A DNA stretch of 64,000 nt from Clavaria fumosa (lineage: Eukaryota > Basidiomycota > Agaricomycetes > Agaricales > Clavariaceae). Both the position numbers and the translations under genes were made by a program. Below the pieces are notes generated by a model that saw nothing but the letters and a program-made list of their open reading frames with translations, ran no database searches and was not told the origin of the DNA. The stretch's first letter is position 1. Each line of letters opens with the position of its first letter. This document shows, in pieces, positions 1-64,000 of this stretch. Where the stretch lies: assembly GCA_951802425.1 (NCBI GenBank), contig OX637794.1:186001-250000 (forward strand), given 5' to 3'.

Positions 1-1307
1 ATCTTTCTTTCTTTTTCACATTGCACTGACAATTTATGGAATGATTTTCTTGCCGGCTACATTGCTGCAATTGATGATGACGTGGAAGTGGACGAAGGAC
101 TCATCCTCGTTGTGCGAAAGCTCAAGAAGTGGCGGAGGCTCTGCGGGGACGAATGGACTGCCGAGCAGGCGAGGAAACAGGAGGAGGCCGAGGCCGAAAA
201 GAGACGCACGAGCGAGGAGAGGGCGGCCGCCGAGAGAGCCGCAGCGGAGGAGAGGCGGACGGAGGCGGCGAGGGCTGCCGAGAAGAGGGCGCAACTCGCC
301 CGGGCGCATCGGATTGTCGGGAGCGAGGACGGTGAGGAAGAGGAGAGGGGGGTGCAGCAGCAGCAGCAACAGCAACAGCAACAACAACAATACCAGCAAC
401 AGTTGTGCCGGCCGTGACGGATCTGACGGAGGCGGTGGAGCTGGGCGTAAATGAAGAAACGGATCCGTGGGGGCAGTCAGTGCGGGAGCCGGGGGGTCAT
501 CACCTAGTCATCAAGGTCCCCCCATTCTGGAGCATCGGGTGTGCGGGCGGATGACGGTGACGCCGGTATGGGTTGAGATTGCGAGGGGGGCAGCAGAGAA
601 ACGAGGGCGAGGGAGGAGGACCGGAGCGGGAGCGGACATCAGGTCCCGAGCTGCATGGCAACCTGGAGACAAGGTGAGTTGTCAAATGGGGTTTTTTTGA
701 GCCTTAGGTCTCTGATCCGGAAAATAGGAACACAAGCCGGCCTGCGAAGCGTGCGCCCGGAAGCGGCGCTCATGTTACGGAGTGGAAGGAGTGGCATGTC
801 AGTGGTGTCGGACCTACAAGGTGTCGTGCAGTCTCTCGGCTGTACGAGGTAAGTAATATTCTTTTTATTTCGGTGTTGAAATAATCTGAAAGGTATGTTT
901 CAGGAATGAAAGCCGAGAGGGTGGCGGTGTCCGGCACCGGAGGTAAGTCAAGAAAATATCGGATCTGCATTAGCTAATGTATCGGAGCAGGTCTGAAGGT
1001 GATGGAGGCAACTGGGAGCAAGAGGCCGAGGCGGGGTGCGACGCGGGCACCAGTCCGTGAAGATACGACCCCAGAGGAGGAGGAAGAAGACGAGATTGAG
1101 GATGATGATAGCGTGGAGATGGTGGAGCCGCCAGCAAAGCGAAAGAAAGTGGAGGTGGGTCCGAGTCGGAAAGGTAAGGAGCGGGAGACGGTGGCAGGGT
1201 CGTCTATGAGGGAGGCGCTCCAGATGATGGAAAGGGGGGCTGATCAGGTGAAGGCCAGAGCCGAGTTGCTCTGGATGCTTCTCCTTGGTGAGCTGTTTAC
1301 TGTATAA
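1..1307 (+). CDS. 3' part of a gene for a paired CX2CX6C cysteine-motif protein (partial, several introns)
   Basis: Seen: an early open stretch (about 43-417) encodes an acidic/Glu-Arg-rich coiled-coil-like segment ending in poly-Gln. A later exon (to 673) joins across a 54-bp intron (674-727, GTGAGT...TAG) to an exon with C-x2-C-x6-C-x7-C-x2-C-x6-C. Two more introns (849-903 and 943-990, both GTAAGT...CAG) keep the frame into an acidic tail with a basic patch, ending at the stop at 1305-1307. The spacing recalls fungal Zn2Cys6 zinc clusters, so metal binding is an inference; no DNA-binding role is shown. Between the poly-Gln run and the exon ending at 673 the frame changes twice, so this part has either small unrecognised introns or frameshifts (the CAG/CAA microsatellite is a likely slip site). 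The 5' end lies outside the window. A decayed relative sits at 10,153-11,030 (-). The cysteine exons are well supported; the 5' structure is not. Confidence 0.6.
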
Positions 1308-1505
1308 ATGTTTTGTGTGTTTTTCTTTTGCAATTGGATTACTATATTGTGTAAGAGAAGTGAGTAAAGGATGTGAGAGTGTAAGAAAAAGGTTAAAAGG
1401 GACGCCAGGTATAAAGTTTGGACTTGTCCGAAATTTCAATTATTATTTTTTGGTCAAAGATCAATGGATTAAAGAAAAAATAAGGGATATGATAGAGAAA
1501 AATGC

Positions 1506-2689
1506 TTAATAGCGAGGCCGAAGGTTTCGGGTTGCTCCGGAGCGTTGTGGGCGAGATTTCGGAGCGTCGGTGTCGGTGGCTTCGTTATCAAATTCATCAG
1601 ATAGTTCAGCAGTTTGGTTTTCCCCATCCTTGGTGTTGGTAGAGTTATGTGAGGCCTCGTGTGGTTGATAGCGTGAGATGTGCTCTTTTATCTCCATCGC
1701 TTGATTGATGATAGATGTGACTGGAATCAATGTTTGCAATCGCAGATAGTATGGAATGATGCGGAAAGCTGCATAGTGGATCTTTGAGACAGCGCCATCG
1801 AGTTCCGAGAGGATATATGCACTGTATTGAGTTCGGCGAACAATGATCATCAGTCCGAAGAATCACGGTTTTGTCTTCCGATTTAGTGCCATTTCTACAG
1901 CCAAATTGCAGATCAATACCAGTGATCCGGGTTTGAAATCGTAGTTGATGATAGAGTTCCGGTGTGTGTCGATGAACTGCTTGACAGATTGTTTTCGGGC
2001 AGCAAGTACTTTATCAGCGATTGTTGCTAGATCTTCTTCTCATTTTTGTAGTTGGCAGGCTCGAAGGGCTATCAGTTCCGCAGTAGTTATCGGGGCATCG
2101 GCGGTCAGAATTAGATATGTTGCTTCGGATATGTTGAAAGGGAAAAGTGGTTCAACGCCATGTGTGATGTAAAATGGAGAGTGACTGGTGGATCATTGGA
2201 TTGTGGTTCGTTCTGCCCAAATGACTGAGGGTAAAACGTCTGGCCATTTCGATTTGTCTCCATCTGCTGCTTTGATTAACGACTTGTGGACTGACCGGTG
2301 GGCATGTTCAATGATGCCATTAGTGCGGGAATTATATCTGGAGATACAGATGTGACAGATTCCATACCATTTCTTGAGGAAATCGAGGGCCTTGATAAAT
2401 GGGGTACTGTTATCCATAATGATCTCCTCTACTGCTCCCCATCAGCACAGTATATCTTCAAATATGAAGGTTCCGAGAAGTCGGGCAGTCTCGTTTCGTA
2501 GCAGTCTCGCTTCCGGATATGTGGATAATGAGCATCGGGCATGGAGAAGAAGTCGAAAACTGCGAGCCCTGGGTAGGAACATGGTATCAATGTGCGCTCA
2601 ATGGAAAAGACCGGCTGGTGTGGCGACCATTGGTGGAATAAAGATCTTCCAGATTTGCCGAGTCTGGCACTGGTGACAAGTTTGGACAA
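1506..2689 (-). pseudogene. Element G integrase (core and C-terminus), broken
   Basis: Three minus-strand pieces: 2,429-2,689 (N-terminal zinc-binding/core region), 2,193-2,417 (core, with a YNSRTNGIIEHAHRSV-type motif carrying the last catalytic Glu) and 1,506-1,850 (the C-terminal tail, an A-Y-I-L-S-E-L-D-G segment that follows the core in this lineage). Stops and frame changes separate them. It would have inserted the element's cDNA; it is not functional now. Confidence 0.75.
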
Positions 2690-2941
2690 ACCACTTTACG
2701 TCTTGATCCAACACCGGCCACCAGAACCGATTTAAGATACATGTCTGGATAATGTAAACACCTTTGTGGCCAAGTGAATCGTGTGCCTCAGTGATAATTG
2801 CAAGCCATTTGTAGTCCGGAGGTACTACCTGGTGGCATCTGTTAGGTCAGCGACACCATAGCTTGTTATCAAGGATGAAGAACTCAGGTGCGGAGCAGAC
2901 TAATCGTCGGAACTGGTTTGTGTTGGTGCCAGAAGGATGGA

Positions 2942-3687
2942 TCAGGTTTCGAAGGAAAGATTCAATTTTGCGGATCTTTTCTTTGCTGCGTCTGACCAGG
3001 GTATAAAGATAGTGAAGGATTCGTTGGGGGCTGGTGAATCATTGGATGGTACCATCGAATTGAGTAGCATCAATCCTGTGTGAAGTTGGAAGCCAGTATG
3101 AGTGATACCAGGGGGGTGCACCTCGGATGGGTAGTAAGATTCCGGTGCTCGATTCATGTGTTCCATGGCGAACACATAGCTCCGATTGATCCACTCTTCA
3201 TGATCTTCGGACTCAGTGTCTTCCTCACCATCTGTGGCATGTCGGCATGATAATCCATCGGCTCTGGTGTGTTTATTTGCGGGAATATGAACAAGGTCGA
3301 AATCGAAAAGCAGTATACCAGCAATCCATCGATTCATGGCAGCGTTTGGTTGGATGTCTGGATTGTTTAGCATACCCTTAATGAATTTAGTGCCCATTTT
3401 GACAATGAATTTCGGAAGGTGATAAGGTAAATCCGATATGACTGAAGTGCGCAGAACAGTCCGTATAACTCAATTTTTGCTTGAGAGTATCAGGCCTCGC
3501 GTTCATTCCAGGTAATCAAACTGAATCTAGATGGGTACCAGATTCCATCTTCTCTGATTTGAAATAGTGCAAAGCCGACTGTGATGTTGGACGAGTCAAT
3601 GGCCATAATCACGGGCCATCCAGAGCGGTAATTGATCAGTCGAACGGTGGATGAGTTGACTATTACATCCTTAAGTCGGTCCATCAA
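2942..3687 (-). pseudogene. Element G RNase H domain, broken
   Basis: The piece at 3,490-3,687 holds the RNase H start (A-I-D-S-S-N-I-T-V-G-F-A-L-F-Q). The piece at 2,942-3,397 holds the C-terminal part (H-I-P-A-N-K-H-T-R-A-D-G-L-S), followed by an acidic linker to integrase. The two are in different frames. Placement between RT and integrase is as expected for gypsy Pol. Confidence 0.7.
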
Positions 3688-3731
3688 ATTTTGCTCTTCT
3701 TCTTCAAACCTGAATGGAACATCCTTGCAAG

Positions 3732-5015
3732 TCAGATTGATGAGTGGTCAGGCAAGTACTGCATAGTTTTTAATGAATATCTGGAGTAGTCTGCAAATGA
3801 TCGGACATCTGTGAGTGTTTCACATGGAGGCCAGTCTCGAATACGCTGAACATTGGAAGCATCCGGAACTTGCCCTTCATATGTGCACATGTGTCCAGTA
3901 ACTATTGTTTCGGGGGTGCAAATTGTTGTTTTCTTGCCATTAATGGTTCCTCCAACTTTCTTGATTCGTTGGAGCACCCGGTTGACATTATTTAAATGCT
4001 CCCAAACAAACTGCCATATTTGCGGATTCTCCGGGATCGTCTTGTAAGTGCCATCCGGAAGCTTGTATCGGGTTTCTGGGCCCTTAATTGCTACATCATC
4101 TACAAATGGGATGGTGACATGCGGAATTTCATCTTGCAAGATATGCGTGATGTCTCCATGCATAATTTGCGTCACGTTGGTGTATCCCATCAGGACGCAA
4201 GTGAGCCGTTTGACTCCGAGAGGGGTTTGAAATGTGGTAAGGTCTCGGCTTCACTCATCGAGAGACTGTTGATCGAAGGAGACAAATAAATCGAGTGATC
4301 CGTAGCATCCGCGTCCAGCAAATGATTCTGCAAAAACCTCCATTATTGGGGGAACTGCCGAGTTGCTGATAGTGACTTTGTTCAATGGCTGGAGGTTGTG
4401 TACGAGTCAGAGGGACTTTCCATCTTTCTTTAACACACAAAACCACTGGGACTGATAAGATGAATTGGATTCTTCGTAGACTCCAGCTGCTATCTTTTCT
4501 CAGATAACCTTTAGGACTTCATTGTAGATGCCAGGGGGAATCAGTATATTTTTGAAAATCCAGGGGACATGTTTGACTGTTGGGATGATAATTGGATCAA
4601 AGTATTTTGCGTTGAATCGTCCTTTTTCAGTCTCCATCCAAGCGAAGGCATCTTCCTGGGCTTTGATAAGATAGTGAACAAGTTCTTCTTCCTCCGGCCA
4701 TAAGAATCCGGTGGGGTTTGTGTTATGCGCATCTTTCTGGTCTTGAGTATATCAGAGACTGGGGGTGAAATCGGGGGGGTGTGTTGGAAGAGTCGGTATA
4801 TCGGCTAGGGGGTCTGGATGCCATCGTCAGACAATACAGAATTCTTCGGGTACTGTCGCTTTGATTGGATTGATGCAGTTCGCCACCTTCTTATATTTCT
4901 TTCCTAAGTAAACTGGCAAAATGGCATCTGTAGACAGGACCTTCATTTCGGAGGAATTGTTGTACAGGGGATATGCGATATTCGGATGTGTCAGTTCACA
5001 TTTGGTAGCGACCGG
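3732..5015 (-). pseudogene. Element G reverse transcriptase and upstream linker, broken
   Basis: The piece at 3,732-4,190 contains the RT catalytic box F-V-D-D followed by K-G-P, then the palm/thumb and connection. The pieces at 4,255-4,446, 4,541-4,732 and 4,827-5,015 are the fingers and the protease-RT linker (a K-Y-K-K-V-x-x-x-I-x-P segment marks the linker). At least four frame breaks separate them. The linker ends where the family F LTR begins. Confidence 0.72.
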
Positions 5016-5922
5016 TGTAAGGATTATATGTGGTCTAAACACGGAAATATGACAGAAACCGACTATCCGGATATTTTGCGATCCAAGGCAATTACGTGCG
5101 ATACGATCTGATAACCATCCGACACCGTCCGATAACGTCCAATAGCATCTGATATATATTCGATATCGGACTCCCCGGTCTTCAATCCCCCGTGACGATC
5201 ACAGCCCGCAGGTCTCACACACCGCCCACGCCTTTCTATTTCATCACTCCAGCATGGTCAGCGCTCGACATACTCACTATTCCATTCCCATTCCTTTATT
5301 TCATATAACATGCTGTAAATTTCATATTGTGATCCCTTTCAACCATTCAATCATTTGAACGTTTCAAACCCTTTGCAGTACTTTGCCCATTGTTCCTAAT
5401 ACCCCTTTGCTGTACCAGCCCCACTTTCCTTCAGTTTACGAGCGGTCCGGACATCGGACATTTCATTCCTCTGAGCTACTCAATTCCCTTGTGATATAAC
5501 TCCTCCATATAACCCTTCACGCGACATGGCGCTGTTCCATATGTTTTCCGGACATTTCCATACATTCCAATTTGCCGTACTTACAGAACTGTACTTAAGC
5601 ACACTTCGGACTATATGGAAATCCAGCTTTTTGAATGCCCACATCGTGCTGTGATTTTTAGCAAGCTCACCCTTCGTCGTACCTATTGATCCGCTGGCCT
5701 TCGTCGTTGCTGGCCCCTCCAACCTTCGATCCAAACATCGGACTCTATCGGATCCGATACCGGATACTCCGGACAACGTATATTTTCACTCTCTGAACCT
5801 TTTTACACTCAACCTCCACATCCTCCAAGGTTCTGTCTAGTGTACCCATTGTGTAATAAGACCCCCTGAAGAACCCGGCCACGAACATCTATTTGCAGCC
5901 AACACCTGTACAGCCTACTACA
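5016..5922 (-). mobile_element. Solo LTR of family F inserted in element G
   Basis: About 907 bp, nearly collinear with the LTR of element F at 27,462-28,356. On the plus strand it begins TGTAAGGAT and ends CCTACTACA, i.e. TG...CA. No internal sequence is attached and G's Pol resumes on both sides (linker on the left, protease on the right), so this is a solo LTR left by LTR-LTR recombination. The flanks read CCGG before and CTGG after: a 4-bp near-match that differs by a CpG transition, as expected for an old target-site duplication. Confidence 0.85.
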
Positions 5923-6121
5923 CTGGGGAATCAACAGAATCGAGAGAAATGTCCAAGACACTGATACAAGGATCAAGAGGGGCTAGATTTACAAAGAGAT
6001 GATGAGGAATTCTGAACGGAAGTGGAAAAGATGGCTGGAGTCTCATATTTGGGTATAGTTTCCATGTCCACATTGATCAGAGGTGAGTCCATAGATTTGC
6101 GGATGTTCGAGGCTCCAGCCA

Positions 6122-6721
6122 TCAAAAATCCGGATGCGGTTTCTTATTCTTCAATGTTTTGCAGATCGGGATTCGCTCTTTTGTTGGCACTATGATTCGT
6201 TCTCCTGTGTTTGGATCATTTAGAATGAGGTCCTGGGCCCCATGGGGATGATCGATTGTTTGCGAGCCAGTTAGCATAAAAAATGGTCGTCTGACAAGAA
6301 CCTGGCAGGGCAGTGTGTCTGCCACTTGCATTTGAACATGGAACGTGCACAGACCGATCTGTAAAGGGGAATTTTTGATGAGTCTGAGCATCAGAGCAAT
6401 GGTACCATGAGAGGATTCCATGTGAATAACGTGTTCAGAGTGTAGTGGATTGCCAAGTTTCTCCCAGACGTCTCGCCGCATTGCTACAATCGAACTTCCC
6501 TGGTCGAGAAGGCACTCCACAGCGATTCGACCATCCAATATGCCTTCTACAATGCGGAGCGGAGCGGCATCGACTGCCACAACGAGATCGGAGGTGTCCG
6601 GAGCCGTAACATTTGTGTAGAGTGTATCCTGCACTGCAGAGACCGTGACCAGAACACGGCGGGCAGTGACCATATCCTTCATCTTTTTGCGGACATCTCT
6701 GGAAATGGCAAGTAGTTCACA
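6122..6721 (-). pseudogene. Element G retroviral-type aspartic protease domain
   Basis: A 200-codon open segment with D-Q-G-S-S (D-T/S-G-A/S type active site; the usual Thr/Ser is Gln here) followed by hydrophobic strands and a flap-like region, as in gypsy proteases. The open frame runs about 14 codons past 6,721 into antisense of the neighbouring D copy, so its apparent start at 6,763 is not native. It belongs to the same element as the RT at 3.7-5.0 kb and is separated from it by the inserted LTR. Confidence 0.7.
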
Positions 6722-6800
6722 AGGCACCTCCATCTGGGTTACCAAAGCAGTCCAGCTCTCCATTCAGCTCTCCCCCATGGATCTGACTAACATCTTACTG

Positions 6801-8395
6801 ATCTTGACCCCTCATGTGATGTGATCTTGGGAATGAATTGGCTGTTCCAACGCAACCTGCTGGTTGACTGGACTACTGCCCAGATAACACCCAGACCATC
6901 TATAAATGAGAAAAAAACTCTGGAATCTGTCCTGGAGGGTGCACTGGCCAGCACTCTCCATTCTGTCCCTTTGTCCACCTCTGTCTCTCTGTCTGTCTCC
7001 ATTCCATGTGCTTTGGCTCAACCATCATCTGCAGCACATCCTTGACACCACCCAGGAGGATCTCCTCTCTGTCCCAGAGGAGTACAGGGATTTTCTGGAC
7101 ATCTTCAGTAAAAAGAAGGCAGACACCCTGGCTCTGCACCAACCATCTGGAGGGGCAATCTCTTCTGCCAGGTATAGTCTATCCTTTGTTGCAGTCTGAA
7201 CTCAGTGAACTCCACAAGTTTCTGGATGAGCATCTCTGCATCAGATCCATATGTCTGAGCCATTCTCCACATGGAGCACCTGTGCTCTTCATCCAGAAAA
7301 AGAATGGAACACTCTGACACTGTGTTGATTTCCATGGTCTCAATAAAGTGACCAAAAAGGACCATTATCCACTTCTGCTAACCAAAGATCTTCTTGATGT
7401 TCCAGGAAAAGCCCAAATCTACACTAAACTTGACCTCCAACATGCATACCACCTGGTCCATATTGCTGAGGGTGATGAATGGAAGACCATATTCTGCACC
7501 CAATATGGGTCCTTCAAATGGTGTGATGCCCTTTGGGCTCACAAACACACCCACCATTTTCCAGCATTTCATGAACAATGTCTTCTCTGACCTCCTTGAC
7601 ATGTTCATGGTTGTCTATCTTGATGACATCCTCATCTACTCTGAGGACCCAGAACAACATGTATGAACATGTCTGAGAGGTACTCCAAAGGCTCCAGAAG
7701 AACAGTCTCTTCCTGAACCCAGCTAAGTGTGAATTTCATGCTGAGACCATGGAGTACCTTGGATTTGTCTTATCTCCAGCTGGACCTTCTATGGAAACAA
7801 CTAAAGTTAAAGCTATACAGGAATGGCCCACTCCGCAGAAGGTCAAAGATGTACAGTCCTTCCTTGGATTTGCCAATTTCTATTGCTGTTTCATCCATGG
7901 CTACTCCAATGTTGTCTCTCCAATGAACTGCCTCACTTATAAGAACATACAGTGGCATTGGTCTGACAACTGCCAGTCCACTTTTGACTCTCTACAAACT
8001 GTGTTCTCCTCCATGCTGATCCTCTCACACTTTATCCCTGGAGCTCTGCTTATAGTCAAAACCAACACCTCAGACTATGCTGTTTCCATGATTCTCTCTA
8101 CGGTCACCTCCGACAGTGAAGTCCATCCTATCACTTTTCATTTCCACACCCTGGGCATTTACCACTTGGAGGCATTATCTCGAAGGTTCTGAAACTCTGG
8201 TCAACATTGTTACTGACCACAAGAACCTTGAGTATTTCTCCATGGTCTGCCTGCTCACCTGGTGTCAAGCCAGGTGGTTGAAGTTCCTCTCCCAGTTCAA
8301 TTTCATGATCTGATTCTGCCCCAGTCACCTTGGAATGAAACCTGATGTTGACTAGACATTGGGATGTCTATCCCAAAGAGGTGGATAGTGATCAT
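6801..8395 (+). pseudogene. D-prime protease end, reverse transcriptase and RNase H, broken
   Basis: Fragments match D Pol: V-I-L-G-M-N-W-L-F protease end (6,821-7,045), RT fingers (7,348-7,590), the palm with [11 protein letters not shown] (7,394-7,666), thumb/connection and RNase H start (7,749-8,192) and the RNase H end (8,116-8,313). Frame changes and stops, mostly at former CpG sites, break the reading frame. The YLDD box survives, but the polyprotein is clearly dead. Confidence 0.85.
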
Positions 8396-8505
8396 GCCTG
8401 CATCAATCCACAGAATCTCTAGCCAATGTTCACTGGTGGACAATTGATTTCATCACTCCAAGCTTCATTGCTCTATGTGCTGCACTACATGCATGTGCCT
8501 CATTC

Positions 8506-9835
8506 GTGATTGACAATAATCAACTCTGTGAGGATATCTGGTTTGGACTCTTGCTTGATCCTGTGATCACTCCAATTCTGCAGGACCTCTGCTTGAACTC
8601 CATGGACAACAATGGACTTCTCTGTGAGTGCAGACAGATTTATGTACCAGATGTTGATGACCTCCAATTCTGCATTTTACATGCAAGACATGATCACCCA
8701 CTTGCTGAACATTTTGGTTGGACCAAGACTATGGCCTTGGTCTTCAGGGACTATTCCTGGCCAAAACTCCAAGGATTTGTATCAGACTTTTGCAAATCTT
8801 GCACAACTTGTGGTAGGGTGAAAGCCCCTCAGCATAAGCCATATGAAATGCTTAAGCAGCTGCCCATACCTGAGAAACTGTGGAATTCCATCTCGATGGA
8901 TTTCATTGAGCAACTCCCCAAGAGCTCTGGTTTTACCACAATCTTGGTGGTTGTTGATAGGTTTATGAAGCAGGGGATTTTCATCCCAACAACCAACAAA
9001 GTGAACTCCACAGAGTTGGCTTGCCTGTTCATACCTCACATCTTTTCAAAACATGGAGTTCTGTCACATGTCACCTCTGATTGTGGCTCTGAGTTTGTCT
9101 CCCATTTCTTCTGCTCATTGGGCAAAGTCCTTGATATGACTTTGCACTTTACCTCCAGATATCATCTGGAGGGCAACAGACAAACAGAGCACTAACCAGA
9201 CATTGGAACAATACCTCTGTTGTTACTGCAATTACCAGCAGGACAACTGGTCTGAACTGCTGCCTCTAGTGGAGTTTGCCTACAACAATGCTCTGAGTGC
9301 CACTACTGGGGTTTCTCCATTCTTTGCAAACAAGGGCTATCATCTGAACATATTGGTGTACCCTGAACATGAAGTAATCTTGGTTTGTGCCTGAGAACTT
9401 GCTGTGGACTTGGATGAGCTCCACCAAGAACTCCATACCCACATTGCCAATGCACAATGTCACTATCAAGGTCCAGCAGACACCCATCGGGCTCTGGCAC
9501 TGAGGTTTAAGGTTGGAAACCAAGTCTACATTAAGGCAAAGTTTTTCCATACCACCAGACCATCCCAGAAGCTCTCTGAAAGGTTCCTTGGACCTTTCGA
9601 GATCATTGGAGAGGCTGGCTTGCATCCCTTCATACTCCAACTCCCTGAAGCCATGTGAGTGGTCCACCCTGTCTTCCACATTTCTAACTCCAAGATCAAC
9701 AAACACCACACCTGCAAACTCCTTTACTTGGTGCAGTGGGACCAATGAGGAAACATCTTGGTTACCAGCTACAGACCTTGTACACACCTCTGAGGCTGTT
9801 TTGGACTTCCATCCATGCATATCTGAACAAGCCTG
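8506..9835 (+). pseudogene. D-prime integrase and chromodomain, broken
   Basis: The longest surviving piece (8,506-9,195) covers the HHCC zinc domain (H-x-H-P-L-A-E-H-F ... C-x2-C) and the catalytic core, with M-D-F-I-E-Q-L and T-S-D-C-G-S-E-F. The core end and C-terminal domain follow at 9,203-9,658, then a deleted/decayed chromodomain (about 9,700-9,835) that keeps the C-K-L-L-Y-L-V start. A stop replaces the codon after Q-T-E-H at 9,193. Confidence 0.82.
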
Positions 9836-10080
9836 GACCTCTCAATTCCCTTTGATCTGTCTCTCTGTCTCCTTGTCTCTCTGTCTCTCCTCTCTGCTTT
9901 CTCCACTTTCTCTGAATCCCAAAAAAAAAAAAAAAACCTTTGTTCTTCTCCAAAAAACTCTGAAATTTTATTTCATCAAGTCCAACTCTGGACTTTTCTT
10001 CTGTTTCTCTGTTCCACTTTACCTCATTTTCTGTTTTCACACTGCTTACTTTCACTCAAGTTCAAAAGATAAAAGATAAA

Positions 10081-10152
10081 TTTTATAAAAGAAAAGATAA
10101 AAGATAAAAAAAGAAACAATAAATAAGTAGATAATATATATATATATATATA
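10081..10152. repeat. AT-rich simple repeat with (TA)n tract
   Basis: AAAGATAAA-type runs followed by about 10 TA units (10,132-10,152). It separates the D-prime tail from the stop codon of the next minus-strand relic. Confidence 0.8.
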
Positions 10153-11030
10153 TTAGGCAGAGGGGGGTGAGCCAGGCAATGCTTGTAAAACTCCTTCAGG
10201 CTCCTTCAGCCTGGACTCTGCTCCTACTTCCCCCTCCTCTGCCTCTGCCTCTTTCTCCTTCTCCACCTCTGCCTCCATCTCTGCCTCCACCTCCACCTCT
10301 GCATCCATCTCTGCATCCTCCTTCTCCTTCTCTCCCTCCATCTCCATCTCTGCCTCTGACTCTACCACCATCTTCTCTCCCTCTGCTTTCTCCTCCACCT
10401 CTGCCTCCACCCCCCACTTCCCCATAAAAAACTCTTGGAGGATCCTCCAATCCTCTGCCACTGCCTTCTGCTCCACCCTCCACTCCTTCCTCTCCACCCT
10501 TGCCTCCTTCCTCCACTCCTCCAACTCTGCCACACTGCAGGCCACCAAGTCAAGGGTGGCCTTTGCCAACCTCGCCCACTCCACTTCTGCCCTCTCCACC
10601 TCTGCTTGCAGAGCCCGCACCTCCCACACCTCCACCTCCTCCTCTACCACCTTTTTTGACTTCACAGAGTGGAGTCTCTTCTGCTCCAGCCCCTCTGCCT
10701 CTCCACCCACACACTTCTGCTTCACCCCCACACAGGCAACACATGAAGTGCCCTGCCCTCCACTTGGGTACATGCAGCCCAGTGACAACAGCCAGCACTG
10801 CATGCATACCCCTCGCTCCACCTCAGACTCTGGCATTGGATTCCGCTTCTGCCCCACTCCATGCACTCATGCGATCTCCTCCACATGCCACTTCACCTCC
10901 ACTGCCTTCACCCACTCCATCTCCTCCCACCACACCTGATCCACTTCCTCCCTCTTCTTCCACTTGTCCTCCTCCTGTGCCTTCTTCTCTTGAACCACCT
11001 TGCAAGGGCCACAATCTTGGGGTCCTCATA
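10153..11030 (-). pseudogene. Decayed paralogue of the paired CX2CX6C cysteine-motif protein
   Basis: Minus-strand open frame 10,866-10,153 (237 codons) contains C-x2-C-x6-C-x10-C-x2-C-x6-C followed by a long Glu/Val/Ala-rich coiled-coil segment. The same frame continues upstream past a TGA (a likely CGA-to-TGA change) into another K/E/W-rich helix to about 11,030. The cysteine pattern is that of the gene at 1-1,307, but the domain order differs: here the coiled coil follows the cysteines. Almost every CG is lost, so this is probably a silenced family copy. Function unknown. The plus-strand Ser/Pro/His-rich open frames over the same stretch are shadows. Confidence 0.6.
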
Positions 11031-11067
11031 CTCTGGATGCATGGGGATGGTGACCACAGGGCATGGT

Positions 11068-11529
11068 AATGCACTATTGGTGGGATATTGACCCTATAAG
11101 ATATGTGGAAATTGACCTATTGGTGGTTTTGTGGTGCTGGCACCTAATTGAAAATGGTTCAGGCACCTAATTCCAACCCATTTGTGGAGTGGATATTGCC
11201 TTTTTTGGCATCCTGTGCCTAATAGTTTCCCAGATCCCAAGCACCTAATAGAATTGAGGAATATTGTACCTAAAGATCACCTGAAAAGGGGGCATTGGTG
11301 AAAATTGGGGAATAGGTCATGTGACCTAGTGAATGGGGCCTATGGCTTTACCTGGCAGCTAAGGGTTGAAATTCCCACAATCCTACACCATTCTTGTTTT
11401 ACAGAATTGGTGTAGGATTTAGGGTTAGGAAGAAGCAAACCCCATGCCAATATCTTAGGTATTAGGCTTGCTATGAATATTTCTTTAGATTTTCCACCAA
11501 TGCACTATTAGTGGGATATTGACCCTATA
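11068..11529. repeat. 31-bp direct repeat flanking about 400 bp
   Basis: AATGCACTATTGGTGGGATA... at 11,068-11,098 recurs at 11,499-11,529 with one difference (G/A). The spacer repeats GCACCTAAT several times. Possible ends of a small unclassified element, or a long target-site duplication. Confidence 0.5.
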
Positions 11530-12310
11530 GACTTTAGAAGTATATTCAAACTACAACCTTGTGTATACAACTGGTCCTTTGCTTGCCCTTTGTGCTGCTT
11601 CCTGCCCTGCTCCTTGCTGCAACAGCCAAAGGTCCAATCCAAACCTCCAATCTGCACCTCCAATCTAAACCCACACTCCTTATGTTCTTCTGTTCCTTGT
11701 TATTCCAGTCCTCACAAATACCAAAACTCTGAAACTCTGCTTTTTCTGATTCCTTGATACTTTGATTCTCTGATTTTTCTTGACCTTGCAAAAACTCTGA
11801 AATCTTGTTCATACAATGTTACCTTTTGTACAACTCCAACACTCCTTGTTTGCTCTGTTTGTTCTACTCTTCTGTCTACTCTAGCCTGCTTCTTGACAAT
11901 TCCTTAGTAAAATTTCTTCTTAGGATAAAAAATTTTGTAGGAGGGAGGGGTGAGTGAACTTACAATAGGTCCTCTCAGCCCCCCAGCATCTCCAACTTTT
12001 TTTGCCCTCCCTCCACACTTCTGCTCCCTCCACACCTCTGCACCTCTGCACCAAAACTCCAAACTCTGATTCCACACCTCTGCTTCCTCTGCTCCAATCA
12101 ATTGGACTTCCAGACCAAATGGACTTTACTTCTGGCATTTCCCTTGGTGCTAGTCTATGATTAGCAACCATTGGGATGATGCCCACTACCCATGGGAACA
12201 TATTCTTTGTCTTACATGTATCATCCATGCCTTCCCACTCCTCAGGTGAAATTGCTATAGATATCTGATATACTCATGTTTCACAGTTAGCCCCTATGCC
12301 CTACCCTAGT

Positions 12311-12360
12311 AGTATATGAACCCCCCATGTATCTCCATGCTCCTCAGTTCAACATTATTG
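12311..12360 (+). repeat. Relic of a family D LTR promoter region
   Basis: GTATATGAA, then GTATCTCCATGCTCCTCAG and TTC, aligns with the TATA-to-transcript-start segment of D's LTR (58,353-58,402). Only about 50 bp is recognisable; the rest is decayed. Confidence 0.5.
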
Positions 12361-12427
12361 ACACCTGGTCTGTGCATTGGGACTTTGTCCTCACTGTTCT
12401 TGACAGTCTGAAATTAAATTTAGAAAC

Positions 12428-12525
12428 TTTTGTTCAAGATGGACCTTTGAAAAACACTTTATTTATTGAGATATTGTTGTTATCTAGATAACAAAGACTT
12501 TAGAAAGATTCCATCTTGAACAAAA
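12428..12525. repeat. 98-bp imperfect hairpin (possible MITE remnant)
   Basis: TTTTGTTCAAGATGGA (12,428-12,443) and its exact reverse complement (12,510-12,525) enclose a second perfect 18-bp palindrome, TTGTTATCTAGATAACAA (12,477-12,494). No coding capacity. Confidence 0.6.
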
Positions 12526-12990
12526 TGTTCAAATAAGATTTCTGAACATTTCCTCTCAGCAAAGGTAAGTCCCAAAAGGTCTATGAGGCCTACAGATTTG
12601 ATGCTGCTGGACTTGTGTGTTAATGTAGTCAGTGGCTGTGTGCATACACCACAAGGTTTCTGTGGCCTCATTCTCTGGCTCTCATTCTCCCCCCACTTTA
12701 AAACACTCTGTGTGCACAGGGTAAGCCTCCAAAACTTCATATTTTCCTATCTTATCATATAAATTACTGTTTTCTCTACATTTCAGGCTGAATACCACCT
12801 TCTGACACTTTAGGGACTTGTACTGGACTGTGTGTACTTGGGGGGAAGAATTTGGGGCTTTGGAACACCTAGGTAAGCACTATTATACCATTTTCTGAAC
12901 CTATATATTCACTTATTCATATCTCTTGATGAATTGCAGCTGGGCAAAACCTTGGCTTTCTGGCTCATTATCTCTTATCAGCTATACAGG

Positions 12991-13366
12991 CTGAATTTAT
13001 GCCTCCAAAGTATTCAGCATCACAGAGGTCACAGGATCAGAGAGAGCAGCTGCTCGCAGCTCATGCCAGGAGACTACAGGAGGGAGGTGTAGGACCATCA
13101 GAGCCTGCCTCTGACAAGCAGTTTGAGGGTGTTGAGTCTGCATTGCATAATGCTCAATATTGGCCTTAAGCAATGCCAGAGCAGAACTCCAGGGTGAAAG
13201 GGAGCATTCTGCATCCCTTTATATTACAAAGCACAAGCTGCAAAGGACTCAGACTGCCAAAATCCAGGTACTTGAACAGGCCATGGAGGCCATGAAACTG
13301 GTTGAGAAGACAAAGCAAGAGAATATCCAGCTCATAGAGGAGAGTAAGATATCTTTGGGTCAGTTT
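12991..13366 (+). pseudogene. Fragment of a coiled-coil protein gene, frameshifted
   Basis: An ATG at 12,991 opens a Gln/Arg-rich frame that stops at about 13,157-13,159. The continuation, in another frame (13,160 onward), is a Gln/Glu/Lys-rich helix of about 60 residues that runs directly into the palindromic array. The two frames together look like one coiled-coil protein with a frameshift and a lost C-terminus. I do not recognise the family. Confidence 0.4.
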
Positions 13367-13371
13367 GCCTG

Positions 13372-13819
13372 TCCCCATACCATGTGTGAATGCTATGCTG
13401 GAAATTGCAGGGGCAACCACTCCTTCAACTTCCCGCACACCGTATGTGAATGGTGTGCGGGAAGTTGAGGGAGTGGTCATTCCTGCAATTTCCCGCACAC
13501 CATACGTGAATGGTGTGCGGGAAATTGGAGGAGCGACCACTCCTTCGACTTCCCGCACACCATTCACGCATGATATGCGGGAAGTTGAAGGAGTGGTTGC
13601 TCCGTCAACTTCCCGCACACCATTCACGTATGGTGTGCGGGAAACCTGCAGAATGACCACGCCTTAAACTTCCCGCACATCATGTGTGAATGGTGTGCGG
13701 GAAATTGCAGGAGTGATGACTCCTTCAACTCCCACATACCATTCATAGATTGTGTGTGGGAAATTGCATGAGTGACTGCTCCTTTAACTTCCTGCACACC
13801 ATGTATGAATGGTATGCAT
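13372..13819. repeat. 60-bp palindromic tandem array (about 7.5 units)
   Basis: Units repeat every 60 bp. Each contains an inverted pair, CTTCCCGCACACCAT ... ATGGTGTGCGGGAAG, around a CACG(T/C)A-type centre, followed by a second small palindrome, GGAGTGGT..ACTCC. Left and right units are more diverged than the centre. Open frames on both strands cross the array only because the unit length is divisible by three. Confidence 0.9.
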
Positions 13820-14093
13820 TAATCGTTAGATGTAAAATAATAGCAAGTACATGCAGATGTCTAGACTTAGCTCAAGAATAATAATAACACAACCTGAACC
13901 ACAAAAACGTAACCTATCTAACTCAAACAATTTAAATAACTTACTAACCCCTCACAAATGACCTCTAAAATGCTGGCATAGAAACAACCTGAACCCTTCC
14001 CAAACCTGAACCCCAATTAGAAAACTTACCTACAATCCTGTGACTCAACAATTAGAAAAAATAATTGGAATAAGAAATACCATTATGCACCTC

Positions 14094-14449
14094 TCACTCC
14101 ATCCCATTCCACTCCTTATTTTCTTTCACTGATCCAATTTTTTTCCATGCCTTCAAGAACTCTGTAGACAATGGATCTACTACACCTGTGATGTTGTCCC
14201 TTGCCTTGCTAGGGCTTGCAACATTACCTGCTGCCTTGCTGTAGCCTGCAACATTGGCAACTGACTTGCTAGGGCCCATGACCTGGCCTCGAAGGCGCGC
14301 ACATCACACTTGTTCCACCCTTTGACAAGCTAGGGAGTCTTCCAGGATCCTCTGGTCAAGGCCAGCTTATTTTTCTTCAAAAATGCGCATTTCGTGCTCA
14401 AGCTCGGTTTCTTGGTGTTTGAGGATGTTGGATGCAACCATGGTGGTGT
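14094..14449 (-). pseudogene. Decayed minus-strand gene fragment of unknown family
   Basis: Minus-strand frame from about 14,449 (M-V-A-S-N-I-L) reads a charged helix, then an in-frame stop, then at 14,279-14,094 a Ser/Ala/Asn-rich segment with repeated (S)K-A-x-x-N-V/I and a Trp-containing C-terminus. Stops and very low CpG content suggest a dead copy. Function unknown. Confidence 0.35.
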
Positions 14450-14849
14450 GACTTAGAGAAAAATTTCAGGTGTTGTGACCTGATCAACAAACAACACACT
14501 GACTAATTTGTCACATGATCTCCACTCTTGCAGGGCTTGAGGCTTGAAGAGGGGGTAATGCCAGGATCCACCCATTTTTCCCTATCTATTCTGCCTCTAC
14601 CAACACCTCTGGGCCTCCTGACACCCACTCACCACCTCGCAGACCACCCTGCACACTTCTGAAACCTGCTGTCTTTTTCCAGAGCCCTCCTGGACTTCCC
14701 CTGCCTTCATATGATACTTGCGACCACAACACCATACTCATGGAACTCCTTGCAAACTCACCCTATGCATATCCACCATTTGAACCCCTGATATTGACAC
14801 ACAACATGCAGTTACACAATCTCTTCATCAGCACATGACTCACCATGTG

Positions 14850-15003
14850 GCACCACCAGCATTACTGGCATCACTGGTGCTACCAGTGTCACCAGCGCTA
14901 CCAACATCACCAGTGCTACCAATACCACCAGTGCTACCAGCACCACTGGTGCTATGACACCACCAATGCTACCAGCATTACTTGCATTACTGGCATTACT
15001 CAC
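14850..15003. repeat. 12-bp-type minisatellite (CACCAGTGCTAC family)
   Basis: Degenerate tandem copies of CACCAGTGCTAC/CACTGGCATTAC over about 150 bp. Simple sequence; no coding role inferred. Confidence 0.75.
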
Positions 15004-15680
15004 ATGACCCTCTGCCCTAGGTCACCTGTGTCACCCATGTGACTGCTCCTATGACCTCACAATCTTAACACTCAAACATGCCACCAACAGTCAGCTGTGT
15101 ATTTACTTCAAATATGTTTCCCTCCTTGCCCACAGTAATCTATAACTACAACATTTATGATCTGAGGATCCCCCCATAGTTATAGTTACTTATATGATTA
15201 TTTAACTGGGTTGTGACCCATGACCAGTCATGCTTGCAACCTTACCTATGCTTCCCTAACCCCTCACAACCTTAGTAGTGCACACACATGATGCTGGTGA
15301 TGCAGGTGATGCAGGTGGTGCTAGTTGGCAAGTCACATGCATCAGAAGTATGAGTGTGCCAAGTGTAACTAGAGGAGTGTGGAGGTCTAGTGCATTGGTA
15401 GGGCATGTAGTGAGGGGATGTGTGAGGCATGATAGGGTCTGATAATGTATAAATGGTGACAGAAGGTCATGAGGGTTTGTAGACAGCTTGGGAAGGTTTA
15501 GAAGGTTTGAGGGTGGATGCATAGGGTCATGGGAGGATGTCAGAAGGCTCATGGATGGTGCTAGACATGGTAGTTTTGGGAAAAATGAGAGGGTCATGAC
15601 AGTAATATCTCTGAGACTATTTTTGTAGTTACTAACTATTATGGCCCAGACTTGTAGTATATAACCTATGTACTTCTGTA
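15004..15680. other. Non-coding stretch before the satellite
   Basis: No supported gene. The minus-strand frame at 15,256-15,696 is Leu/Pro/Ser/Thr-rich low-complexity sequence running into the satellite; I see no family resemblance. Confidence 0.5.
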
Positions 15681-18032
15681 GTATATGCATGCCCACTCAC
15701 CCAGAATGTACGCATATCGTACGCGTACGATATGCGTGCATTCCTGGTGAGTGGGCATGCGTATACATCATTTGTATATCATATATGCATGCCCACTCAC
15801 CCAGAATGCACGCATATCGTACGCATACGATATGCGTACATTCCTGGCAAGTGGGCATGCATATATATCATTTGTATATGATGTACACATGCCCACTCAC
15901 CCAGAATGTCCGCATATCGTACGCGTACGATATGCGTGCATTCCTGGTGAGTGGGCATGCGTATACATCATTTGTATATGATATACGCATGCCCACTCAC
16001 CCAGAATGCACGCATATCGTACGCATACGATATGCATGCATTCCTGGTGAGTGGGCATGCATATACATTATTTGTATATGATATATGCATGCCCACTCAC
16101 CCAGAATGTACACATATTGTATGCATACGATATGCGTGCATTCCTGGTGAGTGGGCATGCATATACATCATTTGTATATGATATATGCATGCCCACTCAC
16201 CCAGAATGTACGCATATCGTACGCGTACGATATGCGTGCATTCCTGGTGAGTGGGCATGCGTATACATCATTTGTATATGATATACGCATGCCCACTCAC
16301 CCAGAATGCACGCATATCGTACGCATACGATATGCGTACATTCCTGGCAAGTGGGCATGCATATATATCATTTGTATATGATGTACACATGCCCACTCAC
16401 CCAGAATGTCCGCATATCGTTCGCGAACGATATGCGTGTATTCCTGGTGAGTGGGGATGCATATACATCATTTGTATATGATATATGCATGCCCACTCAC
16501 CCAGAATGTACGCATATCGTACGCGTACGATATGCGTGCATTCCTGGTGAGTGGGCATGCGTATACATCATTTGTATATCATATACGCATGCCCACTCAC
16601 CCAGAATGCACGCATATCGTACGCATACGATATGCGTACATTCCTGGCAAGTGGGCATGCATATATATCATTTGTATATGATGTACACATGCCCACTCAC
16701 CCAGAATGTCCGCATATCGTTCGCGTACGATATGCATGCATTCCTGGTGAGTGGGGATGCATATACATCATTTGTATATGATATATGCATGCCCACTCAC
16801 CCAGAATGTACGCATATCGTACGCGTACGATATGCGTGCATTCCTGGTGAGTGGGCATGCGTATACATCATTTGTATATCATATACGCATGCCCACTCAC
16901 CCAGAATGTACGCATATCATACGCGTACGATATGTGTGCATTCCTGGTGAGTGGGGATGCATATACATCATTTGTATATGATATATGCATGCCCACTCAC
17001 CCAGAATGTACGCATATCGTACGCGTACGATATGCGTGCATTCCTGGTGAGTGGGCATGCGTATACATCATTTGTATATCATATACGCATGCCCACTCAC
17101 CCAGAATGTACGCATATCGTACGCGTACGATATGCGTGCATTCCTGGTGAGTGGGCATGCGTATACATCATTTGTATATCATATACGCATGCCCACTCAC
17201 CCAGAATGCACGCATATCGTACGCATATGATATGCGTACATTCCTGGCAAGTGGGCATGCATATATATCATTTGTATATGATGTACACATGCCCACTCAC
17301 CCAGAATGTCCGCATATCGTTCGCGTACGATATGCGTGCATTCCTGGTGAGTGGGGATGCATATACATCATTTGTATATGATATATGCATGCCCACTCAC
17401 CCAGAATGTACGCATATCATACGCATACGATATGCGTGCATTCCTGGTGAGTGGGCATGCATATACATCATTTGTATATCATATACGCATGCCCACTCAT
17501 CCAGAATGTACGCATATCGTACGCATACGATATGCGTGCATTCCTGGTGAGTAGGCATGCATATACATCATTTGCATATGATATATGCATGCACACTCAC
17601 CCAGAATGTACGTATATCATACGCATACGATATGCGTGCATTCCTGGTGAGTGGGCATGCATATACATCATTTGTATATCATATACGCATGCCCACTCAT
17701 CCAGAATGTACGCATATCGTACGCATACGATATGCGTGCATTCCTGGTGAGTGGGCATGCATATACATCATTTGTATATGATATACGCATGCCCACTCAC
17801 CCAGAATGTACGCATATCGTACGCGTACGATATGCGTACATTCCTGGCAAGTGGGCATGCATATATATCATTTGTATATGATGTACACATGCCCACTCAC
17901 CCAGAATGTCCGCATATCGTTCGTGTACGATATGCATGCATTCCTGGTGAGTGGGCATGCATATACATCATTTGTATATGATATACGCATGCCCACTCAC
18001 CCAGAATGTACGCATATCATATGCATACAATA
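15681..18032. repeat. 100-bp palindromic satellite, about 23.5 units, with higher-order structure
   Basis: Unit period is exactly 100 bp. Each unit holds an imperfect palindrome of about 74 bp from GCATGCCCACTCACC to GGTGAGTGGGCATGC, centred on ACGCGT or ACGCAT, then a second short palindrome around ATCATTTGTATATGAT. Monomer variants recur in order: type 1 (GTACGCATATCGTACGCGTA), type 2 (centre ACGCAT, CCTGGCAAGTGGG), type 3 (GTCCGCATATCG with a TTCGCG centre). Type 2-type 3 pairs occur at 15,781, 16,281, 16,581, 17,181 and 17,781. The array is CpG-containing although its surroundings are CpG-poor. Frames open across it on both strands are repeat artefacts. Confidence 0.95.
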
Positions 18033-18306
18033 TGGTGTGTGTGCATATGCTTTGCCCAGAAGTACGCTATTGTTCACATACAATGTGCATACTTCTGGGA
18101 AGAGTGTGGATATTGTACATGAATGATATGCGTACACACTTTCCAAGAAGTATGCATATCCTCTGCCCAGAAGTATGCATATTTTTCACGTATGATATGT
18201 GTACACACTCTGCCCAGAAGTATGCATATTGTTTGCATACAATATGCATACACACTCTGCCCAGAAGTATGCATATCATTTGTGTATGATATGCGTACTT
18301 CTGGGA
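18033..18306. repeat. Smaller palindromic array related to the 100-bp satellite
   Basis: Units of about 49 bp built on CTCTGCCCAGAAGTATGCAT with an inverted GTATGCATAT...ATATGCATAC. The CCCAGAA(T/G)-TA-TGCATAT core is shared with the 100-bp unit (CACCCAGAATGTACGCATAT), so the two probably share an origin. Confidence 0.75.
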
Positions 18307-18422
18307 CAGCCAACATATCCATATTATTCATGAGACCAAGACTTATTTATGCGTGGGAAATAGCTCAAATCCTTAGACTGTACTCAGACCTAACTTAACC
18401 CTAATTACGAAAATCTACTACA

Positions 18423-20720
18423 ATCTTAAGAAATGGAATTTTGTTTCCACATTTCATCAGTATTTCTTGTCCACGTGGATGACATTGTTATGCCTTCCTG
18501 TCTCTACTACCAACTAAGGGCCTTCTTCTTCCATTCCATCTAGCATCCATTCAAGCCCTCCTCCATCTGAGGTGCTCCCTGTTGTCCCTATAGCACCATC
18601 AGATAGTCACCCATGTACCAGCATACCATTGCCCTTGTATGATTGTCTGCTCTCCTGTCTCTTCCCCAGTCTCTTCATTCAGCAATTGTGTCTCCCCCAT
18701 TCTCCCCCATGTGTTGATAGCTGTGGGCCACACACATGCTTTCAAGCTTTGACACAAACTCAACTCATCACTTAACTGACTTTGTGAGATGGGGCATCCA
18801 GGACACCCACTTTGACATTCACATCTAGTCAACTTTGTGTGTCATTTGGGCATGGCAGTCCTGGACACCCACCTTGAGGCACACATCCAGTCAACTTACT
18901 TTGTACATTATGAGAGATGTGGGTGTCCTGGTCCTCCTGGCATGGCTTACCTGTATCTGTATGATATCCCAGCCTGCATCACATTGGATCTTGGTAGGTA
19001 TGTAGGACCTAGGTTTGGCATGTTAAGAGTGAGTAGCACAGGTGGTGTAAGTAGGATGGAGGGTGGACAGTGTGAGTGGAGTGAGTGGGTGGCACAGGCA
19101 AGGTGAATAAGGCAAGTGGCACAAGTGAGGAGGTGCAAGTGAGGCAAGCCATGTGGTGTAGCACCAATGAGGTGAGTGGGTAGGCAGTGCAAGCAGGGTG
19201 GATGGCACAATTGGGGGTGAGCAGCATGGGTGGCACCATTGGGACAAGTTTGGTGGACAGTGCATATTATCAGTCAATGATAAGTTAATATTTCCTTGTA
19301 TTATTCATGACATGTCTGCTTGAGTAATGTATGTGTTTACTGTGCTCATGCTTGTCATACCTGGCACTGCTCATGTTCATCAGTCATTGCTTATGTGTGC
19401 CATACAGTGCCTAGGCTATGTCCATGCTGCTCATAGCAACCCACCTCCAGACCCTGTTCTTTTTTCCCTTCCCCAGGTAGTCCAGCACAATGCAGTTCTG
19501 CCTCCACCCCTTCCTTGCCATGTGCTATCCACTCTATGCTGCTTGTCTTGTTCTTCTGTCTAGGAGTCTGGTGATTAACATAGACAGAAGAACAAGACAA
19601 GCAGCATAGAGTGGATAGCACATGGCAAGGAAGGGGTGGAGGCAGAACTGCATTGTGCTGGACTACCTGGGGAAGGGAAAAAAGAACAGGGTCTGGAGGT
19701 GGGTTGCTATGAGCAGCATGGACATAGCCTAGGCACTGTATGGCACACATAAGCAATGACTGATGAACATGAGCAGTGCCAGGTATGACAAGCATGAGCA
19801 CAGTAAACACATACATTACTCAAGCAGACATGTCATGAATAATACAAGGAAATATTAACTTATCATTGACTGATAATATGCACTGTCCACCAAACTTGTC
19901 CCAATGGTGCCACCCATGCTGCTCACCCCCAATTGTGCCATCCACCCTGCTTGCACTGCCTACCCACTCACCTCATTGGTGCTACACCACATGGCTTGCC
20001 TCACTTGCACCTCCTCACTTGTGCCACTTGCCTTACTCACCTTGCCTGTGCCACCCACTCACTCCACTCACACTGTCCACCCTCCATCCTACTTACACCA
20101 CCTGTGCTACTCACTCTTAACATGCCAAACCTAGGTCCTACATACCTACCAAGATCCAATGTGATGCAGGCTGGGATATCATACAGATACAGGTAAGCCA
20201 TGCCAGGAGGACCAGGACACCCACATCTCTCATAATGTACAAAGTAAGTTGACTGGATGTGTGCCTCAAGGTGGGTGTCCAGGACTGCCATGCCCAAATG
20301 ACACACAAAGTTGACTAGATGTGAATGTCAAAGTGGGTGTCCTGGATGCCCCATCTCACAAAGTCAGTTAAGTGATGAGTTGAGTTTGTGTCAAAGCTTG
20401 AAAGCATGTGTGTGGCCCACAGCTATCAACACATGGGGGAGAATGGGGGAGACACAATTGCTGAATGAAGAGACTGGGGAAGAGACAGGAGAGCAGACAA
20501 TCATACAAGGGCAATGGTATGCTGGTACATGGGTGACTATCTGATGGTGCTATAGGGACAACAGGGAGCACCTCAGATGGAGGAGGGCTTGAATGGATGC
20601 TAGATGGAATGGAAGAAGAAGGCCCTTAGTTGGTAGTAGAGACAGGAAGGCATAACAATGTCATCCACGTGGACAAGAAATACTGATGAAATGTGGAAAC
20701 AAAATTCCATTTCTTAAGAT
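18423..20720. repeat. Nearly perfect inverted repeat, 1,140-bp arms, 18-bp loop
   Basis: Arms 18,423-19,562 and 19,581-20,720 are reverse complements; every matched pair of coordinates sums to 39,143, so there are no net indels. I found one mismatch (left ...GTGAATAAGG..., right arm reads GTGAGTAAGG on that strand). The loop is GGAGTCTGGTGATTAACA (19,563-19,580). Outer flanks differ completely and show no clear target-site duplication. The arms contain GTGAGTGG/ACA-type simple sequence and no convincing gene. It could be a fold-back element, a recent inverted duplication, or an assembly or long-read artefact. Confidence 0.93.
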
Positions 20721-21282
20721 GAGTTGCAGATTCATGTGAATATACAATATGGCTGAAGGATGATGTGCTTGCTTGTCCCCACTCATCTCAGACCTCCATT
20801 GTCCACAGGCAGCAAGTCACCCTACCCCTCAATGTAAGTACCTGTCTATCATGTTCACCTTGCTTGTACTGCACTAGTAATCATGCTTGTGCCATCCATG
20901 TCACTCTCACCACTTCTATCATCCACCCCACTTGCCTCACTTGCACTGCCTACCCTGCTCAACCCACTTGTGACATCCACCCTGCCCATCCCACTTGCAC
21001 TGCTGACTGCTAACCATGATTGCCCCACTCACCTGCTCACCCTGCTTGCACTGCCTAGGAAGTCATGGAAGATGACTATGCTGGTTGTGGGCAATCCATA
21101 TCTGCAAAGGAAAAGGAAAAACCCTTCAGGCTATGTCACCCGAGTGAGGAAACAGAAGTGTTACGCCTCCATGTATTGGGAAAGAGTGTGCCAAGGAAGG
21201 AAGCTCCAAAGAGCTGACTACACTTGGGCCCCTGTGACAAGGGTGAGCCCTGGAAGGGGGAGAGGCTAATGCCTCTGTAAAA
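20721..21282. other. Non-coding, CCCACTTGCACTGCC-type low-complexity stretch
   Basis: 20,830-21,060 is built of degenerate CACTTGCACTGCCTACC units resembling the simple sequence inside the adjacent inverted-repeat arms. 21,061-21,282 leads into element C; I see no gene. Confidence 0.5.
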
Positions 21283-22840
21283 TTGAAAGATGATGCCTAC
21301 CTCAAGGGCAGGCATGAGTACTGGTTTAACCAGTATGCTGAACTCTTTGGGGGAGTCCCCCCCAGACTGCCTCCATTTTGGGCAGTAAACCACCATATAC
21401 CCTTGATAGACAAACAGAAAGTCTATAACTATTACTTGCCTTGGTGTGCTGAGGCATTCAAGGAACAATTCCTTGAGAAAGTGAACCATTACATTACTAA
21501 CGGTTGGTGGGAAGCAGGAGCAGCATCACAGGCAGCTCCTATGCTGTGTATACTGAAAAGCAGCTGGAACCCGCTGCTACAGACAGTTGTAGACTGCCAG
21601 AAACAGAATGCAAACACTGTACAGGATATTACCCCATTGCCTGATCAAGATCAGATCAGAGAGGACATGGCTAGAGCCGCATATAGGTCAAAGATTGACC
21701 TATCAGATGCGAATGAACAAGTATGCGTAGAGCCTGAGGAGGTGTGGAAGATGGCATTTGTGACCGTCTTGGGCACCATGTTCTCACAGGTGATGCAGAT
21801 AGGGGAATGTAATGCCCCTGCTACCTTTCAGTGCCTGATGATGCACATATTTTGTCATCAGCTGGGGAAGTATGTGCATGTGTACTTAGACAATGTATTC
21901 ACCCTCTCCAAGACCTTGGAGGACCATGAGCATCACTTAGGGATGGTCTTTGAGACCCTCAAAGGCACCAGCCTTTTCTTGAGCAAGAAAAAGTGCTCGT
22001 TATATGCAAAGAGCATAGATTGCTTAGGGCACATAATAGATGCCTGGCAAATCCACATTACAGTGGATAAAATGGAAAACACCAACAAGCGTTAACAAGG
22101 TACAGAGGTTCCTTGGGTTAGTACAGTACATTGGACAGTTCCTGCCCAATCTGTCTGCATATACTGGCCCATTAGCCAGTCTGTATAGTGAAATGCAAAT
22201 GTTTCACTGGAGGCCGCTCCATGATAGATGCATGGAGATGATCAAGGCATTGGCATGTAAAACACCAATATTATGCATGGTAGATGCAGCAGTACAGGTA
22301 ATGGCAGCAGAGCTAGCCTGGCTCTTTCTAACACATGTAGTGAGACTACATGGGTTGCCAGGATTGATTGTGTCCAACAATGATCCTAGATTCACATCTG
22401 CCTTTTGGCAGGAAACTCACCAATTACTCAGTGTTAAGCTGTGGATGTCCACAGCTTTCCATCTGCAGACAGATGGAGTGATGGAGCAGTCAATCTGATC
22501 TGTGGTCCAGCCAGACCAGACAGATTGGGTGGAGCGAATCCCAATGGTCAAGTTCGCCATTAACACACTGATAAGCATGTCTATGGGGTTCACCCTATTT
22601 GAATTAACCTATGGGTATATGCCCCAGATGATGGCAGAGTTGCCAGACAACCTCTGGGCACAGCCCAGAGGAGTAAGGATGTTCACAGAGAAGGCTGCAC
22701 TCAACCTTTCAATGGCACATGACGTGATCATAGAAAGTTGCATCCACCAGATGTTTTATGCTAATCAGCATAGACAGGAAGAGCACCCATTTAGAGAGGG
22801 AGAATTAGTTTATTGGGCCTTACCCAATATGGTCATGTAG
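21283..22840 (+). pseudogene. Element C Pol: RT, truncated RNase H, integrase
   Basis: 21,283-22,095 is an RT open frame with the catalytic box Y-L-D-N in place of Y-L-D-D (the second Asp is lost) and N-A-P-A-T-F-Q upstream. 22,040-22,498, in another frame, carries the connection (V-Q-R-F-L-G-L-V-Q-Y) and only the first part of RNase H, then jumps directly into an integrase core (R-L-H-G-L-P, H-L-Q-T-D-G-V-M-E-Q): an internal deletion of the rest of RNase H and the integrase N-terminus. 22,502-22,840 continues the integrase. Dead copy. Confidence 0.82.
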
Positions 22841-22856
22841 ACTGGAATCATCCACA

Positions 22857-23195
22857 TACGAGCTGGAGCTCCCTGACTCACTAAAGTCAAGGAGAATCCA
22901 CCTGATGTTCCATGTCAGCTGGCTACAGCAACATGAGCCAAACAACAACATGTTGTTTCTGCACCATGAAGTGAAAGTCTTTTATGACTTTGAAATGGAT
23001 CCAAAGGAGGAATGGCTGGTCGATGCCATTATTGGCCATAGGTGGGAAGGACGCCACCTAGAATGTGAGGTCCAATGGAATCTTGGGGATACAACTTGGG
23101 AGCCATATATGGGAGTCAAAGAGCTAGCAGCTCTAGACCACTACCTTGAATTGCAAGGGGTGGAATCATGGAGGGCACTGCCTAGGCACCCTTGA
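22857..23195 (+). pseudogene. Element C Pol C-terminus with chromodomain
   Basis: After stops at 22,838-22,880 the frame reads F-H-V-S-W-L, then W-L-V-D-A-I-I-G-H-R-W-E-G-R and V-Q-W-N-L-G-D-T-T-W-E-P (22,905-23,195), a chromodomain-like fold used by chromoviruses to target chromatin. It ends with a stop about 230 bp before the next open region. Confidence 0.75.
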
Positions 23196-23425
23196 GCAGA
23201 GTGCAGACAGAGCACCCATGCAGAGTAGTAAACAGATTGAGCCAGACCGCAGGGTCATTAGCCACAGTTGAGTCACATGGTGGCTCAGGTACGAAACCTT
23301 AAGAGGATCCACCCTCTTTTTCTTATTTCTCCATCAACCATAACCATGGATGATCTGATGGGGAGACCCCATCTCCTCATGCTATCCCTGCTGCCACTGT
23401 CCCTGGCCTTGCACCAGGAAACTCG

Positions 23426-25340
23426 TTGCTGACAAGCATCATCAGAATGGCTGGGTTGTCCCAGCCATTATTGTCACAAGGGGAGGAGGCCCTCCCCTGG
23501 GTCCAAGACCACATGATTCATGCAATCACTCACAGATCCTGGTGCCCTCAGTGCATCAGGTTCCATTGTCACATCTTCGAGTTGCTGTTGCACTTGGATG
23601 AAGTGTTTCAGCAAACACTTAAGGAAGTGCAGGAAAGTGCTAAGCACAAACTTGGGCTGGGGCTTGAGGTGATGCAGTGCAAGCTGGAAGACTTGTGCAA
23701 GGATAATGAGAAGGGCAGTGCCCTTTGTGTGGGTCATCAGCAAAAGCTTGAAAAAGCTTATGATAATTTGGACAAGGTTGAAGAAGACCTTAGAGGGGCA
23801 CAGGAGAAGATTCTCTCCTTGACAGAAAAGTTGGCAAGCACCAATGAGGAGCTTGCCACACTGAGAACCACAGCAAAGGGAAAGGGACCTGAAAGGGACC
23901 CCTTGGAGTGGGACCCAAAATGGGCCTGCACCACTGTCTCGTATGCGGACATAGCACTGCCTACAGGGGACATTGACATCCCCATGAGTTTTGAAGAGGG
24001 ATATCCCCCTCTTCCACCTGCTGGTGTCAGTCAGCAGAATCCTGATGTCTCACTGAGGCATTAATGAACTTTCTCAGAGATGGTTCTCACACCTCTGACA
24101 AGGGGTTATCCCTTTAATGCCCCTCAACCAGACAGAGCTCCAGATGGCTACCCTTGGCCATCTGGGGTGTCTATGAAACCTGGTGCATGGGTTGTCAAGT
24201 TGAAGACAGTTGAGGAGGTGATTGCCCTCAACCAATAGGTGCATCATGGAGTGCCTGACGGCAGTTATGATATGACTGCCATGATGAAGATGCGATGGGC
24301 TGTCAAGGAGGCCCAGAAGAACGCCACAGTGGCTAAGCCACCCATGCCAGTTGAGGACTGGCTGGTGAGGAACTGGAGAGTTCCTGCCAGGGTCAAGAAA
24401 TCAGCAGACCAGGTAGCCTGCCATCTGCAAGGGCAGATGTTGCAAGAGAGTGGAGGGATGGGCAACCCATCCCTGAGGACAGGACCCTCGGAAGTCACAG
24501 GAGGGGGAGTACCCTCCTATCCATTGTACCAGACATTGCTGCTGGCAATGATGAGAGTAGTTGTGCCTCCCATGAGGGAGTTTATAGACATTGGGGAGCT
24601 GTTGCTCCCCCAAGAGTTGTGGCTCTCCTTTGTAGGAGAGAAGGGGGAAATTCCCCCTATGAATCCAAAAGGTGACAGAGGCGCAGTGTCAGACCTGCAC
24701 TGCTATGTTGAGGAAATAAGGATGGGCAGAGTGGCCATCCTTGGCATTGATAAAGATGGGGACTCACCCCTGTCTTTTGCATGCAAGGTGGCCATCTGGC
24801 ACACCATAATGGCATGTGTGCCATCCCAGGCCCGGATGCGGTGCCTGTTCCTGGCCATGGCCATGGCCCTCTTTGTCTCAAAGGGGGCATATGCGCAGGC
24901 CATCAAAGGGAGAGTCCTCCCTGTGTGATGGTCCAGACTCTGGACCACAAATGTAACACTGACAGTTGCACAGACAATCAAGGCATTTGCTGATGCCAGA
25001 GTCTCTGTTGAAGAAGCTCTGGGACAAATTTGTACTCATGTACCCACACAAGTACATGTGAAAGGGGAATGCCCCCTTAGATGATGACATCCAGCTAGTG
25101 CTGGCTGAATGGGAGAAGCCTCCCATACCCCCCGAATGTATGCACTGCTAGAGTGCATAGGGCACAGTGCACATCTGTGCTGCCTCTGGGTGGGGGAGAG
25201 GACAGGGGACAAATGGAGGGGCAACATGCCCCTGGAAGACAGTGGAAGTACATCCACTGTCCGAAACCCCCTAGGGCTGCCTATTGGGGGTTTAACAATA
25301 CACCCCCCACCAGGGTGTGCCACTCGTGACACACTGTCCA
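23426..25340 (+). pseudogene. Element C accessory (gag-like) open region, downstream of pol, broken
   Basis: 23,426-24,064 reads a predicted coiled coil (L-E-K-A-Y-D-N-L-D-K-V-E-E-D type) followed by a Pro-rich acidic tail. 24,239-24,928 reads a basic helix with W-L-V-R-N-W-R-V-P, then a globular part with W-L-S-F-V-G-E and D-K-D-G-D-S-P. 24,929-25,340 continues in shifted frames. The same globular part, less decayed, is at 57,179-58,016 (-). It resembles large ORFs that accompany gypsy pol genes in agaric genomes and may be a capsid-like protein; that is inference. The position after pol is unusual. Confidence 0.6.
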
Positions 25341-25539
25341 ACTGGGGGCAGGTCACGCAGACCACTTGGCTGGACCTGTCAGCACCAGGCAAAGGCCCCA
25401 GGAGGGGATTGCGCCTGGTGACATGGCGACAACTCTGCCCAAGGGGATGCACCCCTTTAATATTATTTTACAATCCTGCTTGTCATCCTGCACTGCCTGC
25501 ACATCATCTCTGGTTAGGGGCCTCTCCAGTGGGGGAGGG

Positions 25540-25763
25540 TGTAAGGCCCCAGGCCTTCTATATTTCCTATTACATAATCTACATACCATATTTAGTTCAA
25601 TAAGCATAGCCGCTTGGCTATGCTTACATCAGCAGCCCCTGGAGGGCCACTCACCTATATATACAATGTCACAACTGTACAGAGAGGGCAGATCCCTCTA
25701 TATAGAACTACCTACTCAATATACCATTGAGTCCAGTTCTTTTGAGGGATAAGCTGCCTTTCA
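25540..25763 (+). mobile_element. 3' LTR of element C (left copy)
   Basis: TGTAAGGC ... collinear with the reverse complement of 56,651-56,877 (shared AAGCATAGCCGCTTGGCTAT, CTGTACAGAGAG and CTCAATATAC blocks). About 224 bp; the last 12 bp are diverged but still end in CA. Confidence 0.8.
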
Positions 25764-27461
25764 ATGGCCCTGGCTTGGGTGGTGTTGTCATTCATGATTT
25801 TTGACTGGCAGGGTGTGTCCTGGTGGTCAGTATGGGGGGGTTGTGTTCATGTAGTCCTGCTGCTCCCTGCATCTTCAGTCTGGTGACTGCTGGCATTGGT
25901 TAACATTTGGTTTTTGGCTTTATTTTGCTGTTCTCTGCTCTGCTCTAGTATGGGTAGGTGGTTTGGAAATGTAGATATGGTAGTTAAGAGGCTCTTGTAA
26001 GGACTATGGTACTAGGTGACTGGGTATTCTTGATTTTGTTGTTGGGTTTTTATGGTGTTGTTGGGGTTGCCTAGAAAGGAAGTTGCTCCCTTCACTCCCT
26101 TGTTCAATGCCATTGTCACACTCTGAGTCAATCGTTGCAACTGCCCTCATTGCCATCATGGTTGGTCATATTGAGGCCATGGTCCCAGCTCCTTCCAGCA
26201 CCCCAGCAGGCCAGTTGAATGTGGCTGACCCTGCATCTGTGAACAATGGGCCAGCATCTCCAATGGAATTGGTGATCTCACCTCTGCCATTGGGAAATGA
26301 TGCAGTGTCTATCGCCCTAGCTGTGTCCTGGGCAGAGTCACAACTGTGGTATCACTGCTTACCTCAATTTGTGCTTCACAAATAGTGTCCCAGTGCAAGA
26401 CTGCCTGCCAGCTTCTGAGTCCCTCTGCCAATTTGGTGCCTCGCTTGCAGGCCAGTACTCAGGGTCAGTGGCATGCAACATCCTGGCTGGTGTGAGAGCC
26501 TAGCACATCTTCTCCAATGTCCCTTGCTGTAGTTCCCTGTTCTGCAATTTGAATATTATCATCCCTTGATCCTGAACTCTGAGCCTTCATCCTCATTGTC
26601 CTCAACATTCTTCACATCATCCAAGCAACTCCAAGCAGGATGATGGGAGGGGGGAGAGAGGGATGGAATATGATAGGTATGGGATGGCCCAGTATAGCAT
26701 TGCATTTGTTTTGGAATCCTATGGTTGGTTTTGATAAATGGGAGAATTTTGACTGGGTTGGTCAGCAGCTTTGGCATGCATTGGGAAATGAGTTTTGGGA
26801 AAATGTAAACCATGGAAATTGAGAATTAGAGGGGTAGATATAGGCACACAAAATTTCAAAAGACTAGCTTGAGTGGTTAGCTTGCAGTGAAAGAAAGTGC
26901 AGATACTCCATCTGCACAAGGACTATGCTGTTAGAGGTAGAAAGAGGCAATTTCTGAGAATATCAAAGTTTGAGGAATACAGGCTCTGTGTCTACTCATA
27001 TATATACTAAGTCCATGTCCATAGAGATGTCATAAATACAAGGTAGTGATAAGGCAACACTCAACGGGAACAACGGTTGGGAAGAGATGAAAGTATCTGG
27101 GCAACGGTCATGGGGTTGCCACAATCCTGAGAAGGGAAGTGTCAGGGGAATGGGACAATGGTGAGGTGAGGACAAGGGCACCAAGGAGATAAGAAGCTGG
27201 CATGGAGAGGGAGATAAGGGCATCAGGGAGATGGGATAGCAGTAAGGGGAGGGCATGGGAGAAAACAAGGTTGCAGAGGGGATGGTCAGTTGATGAGCAA
27301 TGTCAGATGTCAGACCGTTGACAGGGTGATGGCATCCTGCTTGATGTGCCATCACACATTTGGGCCATACTGCTGGTTATGGTCATGTGGGATCTCGTGA
27401 CTTACTGGGCATGTGACTGGTCATGTGTCCACGACCTTTGCGAGTCACGTGATGTTGCTGC
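25764..27461. other. Non-coding CpG-poor stretch with one D-type LTR scrap
   Basis: No supported gene. The plus frame at 26,083-26,385 (100 codons, Ala/Ser/Pro-rich) has no recognisable domain. A relic of a D LTR lies at about 26,500-26,640. Confidence 0.5.
26500..26640 (+). repeat. Relic of a family D LTR
   Basis: CCTTGCTGTAGTTCC...CTGTTCTGCAATTTGAAT, then CCTTGATCCTGAA and TCATCCTCATTGTCCTCAAC, aligns with 58,348-58,480 of D's LTR, with CG positions changed to TG or CA. Confidence 0.65.
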
Positions 27462-28356
27462 TGTAAGGATGACATGCAGTTTAGACAAGGAAACACGACA
27501 GATATCGACTATCCGGATATTTCGGGACCTAAGGCAATTACGTCTGATACGATCTGATAACATCTGAAAACATCCGATACTTATCCGACATCGGACTCTC
27601 CAGTCTCCAATTCCCCATGATGATCACAGCCCGCAGGTCACACACACTGCCTACACCCCTCTATTTCATCACTCCAGCATGGTCAGCGCTCGACATACTC
27701 ACTATTCCATTCCCCTTCCTCTATTTCATATACATGCTGTAAATTTCATATTGTGATCCCTTTCAACCATCCAATCATTTAAAACATTTCAAACCCCTTG
27801 CAGTACTTTGCCCATTGTTCCTAGTACTCCTTTGCTGTACCAGCCTCACTTTCCTTCATTTTATGAGCAGTCCGGACATATGCTAGTTATCGGACATTTC
27901 ATCCCTCCGAACCACATGACTCACTTATGAATTATGGCCCTTATATGACCTTGTACACGATACCGCATTGCCTTCTGTAGCTTCTGGAGATTTCTGTAGG
28001 ATCGGATTTGCTGTACTTAGAAAAATGTACATAAGTATGTACTGGACTCTATGGAAATCCAGCTTTTGAACCCCCACATTGTGCTGTGACCTTTAACAGG
28101 CTCATCCCTTGTCATACCCATTGATCCGCTGGCCTTCGTTGTTGCTGGCCCCTCGAACTCTCAATCCGAAAATCGGACTCTATCGGATCCGATACTGGAT
28201 ACTCCGGACAACATATATTTTCATTCTCTGGACTTTTTGCACTCAACCTCTACACCCTCCAAGGTTCTGTCTAGTGTCTCTGTCGTGTAACAAGACCCCC
28301 TGAAGAACCCAGCCGCGAACATCTATTTGCAGCCAACACCTGTTCAGCCTACTACA
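27462..28356 (-). mobile_element. 3' LTR of element F
   Basis: 895 bp; TGTAAGGAT...CCTACTACA on the plus strand, so TG...CA on both strands. Collinear with the solo LTR at 5,016-5,922. Confidence 0.88.
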
Positions 28357-28377
28357 CCGCAACATATTCCCCTTCCT

Positions 28378-28864
28378 AAGATTTGTTCTCCTGAACAAAC
28401 TCTGCGATGGCTTCCTTCGCGTCCATGAGGTTCTCCAGGGGCTCCCATGTGTCTTCTTCAGGAGGATAACCAACCCATCTCACCAGGTACTGGACTTTTC
28501 CCCTTCGCTTCCTTTGGCCAAGACCCGCTCAACATTGTACTGCTCTCCCCCTTCTACAAGTTCGGGCGGTGGACAGATGGAAGATGGGTCTCCTCGGAAG
28601 GGTTTGAGTAGGGTCTCATTGAAGATTGGGTGGATTCGCCAGCTTGGAGGGAAGGTGACGTGGTAGGCTGACGTTCCTACCTTCTCCTCCACAGGAAAGG
28701 GGCTGACAAACTTCAGGCCAAGCTTTTTGGAGGGGAGTTTGAGGGGGAGGTTCCGTGCATCCAGATACACCAGGTTCCCCTTCCTATAGATTTCCAGCTC
28801 CTGCGAATGGTCGTTGTAGGTCGCGGCATCGATTTCTTGACCTTTGCATAGGATCTCGCGGAGT
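28378..28864 (-). pseudogene. Element F Pol C-terminus with chromodomain, frameshifted
   Basis: 28,480-28,770 reads the post-integrase domain (L-D-A-R-N-L-P-L, F-V-S-P-F-P-V, I-H-P-I-F-N-E-T-L-L). The chromodomain (Q-Y-L-V-R-W-V-G-Y-P-P-E-E-D-T-W-E-P) continues at 28,378-28,500 in another frame, so there is a frameshift near 28,485. It ends with a stop just before the polypurine tract. Confidence 0.8.
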
Positions 28865-30081
28865 CAGTCGCAGGTTGCGGAAATCTTTGCAAGGAAGTCG
28901 TCTGCAGCCAGTACGTTGGAACTGATGGGGAAACCGGGGATTGGGGAGGGGTTGAAGCCATGGAGGGCCGAGAAGGGGGTGAACTGGGCGAGAGGGAGGA
29001 CGGCAGCCCAGTCGGCCTGATCTTCCTTAGTCAGTGCACGAAGAACCACTTCTACTTCCTGATTAGCTCTCTCCACCAGGCTGTCGGTCTGGGGGTGGTA
29101 GGCAGTGGAAGGGGCAGATTTGATGCCTAGTTTGTCATAGACCTCACGCATGAATTTAGAAATAAACTGTCCTCCTCGGTCGGACACTACCTTCTCCAGG
29201 AGCCTGTAGTAGGCATAAATATTTTTGAGGAGGATTGAGGCTGCCCCTTCTGACATGAGCTCCTGGACAGTCGGGACAAGGACAATTGTTTTTGTTAAGT
29301 AGTCCTTGATCACCAGGATCATTTTGTAGCCTGCAGACTCCGAGACGGGGTCGATTAAGTCCCAGCCAATGACTTGCCAAGGTTGCGAAGGGACCAGGAG
29401 GGGGTGGAGGGGTGCTGGTTTCCGGCTGCGACGAGGTTTTATTCTCGGACAGATGTCACAGGCAATAACATAGGCGTGGGTGTCCTTTTTAAGTGTGGGC
29501 CAGTACCAGTACTTCATGACCATGACCTGGGTCTTGGAGATCCCCAGGTGTATGGTAGTTCGAGCGGAGCGATGGAAGTCGAGGATGTCCTTAACGAGTG
29601 ATGGCAGTACCCAAAGCTTCTCCCATACCCGGAAGTATCCCTCCTCGTCCTTCTCTGCTTCCTCCAGCGGGGTTCCGAAGGCCTGTTCAACTTTTAACCT
29701 CTCCATTAGGGACAGGGTCTCGTTGGCCTGGAAGAAGTGGTCCGGTAGCAAGACCTGGGTGGGGCAGGGGAGGTGATCGTCATAGGCGGGATGGCGAGAC
29801 AGGGCGTCTGCAGCGGCATTTGACTTTCCAGAGCGGGGAATGATCCTGAAATGAAAGAGTGACAGAAACTGTCTCCACCGGTTCTGACATCTGTTGAGCA
29901 GGTTTGGCTTCCAGAAATACAAGAGGTTCTTGTGGTCAGTATGAACCTCGAAATCCTGACCAAGAAGGTAATGTTGCCACTCCTTGAGTGCCCGTATTAC
30001 CGCAATGAGTTCCAAGTTGTAGACATCGTAATTTAGTTGGGCGTCCTGAAGCTTCATCGAAAGACAATCTACATCCTCCAT
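28864..30081 (-). pseudogene. Element F RNase H and integrase (405 codons open)
   Basis: Reads D-V-Y-N-L-E-L-I-A-V-I-R-A-L-K-E-W RNase H, then D-A-L-S-R-H, the HHCC zinc region (H-L-G-I-S-K-T ... C-D-I-C) and the core D-L-I-D-P-V-S, S-D-R-G-G-Q-F and H-P-Q-T-D-S-L-V-E-R, i.e. all three acidic residues. The largest surviving open part of F. The RT-proximal RNase H start is frameshifted. Confidence 0.85.
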
Positions 30082-30138
30082 ATTCCATCCTGTTGCTGGT
30101 ACAGGATAGCCGACATTGCAACTTCACTGGCATCCATC

Positions 30139-31415
30139 TCAATCTTCCAAGGCATTCCATCCTGTGGAATCATGACCTGGACCAAGTTCTGTATTGTGTC
30201 CCTGGATGTCATAGAATGACTTTGGCATGGCATCTGTTAAATTAAATTCACCTTTGCCAGTGCAGGCATGGAGAGGGGTGGCAATTTTGGCATAGTTCAG
30301 GATATACCATTGGTAGTAGCTTCCCAGGGCCGTGTACCTGCATGGGTCCTTCACGGATTTCGGGATTGGCCAGTTGTCGATGGCTGAGCATTGTTTCTTG
30401 CTCTTTTCAATGGTCCCTTGTCAGATCTTGTTCCCAAGGAAGGTCACCTCTGTCCGTTCAAACTTGCACTTCGTGGGTTTGACAGTCAGGTGATTCTCTT
30501 GGAGGACCTGGAAAACCCGCGCCATGAGGTCATGAAGTTCTTCACAAGTGTTGGAGCAGATGAGGATGTCATCAATGTAAACGAAAACCTGGCCAGTGGC
30601 TACTAGACTCCTTAGGATCCTATCCATAAAAGCCTGGAAAATCGCAGGGGCATTAGTCACTCTGAAAGGCATGACTCGACAGAGAAATTGTCCGTATTCG
30701 CATATGAAAGCCAGTAATCTCTCACTCTCCTCTGACACCCGAATATTGTTGAGCCCGATCTGGATGTTGATTTTTGTGTAGTACCGGAACTTCTGCAGGC
30801 AGTTGTAGATGTTCTGGATGAGGGGGAGGGGGTAGGCATTTTTTATTGTGACTTTGTTTAATCATTTGTAGTCGACCACAGGGCGAAGCTTGTCTCCCTC
30901 ATTCTTGAAGAAGAGTGGGCTGGCCCATGGCAACTGTCCAGGATAGATCTGTCCAGTCGCGAGGTTTTCGTCTAGCCATTTTCGAAGTTCAGCTCGGTAG
31001 GCCTTGGGGGTGGGGTAGATCTGGGATTGGTAGGGACAGGCGCCACCCTCTAGCTGGATGTCGATGTCAACTCTGGAGCGGTGCAGAGGTAGAACATTGT
31101 AAAACTCTTCTCTGAATACTTGTGGGAAGAGAGTCAGCCAGTCCGGCAAGTCGTTTGTGATAACTCATACCGCTGCACTGCAAGGAAGGTTGCGGCAGTG
31201 CCGAAACTCGATGGAGCGGGTTCGCCAGTCGATAACAGGATTGTGCTTTCAGAGCCAATCATGTTGATGGCGAGGGCCTTCCTTTTCCAAGCCGAGTAGT
31301 CAGGTGGAAGGGAGGCAGCGGTGTATATGCGATCGGTGATGGCAAAGTTGAGCACGGGCTCGAGGAGGGTGACAAGGAGGTCTCCTTGGGTTTCTTCCGA
31401 ATGCTCGGCCTTCAT
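30139..31415 (-). pseudogene. Element F reverse transcriptase and upstream linker, broken
   Basis: 31,134-31,415: linker with A-W-K-R-K-A-L. 30,862-31,149: RT fingers with L-P-W-A-S-P-L-F-F and K-L-R-P-V-V-D-Y. 30,421-30,738: palm with F-V-Y-I-D-D-I-L-I-C-S, active-site Asp pair present. 30,139-30,354: connection. Frame changes separate each piece. Confidence 0.82.
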
Positions 31416-31559
31416 GACTAGCTGATCGAACTCTGTTAGAAACTTGTTAACTGGGTGTTTACCATTGGGGTTGAGACTTTGATATTATGTCATGGTCGAT
31501 CCTAAATCCAGAGCTCAAAGGTCATGGTGAGGTCGCAACAAGATTGCGAGGATCATGTG

Positions 31560-32133
31560 GGTAGCGGACATAAAGGCTCAACAAGGAGGTGTGTGTCTGC
31601 AAGCCAAAGTAGGTTATCTTTGTTTTACCATTTAAATTTCTTGCAGGAAAATGAGCAGCATTATCCAACCCTTTTTGCTCTAGCTATGGACATTCTTCCT
31701 ATTCAAGCATCTTCTGTGCCATGTGAGAGAGTCTTCTTATCTGCGAAGGAGACAATTGTGCCCCAGCGAAGCTGACTGTCACCTAACCTGATGGAGGCAG
31801 TTCAAGTTTTGAAGTTTTCAATTCACAATGGCCAGCAGTTAGATTTTACATCAGGTTTAGACTGGTCAGATGAACTAGAGGACATGGAATTGAGAGCTAC
31901 AGTGCATAATCAGGTCCCAGAGGACTTGAATTCATTCATTCATAGCATTTTAGACAAGTCAACAGATTAATACATTGATTGGATTTGTAAGCCGGAGCCT
32001 AAGCTGCTTTGGAGCCAAATTAAGCTGGAGCCAACCCTGGAGCCGATGCATCTGTTTGGCTACTGAGCCAAAATAGTGGTAAGCTGTAGTTAGCTGAGCC
32101 AAAGCCGAGCCAAGCCAAGCCGTGGCAACACTA
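31560..32133 (+). pseudogene. hAT transposase C-terminal remnant and probable 3' end
   Basis: From 31,647 (right after a TTGCAG acceptor-like site) the frame reads a hAT C-terminal dimerisation motif: Y-P-T-L-F-A-L-A-M-D-I-L-P-I-Q-A-S-S, then P-C-E-R-V-F, ending at 31,970. A TGA at 31,773 replaces the expected Arg codon (CGA-to-TGA, a CpG change). Downstream is a stretch rich in GAGCCAA/AAGCCG repeats ending GCCGTGGCAACACTA (about 32,133), which resembles hAT subterminal repeats and a terminal inverted repeat. The N-terminal transposase and the 5' end are missing; element F abuts on the left. Confidence 0.7.
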
Positions 32134-32411
32134 TGATGGGTGATGAGGCACATAGTCCTGATGAAGGCATTACCAAGGGAGAAACATGAGGGGTTCATCA
32201 AGGAAATGGGAGTGAAGTGACTGCTGATAGGCATGTTGTGAGACTGCAGCCAAATCGGGGAAATTATGTAAGCGGGCGCCTTTACTGCCGCGCGTCTAAT
32301 CCCACACTCAGCTCTCGTATACGGGCTGAGTATCTTAACAGTCCTTACAGCTTTTTTCCAACTCATCCTCGCTACTTCTTGCCTCCATATATACTGCGTC
32401 GCCCAACAGCG

Positions 32412-35048
32412 ATGAGCACAATGTCTCGCCATCTCAAAAAGCTCGTCGTCAAGAACAGAGTTGAGACTCAGTCACAAACTCCAATTGTGGCCGTGGCCAA
32501 TCTGACAGAGACGTCCACCATCAATCCTGCTGCCCCAATGCCCGAAGTTACAGTGCCAGTCAGTACACAACTATTATTTTCTTATCTAACGTTAATCCTT
32601 TGGCCAAAGCGGGTTATTAGCCTTTGGTGTCTCGTTGATACTGATACTACGCCATTCGAGGTCGACGTCCCTGTCGATTTCAAAGTGAACCGATTGAAGG
32701 AGCTCATCAAGGAGAAAGGGGTTGACATTCCCTTCGCCAAAGATCTTGTCCTTTGGAAAGTGCGTCGTCGATAAGACCTGCTTAAGCGTCGACGCTAATA
32801 CCGTCTTGGTCCTACTGTCCTGGTGCTCCTGAAGGTGGGTTGTCGGTTCCATGTCGTCATCGATACGACAACATCAGTGTCAAGGCTCATACTGTTGTTG
32901 CAGCTCAATCTCGATGTAGCAGAACCTATAGGTCCTGACAACACTTTGGCGACGCGCATACAGTCACGCGGTACTGATATTTCCAAATTCACTATGAGGC
33001 TGAGCAGTGAAATGAAACTATCGGCCATCCTTCGTCAACTTCCTCCGGAGGATTGTCTCCACATCATCGTGCAGCTACCGACGGGTAAGTGCGGTGGTTG
33101 TGTTGTATGAGCAAAGCTGACGATATTTTGCATGGCCACCCTCAATTGACATTGCTTCCCTCGCCGCCGCTCCGATGTTGGTTCGTCACCATGTCTACTT
33201 CCCCTCCTCTTCTTTTTCCCCTATGCTTCATCCGCTTCTGTTTCCCTACATTTCAATTCCCTCGCCCTATCAATTTGTCTCATTTTCAACATGTCCGTCA
33301 AATGATACCCTTAATGACCTCCCTTTCTTTGCCGCTTCGCATCTCATATCCTGCTATCTCAATCTTAATGGTTCGACCCTCCGTTTGGGATGCTCTGTAC
33401 ATTCTCTCGCTGCCTCACATGATGTTTGTTCGATTCTGCTATCGCTATCGTACATTTTCCATCATCGCGGCCCGTTACTCCCATCCTTTGGCTGGCATCG
33501 TCTCTCTTTTCTCGCTCCTTCCACTCACTTCGTGGCCGCCCGTTCATTTTTCCGCCTTGTCATTGCTCCCCCGCGGCCGTCTCGCTGCTCCTCTCTCCGC
33601 AGTTCCTACAACAAAGAGAACCCGATCCCCGAGCCCTGACCTCGCAAATAAGCGTCAGTTTCTGGCAGAAAACACACCAAGCATCGCTCCCTCGACTGGT
33701 GCAGAACCATCGGAGTTTTTCAAACATCAAAAACCAGAACGTGCATGGCTCTACTGCAACCTTCCGCCGACTGTGGAATGCTTTCCTACCACCCTTGTGT
33801 CTGATATCCTAGCAAAATTTGTCGATGACTGCATGAACCACAATCCCGAAGCTATCGACAACAGGCTGGCCTTGGAGTTGAAGCTTGTCATGTCCAATTA
33901 CTACAGAACGGAGGCATCGCGAGCGGCCAAATTTCGCCAAGCCGTACTCAATTGCTATGGCATTGACCTCCAGGCCGCAGCCATTGGTGAATCTGGCTTC
34001 CATAGTGATGGTCACGTCATGGAAGGTCCCTTTGTGTGCGTCTTATTGGAAGCCAAGAATTACACTGCTGCCACCAAAGCATTTATTCAAGCCGGTCTTT
34101 ACTATCGTCAACTGACACAACAAGTTTTGACGGCGGTTCAGCACTCTCCACTACCTTGTCTCATCATGTACTACTTTGGTGCGTAGTGTTTTTGACAAAT
34201 GTTTATCACCTAATACAACATTTGCAAAAGGTCCATACCTTGGATTCGCTGGGATTGTGTCGAGGGCCTCCGCGGTACATTACGAAGTCCTCACTCCTAT
34301 CATTCCACTTCTCTGGCAGTCGCACAATGTCCATATGCATGCCATGACAGCCCGCTACCTCGGTGCTTTTAGACTCGCTGCTACCCGGTTGAAGAATTAC
34401 TACAAATCACTGTCACAGCTGCGCTTCCACGACTTCCATGACCACGATCCTGACTTCCCTTACATTCGTGCATATCGTTGTCTTCCGGGCCCGGAAATCC
34501 GTTTTAAGTACAAGTGTCAACTCTATCCCCGCACTCCCATATTCCTCGTGGAACGAGAAGCTGATCACCAACCAATGTGTGTCAAGTTTGTGCGTCGTTA
34601 TTCTGAAGCACTCCATCGGCACTGTGCTGCAAAAGGGATGGCACCCACACTCCATGCATGCTTCTCAATTGCGGGCGGTTGGACAGTGATTGTAATGGAG
34701 ATGATAAAAGAACCATATCGCCTATACTCACAAATATGCTGTGATCAAAATCAAGATACCCCAAATGCGACTCAGCTACGTTGTGTCTTCGAGGAACTTC
34801 TGCAAGGATTGAACGACGCTAACCTCATCCATGGTGACCTCCGTGATGTCAACATGTTTGTTCGCACGGATGGGTGCAATGAACATCTGGTCAAAATTGT
34901 GGATTTCGACTGGGGTGGGATTGCTGGGGAGGTGAGATATCCAGTGAATGTCAGCCGCACAAATATTTGGCGGCCTGATGGTGTGGATGATGGTCGGTTG
35001 ATTATGCATAATCATGACAAGCAAATGCTTTATAAACTTTTGGAGTAA
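32412..35048 (+). CDS. Crinkler-like protein: Ubl-type N-terminus, PD-(D/E)XK-like nuclease, kinase-like domain
   Basis: Model of four exons: 32,412-32,759, 32,904-33,084, 33,603-34,178 and 34,231-35,048, with GT-AG introns of 144, 518 and 52 bp that all preserve frame; 640 aa, no internal stop. Residues about 70-176 match the Crinkler N-terminal Ubl-like domain (S-L-W-C-L-V-D, L-K-E-L-I-K, L-V-L-W-K, H-I-I-V-Q). A Ser/Pro/Arg linker follows (about 177-215). Residues about 235-400 carry D312 ... E326-A-K328, the PD-(D/E)XK nuclease pattern. Residues about 465-610 carry a kinase-like set: K487, H-G-D-L-R-D-V-N (569-576) and D-F-D-W-G-G (593-598). In known Crinklers this Ubl-nuclease-kinase order is read as an effector/toxin-type protein acting in nuclei; the role here is inferred. 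The first 69 residues and the 518-bp pyrimidine-rich intron are the least certain parts. No signal peptide is seen. TATA-like CATATATAC lies about 25 bp before the ATG. Confidence 0.78.
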
Positions 35049-36008
35049 GTTTTGGAGTAAGGTAACTTTTGTTGTAGGGCTACCTTTATGAGAAGGGTGG
35101 ACTTTGGTGACCTTGCTTATGTTTGCTTGCCAGAGTACAAACAAATCAAAACTTTCTCTGTATACTGTAGGAGATCAGCAAGACAAAACTAAAAAGTATT
35201 GAAACAGAGAAGCAGAAGTTGCAGCTGAGTGCTCTTGTAACAATAACTTAATCTGAGATATATCTAACAGGAGTCTACATTAGCCACTGAGTGTCTGAGC
35301 AATTTAGACAAGACATTCCAATTCAGAAAAGTCCAAATAAGTAGATATGCAGGCAGCTCCACCCCAAAGAAGCATATTGCTGCAGGACAGTGGAAAGCCA
35401 GGCAATGCAACACAACAAACCAATTGCAGGGACAATATGGAACCCCAAAACTCCAAAATACAAGCAACACCCCAACCACCCCTGTCAATTGCTTTTTCGC
35501 TCTGATAACTTCTCTCTTCATTGCTAGGCAGCCACTAGACACTCATACACTCTGCACATACCTGGGTGCTCAGCGGGATTCTGCACCCAGCACGCCTTGA
35601 AAATTGGCCAGAGAACAGTCCATGAGTGAGAGGTCAGCAGCACCAGGGGTGTCAGCAGTTGGACAGCGTGGCTGGCGCCCATATGCTATATCCATGACCA
35701 CCACTGCAGTTATCTTGTGGTGATTGAAGGGGTGGTCTCTAGTGACCATCTAGAAGTGCAAAGGTCATATAGAAATTGAAACAGTTTAATGTCATGCCCT
35801 CACCTCAACACCCAACATAGCAAACAAGCATCAGGAAAAACCTCTATTGCTTATTATGTTAATTAGTAATTTATTAGCTGGCATTTAGGATAATAAGTCA
35901 TAATAAAGCTGCCTCCTCTCTAAAATGTACTATTTTTCCTAAAAAAGCATTTTAAGTTCAAATTAGAATGTGATTAAACTGATTTAGACATATTTAGGAT
36001 TAAGCATG
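35049..36008. other. Non-coding stretch between the Crinkler gene and element A
   Basis: AT-rich, few CpG. The minus frame at 35,264-35,542 is Leu/Cys/Phe-rich without a recognisable domain. TGTAGGAGATCAGC at about 35,166 could be an LTR start, but no partner copy is present. Confidence 0.5.
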
Positions 36009-36299
36009 TATCAGACTGGGTCTCACACAACTTAAGGGTAAGGTCATGATGACAATACTAAGATAAGGGGAAAAGAGTACAAAAAAGGAAATGACAAAGT
36101 ACTTATAGTGAGAGCTTCGGCACTTGCCAGCATTCCCATGCTCAGACCCTCAGATCATGTGATGCACCAAAGCACAGGTTAGGTGACTTTGGTGATTACA
36201 TAATCTGACCCCAGCCACAGGTCATGTGACCTTCCAACAACCTTCTCTAGTTTCTCCACAACTCCTCTTCTTGGATGGCTTAGGTAAGCAATCCTAACA
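36009..36299 (-). mobile_element. 3' LTR of element A
   Basis: 291 bp, TATCAGACTGGG...CCTAACA on the plus strand; the family end is TGTCAGAC...CCTGACA, so both ends carry G-to-A/C-to-T-type changes. Followed by ATCACCCTCTTAAGG, i.e. the polypurine tract AAGAGGGTGA on the element strand. Confidence 0.85.
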
Positions 36300-36301
36300 T
36301 C

Positions 36302-36914
36302 ACCCTCTTAAGGCTGGGCATCTTGACCTGCCAACTTCGCTTTCTCAGGGTACTGCTGGAAGAAGTTGTGGAGCGGCATCGCCACATTGGTGAGGTTCCA
36401 CCAAGGCCCCCAGGTATTCTCCTCTACAGGGTATCCCAACCACTTCACCAGGTACTTCACCCCATGTCCCACCTTCTTGACATCAAGGATAGCTTCAACA
36501 TTGTACTCCAGGTGGTCATCCTTGATTGTGACAGGGGGCAGTGGTGGAGGATTCTGGGAGGCAAAGAAAGGAGTGATATAGGGAGTGAGCAGCAACTCAT
36601 TGAAGACAGGGTGGATGCACCCAGCCAGACCAAGTCTCGCTCAGCATACTTACAACTCGGGTGCTTCCCAGCATTGTAGCTCTTTTTCATTGCTGCCACC
36701 GCTTTCTCCATAGCCTCTGTGGCTGCTCTTCGAGATTCTGTGAGCTTGGCCATCCACTCATCTGCCGCTGGGTTTACTTCTGTGGGAGGCCAGATTCCAC
36801 CATTCCAGGGGTGTCAGCCATACTTGAGGAAGAAAGGCATCTGTGTCTGTCCCATTGCTGAGTGCTCATGATTGTTAAGAGCAAACTCTGCAGTGGACAA
36901 CCATTCAGCCCAGT
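36302..36914 (-). pseudogene. Element A Pol C-terminus: integrase end and chromodomain
   Basis: 36,308-36,595 reads the chromodomain (D-H-L-E-Y-N-V-E-A-I-L-D, Y-L-V-K-W-L-G-Y-P-V-E-E-N-T-W-G-P). 36,596-36,914 reads integrase C-terminal sequence in shifting frames up to the B insertion point at CCAGT. The matching other half starts at 52,553. Confidence 0.8.
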
Positions 36915-37217
36915 TGTCAGACTTAGTCTCATGCTCACACAACTTAACGTAAGGTCAATGATGACGATACTAACATAAGGGGAAAAGGGTACAAGTAAGA
37001 AAAGGACGAAGTATATATAGCAAGCGCTTTGGGAGTTGCCGGCATTCCCATGCTCGGACCCGTGCGTCACGTGATGCGCCCAGGCCCGGGTCACGTGATT
37101 TTTCCATTACGTAATCTGCCACCCATTCGGGTCACATGACTCATCCACAATCTTCCCGCAACTCTTTTGCAATCCTTTCTTGGCCTTTCCAGCCTGCTTA
37201 TGTAAGCAATCCTGACA
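36915..37217 (-). mobile_element. 3' LTR of element B
   Basis: 303 bp, TGTCAGAC...CCTGACA. Followed by TCACCCCCCTCTTAAGG: polypurine tract AAGAGGGGGGTGA on the element strand. Contains GTATATATA, the minus-strand TATA box, and GATACTAACATAAG, the predicted transcript start. Confidence 0.92.
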
Positions 37218-37228
37218 TCACCCCCCTC

Positions 37229-37725
37229 TTAAGGCTGGGTGTCTCGACCAGCTAATTTTGCTTTGTCGGGGTGTTGCTGAAAGAAGTCCCGGAGCAACAG
37301 TGTAACGTTAGTGAGGTTGCGACGGGGCTCCCAAGTGTTCTCCTCCACTGGGTATCCCAACCACTTCACCAAATACTTCACTCCCTGTCCAACCTTCTTG
37401 ACGTCAAGAATTGCCTCCACATCATACTCCAAGTGGTCGTCGTCAATCGTGGGGGGTGGGGGTGGAGGCAAGTTCTGGGAAGGGAAAGAGGGGGCAACAT
37501 ATGGAGTGAGTAGCAGCTCATTGAAGACTCGGTGAATGCGCCATGCTCGAGGGAGCTTGAGCCGGTACGCAGCTGGTCTGACCTTTTCTTCAATGGTGAA
37601 GGGTCCCGCGCATTTGTTATCAAGCTTCTTGGAGGGTCAATCCATTTTCAGGTTCCGAGTGTCCAGCCAGACTAAGTCCCCTTTTGAGTATTCATGACTC
37701 GGGTGCTTTCCCTTATCATAGCTGG
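37229..37725 (-). pseudogene. Element B Pol C-terminus with chromodomain, cut by element E
   Basis: 37,229-37,471 reads the chromodomain (D-D-H-L-E-Y-D-V-E-A-I-L-D, W-L-G-Y-P-V-E-E-N-T-W-E-P). 37,472-37,725 reads the post-integrase region in a shifted frame. E's left TSD (CCTTC, 37,726-37,730) ends it; the upstream part continues at 46,929. Confidence 0.82.
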
Positions 37726-37865
37726 CCTTCTGTCATGAAAGCGTCGTCCGTACTACCAGGCCAGCAAATTTCAATCCTTTAACTTAAGAAACACCATGCA
37801 AATCAGGCGAACAAGGGGCTAAACCCCAACTATATATTTTATCGCAAGATAAGTACAATACTTAT

Positions 37866-38790
37866 CTACACGAAAGAGAGCCAAGACCCCTCTTCATCAA
37901 GGGAGGAGCCCGAGGTGCCGTACTCAGACCCCCAAGACTCCTCTTCCCATGACTCATCTGAAGAGTCTGAGAAGTCAGACTCACCCACGAACCCGAGAGC
38001 TACCCTCAAGGGATGGGAGGCAAACTGACCATCCCAGATTCCCGCCTCCAGGGCAGCCTCTCGCAGATCTCGCACAGCGCCGAGAGAACCTCCGTCGTCC
38101 AGAGTAGGAGACGGGAGGGGGGAATAGGCGGGGGGGAGGTCAACGGTAGGAAGGGAGGGCGACGGAGGAGGCGCCACCAACGGGGTATCCAGAGGTTGGG
38201 GATCTGGACCTGGGGACGGTAAGCCGGGTGTACAGGACCAGAACCAATCTCAGCCCAATCCTGCCCACCTTGGTACCAAGTACCTTGGTCACCCCAAGGG
38301 GTGGTGGCCCAGGCAGTTGGCGAGGGAGGGCGGGGAGGAGCCCAGTCCCAATCTATAAAGAATCAGACTTACTGGAGATAGAGAGAAGCAGCTCAGCTAA
38401 CTCACCATGAGGGTCCTCGAGAAGGTCACAGATACGTCGGTAAGGACCTTGGGTCAAGGAGCAATCCTTGACAAGGTGGGAGGGATCCCCACAGGCGAAG
38501 CATCGGTCGAGGACCCAGTAGAGGTCCGCATCGGCGGGGACGAGTTGAACCCACCAGTGGAAGGTATCGCAAGAGAGCTTGATTCCAGTACGAGGAGCGA
38601 AGAGGGAGGAGCTGTGGAAGAACTCGACAAGGTGGTGGCCTTGGAAGCACATAGCAGGCAGACTCTGAAGGGACGACGAAAGGAGGAAGACCGTCCTTTT
38701 ATCCAATAACCGCCACAGACTGATCTCGACCTCGATTGGGCAAACCCCTATCCACCAGACATGATCACCCCTAAGAAGATCTCTGATCAA
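37866..38790 (-). CDS. Antisense spliced zinc-knuckle gene in the 5' LTR of E
   Basis: Exon 1 38,790-38,373, intron 38,372-38,210 (GTAAGT...CCCCAG, 163 nt), exon 2 38,209-37,866; the join keeps frame and gives 253 aa. Residues 97-110 are C-F-A-C-G-D-P-S-H-L-V-K-D-C, a perfect C-x2-C-x4-H-x4-C knuckle as in Gag nucleocapsids. Before it is a Trp-rich region (S-C-D-T-F-H-W-W-V-Q-L-V-P-A-D-A-D-L); after it a Pro-rich stretch and an acidic, Ser/Trp-rich tail. It runs opposite to the element's own transcript, in both LTRs. Role unknown; RNA or DNA binding is inferred from the knuckle. It could derive from a captured Gag-like ORF. Splice sites fit well, but transcription is unproven. Confidence 0.6.
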
Positions 38791-38898
38791 AGATCAGTTT
38801 CACTCGATCACTGCATCACACCGATCGATCAAGTGATCATGACTCAGAACAGCTCGATCACAGATCAGCTGACCCTCCGATCATATCCCCAACAAGAT
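38763..38898. promoter_or_regulatory. GATC-motif cluster between antisense gene and sense TATA box (E LTR)
   Basis: 12 GATC tetramers in 136 bp, several as TGATCA or CGATCGATC. The cluster overlaps the antisense gene's first codons and lies upstream of the sense TATA box, where a shared bidirectional control region would be expected. Repeated at +7,404 in the 3' LTR. Confidence 0.45.
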
Positions 38899-39099
38899 CA
38901 GATGCAGCCGACATGATATAATGCATCGAAGCGGGGACCCTATCTGATCGCGGATGACATCATCATCACAAGGATCCCAACAAAGATCGACACTGCTCAG
39001 ACTCATCATCCCAGTGCAAGCGCGCAGCTTTCCTGATCATCTATCAGATTCCGATATTTAATCAATGACTCATACATCACGTACAGCCTATAGCTAGAG

Positions 39100-39145
39100 T
39101 ATATAAGACCTGAGACCAACCCACATGTACCCTAGCTTCGATCTT
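39100..39145 (+). promoter_or_regulatory. E sense promoter: TATA box and predicted transcript start (R)
   Basis: TATATAAG at 39,100-39,107. AGCTTCGATCTT begins 34 nt downstream of the first TATA base and matches the reverse complement of the primer-binding site, as the 5' end of a self-priming transcript should. Confidence 0.7.
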
Positions 39146-39182
39146 TTCGTCTATACACTTACTTGAGAGACCTCAACTAAGT

Positions 39183-40022
39183 CTGACAGCAAACGTCGCT
39201 GCTGAGAACTTCGCACTGGAAGGATTCGTCTTCCCGCCTTTAAGGTCGCAAGTCATCCCTCCTGAGAGTTTCACCAGCCACCCATCGATTGAGCAGAACC
39301 TCTATCGGTTCGAGTATTACCAAAGGTATACAAGGACTTGGATAAAGGACCGACTACTCCGAGCCAATCCCCAGACTTATTACCAGACACTTCGACTACT
39401 GCAGGAGTATTCCCTGCATATCGAGAGACAAGTCCGCCAGGACTATCGACTAGCATTAGAAACTGAACAGACCCTTCGCTCTACCCTTGCACACCAAAGG
39501 GGTTTTGCTGTCACAAGCCCGACACAAGATCGAAGCTCTTCAGTAAGCCTAGAGCGAGAGAGAGAACCGGATTGGGAGACCACAGACACCTCTGAAGAAA
39601 GACGAGAGAGACTACCTCGAAGAAGAAGAAGACACGTTGACCCAGACGATTCAGATATCTCTGTTACCAATTTGGAACAGAACGTAGTGGGACGAGTCTT
39701 AGACGCCGCAGTATTGTGGACACGACCTTTAGGGAGAGTAATACCCCCCAGAAGCATTCAGAGGAGAACCGCACATCGGAACCTGCAAGTATTATACACT
39801 GCCCAGGAAGGGATAGCAGAGCGAGAAAGAAATCCAGTCATCTCATTTGTACCCGCACTCGAGTTTAAACACCAAGACTACGCCAACCTAGGGTACCCAA
39901 TCACCTGGCTTGACGCACTCAGAGCAGAAGTACAGATCGAGCGTAACCCGGAAGGAAGGATCATAGAGATCATTTGCAGGAACCCGCACGAAAGAAGAAG
40001 TCATACCGATGAGCTCCGTTAA
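39183..40022 (+). CDS. E leader reading frame without ATG, spanning U5 and the internal region
   Basis: The frame read from 39,183 to TAA at 40,020-40,022 has no stop (279 codons from a CTG) and is in fact open from about 39,123, but contains no ATG. It crosses the LTR end and the primer-binding site. The product would be Tyr/Arg/Gln-rich, then Arg/Glu/Asp-rich, with protein-like composition (about 116 codons after a TTG at 39,672). It overlaps the first 14 bases of gag, ATGAGCTCCGTTAA-type. Could be a non-AUG-initiated N-terminal Gag part, a separate leader protein, or a chance open frame. Confidence 0.4.
   Translation: MTANVAAENFALEGFVFPPLRSQVIPPESFTSHPSIEQNLYRFEYYQRYTRTWIKDRLLRANPQTYYQTLRLLQEYSLHIERQVRQDYRLALETEQTLRSTLAHQRGFAVTSPTQDRSSSVSLEREREPDWETTDTSEERRERLPRRRRRHVDPDDSDISVTNLEQNVVGRVLDAAVLWTRPLGRVIPPRSIQRRTAHRNLQVLYTAQEGIAERERNPVISFVPALEFKHQDYANLGYPITWLDALRAEVQIERNPEGRIIEIICRNPHERRSHTDELR
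39526..39537 (+). promoter_or_regulatory. E primer-binding site, self-priming type
   Basis: AAGATCGAAGCT, starting one base after the LTR end, is the perfect reverse complement of 39,134-39,145. No TGG start matching a tRNA 3' end is present. Confidence 0.75.
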
Positions 40023-41379
40023 AGAAGATATTCCAGGGAGCAAGGGAGGGGCAAAGATTGCCACGGCCTATACAGCAGAGAGACAGACTTCACTGATGGC
40101 ATCAAGTCTAGAAGAAGACATCTTCAAGAAGGAAAGAGAGTTTGAAGCCAGAATGGCCGTACACAGGGAAGAAGAAGCCACATATAGGGCAAGGATGGGA
40201 CTACCAGAGGTGGAGACCTCCGTGAGTGCAGAACGAGAATACTTTATACCCAAGCAGGAACCGACAACACCAACACCAGCACCAAAGGGCAAAGGAAGGG
40301 TCACCATGTCGACAGATCCCTTCGAAGGAGTAAAGGAAGGCACCACACCTGCAGCAGAGTTTAACCCCTTCACCTTACCAAGAGGGACCGGAAGCAAACC
40401 ACCAGGTGGAGGCCCACCAGGGAGGGACCCTTCTGGGAGTGAACCTTTCGGGAAGAGACCGCCAGGAGGGGAACCACCAGGTGGGGGCCCACCAGGAAGA
40501 GGTCCACCAGGAGGAGGCCCACCAGGAGGAGGCCCACCAGGAGGAGGATACCCAGGAATGATCGGAATGCCAGAGAGAATAGGAATACCTAAACCACCAA
40601 AGCCAACACCCCCTGTCCCATTTGATGGAGAGCGAGAGAACTGGGGACCATTCGTGGTGCAGGCATACCTGTATTTCGCAGCATACCCATTCTATTTTGG
40701 AACAGGTCAAGACGAAGCGAGGTGCCTACAGTTCCTGCGATGGTTTGAAGGACCTGTAGTGAAGACTTGGGCCTATGGATTATTGACAACAATAGGGACC
40801 CCGCAGCCACATCCCTTTCTCAACGATTGGAACGCGCTCCTTGAGGAAGCTGCCAAACTCTGGGGTCCCATCAATGAACCACAGATGGCCAGAACAAAAC
40901 TCAGGGAACTCAGACAAGAGAAGACAGTATCTGAGTACCACGCCATGTTCACCAGATGGTCAGTACCAAGTGGATACAATGAAATCGCCTTAGGAGAGAT
41001 GTTCTACCACGGATTGAAGCCAGCAATCAAGGATCTCCTGGTGCATGTCGAGAGACCAGAGACGGTGTCCGGACTGCTTGGAGTGGCCATTCAGTATGAA
41101 CAGAGTATCCTAACAAGAATCAGAGAAAGGGGGCCAGTCTGGAAGATGCCCAGACAACCCTTCAAAGGAGAGACAGCTAGGGGAGACATGAACAGAGTGG
41201 CGATCAAAGCCTCAAGACTCGCCCCAGCAGAACGGATGAGACGACTCAAAGAAGGAACATGTTTTATTTGTGACCAGAAAGGACACCTTGCTCGTGAGTG
41301 TCCTCAACGACAGAAAATGCAAATCCGAGGAACAGCAAACGAAGAAACCAAGAAAGAAGAGGATTTTCAGGAAGGTTGA
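40009..41379 (+). CDS. gag: Element E Gag (capsid and zinc knuckle), 456 aa
   Basis: Charged N-terminus (about 1-120), a collagen-like run of G-G-G-P-P-G repeats (about 124-186), a capsid-type helical domain (about 205-370: F-D-G-E-R-E-N-W-G-P-F, F-Y-H-G-L-K-P-A-I-K-D) and a CCHC knuckle starting at C418 (C-F-I-C-D-Q-K-G-H-L-A-R-E-C). Gag packages the element RNA into virus-like particles. ATG at 40,009 overlaps the stop of the leader frame. The protease frame overlaps its last 82 bases in the -1 frame; I saw no canonical slippery heptamer there. Confidence 0.88.
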   Translation: MSSVKEDIPGSKGGAKIATAYTAERQTSLMASSLEEDIFKKEREFEARMAVHREEEATYRARMGLPEVETSVSAEREYFIPKQEPTTPTPAPKGKGRVTMSTDPFEGVKEGTTPAAEFNPFTLPRGTGSKPPGGGPPGRDPSGSEPFGKRPPGGEPPGGGPPGRGPPGGGPPGGGPPGGGYPGMIGMPERIGIPKPPKPTPPVPFDGERENWGPFVVQAYLYFAAYPFYFGTGQDEARCLQFLRWFEGPVVKTWAYGLLTTIGTPQPHPFLNDWNALLEEAAKLWGPINEPQMARTKLRELRQEKTVSEYHAMFTRWSVPSGYNEIALGEMFYHGLKPAIKDLLVHVERPETVSGLLGVAIQYEQSILTRIRERGPVWKMPRQPFKGETARGDMNRVAIKASRLAPAERMRRLKEGTCFICDQKGHLARECPQRQKMQIRGTANEETKKEEDFQEG

Positions 41380-41939
41380 AGAGAGAGCCCACAAACTCTT
41401 CGACCTATAGTACCCCAGAGTCTGCACCTGTATTTATTCGATCAGTCCCAAATGATGACCATATTTATCTTGACATCATGCTGGAGACTGAGAGAATAAA
41501 TACTAAGGTAAGGGCACTGGTGGACAGTGGGGCCTCAAGTCTGTTCATATCCCCAAGACTGGCCAAGCGATTCAGGCGACAGCACCTCAGAAAGGCAATT
41601 TCCCTGACCAATATTGATGGGACCCCTAACCAGATCGGGAAGATCACCCATCAAGTGAAGGCGACCCTGAAGGCACAGGGGCATGAGGCAAAGGAGAACC
41701 TATTGATAGCAGACATAGGGGTCGAAGACGTCATCATAGGAATCGACTGGTTGAGGAAACACAACCCAACCATAGATTGGAGGACAGGGAAGTTCACATT
41801 CTCCAAGTGCCCGGTGAGCTGCACGAAAGAGAAAGGGAGGCGCTATACCCCAGTGACAATGAGCTTTGGAGGAATAAATGCAAAGGACACCTTTCAGAGG
41901 TTGATGAAGGAATTCGAAGACACCACTGAATGTCTATAG
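41298..41939 (+). CDS. Element E aspartic protease (-1 frame relative to gag)
   Basis: 213 codons open. Active-site V-D-S-G-A-S-S-L-F-I-S, then I-G-I-D-W-L-R-K-H-N near the C-terminus, the usual gypsy protease end. It lies in the -1 frame relative to gag with an 82-bp overlap; an in-frame ATG is at 41,298. It ends at TAG (41,937-41,939), after which the same frame continues without a stop into pol. Confidence 0.82.
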   Translation: MSSTTENANPRNSKRRNQERRGFSGRLKREPTNSSTYSTPESAPVFIRSVPNDDHIYLDIMLETERINTKVRALVDSGASSLFISPRLAKRFRRQHLRKAISLTNIDGTPNQIGKITHQVKATLKAQGHEAKENLLIADIGVEDVIIGIDWLRKHNPTIDWRTGKFTFSKCPVSCTKEKGRRYTPVTMSFGGINAKDTFQRLMKEFEDTTECL

Positions 41940-44900
41940 GGAGAAGAAGAAGAACCCAATGAAGATGACCAACCCGAAGAGGGAGACCAAGTGTTCGAGG
42001 TTACGGATGCAGAAAGGATCATGCAAATTGCCGCAGGGTTTACCAAGTCACAGCAAATAGCAGAGCAGGTACTTCGACAAGAGAAGGTACGAACGTTCGA
42101 AGAAATGGTACCCAAGGAGTTTCGAAGGTACAAGAAGGTGTTCGAGCAAAAGGCATCAGAACGACTTCCCGAGAGGAAACCATGGGACCACGCAATAAAC
42201 TTGGAGGAAGGAGCGCCCTTACCTAACTCCAAGAAGTACGCCATGTCCCCGAAAGAAAGAGAAGCCTTGATGGAGTACTTGGACGAGAACCTAGCCAAAG
42301 GGTACATCAGGAAGTCAGAAGGACCAGGGTCACCAGCAGCCTCACCAGTGTTCTTCATCAAGAAAAAGGATGGTAGCCTGAGGTTAGTGGTTGATTATAG
42401 GAAGCTGAATGCAATTACCATCAAGGATCGGTTCCCACTACCCTTGACTCAGACCTTACTTGACAAGCTGGCCTTGGCCTATTACTTCACGGCCTTGGAT
42501 TTACAGTGGGGATACAATAACGTCCGGGTAAGGAAAGGAGACCAGTACAAGGCTGCCTTCGTGACTGAGGAAGGATTGTATGAACCGGAGGTTATGGGGT
42601 TCGGACTGTGTAACGCCCCGGCAACCTTCCAGCGGATGATGCACGACATATTCAAAGATATGGCCAACGTGGTGGTATACCTGGACGACATCCTGATATT
42701 CTCAGAGACAAGAGAGGAGCATGTGACGACAGTCCTGGAGGTGCTTCGACGACTACAGGAGAATGACCTATTCTGTAAACCAGAAAAGTGCAAGTTCTTC
42801 CGTGGAGAGACGGAATACTTAGGGTTTTTGATTTCACACAATCAAATCAGAATGGATCCAGCAAAGGTACAGGCGATCATGGACTGGCCAGAACCAACAA
42901 CTGTGAAGGGGATACAGGAAGTCCTGGGGTTCGGCAATTTCTACCGAAGGTTTATCAAAGGGTACTCTGAGCAGGTCAGACCTTTGACTAGTCTGTTGAA
43001 GAAAGGGAAGGTCTTTGAATGGGGAGAGGAACAAAGACAAGCATTCAGACAGTACAAGGATAAGTTCAAGGACGCCCCTGTCTTGATCATCCCAAATCCG
43101 GAGGAGCCCTATGTAGTGGAGTGTGATGCTTCAGACTTTGCAGTCGGAGCAGTGTTGTCACAGAAGGGAGAGGATGGGAATGTGCACCCGATAGCCTTCA
43201 TGTCAAAAGCAATGAATGCCGCTGAGAGAAACTACCAGATTTATGACAAGGAGCTACTGGCTATCATTCTGGCTCTTAAGCAGTGGCGACATTACTTGGA
43301 AGGGGCACGACACAGGGTAACCATTCTATCTGACCATCAGAACTTGCAATACTTTGGGGGAGCACAGACACTCACCCGGAGACAGGTGAGGTGGGGTTTA
43401 TTCCTGACACGATTTGACTACGAGATCAAGCATCGACCTGGACGACTGGGAGGGAAGCCAGACAAACTATCACGGAGGCCCGACCATAAGCCAGAAACCC
43501 CAGACAACCAAGGATGGCAGGTCCTACAGCTGAACTCCCCAGAGGTGCTACAACCAGAAAGGATTAGGATCTGTGCCATGAAGAGAGGACATGCTTCAAG
43601 CCTCCAGGATCACCCTATTCGGAGACGAATTAGGAAGGAAGTAGAATACGACCCGGAGGTGATGGAAGCAATGAAACTCCTGAAGATGGGACCAAGGCAA
43701 CTGCGAAAGGGGCTGGAAGATTGGAACCTGGAAGATGGATTGCTACTCTTCCAGGGGAAGGTATGCGTACCAGACAACCCAGGGATACGAAGAGATCTGG
43801 TTAAGCTGCACCACGACTCACTAGAAGTAGGCCATCCAGGGGTCTACAAGACAATGGAACTTATTTCCCGGAACTACTGGTGGCCAGGGATGACCAGGTA
43901 CATCAAGCATTACGTAGAAACCTGCGACACCTGCAATCGGAAGAAGAACTGGGCGCAGAAACCCAGAGGGGAACTTCGACCCATTCCACCAGCAGAACGA
44001 CCTTGGCAGGTGGCCACCAATGACTTCATCGTGGAATTACCTAAGTCGGCAGGATACGATGGAATTTGGGTGGTAGCAGACCATCTAACCAAGGAAGCAC
44101 ATTTCATTCCAGTCAAGTCAGACATTGACACAGAAGAGACCATTGACTTGTATTTACAGCATGTCTGGAAGCTGCATGGAGTCCCAGAGAAGATGATCTC
44201 AGACCGAGGAACACAATTCACATCCAAGCTGATGAGAGGAGTGTTCAAGAAGTTAGGTGTACAGGGGGCCTATTCCACTGCATACCACCCACAGACAGAT
44301 GGACAGACCGAGCGAATCAATCAGACCTTAAAGCAATACTTACGACTCTTCTGTCGCTATCGACAGAATGACTGGAGCCACTACCTACCAATGGCAGAAT
44401 TCGCCTACAACAACAATGTTAGCACCACCACTAAGCAATCTCCCTTCTATGCTGCGAGGGGATATCATCCAAGGATGACATTTGACACAGGAAAGGATAC
44501 AGGGGTGCCCAAGGCGGAGGAAGTAGTCAGCCATCTCCATCAGGTACAGGACGAACTGAGAGCAGCTATGAAGCTGTCTCAGGAACAAATGGCGCGGTAC
44601 TACGACAAGGACCGTCAAAAAGAATCACCATTTAAACTAGGACAGAAGGTGTGGTTAGATGCCAGAAATATCACCACCACAGCCCCCAGTAAGACACTGG
44701 CCGATCGACGACTAGGACCATTTGAAGTCATCGAAGTTCTCTCTGACGTCAACTACAAATTGGAACTACCAGCCTCGATTCGAGTCCACCCAGTGTTTCA
44801 CATCTCCCTGCTATATCCATACGAAGAATCAATGATTCCAGGACGAGTAGAACCCCCACCACCACCAGTGGAAGTGGAGGGAGAGGAGGAGTACGAGATT

Positions 44901-45122
44901 GGGGAAATCAAGGATGGACGGCTATGGCGAAGTCAGAAACAGTACCTAGTCGGATGGGAAGGATATGGACCAAACGAAGACATGTGGAAACCAGAGAAGG
45001 AATTGGGACACGCGGAAGAGGCAATCAGACACTTTCATGACACCCATCCAGAGTTCGTCTGGATGACTGCTAAGAAGAGGAAGGCCCGTGGTTCATCCTC
45101 GAAAATCTCCGGTGAAGCTTAA
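41940..45122 (+). CDS. pol: Element E Pol: RT, RNase H, integrase, chromodomain
   Basis: Open from 41,940 to TAA at 45,120-45,122 in the protease frame. From the first alternative start (41,991, 1,043 aa): RT with [11 protein letters not shown] (about 229), RNase H with C-D-A-S-D-F-A-V-G-A-V (about 376) and D-K-E-L-L-A-I, integrase zinc domain (H-H-D-S-L-E-V-G-H ... C-D-T-C, about 606-646), core N-D-F-I-V-E, S-D-R-G-T-Q-F and [10 protein letters not shown], and a chromodomain (Y-L-V-G-W-E-G-Y-G-P-N-E-D-M-W-K-P, about 980-1,000). All catalytic residues are present, so it is potentially active. Expression must pass the UAG at 41,937. Confidence 0.93.
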   Translation, partial: GEEEEPNEDDQPEEGDQVFEVTDAERIMQIAAGFTKSQQIAEQVLRQEKVRTFEEMVPKEFRRYKKVFEQKASERLPERKPWDHAINLEEGAPLPNSKKYAMSPKEREALMEYLDENLAKGYIRKSEGPGSPAASPVFFIKKKDGSLRLVVDYRKLNAITIKDRFPLPLTQTLLDKLALAYYFTALDLQWGYNNVRVRKGDQYKAAFVTEEGLYEPEVMGFGLCNAPATFQRMMHDIFKDMANVVVYLDDILIFSETREEHVTTVLEVLRRLQENDLFCKPEKCKFFRGETEYLGFLISHNQIRMDPAKVQAIMDWPEPTTVKGIQEVLGFGNFYRRFIKGYSEQVRPLTSLLKKGKVFEWGEEQRQAFRQYKDKFKDAPVLIIPNPEEPYVVECDASDFAVGAVLSQKGEDGNVHPIAFMSKAMNAAERNYQIYDKELLAIILALKQWRHYLEGARHRVTILSDHQNLQYFGGAQTLTRRQVRWGLFLTRFDYEIKHRPGRLGGKPDKLSRRPDHKPETPDNQGWQVLQLNSPEVLQPERIRICAMKRGHASSLQDHPIRRRIRKEVEYDPEVMEAMKLLKMGPRQLRKGLEDWNLEDGLLLFQGKVCVPDNPGIRRDLVKLHHDSLEVGHPGVYKTMELISRNYWWPGMTRYIKHYVETCDTCNRKKNWAQKPRGELRPIPPAERPWQVATNDFIVELPKSAGYDGIWVVADHLTKEAHFIPVKSDIDTEETIDLYLQHVWKLHGVPEKMISDRGTQFTSKLMRGVFKKLGVQGAYSTAYHPQTDGQTERINQTLKQYLRLFCRYRQNDWSHYLPMAEFAYNNNVSTTTKQSPFYAARGYHPRMTFDTGKDTGVPKAEEVVSHLHQVQDELRAAMKLSQEQMARYYDKDRQKESPFKLGQKVWLDARNITTTAPSKTLADRRLGPFEVIEVLSDVNYKLELPASIRVHPVFHISLLYPYEESMIPGRVEPPPPPVEVEGEEEYEIGEIKDGRLWRSQKQYLVGWEGYGPNEDMWKPEKELGHAEEAIRHFHDTHPEFVWMTAKKRKARGSSSKISGEA

Positions 45123-45134
45123 GAGAGAGGGTCG
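45121..45134 (+). promoter_or_regulatory. E polypurine tract
   Basis: AAGAGAGAGGG immediately before the 3' LTR, the plus-strand DNA primer site; it overlaps the pol stop codon. Confidence 0.8.
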
Positions 45135-46928
45135 TGTCATGAAAGCGTCGTCCGTACTACCAGGCCAGCAAATTTCAATCCTTTAACTTAAGAAACACCA
45201 TGCAAATCAGGCGAACAAGGGGCTAAACCCCAACTATATATTTTATCGCAAGATAAGTACAATACTTATCTACACGAAAGAGAGCCAAGACCCCTCTTCA
45301 TCAAGGGAGGAGCCCGAGGTGCCGTACTCAGACCCCCAAGACTCCTCTTCCCATGACTCATCTGAAGAGTCTGAGAAGTCAGACTCACCCACGAACCCGA
45401 GAGCTACCCTCAAGGGATGGGAGGCAAACTGACCATCCCAGATTCCCGCCTCCAGGGCAGCCTCTCGCAGATCTCGCACAGTGCCGAGAGAACCTCCGTC
45501 GTCCAGAGTAGGAGACGGGAGGGGGGAATAGGCGGGGGGGAGGTCAACGGTAGGAAGGGAGGGCGACGGAGGAGGCGCCACCAACGGGGTATCCAGAGGT
45601 TGGGGATCTGGACCTGGGGACGGTAAGCCGGGTGTACAGGACCAGAACCAATCTCAGCCCAATCCTGCCCACCTTGGTACCAAGTACCTTGGTCACCCCA
45701 AGGGGTGGTGGCCCAGGCAGTTGGCGAGGGAGGGCGGGGAGGAGCCCAGTCCCAATCTATAAAGAATCAGACTTACTGGAGATAGAGAGAAGCAGCTCGG
45801 CTAACTCACCATGAGGGTCCTCGAGAAGGTCACAGATACGTCGGTAAGGACCTTGGGTCAAGGAGCAATCCTTGACAAGGTGGGAGGGATCCCCACAGGC
45901 GAAGCATCGGTCGAGGACCCAGTAGAGGTCCGCATCGGCGGGGACGAGTTGAACCCACCAGTGGAAGGTATCGCAAGAGAGCTTGATTCCAGTACGAGGA
46001 GCGAAGAGGGAGGAGCTGTGGAAGAACTCGACAAGGTGGTGGCCTTGGAAGCACATAGCAGGCAGACTCTGAAGGGACGACGAAAGGAGGAAGACCGTCC
46101 TTTTATCCAATAACCGCCACAGACTGATCTCGACCTCGATTGGGCAAACCCCTATCCACCAGACACGATCACCCCTAAGAAGATCTCTGATCAAAGATCA
46201 GTTTCACTCGATCACTGCATCACACTGATCGATCAAGTGATCATGACTCAGAACAGCTCGATCACAGATCAGCTGACCCTCCGATCATATCCCCAACAAG
46301 ATCAGATGCAGCCGACATGATATAATGCATCGAAGCGGGGACCCTATCTGATCGCGGATGACATCATCATCACAAGGATCCCAACAAAGATCGACACTGC
46401 TCAGACTCATCATCCCAGTGCAAGCGCGCAGCTTTCCTGATCATCTATCAGATTCCGATATTTAATCAATGACTCATACATCACGTACAGCCTATAGCTA
46501 GAGTATATAAGACCTGAGACCAACCCACATGTACCCTAGCTTCGATCTTTTCGTCTATACACTTACTTGAGAGACCTCAACTAAGTCTGACAGCAAACGT
46601 CGCTGCTGAGAACTTCGCACTGGAAGGATTCGTCTTCCCGCCTTTAAGGTCGCAAGTCATCCCTCCTGAGAGTTTCACCAGCCACCCATCGATTGAGCAG
46701 AACCTCTATCGGTTCGAGTATTACCAAAGGTATACAAGGACTTGGATAAAGGACCGACTACTCCGAGCCAATCCCCAGACTTATTACCAGACACTTCGAC
46801 TACTGCAGGAGTATTCCCTGCATATCGAGAGACAAGTCCGCCAGGACTATCGACTAGCATTAGAAACTGAACAGACCCTTCGCTCTACCCTTGCACACCA
46901 AAGGGGTTTTGCTGTCACAAGCCCGACA
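45135..46928 (+). mobile_element. 3' LTR of element E
   Basis: 1,794 bp, same as the 5' LTR except four sites seen by eye (38,096/45,481 region C/T, 38,394/45,797 A/G, 38,760/46,164 T/C, 38,818/46,222 C/T). Each is CG in one copy and TG or CA in the other. Confidence 0.94.
45270..46194 (-). CDS. Antisense spliced zinc-knuckle gene, copy in the 3' LTR of E
   Basis: Exons 46,194-45,777 and 45,613-45,270. Identical design to 37,866-38,790, with an Ala/Thr and a His/Arg difference caused by CpG transitions. The CCHC knuckle and splice sites are intact. In this LTR the antisense transcript would run toward the internal pol end, so it could also overlap pol mRNA. Confidence 0.6.
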
Positions 46929-48788
46929 CCTTCATTGCATCTGCTGCTTTCCCCATCGCTTCCCTGGCTGCTCTTTGAGACTCTGTGAGCTTGGCCATCC
47001 ACTCATCTGCCGCAGGGTTCACTTCCGAGGGTGGCTGAATTCCACCATTCCATGGGTGCCAGCCATACTCTAGGTAGAAAGGTGTGAATCCAGTGGCCGA
47101 GTGCTTGCAGTTATTGAGTGCGAACTCGGCTGTGGATAGCCACTCTGCCCAATCGTCCTGCAGATGGTCAACATAGGCCCGGAGATACACTTCAACCTCC
47201 TGATTGACCCTTTCTGTCTGTCCATCTGTTTGTGGGTGGAAGGCAGTGCTTGGGTTTGCCTTAACCCCAATCATCCCGTAGAACTCCCTCATGAATGGGG
47301 GAAAGGCCCAACAATGTCCCAAGAGATGACTGCCCAGGGGCTCTCAGGGACAGGGTGCGGATGGAGCAGAGCAGCACGCCTGGTACGATCAGGCTTGATT
47401 CGTTGGCATGTCTCGCATCCACCTGCATACTGATTGGAATCCTTCACCATGCCCACCCACCAGTAGGACCTCAGCAGAGCTGCCCTCAGTTTCCGTGGAC
47501 CAGGGTGCCCTGCGATGGGGAGGTCATGCTCAAAGGTGAGCACTGCCTCACGTGCTTCTGGGGGCACCCATGTGATTTCTGCCTTCTGCCAGAGTCCCAT
47601 CCGATCTCTCGTCCACTCATCATCAAGCTCCTCCAGCTTCTGCTCATATACCACGCTGTTTTTCTGTAGTAGCATCTCCATCTCCAATGTGAACGATGTC
47701 CGGGTCTCAGCCTCTGGGAAGACCTGTACTGGTGCATCCTCCTCCACCATCTCTCCATAATCTGGCCTCCATGAGAGTGCATCAGCTTTCGTGTTTGACT
47801 TCCCAGTACGGTACTTGATCTCAAAGTCAAAGCACTGGAGCTCTCCAACCCAACGGACTTGCCTCGGTTTCAACTTCTGGGGCTTCCAGAAGTACTGGAG
47901 GTTAGCATGGTCCATCCAGATTTCAATAGTCTCTTCCACCCCAATCAGGTAAGCCTGCCACTCGCATAGTGCCCGGATTACAGCCAGGAACCCCTTGTCA
48001 TACACGTTGTAATTCTTCTCAGCTGCAGTGAGGGCTTTGGAGATATAGTCTACAACTCTCCAAGTCCCATCCACCTGCTGCTGCAAGAGAACTCCTCCAG
48101 TTGCCAAGTTGCTCGCATCCGTTTCTACTTCCATCTCCCTTTGTCTTGTGGTAGAGCCAAGACCGGGGCCGACACTAGTGCCAGGCGGAGATCTCGGAAG
48201 GCTGCTTCTTCCTCCTCCCATCTCCACGGGACCTTGCCTGTCAGCTGGAAGAGTGGCTTTGCCTGGGCCGAGAGGTTCGGGGATGTGCCGGCAGAGGTAG
48301 TTCAGCATCCCATTGAATCTTTGTACCTCTTTCACATTCTTTGGTCTGGGCCAGTTACGGATTGCCACACCTTTAGCTGGGTCATGCTCCAGACGGTTGT
48401 GGGAGATCTTCATCCCCAGGAAGAAGACCTCACTCTTCTCGAACTCACACTTGCTGAGTCTGAGACACAGCCCATTCTCCCCAAATTTCCTCAAGACCCG
48501 ATCCATCCAATACCAGTGGGTAGCCAGATCCTCTGCAAACACTATAACATCGTCGACATAGGCTCGGACATGCCCCCCTGCAATCTCTTCCCTCAACACA
48601 TGGTTCATGAAGCGCTGGAAAGTTGCAGGCGCATTCTGCAGCCCAAACCACATAACTGCCGGTTCGAAGAGTCCACGAGGCATTAGGAAAGCACAGCGGT
48701 GCTGATGTTCTGGCCAGACCTGCATCAATGGGAAGCCTCCCTTCGCATCAATCTTGGAATAGATGGTTGCCCCCTTTAACACATCCAC
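46929..48788 (-). pseudogene. Element B RT, RNase H and integrase, with core deletion
   Basis: 48,788-47,289 is open for 499 codons: RT palm with A-Y-V-D-D-V-I-V-F-A, RNase H with E-T-D-A-S-N-L-A, D-A-L-S-W-R-P-D-Y, integrase zinc domain (H-D-L-P-I-A-G-H-P-G ... C-E-T-C) and S-W-D-I-V-G-P. It then jumps to F-M-R-E-F-Y-G-M-I (47,322-46,929; Q-T-D-G-Q-T-E-R present), so the segment with the second catalytic Asp, still present in A at 53,015-53,371, is deleted. Ends at E's right TSD. Confidence 0.85.
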
Positions 48789-48838
48789 AGTGTCTCGGAT
48801 GAGGGGGAGGGGGTACTTGTCTTTGATTAGATGCGAGT

Positions 48839-49282
48839 TCAGCCTAGAGTAATCGATAATCGGCTGCAGCTTGTCTTCTCACGTTTGAAGAAGAAGGGGC
48901 TTGCATACGGGGACTTCGAAGGTTGGATTCGTCCAGAAGCTAGCTGTTCATCCACCCAGCAATTCATCTCCACCATCTCTTCTTGCATTAGAGAGTATAG
49001 CTTAGAGGAGAGGTGTCCAGGGTCTGTTTTAAACTCGATTTTGATATCAAAGTCAGGGTGGGAGTGGGGAAGCTCATCCCACTTTGCTTCACTGAAAACC
49101 AAAGGGTAGCAGCTGGGCCAATCAGGGGTAGGGCCAGTGTTGGGAAAGCGAGTGTCCGGGATACTGGCTGAGGCCAGGGTACTCGCTTTCAGTGGAACCG
49201 AGGGTCGGGCAGGGGGCCGGTGGCTGTGTGGGGAGGAGGCACAGGTGTTGGGGCAGCGGGTGAGCCTTACTTCAGCTTTCAC
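48839..49282 (-). pseudogene. Element B RT N-terminus, frameshifted
   Basis: Reads the pre-RT linker and fingers (D-W-P-S-C-Y, F-K-T-D-P-G, K-S-P-Y-A-S-P-F-F-F). A one-base loss near 48,880 (TTGTCTTCTC, versus TTGTCCTTCTC in A) shifts the frame before the palm at 48,788. Confidence 0.82.
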
Positions 49283-49302
49283 CCAGTCAATCTCTGGGTT
49301 AT

Positions 49303-50027
49303 TGTCACGGTCCTAACAAGGTTAGCGGCGAAGGGGTTAGCGGAGCGGAGCGGAGATATTCTATCGGAGTCCGGTCGGAGTCCGATATCGGAGAAACGGA
49401 GAAGTAAACACGAGGAAGAGAGACTTATGGGACTGCGGCCTCAACGTATGTGTTGTGCCACCGCGTATATACGTGTCCCTATTTATCAAACAAGAACAAT
49501 ACCTAAGGGAGGATCAGAACACAAGTCAAAACTCCGAAGTTGATCGGAGTCTGTCAGAGTTGGTCGGAGTTGATCGGATGACGTGGAGAACGTTGAGGAC
49601 GATGAGGACAAAAGCTCAGAGATGTTTTTAGGATCAAGAGACGTTAATATTCGAACTGAGGAGCAGGGAGATACAGGTGGAAACTTATACTGCAAGGACA
49701 GAGTATAGGAGTAATGTGAAACAATGTACTTATCAAATTACTAGGAGAGTTTCACCACTTGTGCCTGTGCAATTTTCTTGGAACAAAGAAACAACAACAA
49801 AAGCGACTCCCATGGGTCAAGGGTATCCTCTCAGTAGTAAACAGAATGAGGGGATGGAGGGAGAAGGTTCTAGAATGAAGTCCGAATGGTCCGAAGGTCG
49901 GCGGAGTAAAGTCTGATGAAGATGCGGAGCAGGGCGTATGGAGTTATGGCGGAGCGGATCGGAGTTGGTACGGAGCTTGGAGTCCGGGGCGGGGATAGTG
50001 CTTATGCAAGCAGATGGGGTCGTAACA
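49303..50027 (-). mobile_element. Solo LTR of family D inserted in element B
   Basis: 725 bp, same length as D's 5' LTR (58,017-58,741), inverted: TGTCACGG...GTCGTAACA. Perfect 5-bp TSD GTTAT at 49,298-49,302 and 50,028-50,032. About nine differences from the D LTR were seen, all CpG transitions, in both directions. Confidence 0.96.
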
Positions 50028-50032
50028 GTTAT

Positions 50033-50597
50033 GACGCTTTAGCCAATCATGCCCAAGGATCACCATGTGGGACTGGGTCTTCCCTAGCAGGAAGTGGATC
50101 TGCTCCTGGTGGTCACCAACCGTCACAAGCAGCTCCATCCCATACCAGATCTTACCATCCCTGTTCTGTGTTCCATCCACATTATACATGGTGATTGGAT
50201 TCAGCAAGGGAGATGGTTCCGGTCCCACTTTTTTCGCCCACTCCAAGTCCATAAAGCAGTTGGTGCAGCCTGAGTCAACAAGGGCTTTCGTAGTTGCCCC
50301 TTTGCCAGTGCTGAGAGCCTCCAGGTGCACCTGGATGGAGAGCTCTCGGGGCATATGCAATAGGGTGTCCTTCAGCACCTCTGCAAGGTGCTTTGTTGGC
50401 TCCACTTGGCTGCTAGTCCCCTTTTCTCTTTTCGGTATTTCACTTTTAGCGGTTTCCATTTCCGCTTTGTCCTTCACCTCAGCCCCAATCCGGGTGTGTC
50501 TCCACTGCAAGATAGTGTATTTTGGGATACTAGCTGCGGGTACAGGGATGGGAGGGGGGCTGGGATATCTACTCCTGAGACTCCAGTTTGGACTCAC
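50033..50597 (-). pseudogene. Element B aspartic protease region
   Basis: A-L-V-D-S-G-C-T-N-C-F-M-D active site, then V-I-L-G-H-D-W-L-K-R-H-N, the gypsy protease end, just before the solo LTR. Overlaps gag by one base step (-1 frame: gag TGA and protease GTG share bases at about 50,594-50,597), so Gag-Pol would need a -1 shift. The domain is intact but cut off from RT by the solo LTR. Confidence 0.8.
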
Positions 50598-51598
50598 TGG
50601 GCCTCGTCTCCAAAATCCAGCTCCTCAACAGGAGCCCTCTTCTCTCTCTCAAGCAAATCCAGGCGGTCTCGGAGCAGTGTGATCTCGTTCTCATAGTCCT
50701 CTGCACTACGTGCCTGGCTTTCCACGGCGTGGACCTGCGGCCTCGGGATCTGCGGACGTGTGTCCTGGAGCTGGCAATCTCTCACCATGTGACCAGCTTG
50801 GCCACATCGGAAGCAGGTGCGCGACACTCCAGGGGCACAGGCACGATCCACCACCATGGCATCACCGGCATTGGTGGGATGTGGCATGGTGGGAGGGGCA
50901 GGGGTGCGGGCCAGAGGCTGGGCCAGGAAGGGGCAGGGGGCTGGGGCAAAGCGGGTTTGTTGAGGGAGGGGGCAGCTGGTTGCAGGCGGAGCAGGACGCA
51001 CAGAGTTCTGCTGTGCGACGACTCCATCAAGGCGATGCTGCTGAGCATCTAGCCTTTCAGCGAGTGCCTTCCACTGCACGTAGGTCTCTGGCATTGGCAA
51101 AACACCATAGACCTTTCCCACTAGCCTCCTGCTCAGATTTGACTCCAGCCAATGGACCAGGATGTCCAAATCGGCCACTTCTGTCATCCCCGCTCTTTGG
51201 AACATCGTTTCGAACTTTGCGAAGAACTCAGGTGCCATCATGACACCCTGTTTCAACCTCACAATGTCTGCGAGGGCAGTCGCACGGTCATTTGGGTCAT
51301 CGAATGCTCACTTCATCTCTTCCACAAATTCTGCCCAGGTTCCAACCTCGTTGTTACCCAGGATTTCCTCTCCCTTCACATTTGCCCATTCTGCAGCAAA
51401 CCCCTTGCCAGTAATTTTGCTGAGGGTGTAGAGGACCTTTGCCAGGTCCATGGCATAGATTATCGGATTCGCCATAAACAGGAGGCGGAGCGACCGGAGG
51501 AATGTACAGAAATTTCTTTTTTGCCCATTGAATGGGGCGACAACTAAATCCAGCCTTGTGGCATGGACTTCAGGTGGGGCGATGTGGTCAGCCATCAC
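50594..51598 (-). pseudogene. gag: Element B Gag, one nonsense codon
   Basis: Capsid-type region at 51,598-51,000 (F-N-G-Q-K-R-N-F, L-F-M-A-N-P, F-F-A-K-F-E-T-M-F) and a CCHC knuckle (C-F-R-C-G-Q-A-G-H-M-V-R-D-C), then an Asp/Glu coiled tail. A TGA near 51,310 stands where A has Trp (K-W-A-F-D-D-P-N-D), a TGG-to-TGA change. Confidence 0.82.
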
Positions 51599-52248
51599 AG
51601 ACCCTGGTGGTGGTGATGGGGTTTCGGGGACGTCGGTAACAGGGGAATCGGGGGGGAGCTGGGCTCGACTCGGTCTTGGTCATAGACGCTGTAAATAAAA
51701 TTCCAGGCCTTGGGCACTCAGGATTTCTTTGATCTCTTAGCAGTCCTGTCCTCTCAGGCTGCTCTCTAGGTACTTTAGGTACTTATAGAACTCTTATTCT
51801 ATAAAGCTGTTTGCTAGTGTGGGGCCCAAATGGTGTCCCAGGTGGTTGCTCCACAACTCCTAATGAGTTGCCCGTGCGCCCTTCTGACAATGGTCACAGA
51901 GCAAGGGCTCTGTCCACTGGACCAGGAAACTACAGAAAGACTATGTAGAGGGCCTTTCCTTGCCCTGTACACTAACAATTCACTGGTACATAGCGGTAAA
52001 GTGAAGATCCAGGCCTTGGGCACTCAGTATCACTTGGGGAGGGTCACAGTAGACTTCCTCTGGGTCTGGTCACGTGTATCTACACACAGTAAAAATTTCA
52101 TGCAGTTCTGTTACACACCGCAGGCAGGGTAAAGAAGAAGAGGATGAGGGGGATAAGCTGTGACAGAGTGTGACAGTTTGAGATAGGGGTCCAGGCTAGC
52201 CAGGTTGGGACACAGGGCTAGGGTGGATTGGGTTTAATGTTAGTATTG
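51599..52248 (-). other. Element B leader, containing a short insertion
   Basis: The leader between 5' LTR and gag. The first bases inside the LTR hold the primer-binding site (ATACTAACAT on the element strand, 52,246-52,237). A 287-bp insertion with 19-bp direct repeats lies inside. Confidence 0.75.
51722..52008 (-). mobile_element. Possible SINE: 287-bp insertion with 19-bp target duplication
   Basis: CCAGGCCTTGGGCACTCAG occurs at 51,703-51,721 and 52,009-52,027. Element A at the matching site (about 56,511-56,532) has one copy and no insert, so A shows the empty site. The insert's minus strand contains TGGTCCAGTGG (51,924-51,914), a good tRNA box A match; no clear box B or poly-A tail was found. 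Orientation is tentative. Confidence 0.55.
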
Positions 52249-52310
52249 TGTCAGACTTAGTCTCACGCTCACACAACTTAACGTAAGGTCAATGATGACG
52301 ATACTAACAT
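52237..52310 (-). promoter_or_regulatory. Element B primer-binding site and complementary transcript start
   Basis: On the element strand, ATACTAACAT (52,246-52,237) starts two bases inside the 5' LTR end. ATGTTAGTAT (52,310-52,301) in the LTR is its exact complement and lies about 36 nt after the minus-strand TATA box (52,353-52,346). Confidence 0.65.
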
Positions 52311-52552
52311 AAGGGGAAATGGGTACAAGTAAGAAAAGGACAAAGTATATATAACAAGTGCTTCGGGAGTTGCCGGCATTCCCATGCTCGGACCCCATGC
52401 GTCACGTGATGTGCCCAGGCCCAGGTCACGTGATTTTCCCATTACATAATCTGCCACCCATTCGGGTCATGTGACTTGTCCACAATCTTCCTGCAACTCT
52501 TTTGCAATCCTTTCTTGGCCTTTCCAGCCTGCTTATGTAAGCAATCCTGACA
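52249..52552 (-). mobile_element. 5' LTR of element B
   Basis: 304 bp, TGTCAGAC...CCTGACA, directly followed by TSD CCAGT. More CpG loss than the 3' LTR (for example ACGTAATC there, ACATAATC here). Confidence 0.92.
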
Positions 52553-52683
52553 CCAGTCATCCTGGAGATGGTCCACATAAGCCCGGAGATAGATCTCCAT
52601 CTCCTGGTTCACCCATTCTGTCTGTCCATCAGTCTGCGGATGAAAGGCCATACTTGGATTTGCCTTTACCCAAATCATGGAGT
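52553..52683 (-). pseudogene. Element A integrase fragment between two insertions
   Basis: Minus strand reads [22 protein letters not shown] and ends D-D-W at B's TSD. It carries the Glu of the DDE triad. Confidence 0.85.
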
Positions 52684-52972
52684 TATCAGACTGGGTCTCA
52701 CACAACTTAAGCATAAGGTCATGACGACAATACTAAGATAAGGGGAAAAGAGTACAAAAATGGAAAGGACGCAGTATATATAGCGAGAGCCTCGGGACTT
52801 GCCGACTTTCCCACGCTCGGACCCTTGGATCATGTGATGCGCCCAGGCCCAGGTCATGTGATCTTACGATTATGTAATCTGACCACAGCCACAGGTCATG
52901 TGACCTTCCAACAACCCTCCCAAGTTTCTCCACAACTGCACTTTGGGATGGCTTACATAAGTGATCCTAACA
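52684..52972 (-). mobile_element. Solo LTR (A/B family) inside element A
   Basis: 289 bp, TATCAGAC...CCTAACA, perfect TSD GGAGT at 52,679-52,683 and 52,973-52,977. Its sequence is closer to A's LTR (36,009-36,299) than to B's. Confidence 0.93.
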
Positions 52973-55071
52973 GGAGTAGAACTCCTCCATGAAGCAGGAC
53001 ATGAACTGGGAGCCTCAGTCACTCACAACCTTGTGAGGGACTCCATGGTCACGAAACACTTGATCCCAGAGGAGGTGTGCTGCTCCAAGTCCCATGAGGT
53101 CAAGCCCAATTGCTTCAAGCAGCATCCATTTTGTGAACTTATTGACAATGACCAGGATGGCATTATGTCCATGGGAGAGGGGGAGGGGACCAACTATGTC
53201 CCATGAGATCACCAACCAGGGACCATCAGGAACAGGGTGGGGGTGGAGTGGGGCAGCCTGCTTGGTATGGTCAGGCTTTGTCAACTGGCATGTCTCACAC
53301 CCCTGGGCATACCAATCCACATCTTTCACCATGTCTGGCCACCAATAACCCTTCACTAGTGCTGCTCTCAACTTCTGGGGCCCAGGGTGTCCAGCAGCAG
53401 GGAGGTCATGCTCAAATTTGAGGACAGCCTCACGAGCTCCCAGGGGGACCCAAGTAAGTATCCCCTTTCTCCAGAGTCCAGCACAATCTCATGTCCACTT
53501 GTCGTCAAGCTCCTCAGGTTTCTGCAAGTGTGCTGCACTATTCTTCTGGAGTAGCGTCTCCATTTCTGATGTGAATGACACATGGACTTCTGTTTCCAGG
53601 AAAACCTGCACCAGTGCATCCTCCTCCACCATCTCTCCATAGTCCAGTCTCCAGCAGAGTGCATCTGCCTTTGTATTTGACTTGCCAGTGTGATACTTTA
53701 TCTCAAAGTCGAAGCACTGGAGCTCTCCAACCCAACAGACCTGCCTTGGTTTCAACTTCTGGGGCTTCCAGAAGTACTGGAGGTTTGCATGGTCCATTTA
53801 GATCTCAATCATCTCATACACTCCAATGAGGTATGCCCACCACTCACAAAGTGCCCGAATCACAGCCAAGAACTCCTTGTCGTACATGTCATAGTTCTTC
53901 TCAGCTGCAGTGAGGGCCTTGGAGATATAGTCAACAACTCTCCAGGTTCCATCCATCTGCTGCTGCGAGAGCACTCCACCAGTTGCCAGGTTACTCATAT
54001 CCGTCTCTACCTTCCATCTCCCTTTGTCCTGAGGCAGAGCCAAGACTGGGGCTGATACTAGTGCCAGGTGAAGATCTTGGAAGGCTGCTTCCTCCTCCTC
54101 CTCCCATCTCCACGGAACCTTCCCTGTCAACCAGAAGAGTGGCTTTGCCTGGGCAGAAAGGTTCGGGATGTGCCGATGGAGGTAGTTCAGCATCCCATTG
54201 AATCTTTGTACCTCTTTCACATTCCTCAGTCTGGGCCAGTTACAGATTGCTGCACCTTTAGCTGGGTCATGCTCCAGACAGTTGTGGGAGATCTTCATCC
54301 CCAGGAAGAAGATCTCACTCTTCTTGAACTTGCACTTGCTGAGTCTGAGACACAGCCCATTCTCCCCAAACTTCCTCAGGGCCCAATCCATCCAATACCA
54401 GTGTGTAGCCAAATCCTCTGCAAACACTATAACATCATTGACATAGGCTCAGACATGCCCTCCTGCAATCTCTTCCCTCAACACATGGTTCATGAAGCAC
54501 TGGAAGGTCACAGGCACATTCTGCAGCCCAAACCACATAACTGCCAGTTCAAAGAGTCCATGAGGCATTAGGAAAGCACAGTGGTGCTGATGTTCTGGCC
54601 AGACCTGCATTGATGAGAAACCTCCCTTCACATCAATCTTGGAATAGATGGTTGCCCCCTTTAACACATCCACAATGTCTCAGATGAGGGGGAGGGGGTA
54701 CTTGTCTTTGATTAGATGCAAGTTCAGCCTAGAGTAGTCGATAATTGGCTGCAGCTTGTCCTTCTCATGTTTGAAGAAGAAGGGGCTTCCATACAGGGAC
54801 TTCGAAGGTCGGATTCGTCCAGAGGCCAGCTGCTCATCCACCAGTGATTCATCTCCACCATCTCTTCTCACATTAGAGAGTATAGCTTAGAGGAGAGGTG
54901 TCCAGGGTCTGTTTTAAACTTGATGTTAATATCAAAGTCTGGGCAGGAGCAGGGAAGCTCATCCCACTTTGCTTCACTAAAAACTGAAGGGTAGTGGCTG
55001 GGCCAATCAGGGGTAGGGCCAGAGTTGGGAAAATGGGTGTCTGGAATACTCACAGATGCGAGGGTACTCAT
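52973..55071 (-). pseudogene. pol: Element A Pol (integrase core, RNase H, RT), broken
   Basis: 53,015-53,371 holds the integrase zinc end and core (W-D-I-V-G-P-L-P-L, V-V-S-D). 53,489-54,427 holds RNase H and the RT thumb (E-T-D-M-S-N-L-A, D-A-L-C-W-R-L-D-Y). 54,449-54,673 and 54,680-54,871 hold RT palm/fingers, and 54,868-55,071 the linker. Many R-to-C/Q/W-type changes relative to B reflect CpG transitions. Confidence 0.85.
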
Positions 55072-55089
55072 CTTCAGGGGTGCAGCAGC

Positions 55090-55539
55090 TCACAGGGATG
55101 GGGGGCAGTGGGTAAAGCTTAGCTCTGCCTTCTGCCAGTTGATATCCAGGTTATGCCACTTGAGCCAGTCATGCCCAAGGATGACCTTGTGGGACTGGGA
55201 CTTTCCCAGCAGAAAGTGGATCCACTCCTGGTGGTCACCAACCCTCACTAGCAACTCTATCCCATACCGGACCTTTCTATTTCTGTTCTGCATCCCATCC
55301 ACATTATACATGGTGATTGGGTTCAGCAGGAGAGATGGCTCCAGTCTCACTCCTTTCACCCACTCCATGCCCATGAAGCAGTTGGTGCACCCTGAGTCAA
55401 CAAGGGCCTTCATCATGGCCAACTTGCTGGTGCTGAGAGCCTCCAAGTGCACCTGGATGGCTAGCTCTTGTGGCATGTGTTTCCCCACTTCTGGCCACAC
55501 CATGGTTTGGTGCTCTGCCAGTCTCACTTCCTCCTTCAC
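55090..55539 (-). pseudogene. Element A aspartic protease region
   Basis: 150 codons open: A-L-V-D-S-G-C-T-N-C-F-M-G and V-I-L-G-H-D-W-L-K-W-H-N. The domain looks complete, but the flanking Gag and RT frames are broken. Confidence 0.8.
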
Positions 55540-56400
55540 CTCAGCCCCAATTCAGGTATGTCTCTGCTGCAAGATAGTATATTGGGGTATACTTGCAGCA
55601 GGCACAGGGATGGAATGGGGGCTTGCACAGTTCTTCTCCCCAGTGGGAGCCCTCCTCTCTCTCTCATACAGCTCCAGGCAGGCTCAGAGCTGTGCAATCT
55701 CTTTCTTGTATTCCTCTGCCATTCAGGGGGCACCTGATACTGCATGGGTTTGGGCCCTTGGGACCTGCAGACACATATCAGGCAGGGGGCAGAATCAGAC
55801 AGCATGGCCAGTCTGGTGGCATCAGAAACAATGTCTCTCAGCAGCAGGGGCCCACCCTCAGCCCATGGCCACATCCAGAGGGCATGAGAGGGTTGCAGCA
55901 GGTCACACAAAGGTAATGGAAGGTTGTGTATTTCATTCTGCAACTATCCCATCAAGTTGTCTTTGCTGGGCATCAAGTCTTTCTGCCAGCACTTTCTGTC
56001 CTCCATAAGTCTCTGGCATCAGGGAGACACCATAGATCCTCTCCACCAACCTCCTACTCAGGTTCAACTCCAGCCAATGGACTAAGATTCCTGAGTCCTT
56101 CTCTTCACACATCTCTGCCCATTAGAACAGCATCTCGAACTTCACAAAGAACTCCAGTGCCATCATGGCACCCTGTTTCAACCCTGCAATATCTGCAAGG
56201 GCAGTCACTTGGTCATTTGGGTCATCAAATGCCCACTTCATCTCCTCCACAAACTCTGCCCAGGTTCTGGCCTTGCCATTACCCAGGATCTCTTCCACCT
56301 TCATATTCACCCATTCAGCAGTGAATCCATCTTCAGTGATTTTGCTTAGAGCAAAGAGGACCTTCACCAGGTCTGTAGCATAGGTAGTTGGGTTTGCCAT
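55536..56400 (-). pseudogene. gag: Element A Gag, broken
   Basis: 56,122-56,400 is the capsid start (M-A-N-P-T-T-Y, K-W-A-F-D-D-P-N-D). 55,536-55,943 is the C-terminal part, in which the zinc knuckle found in B is no longer recognisable. Frameshifts lie between. Confidence 0.7.
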
Positions 56401-56650
56401 AAACAGGAGGCAAAGTGATCAGAGGAATGTATGGAAGTTCCTTTTCTGCCCATTGAAGGGGGCAACAGCTAGGTCCAGCATCATTTTTATGGCACTGTAA
56501 AATAAAGTTCTGGGCCTTGGGTGCTCAGTATCACTCAGAGAGGGTCACAGTAATCATCCTCCAGGTCTGGTCATGTGTATCTACACACAGTAAAAATTTC
56601 ACATGGTTCTGTTACACACCACAGGCAAGGGAAAAGGAGAAGAGGATGAT
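56401..56650 (-). other. Element A leader, cut by the C copy
   Basis: Matches B's leader without the 287-bp insert. It stops at 56,650, where C's LTR starts; A's 5' LTR is not in the window. Confidence 0.75.
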
Positions 56651-56877
56651 TGTAATACTTTCTATCCCCCAAAAGAACCGGACTCAACTGTATATTGAGT
56701 ATGGTAGTTCTATGTAGAGGGATCTACCCTCTCTCTGTACAGTCGCGACGCAATATATATAGGCGAGCGGCCCTCTAGGGGCCACTGAGGTAAGCATAGC
56801 CTAAGCGGCTATGCTAGTAGACTATTATGGTATGTATATTATGTAATAAAAGAATATAAAAGGCCTATAGCCTTACA
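56651..56877 (-). mobile_element. 3' LTR of element C (right copy)
   Basis: 227 bp, TGTAATACTTTC...GCCTTACA on the plus strand, with TATATATAGG inside. Collinear with 25,540-25,763. Confidence 0.85.
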
Positions 56878-57178
56878 CCCTCCCCCTCTGGAGAGGCCCC
56901 AACCAGAGGCAACGCGCAGGTGGCGCAGGACGACGAGCAGAAGTAGAATAATGTTACAAGGGGCGCATCCCCTTGGGCAAGGTTACCGCCATGTCACCGG
57001 GCGCGATCCCCTCCTGGGGCCTTCGCCTGGTGCTGACAGGTCCTACCCGGTGGTCTGCGCGACCTGCCCCCAGTTGGACAGCGTGTCACGAGCGGCACGC
57101 CCCAGTGGGGGGTGCCCCAAGTGCTGCTGTCTCGTCCTGCGGGGTAGGCATATGTTTTTTTTTAAAGAGCTCGGATGC

Positions 57179-58016
57179 TTAGTCCGAGCCCTGCTCGTAG
57201 TCGCACGGCGGCTCGCCCTCGTCGTCTCTCCAGTCAGGCGACGACACAACAGGCCTCTTCGTGGCCTTAGCGGCTGATGACTTAGCTGCTTTCTTTTGTT
57301 TTTGAGAGGGCCCTGCACCCTCTGTCTGGGATATTGTTAAACCCCCAATAGGTAGCCCTAGGGGGTTTCTAACGGTGGACATGCTTCCACCATCTTCCAG
57401 GGGCGCATCGCCCCTCCGTTCGTCTCCCACCTTCTCGCTTAATCGAAGACGGCACGGACACGCCCCGCGCCCTATGCACTCTAGCAGTGCATATGTCCGG
57501 GGTGATACGGGAGGCTTCTCCTGTTCACCCAGCGCTGGCTGGATATCATCATCCAAGGGGGCATTCCCCTTTCGCATGTACTCGCATGCCCACGCGAGTA
57601 CAAATTCGTCCCAGAGCTCCGTTTCCCCAACGGAGACTCCGGCGTCTACAAACGCCTCAATCGTCTGCGCGATGGTTGGCGTTATCTTTGTGTTCCAGTG
57701 CCTGGAACATTGTGCAGGGAGGACTCTCCCTTTAATGGCCTGCGCATACGCCCCCTTTGACACAAAGAGGGCTACAGCCATAGCTAGGAACGGGCGCCTC
57801 ATTCGGGCCCGGGACGGTGCGCACGCTATTATGGTATGCCAAATGGCCACCTTGCGTGCAAAGGACAGGGGTGAGTCCCCATCCTTATCAATACCAAGGA
57901 CGGCCGCTCTGCCCATCCTTATGTCGGTGGCCCAGCAGCACAGGTCTGACACTGCGCCTCTGTCGCCTTTCAGGTTCATAGGGGGAATTTCTCCCTTCTC
58001 CCCTACAAAGGAGAGC
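57179..58016 (-). pseudogene. Element C accessory (gag-like) ORF, C-terminal part, truncated by D
   Basis: Open from the D junction at 58,016 to the stop at 57,179 (about 279 codons): a globular helical part (D-K-D-G-D-S-P-L-S-F-A-R-K-V-A-I-W), a W-x-E-F-V-L-A-W region, then a Lys/Ser/Ala tail and an acidic end (D-Y-E-Q-G-S-D). It matches 24,660-25,340 with a better-preserved frame. Lies directly 5' of the 3' LTR. Function unknown; a capsid-like role is inferred from similar retrotransposon-linked ORFs. Confidence 0.65.
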
Positions 58017-58741
58017 TGTTACGACCCCATCCGCTTGCATAAGCACTATCCCCGCCCCGGACTCCGAGCTCCGTACCAACTCCGATCCGCTCCACCGTAA
58101 CTCCGTACGCCCCGCTCCGCATCTTCATCGGACTTTACTCCGCCGACCTTTGGACCATTCGGACTTCATTCTAGAACCTTCTCCCTCCATCCCCTCATTC
58201 TGTTTACTACTGAGAGGATACCCTTGACCCATGGGAGTCGCTTTTGTTGTTGTTTCTTTGTTCCAAGAAAATTGCACAGGCACAAGTGGTGAAACTCTCC
58301 TAGTAATTTGATAAGTACATTGTTTCACATTACTCCTATACTCTGTCCTTGCAGTATAAGTTTCCACCTGTATCTCCCTGCTCCTCAGTTCGAATATTAA
58401 CATCTCTTGATCCTAAAAACATCTCTGAGCTTTTGTCCTCATCGTCCTCAACGTTCTCCACGTCATCCGATCAACTCCGACCAACTCCGACGGACTCCGA
58501 TCAACTTCGGAGTTTTGACTTGTGTTCTGATCCTCCCTTAGGTATTGTTCTTGTTTGATAAATAGGGACACGTATATACGCGGTGGCACAACACATACGT
58601 TGAGGCCGCAGTCCCATAAGTCTCTCTTCCTCGTGTTTACTTCTCCGTTTCTCCGATATCGGACTCCGACCGGACTCCGATAGAATATCTCTGCTCCGCT
58701 CCACTAACCCCTTCACCGCTAACCTTGTTAGGACCGTGACA
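58017..58741 (+). mobile_element. 5' LTR of element D
   Basis: 725 bp, TGTTACGACC...ACCGTGACA. TATAAG at 58,355-58,360; predicted transcript start AGTTCGAATAT at 58,387-58,397. Confidence 0.95.
58355..58397 (+). promoter_or_regulatory. D promoter: TATA box and predicted transcript start
   Basis: TATAAG at 58,355, then 32 nt to AGTTCGAATAT, which is the exact reverse complement of the primer-binding site at 58,744-58,754. Confidence 0.7.
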
Positions 58742-58743
58742 GT

Positions 58744-58754
58744 ATATTCGAACT
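58744..58754 (+). promoter_or_regulatory. D primer-binding site, self-priming type
   Basis: ATATTCGAACT starts two bases after the LTR end; no tRNA-type TGG start. Complement of 58,387-58,397 over 11 nt. Confidence 0.75.
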
Positions 58755-58781
58755 TCAAACCTTGTATATACAAACTTAACA

Positions 58782-59957
58782 ATGCCTACTACACGTTCCG
58801 GTGCTCGACCTCCACCTCCTGTTGCCGACGACGTCGACATTCCAGAACCGGCCGACAATACTCCAACTCCGAGTGTGTCCGGACCTCCGGACCACGACAA
58901 AGAGTCAGATCCCACGGTCACTGACGACGACGACGAGCTAAATGAACCTCTGACACCTCGAGCAGAGCGCGAACCAACTCCGGCACGCCTTCTTCAGCAA
59001 ATTATCAACGCCAACAAGCGCCCGGATACGGTAAAACCACGCGACCCCGACACATTCGATGGCTCGGATGCTAAGAAGTTGAAAAGCTTCCTGGTCCAAT
59101 GCCAGTTAAACTTCCTTGATCGCCCAAGAGCGTTCAAGTCCGATTCTCATAAGGTACGCTATGTCCTTTCCTTTCTCCGAGGCTTCGCCTTGGAATGGTT
59201 CGAACCAATGATCCTGGATGGTGAAGACCATCCGGTTCTTTCGAACTATAAGATGTTCGTTGCTCAACTTACAGAGAACTTTGGTCCTTACGACGCGATC
59301 CGCGAGGCGGAGTTCGAACTCGAACGCCTCCGGATGCGCGAGGACCAGAAGTTGACGAAATATACCATTTTGTTCAACAGATTCGCGTCCATTGTCCATT
59401 GGGACGAGTACACGTTGCAGCGGCAGTTCTACAAAGGACTTGCTAGCCGCATCAAAGATGAACTGGCCCGCGTTAACCGCACGGACACACTCCGCGGACT
59501 CCGCGAGCAAGCCAGTGCGATCGATGGCCGTTATTGGGCTCGTCAGCAGGAGATCTCTCGGGACTCCGTTAAAGCTCCGACGCCTAACAACACCATAAAA
59601 AAGGAGACTTCGGATATTCCCAAGTCCCCGAGCACTTCCGGCGCTAATACCAAGTCCGAGAAACCCTTGGATAAGCGTCCGGTGAACTCCGGTTCGACTT
59701 CTGGGAACTCCGTTCCAAAGGTCGCTGAGGGCTCCGCTAACTCCGGTAGCTCCAGCGACACAAAGAAGGCCCATCTGGGTCAGGATGGAAAACTGACTCC
59801 AGAGGAATGCCAACGGCGTTTCGATAATAATCTGTGCCTCTTCTGTGGAATAGCAGGCCACAAAGCCAACGAGTGTCGTAAGCGGACCTCGCGGGCCAGT
59901 GCCAGCGCTGCACGAATCACCTCCGAGGGAGATGACTCCTTGCCAAAAAAAGATTGA
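58782..59957 (+). CDS. gag: Element D Gag, 391 aa
   Basis: Pro-rich acidic N-terminus (1-75), capsid-type domain (about 80-245: F-D-G-S-D-A-K-K-L, F-A-L-E-W-F-E-P, Y-K-G-L-A-type segment near 225), a Ser/Thr/Pro-rich linker, then a CCHC knuckle at 352-365 (C-L-F-C-G-I-A-G-H-K-A-N-E-C). The ATG at 58,782 lies 41 nt after the LTR. The last codons are P-K-K-D then TGA, and the AAA AAA pair is the slip site for the shift into pol. Confidence 0.92.
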   Translation: MPTTRSGARPPPPVADDVDIPEPADNTPTPSVSGPPDHDKESDPTVTDDDDELNEPLTPRAEREPTPARLLQQIINANKRPDTVKPRDPDTFDGSDAKKLKSFLVQCQLNFLDRPRAFKSDSHKVRYVLSFLRGFALEWFEPMILDGEDHPVLSNYKMFVAQLTENFGPYDAIREAEFELERLRMREDQKLTKYTILFNRFASIVHWDEYTLQRQFYKGLASRIKDELARVNRTDTLRGLREQASAIDGRYWARQQEISRDSVKAPTPNNTIKKETSDIPKSPSTSGANTKSEKPLDKRPVNSGSTSGNSVPKVAEGSANSGSSSDTKKAHLGQDGKLTPEECQRRFDNNLCLFCGIAGHKANECRKRTSRASASAARITSEGDDSLPKKD

Positions 59958-59994
59958 GCAGCCCAGAGAGCATAGTACGACTCTCTGGCTGCTC
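59945..59994 (+). promoter_or_regulatory. Programmed -1 ribosomal frameshift signal (gag-pol, element D)
   Basis: A AAA AAA in the gag frame at 59,945-59,951, spacer GATT, then stem GAGCAGCCCAGAGAG (59,956-59,970), 10-nt loop and CTCTCTGGCTGCTC (59,981-59,994): 14 base pairs with one bulged C. The gag stop TGA (59,955) is inside the stem start. After the slip, the frame reads directly into pol at 59,954. Confidence 0.85.
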
Positions 59995-62926
59995 CGACTC
60001 CGATCGTACGGAACCGATACTCGATACCCTTTCCTTTCATCGTTCTCTTTCCCTTCTTGCCTCCTCTCCTTCTATTTCGTCTCCGTTCAAAGCTATGATA
60101 GACTCCGGCGCTGAACTTTGTTTCATTGACGCCAAATTTGCTTCTCGCTTCCGTCTTCCGAAAACTCCGGTGACCCCTCGGGAGGTCATTTTTGTTAACG
60201 GGACCACCTCCATATGGGTTACCGAAGCGGTCTGGTTATCCATTCGGCTCTCCGCCATGGATCCGACCGACGTCTTGTGTGTAGTTACCGATCTTGATCC
60301 CTCTAGTGATGTGATCTTGGGAATGAATTGGCTGTTCCAAAACAACCCGCTGGTTGACTGGATTACTGGCCAGATAAAGCCCAGACCATCTACGAAAGAG
60401 GAGAAAACTCCGAAATCTGATCCAGAGGGTGCACCGGCCAGCACTCTCCACTCTGTCCCTCTGTCCACCTCTGTCCCTCTGTCTGTCTCCGCTCCGTGTG
60501 CTCCGGTTCAAATGTCGTCTGCAGCGACTCCGAACCAGACCCAGACTCCGTCTCCATCTCTGCCTCTGTCTCCGTCTTTGACCCAGTCTCTGACCTTTCC
60601 GTCTACTCCGTCTCTCCAGGAGACACCCAAAGTTTCTTTTGTTAATGCTGCCGCATTCGTCACGGCTTGTGGACTTCGCGGGTCCCAAGTCTTTGGCATG
60701 ACGTTGTCGAGCAAGTCCGCGCGCGTGGCCTCCGCTTCGTTCAACGTCCCCGACACCACCCCCCAGGACCTCCTCTCCGTTCCGGAGGAGTACAAGGACT
60801 TCCCAGATGTCTTCAGTAAAAAGAAGGCAGATACCCTTGCTCCGCATCGACCGTATGATTTAAAGATCAACCTGCTGGATGGCCAATCCCCTCCGCCAGG
60901 TGCGGTCTACTCTCTGTCGCAGTCCGAACTCAGCGAACTCCGCGAGTTTTTGGACGAGCACCTCCGCATCGGATTTATCCGTCCAAGCCGTTCTCCGCAT
61001 GGAGCACCTGTGCTCTTTGTCCGGAAGAAGAACGGAACGCTCCGATTATGCGTTGATTTCCGTGGTCTCAATAAATTGACCAAAAAAGACCGTTATCCGC
61101 TCCCGCTGACTAAAGATCTTCTCGACGTTCCAGGAAAAGCCCGAATCTATACAAAACTCGACCTCCAACATGCGTATCACCTGGTCCATATCGCTGAGGG
61201 TGACAAATGGAAGACCGCATTCCGCACCCGATACGGATCCTTTGAATGGTGTGTGATGCCTTTCGGGCTCACAAATGCGCCCGCCACATTCCAGCACTTT
61301 ATGAACGACATATTCTCCGACCTTCTTGACACGTTCATGGTCGTCTACCTCGACGACATCCTAATTTACTCCGAGGATCCGAAACAACACGTTGAGCACG
61401 TCCGAGAGGTACTCCGAAGGCTCCGGGAGCACGGACTCTTCCTGAACCCGGCTAAGTGTGAATTTCACGCTGAAACCGTGGAGTATCTCGGATTTGTTTT
61501 ATCTCCGTCCGGACTTTCTATGGACATGGCTAAAGTGAAAACTATACAGGATTGGCCGACTCCGCGGAAGGTCAAGGATGTCCAGTCCTTCCTCGGGTTC
61601 GCCAATTTCTACCGCCGCTTCATCCATGGCTATTCTGAGATCGTCGCTCCGATGAACCGCTTGACGCATAAAAACATTGAGTGGCAGTGGTCCGACGATT
61701 GCCAGTCCGCATTTGACTATCTAAAAACCGCGTTCTCCACGGCTCCGATCCTCTCGCACTTCATACCTGGAGCTCCGCTGATAGTCGAAACGGACGCCTT
61801 GGACTACGCTGTCGCCGCGATACTTTCTACGGTCGCCTCCGACGGTGAAGTCCACCCTATCACTTTTCATTCCCACACCCTAGGCGTCTCCGAACTGAAC
61901 TATGACACCCACGATAAGGAACTTCTTGCTATATTTGAGGCGTTTACCGCTTGGAGGCACTATCTCGAAGGTTCTGAAATTCCAGTCAATGTTGTTACCG
62001 ACCACAAGAACCTAGAGTACTTCTCCACAGTCCGCCTGCTCACCCAGCGTCAAGCCAGGTGGTCGGAGTTCCTTTCCCAGTTCAATTTCGTGATCCGATT
62101 CCGCCCTGGGCACCTCGGAATGAAACCCGATGCATTGACTAGACGTTGGGACGTCTATCCCAAAGAGGGGGATAGCGACTATGCCCGCGTCAATCCGCAA
62201 AACCTCCGGCCGATGTTCTCCAGCGAACAATTGATATCGTCTCTCCGAGCTTCGTCGCTTTACGTACCCGCACTCCGCACATCGTTTGTGATTGACGATC
62301 ATCAACTCCGAGAGGACATCCGGTCTGGACTCTTGCTCGATCCTGTGATCGTCCCGATCCTAGAAGACCTCCGCTCGAACTCCGCGGACCCTAAGTGGTC
62401 CATGGACGATGACAGACTTCTCCGCGAGCGCGGACGGATTTATGTACCGGACGTCAATGACCTCCGACTCCGCGTTTTATGCGCGAGACATGATCACCCG
62501 CTTGCCGGACATTTCGGTCAGACCAAGACTACGGCCTTGGTCTTCAGGGATTATACCTGGCCGAAACTCCGAGGATTCATATCGGACTTTTGCAAGTCTT
62601 GCACGACTTGTGGTAGGGCAAAAGCCCCTTGGCATAAGCCATATGGAACGCTCAAGCAGCTACCCATACCCGAGAAACCGTGGAATTCCATTTCGATGGA
62701 TTTCATCGAGCAACTCCCTGAGAGCTCCGGTTTTACCGCAATATTGGTGGTTGTTGATAGGTTTACGAAGCAGGGAATCTTCATCCCGACGACCGATGAA
62801 GTGAACTCCGCGGAGTTGGCCCGTCTATTCGTATTCCACGTCTTCTCGAAACATGGAGTTCTGTTGCATGTCACCTCTGATCACAGCTCCGAGTTCGTTT
62901 CCCATTTTTTTTCACTCGTTGGGTAA
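59954..62926 (+). CDS. pol: Element D Pol: protease, RT, RNase H, integrase N-terminus and half the core
   Basis: 990 codons open. Protease M-I-D-S-G-A-E-L-C-F (about 47) and V-I-L-G-M-N-W-L-F. A Ser/Pro/Thr-rich insert (about 150-230). RT with [12 protein letters not shown] (about 463). RNase H with E-T-D-A-L-D-Y-A-V-A and D-K-E-L-L-A-I-F. Integrase zinc domain (H-D-H-P-L-A-G-H-F ... C-T-T-C) and core M-D-F-I-E-Q and T-S-D-H-S-S-E-F. Translated by -1 shift from gag (TTG at 59,954 is not a true start). It ends early because of one extra T in a T8 run near 62,905-62,912; the frame continues at 62,853-63,776. Two positions in the S-D-H-S-S motif carry CA where TG stands in D-prime, pointing to an ancestral CG. 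Confidence 0.92.
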   Translation: MSSPESIVRLSGCSDSDRTEPILDTLSFHRSLSLLASSPSISSPFKAMIDSGAELCFIDAKFASRFRLPKTPVTPREVIFVNGTTSIWVTEAVWLSIRLSAMDPTDVLCVVTDLDPSSDVILGMNWLFQNNPLVDWITGQIKPRPSTKEEKTPKSDPEGAPASTLHSVPLSTSVPLSVSAPCAPVQMSSAATPNQTQTPSPSLPLSPSLTQSLTFPSTPSLQETPKVSFVNAAAFVTACGLRGSQVFGMTLSSKSARVASASFNVPDTTPQDLLSVPEEYKDFPDVFSKKKADTLAPHRPYDLKINLLDGQSPPPGAVYSLSQSELSELREFLDEHLRIGFIRPSRSPHGAPVLFVRKKNGTLRLCVDFRGLNKLTKKDRYPLPLTKDLLDVPGKARIYTKLDLQHAYHLVHIAEGDKWKTAFRTRYGSFEWCVMPFGLTNAPATFQHFMNDIFSDLLDTFMVVYLDDILIYSEDPKQHVEHVREVLRRLREHGLFLNPAKCEFHAETVEYLGFVLSPSGLSMDMAKVKTIQDWPTPRKVKDVQSFLGFANFYRRFIHGYSEIVAPMNRLTHKNIEWQWSDDCQSAFDYLKTAFSTAPILSHFIPGAPLIVETDALDYAVAAILSTVASDGEVHPITFHSHTLGVSELNYDTHDKELLAIFEAFTAWRHYLEGSEIPVNVVTDHKNLEYFSTVRLLTQRQARWSEFLSQFNFVIRFRPGHLGMKPDALTRRWDVYPKEGDSDYARVNPQNLRPMFSSEQLISSLRASSLYVPALRTSFVIDDHQLREDIRSGLLLDPVIVPILEDLRSNSADPKWSMDDDRLLRERGRIYVPDVNDLRLRVLCARHDHPLAGHFGQTKTTALVFRDYTWPKLRGFISDFCKSCTTCGRAKAPWHKPYGTLKQLPIPEKPWNSISMDFIEQLPESSGFTAILVVVDRFTKQGIFIPTTDEVNSAELARLFVFHVFSKHGVLLHVTSDHSSEFVSHFFSLVG

Positions 62927-63776
62927 AGTCCTGGACATGACTTTACACTTCACCTCCGGATATCATCCGGAGGGCGACGGACAGACAGAGCGGACTAACC
63001 AGACGTTGGAACAATACCTCCGTTGTTACTGCAATTACCAGCAGGACAACTGGTCGCAGCTTCTACCCCTCGCCGAGTTTGCCTACAACAATGCCCCGAG
63101 TGCCACCACTGGGGTTTCTCCGTTCTTCGCGAACAAGGGTTATCATCTGAATATCTCAGTATTTCCCGAACACGAAGTAACTTCGGTCCGTGCCCGAGAG
63201 CTCGCTGTAGACTTGGATCAGCTGCACCAAGAACTCCGTAACCAAATCGCCGAAGCACAGAGTCGCTATCAGGGTCCGGCGGACAAACGTCGGACTCCAG
63301 CACCGGAGTTTAAGGTCGGAAACCGAGTATACGTAAAGGCGAAGTTTTTCCGTACAACCAGACCCTCCAAAAAACTCTCCGACAAGTTCCTCGGACCTTT
63401 CGAAATCATCGGAGAGGCCGGTTCGCACTCCTTCGTACTCCGACTCCCCGAGGCCATGCGAGCCGTCCACCCTGTCTGCCACATTTCCATGCTGGAGCCA
63501 GTCACTCTGAATACAATTCCGAATCGTACCATCACCCCGCCTCCTCCGGTAGAGATCGATGGAGACTTAGAGCACGAAATCTCCGAAGTGCTCGACTCCA
63601 AGATCGACAAATGCCACACCTGCAAACTCCTATACCTGGTGCGGTGGTCCGGATACAAAGGAACCGATGAGGAAACATCCTGGCTTCCCGCTACGGAACT
63701 TGTCCACGCCTCCGAGGCCGTTTCGGATTTCCACCAAGCTTATCCGAACAAGCCCGGACCTCTCAATACCCTCTAG
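62913..63776 (+). CDS. Element D Pol continuation: integrase core end and chromodomain
   Basis: Frame +1 relative to the first part. Reads [24 protein letters not shown] core with G-Q-T-E (last catalytic Glu), the C-terminal integrase domain (F-K-V-G-N-R-V-Y-V-K-A, H-P-V-C-H-I-S-M-L) and a chromodomain (L-L-Y-L-V-R-W-S-G-Y-K-G, T-S-W-L-P). Stop TAG at 63,774-63,776. If the extra T is a sequencing error, pol is complete. Confidence 0.9.
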   Translation, partial: HSLGKVLDMTLHFTSGYHPEGDGQTERTNQTLEQYLRCYCNYQQDNWSQLLPLAEFAYNNAPSATTGVSPFFANKGYHLNISVFPEHEVTSVRARELAVDLDQLHQELRNQIAEAQSRYQGPADKRRTPAPEFKVGNRVYVKAKFFRTTRPSKKLSDKFLGPFEIIGEAGSHSFVLRLPEAMRAVHPVCHISMLEPVTLNTIPNRTITPPPPVEIDGDLEHEISEVLDSKIDKCHTCKLLYLVRWSGYKGTDEETSWLPATELVHASEAVSDFHQAYPNKPGPLNTL

Positions 63777-64000
63777 ACCTTTCCCCGTTCACTCCGATAC
63801 CCCGAAAATTCTCTTATGCTTCTATTTACGTACATTTTCCATTCAATCCAATTCCGTCTCTTTTCTCCGTTCACTCCGATACCCCGAAATCTCTCTTATG
63901 CTTCTACTTACGTACATTTTCTGTTCTATACTACTCCATCTCTCACTTCTCCGCCTTCTCCAAAAAAAAAAAAAAAAAAAAAATTGTATTTCTGTCTCTC
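63777..64000 (+). other. Element D 3' untranslated region with tandem duplication and A-run
   Basis: A block starting CCGTTCACTCCGATACCCCG at 63,785 repeats 82 bp later (63,867). An A-run of about 22 at 63,962-63,983 matches the A-run in D-prime near 9,920. The window ends before the 3' LTR. Confidence 0.8.

Follow-up and report, generated by a model that had tools for sequence, protein, structure and literature searches.

Sequence comparison shows that both LTRs of the retrotransposon E carry, within their U3 region, a minus-strand gene of three exons and two introns, which would encode a 224-aa CCHC-knuckle protein (Table 1). The element lies in a 64,000-nt stretch of Clavaria fumosa DNA (the window). 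The gene structure is borne out by selection; the gene is moreover conserved among copies, linked to particular elements and still present in solo LTRs. The best explanation is a selected antisense U3 gene whose spliced mRNA would give rise to a nucleic-acid-binding accessory protein that tunes the element, a reading to which we assign a probability of roughly 0.65.

Table 1. Coordinates of element E and of the putative antisense gene in its LTRs (positions in the window).
Feature	Position	Strand	Remarks
5' LTR of E	37731..39524	+	1,794 bp; TG...CA ends, CCTTC flank duplicate
Exon A	38406..38652	-	ATG at 38652; N-terminal domain, CCHC knuckle, ICDLLEDPH motif
Zinc knuckle C-x2-C-x4-H-x4-C, CFACGDPSHLVKDC	38461..38502	-	in exon A
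Intron A	38353..38405	-	53 nt, GTGAGT...TTATAG, phase 1
Exon B	38269..38352	-	DWDWAPP...WGDQGTWYQ
Intron B	38210..38268	-	59 nt, GTGGGC...CTTACCGTCCCCAG, phase 1
Exon C	37866..38209	-	proline-rich linker, acidic serine-rich tail; stop ends at 37866
Antisense TATA-like box ATAAAAGG	38695..38702	-	starts 50 nt before ATG
Sense TATA box TATATAAG of E	39100..39107	+	about 400 bp from antisense box, facing away
Sense leader frame	39114..40022	+	302 codons, no Met; spans LTR/internal border, overlaps gag start
gag	40009..41379	+	Retrotrans_gag, zf-CCHC
Protease, then RT-RNase H, integrase, chromodomain	41478..45122	+	two ORFs in this copy
3' LTR of E	45135..46928	+	second gene copy, offset +7404
Exon A, 3' LTR copy	45810..46056	-	LTR offset 7404; frame intact (L002)
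Exon B, 3' LTR copy	45673..45756	-	LTR offset 7404
Exon C, 3' LTR copy	45270..45613	-	one residue different (A/T)

With its protease-RT-RNase H-integrase order and C-terminal chromodomain, E belongs to the Ty3/Gypsy chromoviruses. Since its two LTRs (1,794 bp each) mismatch at only 4 positions and CCTTC is found at either flank, the insertion is recent. Based on the position of the TATA box, U3 of the 5' LTR would span about 37731-39125, with R/U5 beyond. The RT-bearing frame within 41478-45122 comprises 1,060 codons, compared to 1,274 in several sister copies, and thus the protease-pol frame of this copy seems to be interrupted. Another Gypsy-type RT, 53% identical to that of E, is located near the right end of the window (60095-62926). 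Further copies were searched for in the genome of the same organism (48.76 Mb, 17 contigs), where the best 40 of 152 candidates obtained with the LTR were all 96-100% identical over the 1,793-base query.

To describe the evolution of the LTR, 67 copies from this genome, 80-100% identical to the LTR of the window, were aligned over the first 1,793 of its 1,794 bases. The set is non-random, as it combines the best-scoring loci with divergent ones picked by hand: 79 of 81 loci matched, some of them being the same place twice, and of the 70 distinct sequences three short ones were dropped. A tree was built, and changes were counted by parsimony and treated as independent. The codon signal sets in around the ATG at 38652 and then switches frame twice. 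Internal-branch changes at codon positions 1/2/3 amount to 33/17/124 in exon A (chi-square p = 1e-25), 10/16/45 in exon B (p = 4e-7) and 87/37/186 in exon C (p = 7e-25), while internal branches display no periodicity over the 99 nt leading up to the ATG (30/40/43, p = 0.29) or after the stop (36/38/42, p = 0.79). Stops and a lack of purifying selection in other E-family LTRs had been sought as a disproof of the gene, and this was not the outcome. Relative to a neutral expectation taken from the LTR flanks, of which one part is itself weakly periodic (67/96/96, p = 0.04), internal branches give an N/S of 0.27 and terminal branches one of 0.41; the corresponding values for nonsense changes are 0.07 and 0.23. 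Among the 63 LTR copies with a coverage >90%, the ATG is conserved in 60 and GT-AG in 62 at intron A and again in 62 at intron B; the complete 224-aa frame is preserved in 40.

Differences that arose after insertion served as a control (34 LTR differences, 14 of them coding). Eight same-element LTR pairs differ in their coding region by 4 synonymous and 9 replacement changes plus a single nonsense change, which looks neutral, albeit with small numbers. These pairs lack periodicity, and the codon signal most plausibly reflects selection acting on element lineages rather than a mutational rhythm. By sequence comparison, the predicted 224-aa product is under purifying selection at this level. Some results blur this picture: a weak periodicity persists in intron B (internal changes 8/10/22, p = 0.014), intron A has an uneven distribution of terminal-branch changes (30/4/22), and the predictions for two related proteins, P0001 and P0002, run through the sites of both introns. 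Retained introns might therefore be coding in part.

The exon-intron layout given here differs from that of the first-pass annotation, which had joined two exons across a single 163-nt intron into a 253-aa product. The antisense frames, the GTAAGT at 38372, the CCCCAG ending at 38210 and the in-frame join were all found again in both LTRs, and so was the perfect knuckle. The sequence evidence supports a spliced gene for a zinc-knuckle protein, antisense in either LTR, but neither the proposed layout nor the length of 253 aa. The acceptor and the second exon were placed correctly, but the donor was not, as it falls within intron A, and within the supposed intron the stretch 38352-38269 shows the changes of a coding exon, exon B, in a different frame. 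Moreover, no start codon opens the 253-aa frame, in which the first Met is residue 47; the 46 residues ahead of it lack codon signal, as judged from the 99 nt next to the ATG, and coding use upstream of the ATG was thus dismissed. When the whole upstream frame was used as query, matches of about 40% identity began at query residues 34-47, which is at most 14 residues before the Met. An unrelated upstream exon might conceivably be joined ahead of the ATG.

Searching the genome with exon A delivered at least 116 E-type matches, fragments included, among the best 150 of 198 candidates; three secondary matches of copies already counted are left out of this number, and the remaining matches form a group of about 40% identity. 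Eighty of the at least 116 lie outside same-strand pairs 7.0-8.8 kb apart. Among the loci retrieved, 48 distinct full LTRs could be checked at both ends; 23 of them are flanked by perfect 5-bp duplications, adjoin no internal sequence at either end and are hence solo LTRs. The whole antisense frame is kept in 15 of these 23, so the gene remains after element loss, as the first-pass annotation had anticipated for a solo LTR.

The gene is found in a second Gypsy family, F, as well. A search with this second gene type led to at least 62 F-type matches, fragments included, among the best 150 of 201 candidates. At locus L080 an F element has LTRs of 1,687 bp, 99.6% identical to each other, each containing the antisense gene on the strand opposite to a pol that is 58% identical to pol of E. 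The predicted E and F products share 44% amino acid identity over 81 aa, and both genes have the start (MC...), the knuckle and the ICDLLEDPH motif in common, with intron A at the same site and in the same phase. The spliced F product is predicted to comprise 145 aa with a shorter tail than that of E, and TATATAAGG of F begins 45 nt ahead of its ATG. Between L080 and L081 the few differences by codon position are 0/3/8 in exon A and 5/3/8 in the second coding region. The evidence for F comes from the LTR pair of a single element plus one further copy.

An RT search addressed the linkage of the gene to its elements. The best 142 of 1,906 candidates comprised 20 E-type RTs, an additional E copy that is split into two pieces, 4 F-type RTs (65-68% identity to E) and 116 others at ≤54%. 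Opposite-strand matches to the antisense gene flank 16 of the 20 E RTs on both sides within 5.4 kb; three have a match on one side (one of these 5.9 kb off) and one has none, while the split copy has one same-strand match among three. All four F RTs are flanked on both sides by opposite-strand matches, again within 5.4 kb. Five of the 116 other RTs have a gene match within 6 kb, with mixed strands. As far as families were scored, a recognisable form of the gene is thus tied to the lineage of E and F. No third family carrying it was seen among the best 150 of 176 candidates in the same genome, and its presence in both E and F would most simply derive from a common ancestor. A subset of F-type gene fragments (matching the query from residue 25 onwards, in frames 68-71 aa long) was mostly located within about 200 kb of contig ends, for contigs of known extent, as if they were part of a subtelomeric repeat. 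In this genome (G000) these sites are C12:2608401, C15:7590, C2:4848639, C3:21565, C9:75789, C14:21367 and 111047, C1:5171674, C7:73042, C11:2866581 and C4:4565940.

Profile searches in public collections revealed 13 related proteins (P0001-P0013), none with an informative name, two being labelled 'hypothetical protein' and the others nameless; a multi-knuckle protein, P0014, matches weakly. The motif ATTPWGDQGTWYQG of exon B recurs in P0001, P0002, P0005 and P0009. E, F and nine relatives were aligned (alignment A4), leaving out P0005, P0008 and P0009, which are partial or without a start, and P0002, which is close to P0003. In this alignment M1, H7, F11, S15, C28, F31, H32, C51, C54, H59 and C75 are invariant and C64, I74, L77 and L78 nearly so. 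Among the invariant residues C28, H32 and C75 lie outside the knuckle; they could form a second metal site. Within the last 42 aa of the E product there are 12 D/E and 12 S, and no K/R. With the 253-aa product as query, zf-CCHC reached 15.3 bits, below the Pfam cutoff of 20.8; P0003 and P0004 carry precomputed PF00098. No bZIP family was among the Pfam matches up to an E-value of 1 for the same query, which lacks exon B. Solved structures gave 19 matches, of which 14 are chains of retroviral nucleocapsid or Gag, with a best E-value of 0.0025. Two AlphaFold runs gave mean pLDDT values of 54.8 and 54.7, too poor for use.

A TATA-like box precedes the putative gene. It is unchanged in all 67 aligned LTR copies. 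Within the 99 nt that precede the ATG no other 8-mer is free of inferred changes, although the rest of the LTR contains further ones of this kind. Together with the sense TATA box it forms a divergent pair within U3, with a spacing of about 400 bp in E and about 350 bp in F. The stretch between both promoters of E (38703-39099) is rich in GATC (17, 7.7 expected) and TGATCA (4, 0.8 expected), while the matching stretch between the F promoters has neither. A scan for bacterial promoters and terminators delivered nothing useful.

The sense RNA of E would start with an unusual leader. From its assumed start at 39130, 879 nt are free of ATG in all frames (6.5 expected), which occurred in 7 of 5,000 Markov simulations; one ATG is found at 39125, just ahead of that start. 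Throughout R/U5 of the 67 copies there are 18 ATGs compared to 187 expected. The leader frame is free of stops in 35 of 52 full-length copies, and within the LTR it has the substitution pattern of a coding frame, its third positions being the fast ones (116/47/58 on internal branches). The F leader comprises 722 nt, again without ATG (5.0 expected), and its frame likewise starts within the LTR and overlaps gag (L080 6339-7154, minus strand). An AUG-free leader frame in both families suggests non-AUG initiation and leaky scanning. ORFs I/II of RTBV are AUG-free and read by leaky scanning from a non-AUG start (PMC5902531). They offer a possible model for the AUG-free leader frame of E, RTBV being a plant pararetrovirus.

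Antisense accessory genes of LTR elements are already known. A review describes additional antisense ORFs for the fungal Botrytis Boty (brtn), maize Grande (gene23), rice RIRE2 and Silene Retand; they sit between pol and the 3' LTR and are present in most copies, and the review states that what such genes do is not yet determined (PMC7264820). Going by these descriptions, the E gene resembles the class of Boty brtn and Grande gene23, together with RIRE2 and Retand, in being antisense to gag-pol and present in most copies, but is set apart from it by its position inside U3 of both LTRs, its two introns and its persistence in solo LTRs. Among retroviruses, HBZ of HTLV-1 and APH-2 of HTLV-2 are antisense, transcribed from an LTR promoter, spliced, protein-coding and regulatory, with expression shown (PMC10186651). 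For HIV-1, an antisense gene in U3-R of the LTR, HAP, is reported, with antisense RNA and protein tested (PMC1654176). The E gene shares the antisense orientation with all of these, as well as the location in the LTR with HAP, and its conserved TATA-like box and splice sites would fit a spliced transcript from an LTR promoter as in HBZ/APH-2; beyond what is described for HAP, it has two introns, occurs in two families and bears amino-acid-level selection, all of this being known here from sequence. However, HBZ is a bZIP protein while the 253-aa product has no bZIP match in Pfam at E-values up to 1, and, unlike in HBZ/APH-2 as described, the whole coding region of the E gene lies in the LTR.

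An antisense mRNA is reported for the mussel LTR element MchSLE-1 (PMC10974842), a trait that E would share, its own antisense mRNA being putative. The sag gene of MMTV is a protein gene in an LTR, but it is located on the sense strand and encodes an unrelated protein. Titles and abstract openings on fungal or LTR-internal antisense genes, which leave the subscription literature mostly uncovered, named none that lies entirely within the LTR of a retrotransposon. New here would thus be a two-intron gene under selection that lies wholly inside an LTR.

Several other explanations have to be weighed against a selected protein-coding gene. The frames might have arisen by chance in a GC-rich LTR with mutational periodicity, which would fit to the short knuckle, itself below the Pfam cutoff, and to the weakly periodic part of the neutral flank. 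However, the strong periodicity tracks the exon borders, vanishes before the ATG and after the stop and is missing from same-element pairs, and such frames would hardly share 44% of their residues between E and F; chance is barely credible as an explanation. Antisense RNA rather than protein might matter instead, pairing with the 3' end of the sense RNA to form dsRNA, and an antisense transcript would in fact overlap the U3 part at this end. Yet selection falls on codons and splice sites, neither of which is needed for a role of the RNA. Antisense RNA alone thus fails to explain amino-acid-level selection, and we regard it as very improbable.

Two further alternatives concern the protein itself. 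A similar knuckle in the sense gag and the predominance of retroviral nucleocapsid or Gag chains among the solved-structure matches would agree with a duplicated or captured Gag piece that is kept as a second, structural nucleocapsid, and a captured Gag-like ORF had been considered in the first-pass annotation too. Nearly all of these structure matches are confined to the knuckle, though, and nothing beyond it speaks for such an origin: Pfam found no Retrotrans_gag or capsid domain in the antisense product, in contrast to the sense gag, and neither Pfam nor the solved structures gave a gag counterpart for the conserved H7, F11, C28, F31 and H32 or for the ICDLLEDP motif. A Gag piece is therefore quite unlikely. 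The restriction factor p22 acts on its own element, Ty1, and an antisense protein, produced from solo LTRs as well, might comparably restrict E in trans and control its copy number. The 23 solo LTRs among the 48 full LTRs, their frequently intact frames and the many E-type matches outside same-strand pairs are in line with this idea. In contrast, the neutral look of the few same-element LTR differences suggests that the host does not maintain the copies after insertion, and copy-number control seems unlikely to us.

For the preferred reading, a selected gene encoding an accessory protein, the following course can be envisioned. The antisense TATA-like box of the LTR would drive transcription of an antisense mRNA, with its coding part confined to the LTR; this mRNA would be spliced at both introns and translated. 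The CCHC knuckle and the acidic tail point to a nucleic-acid-binding accessory protein, which might act on the element's own RNA or DNA and thereby tune expression or replication, possibly in a manner analogous to HTLV HBZ/APH or the antisense genes of Boty and Grande. Motifs and analogy thus suggest its role; a trans-acting nucleic-acid-binding protein is plausible, and sequence alone cannot distinguish a helper from a restrictor. The introns would be kept through replication because the sense RNA that serves as genome contains their reverse complements, which would not be removed by splicing ahead of reverse transcription, as follows from established splicing and reverse-transcription biology. 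Its location in U3 gives the gene a copy in either LTR and leaves it in place in solo LTRs. One might go further and speculate that the LTR is a two-way gene cartridge, in which divergent TATA promoters serve a spliced antisense regulator on one side and a sense RNA with an AUG-free frame on the other, while solo LTRs act as stand-alone regulator genes, so that the debris of the element controls its later activity. This extension is tentative and rather unlikely.

LTRs are usually treated as gene-free regulatory DNA and solo LTRs are usually counted as inert scars. A selected, spliced gene would explain the length of the LTRs described here, and its antisense orientation would be a way for a retroelement to carry introns through RNA. 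Each E insertion plants two copies of this putative accessory gene, and solo LTRs could be intact genes, as would hold for 15 of the 23 identified in this genome. The E gene may thus represent a compact test case for the function of antisense accessory genes of LTR elements.
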